Position numbers and translations under genes: made by a program
The notes under the pieces: model-generated
Told to the model about the DNA's origin: nothing
Seen by the model: the letters and a program-made list of their open reading frames with translations, nothing else
The model's database searches: none
DNA from: a bacterium
Lineage (GTDB): Bacteria; BMS3Abin14
Reading direction: 5' to 3'
Assembly: GCA_029210545.1 (NCBI GenBank)
Contig: JARGFV010000069.1
Location: 1-13,869, forward strand
Length of the DNA stretch: 13,869 nt
Shown: positions 1 to 13,869 of the stretch, piece by piece
Position numbering within the stretch: the stretch's first letter is position 1
How the letters are laid out: each line of letters begins with the position of its first letter

Positions 1-122
1 CAATGACTTACGGAGTGAGTCATTGATTTGGGCGCCCCGCGCGGGGCGCGTTGATGGACTTTTTGCGAGTCCATCAAGGTTCAAAGTTTCAGGTAAAAAC
101 CTTGAGATCAGGACTTCGGTCC
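1..122. repeat. Multi-hairpin intergenic repeat, copy 1
   Basis: Five stem-loops follow each other without a gene. Positions 1-8 (CAATGACT) pair with 18-25. Positions 32-49 form a perfect 18-bp palindrome (GCGCCCCGCGCGGGGCGC). Positions 51-60 (TTGATGGACT) pair with 68-77. Positions 74-81 pair with 98-105, so this stem competes with the previous one. Positions 111-122 are GGAC-TTCG-GTCC, a stem with the very stable UUCG tetraloop. Positions 22-54 match 11593-11625 at 30 of 33 bases, and 55-68 recur inverted at 13803-13816, so this is a dispersed family. The element may begin before the window. It lies downstream of the permease gene. Positions 123-231 hold nothing I can identify. Confidence 0.8.
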
Positions 123-231
123 ACGTGTCTCCGCATCGCCGCGTCAGTTCTTCCCCCCCGGCCGTCTCGGGAAAATAACGGAGGGAATCCGGAAGACTAT
201 AGGGGAGAGGGCAAAGGGTTGTCAATTTACT

Positions 232-253
232 GAAATTTCTTACGGGAAATTCC
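232..253 (-). other. Short stem-loop after the permease gene
   Basis: GAAATTTC at 232-239 can pair with GAAATTCC at 246-253 (8 bp including one G-U in one orientation), a few bases past the permease stop codon. There is no clear U-run behind it, so a terminator role is uncertain. Confidence 0.3.
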
Positions 254-256
254 GGT

Positions 257-1396
257 CTATCCGCTGCCCATGCAACCGCAGTCGGAAGCTGCTGCTCCAC
301 CCTTCGGGGGCCTTATCTTCCCCCACCAACCCCTGGCTGAAGATGCCAGGGGACGGATCGATATGGCGATCAGGACGGCGGCCGCGAGGTACTGGATCCG
401 GACCGGAACGAGTTCGGCGGCCTGGCCGACAGCGGCCCGGGCGGAGATACCGGAAAGGGTGTAGATAAAATCGAGTACGAGCCCCGCTACGATGCTCACC
501 GCGGCAATGGAGGCCAGATAGATACCCACCGCCCTCCTGCCAAGCAGGCCCGTCAGGACCGAGAGGGAGGCGATATTGGTTGCCGGACCCACAAGCAGGA
601 ATACCAGGGCGGCGCCCGGGCTGACACCCTTGAGAATAAGGGCCGCGGCGATGGGAGTCGAGGCAGTGGCGCATAAGTAAAGGGGAACCCCCACGGCCAG
701 CATGATGAGCATGGATCCCAGCCCGCCGCCCACTGTGGAGGCAATAAGCTGGTCGGGCACAAGGGAGGTAACGATACCGGCTAGGATAAGCCCCGCCGCG
801 AACCAGCCGGCAAGGTCTCCCCAGAGCTCGCCAAAGGCATATTTCATCCCGCCGGCAACCTTTTCGGAAAGGAGGTGGTGGTTGGCATGGTCCACAGGGT
901 CGCAGCCGTCACCGTCACAGCATCCGTCAACGGCGCAGCTGTTGTCCGCAGTTCTGTCCCGCACCGTTTCCGGAACACCGAAAAAACTTACCGCCAGGCC
1001 GGCGAGGGTGGCGGTGATGAAAGCCACGACAGGCCTCGCCACGGTCATGACCGGGTCGAGAAGGGCCCACGACACGGCAATGGAATCCACACCGGATTCG
1101 GGTGTCGATATGAGGAAGGCAGTCGTCGCGCCCTTGCTCGCCCCCTGCCTGCGCAAAGAAGCCGCGGCGGGAATAACTCCGCACGAACAGAGGGGAATGG
1201 GGATACCCATGAGGGAGGCCTTCAATACGGGCATGACCCGCCCTTCACCCAGGTTCCTGACCACGTAATCGGTGGACAGGAACATCCGTAAAAAACCCGC
1301 GACCAGAATCCCGAAAAGGATGTAGGGGGAAGCGTCCAGCAGCAGGGCCCAGGTTTCGGAAAGGATGGAAATGATTAGATCTATGGGTTTAAACAT
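257..1396 (-). CDS. Heavy-metal efflux permease, SO_0444 / DUF318 (ArsP-like) family
   Basis: A 379-residue multi-pass membrane protein that probably exports metal ions across the inner membrane. It has the two-fold hydrophobic layout of the DUF318 permeases: PLCSCG at 68-73 with conserved STPESGVDS near 97-105 in the first half, and PLYLCATASTPIAAAL near 238-253 with GPATN at 270-274 in the second. Between the halves, residues 154-174 form a hydrophilic loop with five Cys and three His, and the C-terminus carries another CGC (373-375). Such Cys/His loops fit the members annotated as Cu/Zn efflux transporters. The ATG at 1396 has GGAG about 8 nt upstream. It lies 159 nt downstream of a CadC/SmtB-type repressor gene in the same direction, which supports a role against Zn, Cd, Pb or Cu. 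Arsenic (ArsP) is the main alternative. Family call is firm; the substrate is inferred. Confidence 0.85.
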   Translation of the reverse strand: MFKPIDLIISILSETWALLLDASPYILFGILVAGFLRMFLSTDYVVRNLGEGRVMPVLKASLMGIPIPLCSCGVIPAAASLRRQGASKGATTAFLISTPESGVDSIAVSWALLDPVMTVARPVVAFITATLAGLAVSFFGVPETVRDRTADNSCAVDGCCDGDGCDPVDHANHHLLSEKVAGGMKYAFGELWGDLAGWFAAGLILAGIVTSLVPDQLIASTVGGGLGSMLIMLAVGVPLYLCATASTPIAAALILKGVSPGAALVFLLVGPATNIASLSVLTGLLGRRAVGIYLASIAAVSIVAGLVLDFIYTLSGISARAAVGQAAELVPVRIQYLAAAVLIAISIRPLASSARGWWGKIRPPKGGAAASDCGCMGSG

Positions 1397-1555
1397 GATG
1401 ATTATCTCCGTTGAACGGTCCTTCGTGGTCCTTTACCTGCTCTCCTCAGATCAAAACGCAAAGTGCGAAGCGCGAAGAGGGGCCTTTAGCTTCAAGATTT
1501 TTCTCCCGCTCCCCCATGCTCCCCCTCTCCCCCTCGTGAGCGAAGCGAGCATGCT
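1397..1555. other. Spacer between repressor and permease genes
   Basis: No gene is seen. The minus strand is purine-rich low-complexity sequence, and a 10-bp palindrome GAGCATGCTC (1547-1556) abuts the repressor stop codon. The permease ribosome binding site is at the other end. No strong separate promoter is visible, so the two genes are probably cotranscribed. Confidence 0.5.
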
Positions 1556-1915
1556 CTACCCTTCCCTCACATGCTCCAGCGCCACACCCATCAGCTGCCT
1601 CACGTGGTGGTCGTTGAGGCGGTAGTAAAGGATCGTCCCCTCTCTCCTGCTGGTCACAAGGTCCAGGTGCCGCAGGTTTCTGAGCTGGTGACTGGTGGCG
1701 GATTCGGATAGCCACAGCGTGGCCGCCAGGTCGCATACGCACAACTCCTGGCTGCCAAGGGCCCAGAGGATCCGCAACCTGGTGGGATCCCCCATGGCTT
1801 TGAAGATCCGGGAAACCCGGGCGATCTCCAGGGGATCCAGGGAACCTCCCCTGGCCCTGTTGATCCTTTCCGGATGGATGACTCTCGCTTCACAAAGATC
1901 GACGTTTCCGCCCAT
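1556..1915 (-). CDS. ArsR/SmtB-family metal-sensing repressor (CadC-like)
   Basis: A 119-residue winged-helix repressor. ELCVCDLA (residues 57-64) is the CadC-type alpha-3 metal site with C59 and C61, helped by C8 in the N-terminal arm; the second arm cysteine of CadC is replaced by Val12. The alpha-5 site is also intact: D102-x-H104 and H115-x2-E118 have exactly the SmtB spacing. The DNA-recognition helix is near residues 70-85 (SESATSHQLRNL). The start was set at the ATG at 1915 because AAAGGAG lies just upstream; the in-frame ATG at 1942 lies at the edge of the likely operator and has no comparable site. It precedes the efflux permease gene, so it likely releases its own promoter when Zn, Cd or Pb binds. 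Which metal is sensed cannot be read from sequence alone. Confidence 0.9.
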   Translation of the reverse strand: MGGNVDLCEARVIHPERINRARGGSLDPLEIARVSRIFKAMGDPTRLRILWALGSQELCVCDLAATLWLSESATSHQLRNLRHLDLVTSRREGTILYYRLNDHHVRQLMGVALEHVREG

Positions 1916-1942
1916 CTGACAGCTCCTTTTCTGACCGCCCAT

Positions 1943-1987
1943 TATATGAGTATATGTTCATATATAGCAAGGCTGGCAGGATGTCAA
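1943..1987 (-). promoter_or_regulatory. Promoter and ArsR-type operator for the repressor-permease unit
   Basis: On the minus strand a perfect -35 box TTGACA lies at 1987-1982. A -10 region of alternating TA follows at 1966-1959 (TATATA at a 15-nt spacing or TATATG at 17). Over it lies an inverted repeat: TATATGA at 1943-1949 and TCATATA at 1958-1964, separated by 8 nt. This matches the style of SmtB/CadC/NmtR operators. Repressor bound here would block the -10 region and the start of transcription, while metal binding would relieve it. Confidence 0.75.
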
Positions 1988-2047
1988 GGGGGAGGTCCGG
2001 GCAAAACAGGGAAGAGGGAGGAGGGCAAGAATCTACCCGGGATATTG

Positions 2048-2090
2048 TTTTTCTTCTCCCTTCTCTCTTCTCCCTTCTCTCTTCTCCCTC
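2048..2090. repeat. Pyrimidine tract with 14-nt tandem repeat
   Basis: A run of 43 pyrimidines contains 2.6 copies of CTTCTCCCTTCTCT (2053-2089). A purine-rich stretch lies just before it (about 2010-2030). It is in the spacer between the divergent repressor and Hcp-like genes. No gene is seen from 1988 to 2195. Confidence 0.7.
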
Positions 2091-2103
2091 AAGAGTTGTT
2101 AGC

Positions 2104-2130
2104 TGTTTCGCGTAACTTTCAGGCGAAACA
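2104..2130. promoter_or_regulatory. Candidate operator or hairpin upstream of the Hcp-like gene
   Basis: TGTTTCGC (2104-2111) and GCGAAACA (2123-2130) are perfect inverted repeats 11 nt apart, about 65 nt before the start codon. The size and spacing suit a dimeric regulator, but a simple hairpin is equally possible. A TACAAT at 2161-2166 could be a -10 box, with only a weak -35. Confidence 0.35.
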
Positions 2131-2195
2131 TTTCGTATGGAAAATTGTCAAATGGCGTTCTACAATTTAAGAAATACTGTTTGGGGGGTGCCGTT

Positions 2196-2690
2196 ATGAA
2201 GGGGAGAGTTCCTGCCGAGCTGATCATTTCCCTCCTGGTGGCCGTCATGGTCACCGTTCTTGCCGGCTACGTCCTTGCCAGCAGCGGGTTTTCCGCCTTC
2301 CTCTACATCCCAGGGATCCGCGGCGAAGCTTCCGATCCCGCGCACAGGAACTGGATCGGGGTCCTCTCCTGCGACTGGGGCAACGTTCCGCCTCCCAGGG
2401 GAGACATGGTGCCCGTGGAGGGCAAGGGACCGGCAGGCAAACTTTGTTTCGGTGACTTTTCGGTCCTCAAGCCCCTGGACGACTCGTCCAGGGAAATTTC
2501 CAGCTACTGCGACAGGGGTATAACGTTCTCCCACATCCGTGTCGAACTTCCGGGCAAGATCATGGGGAGCTACGACACCCTGGTCCTCAGAAAGGTGAAG
2601 ATCCTCTCCGTCCGCCCCGCCGGGGTCCTTCCCAACGGCACTAAGACTGAGATCGTGACCCTGGGGTTCAGGCAGATCGAGTACCAATAA
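2196..2690 (+). CDS. Exported or membrane-anchored Hcp-like (type VI tube family) protein
   Basis: A 164-residue protein. Residues 1-30 are a basic start followed by a strongly hydrophobic stretch (about 9-28), a signal peptide or anchor with a possible cleavage near LASS-GFS. The remainder resembles the Hcp1/T6SS_HCP family: FLYIPGIRGEASDPAHRNWI (35-54) matches the opening strand, VLSCDWG (56-62) the next one, GDFSVLKPLD (86-95) the conserved central segment, and a final FRQIEYQ resembles the family's closing strand. Three Cys (59, 84, 105) are unusual for Hcp. Hcp normally lacks a signal peptide because it leaves through the type VI machine, and no other type VI gene is in the window. Start chosen at the ATG at 2196 behind GGGGGGTG; an upstream extension to 2145 adds nothing family-like. 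Hcp similarity was judged by eye. Confidence 0.65.
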   Translation: MKGRVPAELIISLLVAVMVTVLAGYVLASSGFSAFLYIPGIRGEASDPAHRNWIGVLSCDWGNVPPPRGDMVPVEGKGPAGKLCFGDFSVLKPLDDSSREISSYCDRGITFSHIRVELPGKIMGSYDTLVLRKVKILSVRPAGVLPNGTKTEIVTLGFRQIEYQ

Positions 2691-2720
2691 ACAAATACGG
2701 CCTGGGGCCGTATTTGTTTA
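2688..2720. terminator. 15-bp perfect stem overlapping the Hcp-like stop codon
   Basis: TAAACAAATACGGCC (2688-2702) pairs fully with GGCCGTATTTGTTTA (2706-2720) around a 3-nt loop. The first three bases are the TAA stop. The distal arm is U-rich in both directions, so it may serve as a bidirectional terminator between the convergent Hcp-like gene and smpB. Confidence 0.75.
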
Positions 2721-2741
2721 TGGAGCAGGCTTCGCTTGCTT

Positions 2742-2773
2742 AATTCAAAGGGTAAACAATTTTACCCCGAATT
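2742..2773. other. Two-part stem-loop between convergent genes
   Basis: GGGTAAA (2750-2756) pairs with TTTACCC (2761-2767) around CAAT, and AATTC (2742-2746) with GAATT (2769-2773) outside a small internal loop. Just before it, AGCAGGC/GCTTGCT (2724-2740) makes a smaller hairpin with one G-T pair. No U-run follows on either strand. Confidence 0.45.
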
Positions 2774-2786
2774 CAGGCTTTTCCAC

Positions 2787-2829
2787 ACGTGAAATTCAGC
2801 GATCTTTTATTGAGCGTTGAATTTCACGT
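2787..2829. other. 12-bp inverted repeat spanning the smpB stop codon
   Basis: ACGTGAAATTCA (2787-2798) and TGAATTTCACGT (2818-2829) are perfect complements with a 19-nt loop. The repeat encodes the last residues of SmpB and its TGA stop. It lacks a U-run, so a processing or stability role is more likely than termination. Confidence 0.6.
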
Positions 2830-3248
2830 TCCTGTTCCCTTTTCTTGATATCGTCCCGCTTGTCCAACAGCTTTTTGCCCCGTCCCACTCCCAGTTCCAG
2901 CTTGATCAGGCGCCCCTTGAGATAAAGGCGGACGGGCACAAGGGTCAGGCCCTTTTCCATGACTTTACCCTGAAGCCTTTTGATCTCGGTGCTCTTGAGC
3001 AGGAGCTTTCGTTCCCTGAGCGGGTTGTGATTCGTGATGTTGCCGTGGGAATAGGGGCTGATGTGGGCCCCCACCAGGTACACCTCTCCATCGCGGATAT
3101 CGGCGTAGGCCTCCTTGATGTTGGCCTTCCCCTCGCGGATGGCCTTGACCTCGGTCCCCGCAAGGGAGATCCCCGCCTCGATCTTTTCCAGGATCTCGAA
3201 GTTGAACCGCGCCTGGCGGTTTTCCACTAGGGTGCGACCCGTTCCCAC
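2796..3248 (-). CDS. smpB: SsrA-binding protein SmpB
   Basis: SmpB binds tmRNA (SsrA) and brings it to stalled ribosomes for trans-translation in the cytoplasm. The 150-residue length is normal. Clear family segments are ENRQARFNFEI near 9-19, EAGISLAGTEVKAIREGKAN near 24-43, and GAHISPYSHGN near 60-70 followed by the central barrel. The C-terminal tail is basic (KKLLDKRDDIKKREQE), as needed to enter the mRNA channel. The chosen start is a GTG at 3248 that overlaps the end of the HEAT-repeat gene by 22 nt, with a G-run just upstream. A second GTG at 3227 shares a base with the HEAT stop (TAGTG) and would trim seven residues. No tmRNA gene is in the window. Confidence 0.95.
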   Translation of the reverse strand: MGTGRTLVENRQARFNFEILEKIEAGISLAGTEVKAIREGKANIKEAYADIRDGEVYLVGAHISPYSHGNITNHNPLRERKLLLKSTEIKRLQGKVMEKGLTLVPVRLYLKGRLIKLELGVGRGKKLLDKRDDIKKREQEREIQRSIKDR

Positions 3249-5221
3249 GGCCCCCCCCCACCAGCGGCACTTCCCGCCTCGCTGCGGAGGCGGTCGAGTA
3301 TCGGGGCCAGGCTGCCCTTTTTCATGTATGCCTGCCTGAGGTCGAAAAGCCGCCCGCTATCGAGTACAGACGGTTCCCACGGTTCCGGGAACAGCACTTT
3401 GGATAGGGGCCTGATGGCTTTCTGATCCTTGACCCTGCACAGGATCTCCGCGGCGCCGCTGAACATGACTCCCTCCAGCATGGCCATCTTTTCAACGACG
3501 AGGGGCACCGCCGGTCCTCCAGCCCGTATGAGAGGCTCAACAGCGACTTCACGCAGCCCGTCGTCGGGATCTCCGAGAAGGTCGGCGAGTTCCGGATAGA
3601 GTACGGGGTCTTCGAGCTTGGCGATGGCCGAAAGGGCCGCTTCACCGGCAATATTTCCCTGCCGGGCGATCTTGACGAGGGAATCGAAAGCCGGCTCGCC
3701 CATGGCGGCAAGAGCGTTGGCCGCCACCCAGGACACTTCACCGGAACTCAGGAGCCCCGCCAGCACGGGAACGCTCTCCGGACGCTTCAACTCCCCCAGG
3801 ATAGCGATGGCATTGTATCGCATGGCCGTGTCCCCCATCTTATTGGCCCGCTGGTGGAGAATGTCCACCGCCTTGTCACCCATCTGGAAAATAACCAGGT
3901 TCCTGGTCATGCAGAAGCTGTCGTCCCCCGTTGCCTTGAGCAGTTCGTCCACCGATTCGGAGCCGATCTCCATGAAAGCGTAGGAGATGAGCCAGCCCAG
4001 TTGGTCCTCCGTCTGCATCCGGGCGATGAGAGCCCGGATGGCCCGGGGATCCCTGAATTCGATAAGGGCAGTGACAGCGAACATCCTCACGTTGGCGTCG
4101 GGATCATCCAGGGCGCTGATGATGGTCGGCACCGCCTTTCGATCGCCTATCTTGCGAAGGGCCGTAATGGCGTTCTTGCGAACCCCGGCAGCCGGATCGT
4201 GGACCTTTTCCATCAGGACCGGGTAGATCTCGGGATGAAGGCGGGCAAGGGCGGTGGTGGCGTAATCCTGGACCTCCAGATCCGGATCCTTGAGGGCCGC
4301 CAGAAGCCCTTCGGCGGCAAGCATGTGATGGTAGCCATCCAGCGCCTTGACCACGCTCCGCCGAACCTGGGTATCCCGGTCCCCGAGCGCTTCAAACAGG
4401 TCCGGCAGGGTTTCGGGAAGGCGCAGGCGCCCAAGAGCCATGGCGGCTCCACTCCTGATCCTGGGACTTTCAGCCTTCAGCGCGGCCCGCAGGGGGCCCG
4501 CGGAACGGGGGCCGAACTTTTCCGCCGCCTGCATGACGAAATCCGACAGGCCCACATCCTCTGTCTCCAGCAACTCGAGGATCCCCTCCAGGGACCTCTC
4601 GTCACCCAGATCGCAGAGGGACTGGATCACCTGGATACGGACGTCCCGATCAGGGTCTTTGAGCTGTTTGTAAAGGGGTCCGATGGCATAGGGGTCCCGG
4701 GTACTGCCGAGAAGGTAAGCGGCCCGGCCTCGGCAGCTCGGGTCTGGATCTTCCAGGAGATCCACAAGGAACGGCGTCCCTCTCTGCCCCAGTTCCACAA
4801 AGATCGACTCGCAGAGCCAGTTGATCTCGGGATCGTCCATCCCCTTGAAAACGGCCATGTAGCCCGGCTGTCCCCACCGTTTGAGGATGTCCACCGCCTC
4901 ACGGCGCACCTTCATGTCCGGATACCTGAGGAGGTCCACGTTGAAAGCGAGGGCAGCCGGGGTGCCCAGCTTGCGGATCTGGTCCAGGACCTGGATCCGT
5001 TCCCCCTCCTCAGCCAGGTAATACCTCCGCTTGAGTATCTCCAGTTCGGACTGCTTCCCGGCCGCCGGGTGTCCAGCCCGGCCCGCACCCCCGGTGGTCC
5101 CGCCCACCGTGGCCTTCGCGGCACCGGCATCATCGGACAAAGCCAGGCACATCGCCAGGGCGGCAAGGAACGGTACGATTGCCTTTGTACCGATCTTGAT
5201 ATATCGTTTAATTTTACACAT
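3227..5221 (-). CDS. Exported HEAT-repeat protein
   Basis: A 664-residue protein of unknown function. Residues 1-34 look like a Sec signal peptide: KIKRYIKIGTK basic start, hydrophobic core about 13-28, and an AxA-like site near DAGA. A Gly/Ala-rich linker follows. From about residue 60 to 620 the chain is a series of HEAT-like (PBS lyase type) repeats of about 30-32 residues, recognisable by recurring units such as LKDPDRDVRIQVIQSL and LDDPDANVRMFAVTAL. Such solenoids are protein-binding scaffolds, here probably periplasmic. The C-terminus ends in a glycine run encoded by nine G. Start set at the ATG at 5221, directly behind GGAAGGTG; the ATG at 5257 would run into the divergent small gene. 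Followed by smpB with overlap, so probably cotranscribed. Confidence 0.85.
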   Translation of the reverse strand: MCKIKRYIKIGTKAIVPFLAALAMCLALSDDAGAAKATVGGTTGGAGRAGHPAAGKQSELEILKRRYYLAEEGERIQVLDQIRKLGTPAALAFNVDLLRYPDMKVRREAVDILKRWGQPGYMAVFKGMDDPEINWLCESIFVELGQRGTPFLVDLLEDPDPSCRGRAAYLLGSTRDPYAIGPLYKQLKDPDRDVRIQVIQSLCDLGDERSLEGILELLETEDVGLSDFVMQAAEKFGPRSAGPLRAALKAESPRIRSGAAMALGRLRLPETLPDLFEALGDRDTQVRRSVVKALDGYHHMLAAEGLLAALKDPDLEVQDYATTALARLHPEIYPVLMEKVHDPAAGVRKNAITALRKIGDRKAVPTIISALDDPDANVRMFAVTALIEFRDPRAIRALIARMQTEDQLGWLISYAFMEIGSESVDELLKATGDDSFCMTRNLVIFQMGDKAVDILHQRANKMGDTAMRYNAIAILGELKRPESVPVLAGLLSSGEVSWVAANALAAMGEPAFDSLVKIARQGNIAGEAALSAIAKLEDPVLYPELADLLGDPDDGLREVAVEPLIRAGGPAVPLVVEKMAMLEGVMFSGAAEILCRVKDQKAIRPLSKVLFPEPWEPSVLDSGRLFDLRQAYMKKGSLAPILDRLRSEAGSAAGGGGPWERVAP
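3251..3259. other. Nine-C homopolymer at the HEAT gene / smpB junction
   Basis: Nine consecutive C on the plus strand (G on the coding strand) lie in the last codons of the HEAT gene and just before the smpB GTG. A one-base change in this run alters the HEAT C-terminus. In a -1 shift the HEAT frame enters the smpB frame without a stop. Confidence 0.8.
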
Positions 5222-5247
5222 CACCTTCCGCCATAGGAGAGTTTTCC

Positions 5248-5403
5248 ATGAACACATACAGCTGCCCCGTGTGCGACGCTGATCTCATTCTCGATGGCGA
5301 CGAAGGACCCGGCAGCACCATCTACTGCTCCTATTGTAACAGCACCATCAAGATCTACAGAGCCAAGGGGAGCGACGACCTGAAACTCATGGACGACAAC
5401 TGA
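5248..5403 (+). CDS. Small two-CxxC zinc-ribbon protein (LysW-like)
   Basis: A 51-residue protein. C6-P-V-C9 and C27-S-Y-C30 form a typical zinc ribbon; between them is an acidic stretch (DADLILDGDEGPG) and the C-terminus is also acidic (SDDLKLMDDN). AGGAGA lies 7 nt upstream of the ATG, a good ribosome binding site, and the Cys pairs rule out a chance ORF. Size, ribbon and acidity recall the LysW/ArgW amino-group carrier proteins, but the terminal EDWGE needed for that role is absent, so function is unknown. It starts 26 nt from the divergent HEAT gene, and the phosphatase gene begins 38 nt after its stop, so the two plus-strand genes are likely one unit. Confidence 0.8.
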   Translation: MNTYSCPVCDADLILDGDEGPGSTIYCSYCNSTIKIYRAKGSDDLKLMDDN

Positions 5404-5441
5404 TACCATTGTCCGGGCAAAACAGGCAACAAATAGATCCC

Positions 5442-6236
5442 ATGGACCTCCTGAATGACGCGATCCGGATCTCTCGTCTCGCCGGCGCCCTTCTCAAGGA
5501 TCGGCTCTCCACCGATTTCAACATATCATACAAGGGGGAGGTCGACATCGTCACCGATGTGGACAAGGCCGCCCAGGACCTCATCGAGGGGGAGATCCGC
5601 CGCCGCTACCCCGGCCACGGCATCCTCGCCGAGGAGGGTCTGGACCTTGCGGGGAGTTCCGGATACCGATGGATCGTGGATCCCCTGGACGGCACCACCA
5701 ACTATGCCCACCGTTTTCCCGTTTTTTCGGTATCCATCGCCGTGGCTCACGAGGGGGAAACCGTCTGCGGGGTCGTCTACAACCCCATCTCCGACGAAAC
5801 ATTCAAGGCCGTCCGGGGCAAAGGTGCCAGTCTCAACGCTCTCCCGATCAGCGTTTCCGGGACGGCCACCCTTGACCGCAGCCTCCTGGGTACCGGATTT
5901 CCCTATGACATCCGTTACACCGGCGACACAAACCTCCATCATTTCCAGAACTTCGCGGTGCGGACCCAGGGGATCCGCCGATGCGGAAGCGCTGCGCTGG
6001 ACCTTTGTTTCGTGGCGTGTGGTCGTCTCGACGGGTTCTGGGAGCTGAACCTGAAACCGTGGGACATCGCGGCCGGAGCCCTGATCGTCCGGGAGGCGGG
6101 GGGCATTACCACCGATTTTGAGGACAAGGCGCTGGGTCTTGACGGATCAAGGGTCCTGGCTTCCAACAGACGCATCCACGAAGAGATGCTCGAGATTCTC
6201 GGGAGCACGCCGGGCCAGGGTCAGGACGGACACTAG
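5442..6236 (+). CDS. suhB: Inositol-1-monophosphatase family protein
   Basis: A 264-residue Mg-dependent sugar-phosphate phosphatase of the IMPase/SuhB family, cytoplasmic. Motifs are complete: VTDVDKAAQDLI (37-48), the metal-binding E64-E65 in ILAEEG, motif DPLDGTTNY at 80-88 with D80 and D83, and WDIAAGALIVREAGG at 207-221 with D208. Substrate could be inositol-1-phosphate, fructose-1,6-bisphosphate or 3'-phosphoadenosine nucleotides; the family does not settle this. ATG at 5442 gives the usual family N-terminus (MDLLNDAIRISRLAG); a TTG at 5409 would add 11 residues of no family likeness and has no better ribosome site. The last 90 nt overlap the 3' end of comF on the other strand. Confidence 0.9.
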   Translation: MDLLNDAIRISRLAGALLKDRLSTDFNISYKGEVDIVTDVDKAAQDLIEGEIRRRYPGHGILAEEGLDLAGSSGYRWIVDPLDGTTNYAHRFPVFSVSIAVAHEGETVCGVVYNPISDETFKAVRGKGASLNALPISVSGTATLDRSLLGTGFPYDIRYTGDTNLHHFQNFAVRTQGIRRCGSAALDLCFVACGRLDGFWELNLKPWDIAAGALIVREAGGITTDFEDKALGLDGSRVLASNRRIHEEMLEILGSTPGQGQDGH

Positions 6237-6920
6237 GGCACCCGCCCGGACCAGGAGCCTTGCACAGGCCTTTGCCGTGGCCCCGGTCGTGTAGACATCG
6301 TCGAAAAGCATCACCCTCTTCCCTTTCACTTTCCCGATCCCCGACCCTGCGGCGAAGGAACGGGCCGCGTTTTCCAGCCTGGCCGAACGGCCCAACCCCA
6401 CCTGGGGTATGCTCCCGCATTTAACGACAACATTCTCAGCCAGGGCAACACCTAACCGGCGCGCCAGAGGTTTTGCCAGGATCGCGGCGCAGTTAAAACC
6501 TCTGGAGAGAAGGACCCGCCTTGAAGCGGGCACCGGCACAACGACATCAGCCACCGGGATCGGCTCCAGGGTGTCGACGCCCCGTTCCAGCGCCTCGGCA
6601 AGGGGACCCGCAAGAGCCAGGCTCTTACCGTACTTGAGGCCGCTCAGTGCCCCGGCAACGGCCCCGCGATATAAATAGAGCCCACGGCACCACCGGAAAG
6701 GGACGGGCGACACCAGGCAGGACAGGCAGAGGTGAGGCTCCTGACGGACCGGGAACGGTTCCCCGCATCGGATGCAGCAGGAAGCGCCCACCGGTTCAAA
6801 GGATCGGAGGCACAGGCCGCAGCAGTGGGGATGGGTATCCTGTGAAAGCTCACCGCAAAGGATACAGACGGGAGGGTAGATGGCATCGAGCAGTGCCCGC
6901 GTGGCCTTCTTCAATATCAT
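6147..6920 (-). CDS. comF: ComF family amidophosphoribosyltransferase-like protein
   Basis: A 257-residue protein. The N-terminus holds cysteine pairs typical of the ComF double zinc motif: C19/C22, C33-C34/C37, C48-C49/C52 and C65/C68. The C-terminal half is a type I phosphoribosyltransferase with the PRPP loop VMLFDDVYTTGAT at 203-215 and the upstream VVPVPASRRVLLSRGFN (127-143). ComF helps natural DNA uptake in competent bacteria; in many others the homologue's role is unproven. The start is the ATG at 6920; an in-frame extension up to 7070 reads through a dispersed repeat and is not protein-like. No good ribosome site is visible. About 20 residues after the usual family end (VSVLTLARR) form a tail that overlaps the phosphatase gene. 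Confidence 0.9.
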   Translation of the reverse strand: MILKKATRALLDAIYPPVCILCGELSQDTHPHCCGLCLRSFEPVGASCCIRCGEPFPVRQEPHLCLSCLVSPVPFRWCRGLYLYRGAVAGALSGLKYGKSLALAGPLAEALERGVDTLEPIPVADVVVPVPASRRVLLSRGFNCAAILAKPLARRLGVALAENVVVKCGSIPQVGLGRSARLENAARSFAAGSGIGKVKGKRVMLFDDVYTTGATAKACARLLVRAGALVSVLTLARRAPENLEHLFVDASVGSQDP

Positions 6921-6990
6921 GGAATGTGATGTGCAAAAGGAAGGCCAACAGGGACAACTCGATGCCCGGGAGGGGGTGCATGGGTGAGGG

Positions 6991-7100
6991 GGCGACGCGG
7001 AGAACAACTGGACGCGGCGACGCGGAGATGGGGAGACGCGGGGAAGAGAACAGCCGCAATGTACAGCCATGTCTCCGTGTCACCGTGTCACCGTGTCTCA
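6991..7100 (-). repeat. 110-nt dispersed repeat, copy 1 (gpmI-comF spacer)
   Basis: Aligns without gaps to 12381-12490 with 11 differences (90 percent identity), including an identical 36-nt run at 7033-7068. The left half repeats GACGCGG units and the right half repeats CCGTGTCA units, so the ends can fold together (GACGCGGAGA with TCTCCGTGTC). It lies 21 nt after the gpmI stop and 70 nt before comF. Confidence 0.85.
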
Positions 7101-7121
7101 CCAACCATCGGAGATGGATGG

Positions 7122-8666
7122 TCAGAACAGGGGAGTGCCTGTCATCTCCGGTGGTTGCTGAATACCCATGATCTTCAAAATTGTGGGAGCCACGTCGGCC
7201 AGGCGCCCTTCCCGCAGTTCCGGGTCACCCGGCACATAGTCCGCGCCGACCAGGATCAGCGGAACCCGCCGGGTGGTGTGGGCCGTATGGGGTGTACCAT
7301 CGGAATCCTGCATCGATTCGGCGTTTCCGTGGTCGGCCGTGATGAGGAGCACCCCCCCTGATTCGAGAACCTTGTCGCTCACCCGGCCGATGCACTCGTC
7401 CACCTTTTCGACGGCCTTTACAGCGGCTTCGTACACTCCGGTGTGGCCCACCATGTCGGGATTCGCGTAATTGACCAGAACAAAATCGAAACGGCCCGAG
7501 TCCAGCTTTGCCAGGAACTCCACGGTCACCCCTTCAGCACTCATCTCGGGCTTCAGGTCGTAGGTCCGCACCTCTTTGGGTGAAGGCACCAGGCTCCTCT
7601 CTTCCCCCGGAAAGACCTTCTCCTCGCCACCGTTGAAAAAGAATGTGACGTGGGCATACTTTTCGGTCTCGGCGATCCTGAACTGGGACAGACCCTGGTT
7701 ACTGATCACCTCCCCCAGGATGGCTCTCAGGGAGGTCGGCGGAAAAGCCACCGGATAGGGGAAGGTCTCATCGTACTCGGCAAGACAGACGTAGCATGAA
7801 AGCGCGGGTAGCCGGCCCCGGTCGAAATGGGCGAATTTTTCGTCGTTAATAGCGTGAGTGATCTCCCGGGCACGGTCCGCCCTGAAGTTCATGAAGATCA
7901 CCCCGTCTCCGTCCGAGATGTTCCTGGCGGGGGCGTCCCCGTCGGTGATGAATGTAGGCTGGATGAACTCGTCGGTCTCCCCACGCTGGTAGGCAGCCTG
8001 GACCGCCTCCTCCCCCGACCGGGCGGTGAGCCCCTTTCCGTGGACGAGGACGTTAAACCCTCTCTCAACCCGTTCCCAGCGGTTGTCACGGTCCATGGGG
8101 AAAAAGCGCCCCGCCACGGAAGCGATCCGGCCTCCGGGGATGGTATCGAGATGTTTCTGCATGTCCCGGATGAACCCCAGACCGGAGTTGGGCGGGGTGT
8201 CCCGTCCATCCATGAAAGCGTGGACGAAGATGCTCCTGATACCTCGTTCAGAAGCCGCGGACACAAGCGCCTTGATCTGGTCGATGTGGCTGTGCACTCC
8301 ACCGTCAGACATGAGACCCATGACGTGGAGCCGTCCCGAGGTGGCCTTGATCATCTCGAACGCCTGCAGGAAAGCCTGGGTCCTGGAAAACTCACCCGTC
8401 TCGATGGCCTTGTTGATCCGGGTGAAGTCCTGATACACGATCCGGCCGGCCCCAAGGTTCAGGTGACCGACTTCCGAATTGCCGATCTGGTTGTCCGGAA
8501 GCCCGACGTCTTCCCCTGCGGCGCCGAGGGTGGTGGCAGGGTAATGGGCCATGAGGAAATCCATGGCCGGCGTCCTGGCATCCGCTATGGCGTCACGCCC
8601 CTCGCCTGTGGAGACTCCCCACCCGTCGAGGACCATCAACACAGTCGGGGCTTTTTTATCTGACAT
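7122..8666 (-). CDS. gpmI: 2,3-bisphosphoglycerate-independent phosphoglycerate mutase
   Basis: Interconverts 3- and 2-phosphoglycerate in glycolysis and gluconeogenesis, using two Mn ions and a phosphoserine intermediate; cytoplasmic. The 514-residue length is standard. D14 in VLDGWG and the nucleophile S64 in IGNSEVGHLNLGAGR bind the metals with D403 and H407 (NPDMVGHTG), D445-H446 (TADHGNAE) and H463. The substrate-domain segment FMDGRDTPP (151-159) and FRADRAREIT (261-270) are also present. ATG at 8666 has GGGAG 7 nt upstream. It lies behind the LapA-LapB fusion gene with a 224-nt gap that contains a likely terminator, so it may be transcribed or attenuated separately. Confidence 0.97.
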   Translation of the reverse strand: MSDKKAPTVLMVLDGWGVSTGEGRDAIADARTPAMDFLMAHYPATTLGAAGEDVGLPDNQIGNSEVGHLNLGAGRIVYQDFTRINKAIETGEFSRTQAFLQAFEMIKATSGRLHVMGLMSDGGVHSHIDQIKALVSAASERGIRSIFVHAFMDGRDTPPNSGLGFIRDMQKHLDTIPGGRIASVAGRFFPMDRDNRWERVERGFNVLVHGKGLTARSGEEAVQAAYQRGETDEFIQPTFITDGDAPARNISDGDGVIFMNFRADRAREITHAINDEKFAHFDRGRLPALSCYVCLAEYDETFPYPVAFPPTSLRAILGEVISNQGLSQFRIAETEKYAHVTFFFNGGEEKVFPGEERSLVPSPKEVRTYDLKPEMSAEGVTVEFLAKLDSGRFDFVLVNYANPDMVGHTGVYEAAVKAVEKVDECIGRVSDKVLESGGVLLITADHGNAESMQDSDGTPHTAHTTRRVPLILVGADYVPGDPELREGRLADVAPTILKIMGIQQPPEMTGTPLF

Positions 8667-8680
8667 AGTGGAACTCCCGC

Positions 8681-8706
8681 AAAAAACCCCGACATATGTA
8701 TCGGGG
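8681..8706 (-). terminator. Intrinsic terminator just before gpmI
   Basis: On the minus strand CCCCGA (8706-8701) pairs with TCGGGG (8692-8687) around an 8-nt loop and is followed by six T (8686-8681). The U-run ends about 8 nt before the gpmI ribosome site. An alternative pairing of CCGACA with TGTCGG uses the same right arm. It may end transcripts from the upstream genes or act as an attenuator for gpmI. Confidence 0.65.
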
Positions 8707-8731
8707 TGTCGGAGTGACGGGGTATCGGAGT
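8702..8731. repeat. Imperfect 16-nt-period tandem repeat
   Basis: CGGGGTGTCGGAGT (8702-8715) and CGGGGTATCGGAGT (8718-8731) differ at one base. The rest of the lapAB-gpmI spacer (8732-8874) shows no gene. Confidence 0.6.
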
Positions 8732-8874
8732 ACGAGCAATACTTCCTCCCTCAATCCGCTACCCTGTACTGTAACCCATAACCTCACGCTGCGTCTGGAC
8801 TCGGATGTTTGAGGATTTACACCGTTACCCCGTTACTTCGATACGTTTCCCATCAACTTTTTTCGGGGGAAACA

Positions 8875-8889
8875 GCAACCGGAGGTTGC
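8875..8889 (-). other. Small hairpin directly after the LapA-LapB stop codon
   Basis: GCAACC (8875-8880) and GGTTGC (8884-8889) pair around a 3-nt loop, one base from the TAG stop. No U-run follows, so termination is not clear. Confidence 0.45.
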
Positions 8890-8890
8890 C

Positions 8891-10231
8891 CTACTGCTCG
8901 CTTTCATACTGCGGGCTGGCCGCGGGTGTACGGATGATCTCGGTGAGACCGGGGAGTGTGAAACTGTTCCACAGGCCGCACGACTTACATCGCGAGGCCC
9001 ACCGGTCGACAGTGTGTCCGCAATTGCCGCAGGTGAACCGGGGATTGGAGCCGTCGGAAAGTTCCACGTACCGCCCATACTCCTCCATGGCTTCAGTGTA
9101 ACGCTCTCTCCTGGCGCTGATCTCTCCGAGGAGGGCATGGAGCAGCGGAGACTCGTAGCCGGTTGATTCCACCTTCTTGAGCGCCATGTACCCTTCGTCC
9201 ACCATCTCGAGCCGCAGGCAGATCTTGCCGTAGAACAGGTTGAGGAAGATATCCGACGGGGACTGGTCCAGCAAAGACCGGAACGTTTCGATGAGCTTGC
9301 GGGGGTTTTCCTGCCCGAGGAGCTTCTCTTCCATGACCTGGAGGAACACGGGGTTCTGGTGACGGCGATACCCTTCCACCAGAACGTTGATCCCGTCGTC
9401 CACGCGGCCAGCCCGGATGCGGGCATCTCCCAGGGTCACCGTGGCGGCGACGAATTCGGGGGCCTCCTTGAGGATCTCCCTCAGGGCCTTGACCGCCTTG
9501 TCCGTCTCCCCCTTCTCCAGCAGTTCGGCCGCCCACTGGTACCGGAGCCCCAGAAGGCGTTCCTGGGAGCCTGAGTCCTTCCCGGCGGCCTTCATCAGCT
9601 TGCGCTGACTTTCCACGGCGCCCTCCCACTGGGCCTGATGCTCCTGGATATCCCTTAACGCCGTCAGTGCGGTCCTGTTGGATTCGTCCCTCCTGATGAT
9701 CTTCCGAAGAACGTCAGCCGCTTCAGACAACTGCCCTGTGGTCATGTAATCGTCCACAAGAAGGAGAAGGACCCTGAGGTTGTTGGGATGGGCCTCAAGG
9801 GCCCTTTCGTGAAGGAGGAGGGCCTTTTTCACCTCGCCCAGCTCAAGGTAGACCATACCGAGCCGGAAAAAAGGCATAAGGTACTCGGAGTCTTTGCCGA
9901 CGGCCTCCTCAAGGAGCTTGACCGCCTCCTGCATCTTGCCCGAAAGGTGGGCATCGACGCCGCGGTTATAAAGCTCCTCTGCCTTCGTGCGTTTTCTGCG
10001 CTGTATCCCCACCTGGATCTGACCGTATGTTTTCCGTACCCCCCTGATGGCGAAAAGAAGGAGTATGATGAGCGATCCAAACCCCATGGAAATAAGGACC
10101 ACGCCGACCACCGGCAGTTCCATCGCTTTTCCGTGCCAGAGGTTTACCGTCACGACCCCCTGGTTGTAGAAAGCAAAATAGGAAAACGCGATAACGACCG
10201 CCAGTAAGAGGATGGTCCCGATCCGGCTCAC
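8891..10231 (-). CDS. lapB: LapA-LapB fusion: membrane-anchored TPR protein with rubredoxin-like zinc ribbon
   Basis: A 446-residue protein. Residues 1-70 match the LapA (DUF1049) domain: a first membrane helix about 5-22, the N-x-x-x-V-x-V-N-L strand (23-31), a second helix about 41-63, then a basic cytoplasmic stretch. Residues 85-390 are TPR repeats (for example EELYNRGVDAHLSGKMQEAV at 85-104). The end holds C401-x2-C404 and C415-x2-C418 in CGNCGHTVDRW and CKSCGLW, the LapB rubredoxin-like ribbon. In E. coli, LapA and LapB are separate neighbours, and LapB steers FtsH to LpxC and so limits LPS synthesis; here both are one chain. GTG start overlaps the dksA stop by 4 nt, with GAGAGGTGA upstream. 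The functional role is inferred from family. Confidence 0.85.
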   Translation of the reverse strand: MSRIGTILLLAVVIAFSYFAFYNQGVVTVNLWHGKAMELPVVGVVLISMGFGSLIILLLFAIRGVRKTYGQIQVGIQRRKRTKAEELYNRGVDAHLSGKMQEAVKLLEEAVGKDSEYLMPFFRLGMVYLELGEVKKALLLHERALEAHPNNLRVLLLLVDDYMTTGQLSEAADVLRKIIRRDESNRTALTALRDIQEHQAQWEGAVESQRKLMKAAGKDSGSQERLLGLRYQWAAELLEKGETDKAVKALREILKEAPEFVAATVTLGDARIRAGRVDDGINVLVEGYRRHQNPVFLQVMEEKLLGQENPRKLIETFRSLLDQSPSDIFLNLFYGKICLRLEMVDEGYMALKKVESTGYESPLLHALLGEISARRERYTEAMEEYGRYVELSDGSNPRFTCGNCGHTVDRWASRCKSCGLWNSFTLPGLTEIIRTPAASPQYESEQ

Positions 10232-10587
10232 TTTATCTCACCTCTCTTTTCCAGGTCTTCTTTGCACTGGGCACAGTACAGGGCGTTCGGCCTCACATCA
10301 AGCCGTCCTTCAGGGATATCTTCGCCGCACATCTCGCATATCCCGTAGTTGCCGTTCTTGATCCGGTAAATGGCACCGTCGACCTCCCTGATGCGGTGGT
10401 TGATCTTTTCGGTACGCGCCAGGGAGGTATCGGCAGCATAGCTCGAATCGGCCATGTCCACCGAGTCCATGGCGCCGGGCCGTTCCTTGTTCATCTCCCC
10501 GTTGGTCACCTTGTAGAGCTCCGCAACGAGATCGAGCCTCATTTCGAGGAGCTTCTTTTTGAACTTCTCCAGTTTTTTCGCGTCCAT
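10228..10587 (-). CDS. dksA: DksA/TraR-family zinc-finger transcription regulator
   Basis: A 119-residue protein of the DksA/TraR family, which bind the secondary channel of RNA polymerase and change promoter response, often with ppGpp. A coiled-coil N-terminal half has the tip motif D41-S-V-D44-M-A46, matching the DxxDxA needed for DksA activity. The zinc finger uses C84, C87, C105 and C108. It is shorter than E. coli DksA (151) but longer than TraR, as is common outside enterobacteria. ATG at 10587 has AAGGG about 9 nt upstream. Its stop overlaps the LapA-LapB GTG, so the two are translationally coupled, and a stem-loop separates it from rlmH. Confidence 0.92.
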   Translation of the reverse strand: MDAKKLEKFKKKLLEMRLDLVAELYKVTNGEMNKERPGAMDSVDMADSSYAADTSLARTEKINHRIREVDGAIYRIKNGNYGICEMCGEDIPEGRLDVRPNALYCAQCKEDLEKRGEIK

Positions 10588-10602
10588 GAACGGTTTCCCT
10601 TG

Positions 10603-10630
10603 ATAACGGATTTCACAGGAAATCCGTTAT
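10603..10630 (-). other. 11-bp stem-loop containing the rlmH stop codon
   Basis: ATAACGGATTT (10603-10613) pairs perfectly with AAATCCGTTAT (10620-10630) around CACAGG. The rlmH TAA (10629-10627) is inside the stem. No U-run follows, so it may protect or process the message rather than end it. Confidence 0.65.
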
Positions 10631-11085
10631 TTGTGGTAAGGCTCTCCCCTGATGATGGTCATCGCCCGGTAGAGCTGCTCCATCAAAAGGAGCCTCGCCA
10701 TCTGATGAGGAAGGGTCAGGGCTGAAAGCGACAGGACCAATCCGGAATCTTCGACTGCGCCCGACGCCAGTCCGTGGGGGCCACCGATGATGAAGCTGGC
10801 CAGGTCCTGACCGGTGACCATGGCATTTTCCAGCCAACCGGCCAGCTTCTCCGAAGACATGGCCCGGCCGGTCCGGTCCAGGGCCACCCTCGCGGATGCC
10901 TTCATGTGGTCCTTCCTCAGCTTTGAATAAGCCTCCTCCAGATCCCGCGGGTTGCCCGACCGCTCCTTGGCGGCTTCGATGACCCTGATCGGGAGGTAAT
11001 GCCGGATACGTCCAGCATACTCATCGACACCGTCTTTGTAGAAAGGCTCCCGGATCTTTCCAATCCCGAGGACCTGGAGCTTCAA
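10627..11085 (-). CDS. rlmH: 23S rRNA pseudouridine-1915 N3-methyltransferase
   Basis: Methylates pseudouridine 1915 in helix 69 of 23S rRNA using S-adenosylmethionine, on assembled 70S ribosomes. The 152 residues carry the SPOUT-fold knot: FIIGGPHGL near 98-106 and the C-terminal LTLPHQMARLLLMEQLYRA (128-146) ending in GEPYHK, both strongly conserved in the family. Length fits (E. coli 155). The start is a TTG at 11085 that overlaps the rsfS TGA by 4 nt (TTGA), a common coupling in this gene pair. The start is weak by ribosome site but set by the family's usual MKLQVLGIGK beginning. Confidence 0.96.
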   Translation of the reverse strand: MKLQVLGIGKIREPFYKDGVDEYAGRIRHYLPIRVIEAAKERSGNPRDLEEAYSKLRKDHMKASARVALDRTGRAMSSEKLAGWLENAMVTGQDLASFIIGGPHGLASGAVEDSGLVLSLSALTLPHQMARLLLMEQLYRAMTIIRGEPYHK

Positions 11086-11447
11086 GGTGTTTCTTTGTCC
11101 CCGGGATCATCCAGATCCAGCCTGGGGGCGTCGATCCAGAGCCTTTCTATATCATAATACTCGCGGACCGGCTCAAGGAAAACGTGAACCACGACCTCGC
11201 CGTAGTCCAGGAGTACCCATTTTCCATCCCGGAGCCCCTCTTCCCCCATGGCCCTTATCCCGACAGCCTTGAAAGCCTCCACAACGTTTTCCGCCACGGC
11301 CTGTACGTGGCGGTTTGAAGTGCCGGTGAGGATCACGAAAAATTCCGCTACCGAGGAGAGCTCCCTGAGATCCAGAACGAGTGGATCGAGAGCTTTCTTG
11401 TCCAGTGCCGCCCCAGCGGCCAAACGGGCCATATCAATAGAATTCAA
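11082..11447 (-). CDS. rsfS: Ribosomal silencing factor RsfS (Iojap family)
   Basis: Binds ribosomal protein uL14 (L14) and blocks joining of the 30S and 50S subunits when nutrients are low. At 121 residues it has the full family pattern: LDLRELSSVAEFFVILTGTS at 25-44, the RHVQAVAENV segment, and WVLLDYGEVVVHVF at 77-90 followed by REYYDIERLWIDAP. The start used is a TTG at 11447 with AAAGGG about 12 nt upstream; an in-frame ATG at 11432 would drop five residues and is a real alternative. Overlaps rlmH. The 217-nt gap upstream, to nadD, is filled by a hairpin repeat. Confidence 0.95.
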   Translation of the reverse strand: MNSIDMARLAAGAALDKKALDPLVLDLRELSSVAEFFVILTGTSNRHVQAVAENVVEAFKAVGIRAMGEEGLRDGKWVLLDYGEVVVHVFLEPVREYYDIERLWIDAPRLDLDDPGDKETP

Positions 11448-11475
11448 ACCGTTGTCATCCCTTTGTTAATCGCCT

Positions 11476-11648
11476 AAGTCCGGGTGGGACTTCGGCTCAA
11501 CGGAAACCGAAAAGCGGGGTTTCCGGTTTCCTCACGGATCGAAGACCTGTGGTCCATCTTCGATCCGGGCGCCTCTCACAGGCGCGATGGTTATTGATCC
11601 GGGCGCCCCGCGCGGGACGCGTTGACTGCTTCCATGCAAGGCTGTCAA
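11476..11648. repeat. Multi-hairpin intergenic repeat, copy 2
   Basis: Six stem-loops fill the nadD-rsfS spacer. AAGTCC 11476-11481 pairs with 11487-11492. The 12-bp stem 11502-11513 with 11520-11531 has one mismatch and loop GCGGGG. GGATCGAAGA 11536-11545 pairs with 11557-11566. GCGCCT 11569-11574 pairs with 11580-11585. The 11603-11620 palindrome has one change from the 32-49 copy. TTGAC 11622-11626 pairs with 11644-11648. Positions 11593-11625 match 22-54, and 11476-11531 is homologous in layout to 13808-13867. Confidence 0.8.
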
Positions 11649-11664
11649 TTTCATTTCTCCGATA

Positions 11665-12321
11665 CTATCCTGGGGCCGTCGTTTCCGGCCTGTAGATGCC
11701 GTTTAACTGGATATACTGGAAAACAGGCCCGGGGACAAGGTTTGCGATCTCTTCGCCCCTGGCGGCCATCTCCCTGATCCGGCTGGACGAGAGATCCACC
11801 GGTGTGACCTCCAGGGCACGAAGAGTGCCCCCGGCATCGTGGATGAAGACACCCTCCTTTCCCGGTGTGTAGCGGTGCCGGGCCTTATCGGGAAGGGGGC
11901 CTGTCAGATCAACGTCGAACCCGGGCCTGGTCAGGACCACAAGGTGGACCCGGGCCAGGACGTCCGCAGGCCGATACCAGGTGGAGATCTCGGCGAAAGC
12001 ATCGGCACCGAGGGCCAGCCAGGGGATCGCGCTCCCATGCCTGGCGCTGATCTCTTCTACCGTGTCAAGGGTGTAGGAAAGCCCCCTCCTCCGGATCTCC
12101 ATGTCGGAGGAAACAAGCCGTGGATCCTGCTGAACCGCGAGGCAGAGCATCTCGTATCGCTGGCCGGCTGTGGCCGAGGTCGCTGACCGGTGGGGAGGAT
12201 TAGCCGACGCCATCATGAAAACCCTGTCCAGGTCGAAAGCTTCGGCAAACTCCCCCGCCACGGTTATGTGACCGTTGTGGACGGGATCGAAAGTGCCGCC
12301 GAAGATCCCGATTTTTTTCAC
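11665..12321 (-). CDS. nadD: Nicotinate-nucleotide adenylyltransferase
   Basis: Joins ATP and nicotinate mononucleotide to make deamido-NAD in NAD synthesis; cytoplasmic. At 218 residues it carries GGTFDPVHNGH (8-18), the nucleotidyl-transferase ATP site, then ANPPHR, GADAF and the closing SSSRIREMAARGE, the ISxTxxR-like motif. Start is the GTG at 12321 with AAAGGA 8 nt upstream, which gives the usual MKKIGIFGG beginning. An in-frame ATG at 12501 would add 60 residues that are simply a translation of a dispersed DNA repeat and should not be annotated. It lies between proA and rsfS, the usual neighbourhood in relatives, although both flanking spacers now hold repeats. Confidence 0.96.
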   Translation of the reverse strand: MKKIGIFGGTFDPVHNGHITVAGEFAEAFDLDRVFMMASANPPHRSATSATAGQRYEMLCLAVQQDPRLVSSDMEIRRRGLSYTLDTVEEISARHGSAIPWLALGADAFAEISTWYRPADVLARVHLVVLTRPGFDVDLTGPLPDKARHRYTPGKEGVFIHDAGGTLRALEVTPVDLSSSRIREMAARGEEIANLVPGPVFQYIQLNGIYRPETTAPG

Positions 12322-12380
12322 CCTAACAATCCTTTTGCGGAAAAAACTCGGGATCTGCAGACGCGGTGACGCGGAGATGG

Positions 12381-12490
12381 GATGACGCGGAGAATAACTG
12401 GACACGGCGACGAGGAGATGGAGAGACGCGGGGAAGAGAACAGCCGCAATGTACAGCCTTTTCTCCGTGTCCCCGTGTCCCCGTGTCCCA
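12381..12490 (-). repeat. 110-nt dispersed repeat, copy 2 (proA-nadD spacer)
   Basis: The partner of 6991-7100 in the same orientation, 90 percent identical over 110 ungapped positions. Related GACGCGG units continue to about 12359. It lies 18 nt after the proA stop and 59 nt before the nadD GTG, nearly the same position relative to the upstream gene as copy 1. The rest of the spacer holds no gene. Confidence 0.85.
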
Positions 12491-12508
12491 GTGTCATGCA
12501 ATACCGGG

Positions 12509-13765
12509 TCATTCTCTCAGGTGCCCTTCGCCGAGGACCATCCACTTCTCCGTGGTCAGTTCCTCCAGTCCCATGGGCCCCCGGGCGTGGAGCTTGTCGG
12601 TAGAGATCCCGATCTCGGCTCCCAGGCCGAACACGAACCCGTCGTGCAGCCTGGACGAGGCGTTCACCATGACCGCGGCCGAATCCACCTCCCTGAGGAA
12701 CCGCTGGGCGTTCCCATGGTCGCGGGTGACGATGACGTCGGTGTGGGCAGAGCTGTAGCGGGCGATGTGGTCCATGGCCTCGTCAAGGGTGTCCACCACC
12801 CTTACCGAGAGGATCTTGTCCAGGTATTCGGCTCCCCAGTCCTCCTCAGCAGCCTCTTTCGCCCAGGCAGCCGCCTCCAGGGTCCGGGGACATCCGCGGA
12901 TCTCGACACCTTCGCTGCGGAACCGGTCCAGTAAACCGCTGAGGAACTCGCCCGCCATGTCCTGGTGGACCAGCATGGTCTCCATGGCGTTGCAGGTCCC
13001 GGGCCTGTCCAGCTTGGCGTTCAGGCAGATCTCGGCAGCCATCCGGGGATCGGCGCCGCTATCCACATAGGTGTGGCACACGCCGTCGAGATGCTTGATA
13101 ACGGGGATGGTGGAGTTTTCCATGATCATGCGGATGAGCCCCTTGCCGCCGCGGGGGATAATCAGGTCCACGTAATCATCCAGTGTCAGGAGCGCGCGGA
13201 CCGCCTCCCTGTCCGTGGTAGGTACTGCCTGAACGACCCCGGAGGGAAGTCCGGCTTCAGCCACGCACTCGCTGAAAAGTTGAGCGAGCGCGTGATTGGA
13301 GTTGACCGCCTCCGACCCCCCCCTCAGGATGCAGGCGTTGCCGGACTTGAGGCATAAAGCTGCAGCGTCGATCGTCACGTTGGGGCGGGACTCGTAGATG
13401 ATCCCGATGACCCCGATGGGAGCCCGTACACGGCCAACCCGGAAACCGCTGGGACGGGTCCACATACCCGTTACCGTCCCCACCGGGTCCGGCAGGGCGA
13501 CGATCTCCTCGACCGCCACGGCCATCGCTTCGATGCGTTCTCCGGTCAGCTCGAGACGGTCGAGCATGGCGCTGGTAAGTCCCGCCTTTTCCCCCGCCTC
13601 GAGGTCCTTGCGGTTCTCCTCCTGAAGGTGGCCTGCCGAACCCCTGATCTTTTCGGCGATCAGAGTCAGCGCCCGGTTCTTGTCGGCAGGCTTGGCTCCG
13701 GCAAGGATGCGGGCTGCGGTTCGAGCGTTACGACCCATTTCGGTCATGAGTTTGTTGATGTCCAT
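12509..13765 (-). CDS. proA: Glutamate-5-semialdehyde dehydrogenase (gamma-glutamyl phosphate reductase)
   Basis: Reduces gamma-glutamyl phosphate to glutamate-5-semialdehyde with NADPH, the second step of proline synthesis; cytoplasmic. The 418-residue length matches the family. IGVIGIIYESRPNVT (117-131) and ACILRGGSEAVNSN (144-157) are the cofactor-domain signatures, C258 in RPGTCNAMET is the catalytic thiol, and HDGFVFGLGAEIGIST with KLHARGPMGLEELTT marks the C-terminus. ATG at 13765 has AAGGTG about 5 nt upstream. proB would be expected just beyond the right edge of the window; instead the visible part of that spacer begins with an AT-rich stretch and a hairpin repeat. Confidence 0.97.
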   Translation of the reverse strand: MDINKLMTEMGRNARTAARILAGAKPADKNRALTLIAEKIRGSAGHLQEENRKDLEAGEKAGLTSAMLDRLELTGERIEAMAVAVEEIVALPDPVGTVTGMWTRPSGFRVGRVRAPIGVIGIIYESRPNVTIDAAALCLKSGNACILRGGSEAVNSNHALAQLFSECVAEAGLPSGVVQAVPTTDREAVRALLTLDDYVDLIIPRGGKGLIRMIMENSTIPVIKHLDGVCHTYVDSGADPRMAAEICLNAKLDRPGTCNAMETMLVHQDMAGEFLSGLLDRFRSEGVEIRGCPRTLEAAAWAKEAAEEDWGAEYLDKILSVRVVDTLDEAMDHIARYSSAHTDVIVTRDHGNAQRFLREVDSAAVMVNASSRLHDGFVFGLGAEIGISTDKLHARGPMGLEELTTEKWMVLGEGHLRE

Positions 13766-13802
13766 GTATTCACCTTAATTTCAAAATTCAAATTTGATAG
13801 AG

Positions 13803-13867
13803 TCGCAAAAAGTCCAATCCGGGACTTTTCGCTCCACGGAAAGGGAAAAGCGTCGTTTTCCCTTTCC
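13803..13867. repeat. Multi-hairpin intergenic repeat, copy 3 (cut by window edge)
   Basis: AAAAGTCC (13808-13815) pairs with GGACTTTT (13822-13829), and GGAAAGGGAAAA (13838-13849) pairs perfectly with TTTTCCCTTTCC (13856-13867) around GCGTCG. Positions 13803-13816 are the reverse complement of 55-68. The layout matches 11476-11531 with paired base changes. It may continue past the window. Confidence 0.75.
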
Positions 13868-13869
13868 TT

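Follow-up and report, generated by a model that had tools for sequence, protein, structure and literature searches.

A new MITE family with BOX-like hairpin modules in a little-studied bacterial phylum

The BOX repeats of Streptococcus pneumoniae are assembled as boxA-boxB(n)-boxC and range from 67-637 bp in size (PMC3049150). In Neisseria, the Correia elements, or NEMIS, have ends that carry TA termini (PMC2229807). The BrickBuilt MITE of Porphyromonas gingivalis has a 23-bp minisatellite unit, 19 copies and inconsistent target duplications (PMC4596501). The repeat described here was identified in the spacers of contig C69 of a genome of 2.72 Mb in 241 contigs; the whole of this contig, 13,869 nucleotides, is referred to as the window. 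The repeat is a new MITE family with BOX-like modules from a little-studied phylum; the kind of element is itself well known. No account of MITEs in Deltaproteobacteria came up in a search of the literature.

Like BOX, the element is a short, modular and strongly folded intergenic repeat with variable tandem modules that spreads by insertion. The boxB module corresponds to the 82-bp unit of hairpins A and B described below, and copies here are 91-568 bp long. It differs from BOX in having inverted repeats of about 20 bp, AANNTT duplications and a candidate transposase, and the hosts are unrelated. The element may be said to work like BOX, a likeness of design, and is not classed as BOX. With the Correia elements, compared by description, it shares a size of approximately 100-160 bp, terminal inverted repeats (approximately 24-26 bp in the Correia elements), long hairpins and many intergenic copies, but there are TA termini in Neisseria and 6-bp AANNTT duplications here. 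BrickBuilt is likewise a MITE in which a leader and a tail, both bearing inverted repeats, enclose internal tandem repeats, whereas the unit here is an 82-bp hairpin unit, there are approximately 250 copies and the target duplications are 6 bp.

Strings of hairpins had been noted from the sequence alone in three spacers of the window, and these are indeed present at 1-77, 11476-11648 and 13803-13867. They resolve into the following features.

1-75, + strand: right half of the element (model positions 81-155; nhmmer E 1.6e-20), made up of hairpin C, the GC-rich palindrome D and the right terminal inverted repeat, which ends in GAGTCCATC
76-81, + strand: AAGGTT, the right 6-bp target duplication (register and sequence), with its partner beyond the contig start
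11465-11646, + strand: a diverged, nearly full-length copy between nadD and rsfS, both on the - strand (nhmmer)
11502-11531, + strand: hairpin B of this internal copy, GGAAACCGAAAA GCGGGG TTTCCGGTTTCC, 11/12 paired (sequence and alignment A2)
11622-11648, + strand: right terminal inverted repeat of the internal copy, degenerate by comparison with the consensus, plus two flanking bases
13790-13795, + strand: AAATTT, the left 6-bp target duplication upstream of proA (sequence and register), with its partner lost at the contig end
13796-13869, + strand: left half of the element (model positions 1-74; nhmmer E 4.2e-23), made up of the left terminal inverted repeat GATAGAGTCGCAAAAAGTCC, hairpin A and hairpin B
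13838-13867, + strand: hairpin B, GGAAAGGGAAAA GCGTCG TTTTCCCTTTCC, 12/12 paired, the most frequent haplotype of the family

The three places are not three whole, independent copies, as the sequence-only reading had it. Only the copy at approximately 11465-11646, which is older and diverged, is whole, and 1-75 and 13796-13869 are half-elements. Because the two ends of the window each hold half of an element, two of the three places are truncations made by the assembly. Many contigs are broken at this same point; the repeat holds 11 of the 22 contig starts and 5 of the 7 contig ends in the sample. The first spacer, given as 1-122, belongs to the element at 1-75, and 78-122 lies outside it. The TTGA-led stems at 51-77 and 11622-11648 are counterparts as proposed, and both are the right terminal inverted repeat. 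The internal copy is matched in two parts, 11477-11588 (E 2.3e-10) and 11587-11638 (E 1.6e-4). Both of its terminal repeats are degenerate, the left one reading GTTAATCGCCTAAGTCC, and a target duplication is no longer recognizable in its flanks, CCCTTT and AATTTC.

The pattern GGAAANNGAAAAGCGNNGTTTT, allowing up to one mismatch, has 239 matches (122 + 117) in the 2.72-Mb genome, and the same pattern read backwards has none. A profile search of sampled stretches totalling 770 kb (28% of the genome) identified 75 clusters, which extrapolates to about 265 genome-wide; the copy number for the whole genome is therefore estimated at 240-270. Approximately 1.5% of the sampled sequence is made up of the element. 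The 38 places read in the sampled stretches share one layout, GATAGAGTCGCAAAAAGTCCAATCCGGGACTTTTCGCTCCACGGAAAGGGAAAAGCGTCGTTTTCCCTTTCCTTACAAATCAATGACTTACGGAGTGAGTCATTGATTTGGGCGCCCCGCGCGGGGCGCGTTGATGGACTTTTTGCGAGTCCATC, of about 155 bp. The modular hairpin family that had been proposed is a single dispersed element in which the modules vary in number. It is short, has many dispersed copies and is without a transposase gene.

Copies are mostly intergenic, as had been expected of them. Of the element bases, 94% are outside called genes and 6% inside, in a sample that is 83% coding and 17% non-coding by the simple gene caller written for this analysis. The median distance is 72 bp to gene 3' ends and 95 bp to gene starts. 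The orientation relative to neighbouring genes is unbiased, with 17 in the same and 22 in the opposite direction.

The terminal inverted repeats are about 20 bp and imperfect (GATRGRSTCGCAAAAAGTCC), and the left and right ends are not identical. They are flanked by host sequence that is directly repeated over 6 bp and has the consensus AANNTT. In this genome, 17 of the 38 copies with paired ends and flanks have a duplication that is identical at all six positions, and the two central columns match in 23 and 28 of the 38, where 11-12 would be expected. In G003, a genome of a second genus in the same family, 15 of 24 duplications are perfect, against 6% of mismatched flank pairs.

Sites that lack the element have also been found. 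Where this genome has 221 bp between nadD and rsfS, five relatives have spacers of 0, 0, 23, 29 and 32 bp, so the internal copy in the window was inserted in this lineage. Across 153 adjacent gene pairs conserved with part of G003, eight spacers are occupied only here, seven only in G003 and three in both. Thus 15 of the 18 occupied orthologous spacers are filled in one genus only. The three common sites are slightly above chance (p=0.025), which suggests that some copies may be old or that some sites are preferred. At one gene, an element of a different subfamily is found directly at the stop codon in both genera (L050:3437-3591 and G003:C1:286081-286257), and at L050:3437-3591 its left end appears to supply the stop codon itself (TTTGATAG). 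This appears to be either a preferred site or an old shared insertion.

On the basis of the terminal inverted repeats, the target duplications and the empty orthologous spacers, the element is a MITE, a non-autonomous DNA transposon. It is present in 11 of the 12 genomes of the phylum, all 12 of which are from one family. None of 374 genomes outside the phylum carries it, with only two fragments of 24-25 bases found there. The best copies in this genome and in G003 are 97.4% identical, in comparison with 71.5% for the DNA of proA, which suggests recent activity or exchange.

The interior of the element, between its ends, is a chain of the hairpins A, B, C and D. Locus L041 carries 4.3 tandem copies of the 82-bp unit (hairpins A and B) and 2.6 of a 35-bp unit. 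The BOX-like modular variants would have arisen as unequal recombination or slippage added copies of the 82-bp A+B unit and of the C/D unit of about 35 bp.

A candidate for the mobilization of the MITE is present in the same genome. A search with PF01609 identified an intact transposase ORF of 520 aa at C1:15775-17337, within an insertion sequence (L031, G000:C1:15757-17424) that is the one intact ISNCY/IS1182-like copy. The protein matches DDE_Tnp_1 and DUF772. Its best NCBIfam matches are to IS1182 (1.6e-33) and ISNCY (1e-9), and IS5 is matched too; all of these are below the cut-off. The insertion sequence may belong to the ISDol1 subgroup. Its inward-facing ends, GACGGCATCGCAAAAAGT and GATGGACCCGCAATTAGT (around the ORF also given as GACGGCATCGCAAAAAGTATC and GATGGACCCGCAATTAGTCACG), are similar to the ends of the MITE. 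ISNCY (ISDol1-like) and IS1182-like elements differ from the MITE in that they carry a transposase. Matches to the end pattern with up to 4 mismatches occur about once per 20 kb, so that two correctly placed ends are unlikely to have arisen by chance. The right end of the insertion sequence is degenerate, and its flanks, AATATT and AAGGTT, fit AANNTT and are not duplicates of one another. Fragments of related transposases in genomes G007 and G009 begin with GATGGCTTCGCAAAAAGT and GACGGACTCGCAAAAAGT, and GATGGCTTCGCAAAAAGT, from G007, is identical to some right-end variants of the MITE. The scan of genome contigs identified a single relative of the 520-aa transposase, in SZUA-204. G003, where there are many young copies of the MITE, has no match to this protein. 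From the similarity of the ends, this insertion sequence is the probable mobilizer of the MITE.

The transposase would act in trans on the ends of the MITE and insert it, with a stagger of 6 bp, at AANNTT sites. It is highly probable that the whole is best explained in this way, as a MITE with AANNTT 6-bp duplications, probably mobilized in trans by an ISNCY/IS1182-like transposase, with BOX-like modules and with pairing maintained at the level of the DNA. The other PF01609 hits that were considered, on contigs C154 (IS1634), C27, C14 and C79 (an IS5-like fragment), do not include a transposase enclosed by two matching ends. A copy of the element at 15585-15751 has inserted directly beside the right end of the insertion sequence L031:15757-17424.

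The starting point of the sequence-only reading was a pair of 30-nt hairpins, at 11502 and 13838, in which two pairs are swapped (CC/GG versus GG/CC) and the frame is kept. This is correct, except that the stem at 11502-11531 has a mismatch, A-C, at pair 9. Whether paired changes exceed chance, as had been suggested from these copies, was examined with 32 distinct hairpin B sequences and 500 shuffles. Pairing is found in 96.4% of the cells (88.8 in the shuffles) and double changes at 7 of the 12 pairs (3.0 in the shuffles) and in 24 cells (5.1 in the shuffles). None of the 500 shuffles reached any of these values, and the signal is lost when the partners are shifted out of register. The double changes include A-T to G-C, A-T to T-A and G-C to C-G. 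The counts can be inflated by kinship between the copies, but without genuine compensation it would be difficult to account for double changes at seven pairs. The covariation of hairpin C is similar.

Over the four stems, one-sided changes outnumber paired ones, 91 to 25. Among the one-sided changes are 29 G-T and 45 A-C, so G-U is not in excess on the modelled strand, although selection on an RNA of that strand would be expected to tolerate it. The folding of the element is very stable on both strands (z of -9.1 and -9.3). Paired changes are not clearly concentrated in shared haplotypes relative to singletons (p=0.10). The absence of a G-U excess, together with the nearly equal folding of the two strands, suggests that pairing is kept at the DNA level, either through selection on the mobile source copies or through correction of the palindromes, and the data fit both. 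Most likely, pairing would be kept because only well-folded source copies continue to transpose, or because palindromes are corrected on the DNA.

The sequence-only reading had suggested a selected structure, as RNA or as cruciform DNA, and selection of this kind by the host is not supported, given the inverted repeats, duplications and empty sites of a transposable element, the lack of a G-U preference and the unbiased orientation. A structured RNA that stabilizes mRNA, provides a processing site or acts as a small RNA could account for the strong folding and for a covariation that is real, and some copies are within operons. Against it are the near-equal stability of both strands, the one-sided changes with no surplus of G-U, the occurrence of both gene orientations, the 15 spacers filled in a single genus and the lack of an Rfam family match over the gathering score in the window. 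It is improbable that the element and its covariation are explained in this way. Copies within operons, such as that between nadD and rsfS, may incidentally change how the mRNA is processed. The position of the hairpins in spacers near the ends of genes would also suit bidirectional terminators or other transcriptional punctuation that selection has spread. No T run follows any stem inside the element, a search there for intrinsic terminators (a GC-rich stem and then a T run) had no match, and of 57 copies only 6 are between convergent genes and 12 between divergent genes, which is near the make-up of the spacers. This role is very improbable. There is also no promoter match inside the element. 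Since there is neither a G-U preference nor a bias in orientation, nothing points to a host RNA function, and a function for the host is not indicated.

Two further readings concern how such hairpins move and how they stay paired. High-copy intergenic palindromes are reminiscent of REP/BIME repeats, for which a RAYT (Y1 tyrosine) transposase serves as mobilizer by recognizing hairpins in single-stranded DNA, and the genome has two Y1 transposase genes, one of them RAYT-like. However, there is no element within 1.5 kb of the IS200-like gene, the RAYT-like gene is not flanked by the element on both sides, and Y1 enzymes are not known to produce either the 6-bp target duplications or the long terminal inverted repeats that the element has. 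A Y1/RAYT mobilizer is contradicted by the target duplications, and a relationship of this type is extremely improbable. The RAYT-like gene (L084:1429-2118, G000:C150) has one copy of the element approximately 770 bp upstream and no sign of mobilization. The paired changes could instead be mutational, with intrastrand template switching at replication copying one arm onto the other so that palindromes stay perfect, a mechanism known from quasipalindrome mutation and compatible with a MITE. A flip from G-C to C-G, as seen at two adjacent pairs, cannot pass via G-U, every step appears paired (GGG, GCG and CCG, with matching arms) and the mismatches have no strand preference. The excess of one-sided over paired changes, which persists in single copies, means that any such correction would be inefficient, and template switching is a possibility, held tentatively. 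That the hairpin chain serves mobility itself, with the folded DNA, in addition to the terminal repeats, recognized or protected during transposition, pairing selected on the DNA and the modules gained or lost as units, is rather doubtful. If true, this would be a DDE-mobilized element in which the structure of the interior, rather than its sequence, is under selection.

Regarded as a MITE, what looked like an RNA puzzle becomes a mobile element that can be counted, and one that also breaks genome assembly. It is a good test of why bacterial hairpin repeats keep their pairing, be it selection on RNA, selection through transposition or mutational correction, because the copies number in the hundreds, differ in age and occur both within one genome and across sister genera.

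The spacers contain other sequence types. Short arrays of 8-bp units, for example GACGCGGA, TGTCACCG and CCGTGTCC, are unrelated to the element and are found at 7011-7041, 7070-7097 and 12465-12495 in the window and at L046:7050-7065. Such arrays also adjoin further copies of the hairpin element. In addition, a perfect 16-bp inverted repeat, ATAAACAAATACGGCC and GGCCGTATTTGTTTAT, at 2687-2721 of the window, is located just past the end of an ORF and may be a bidirectional terminator.
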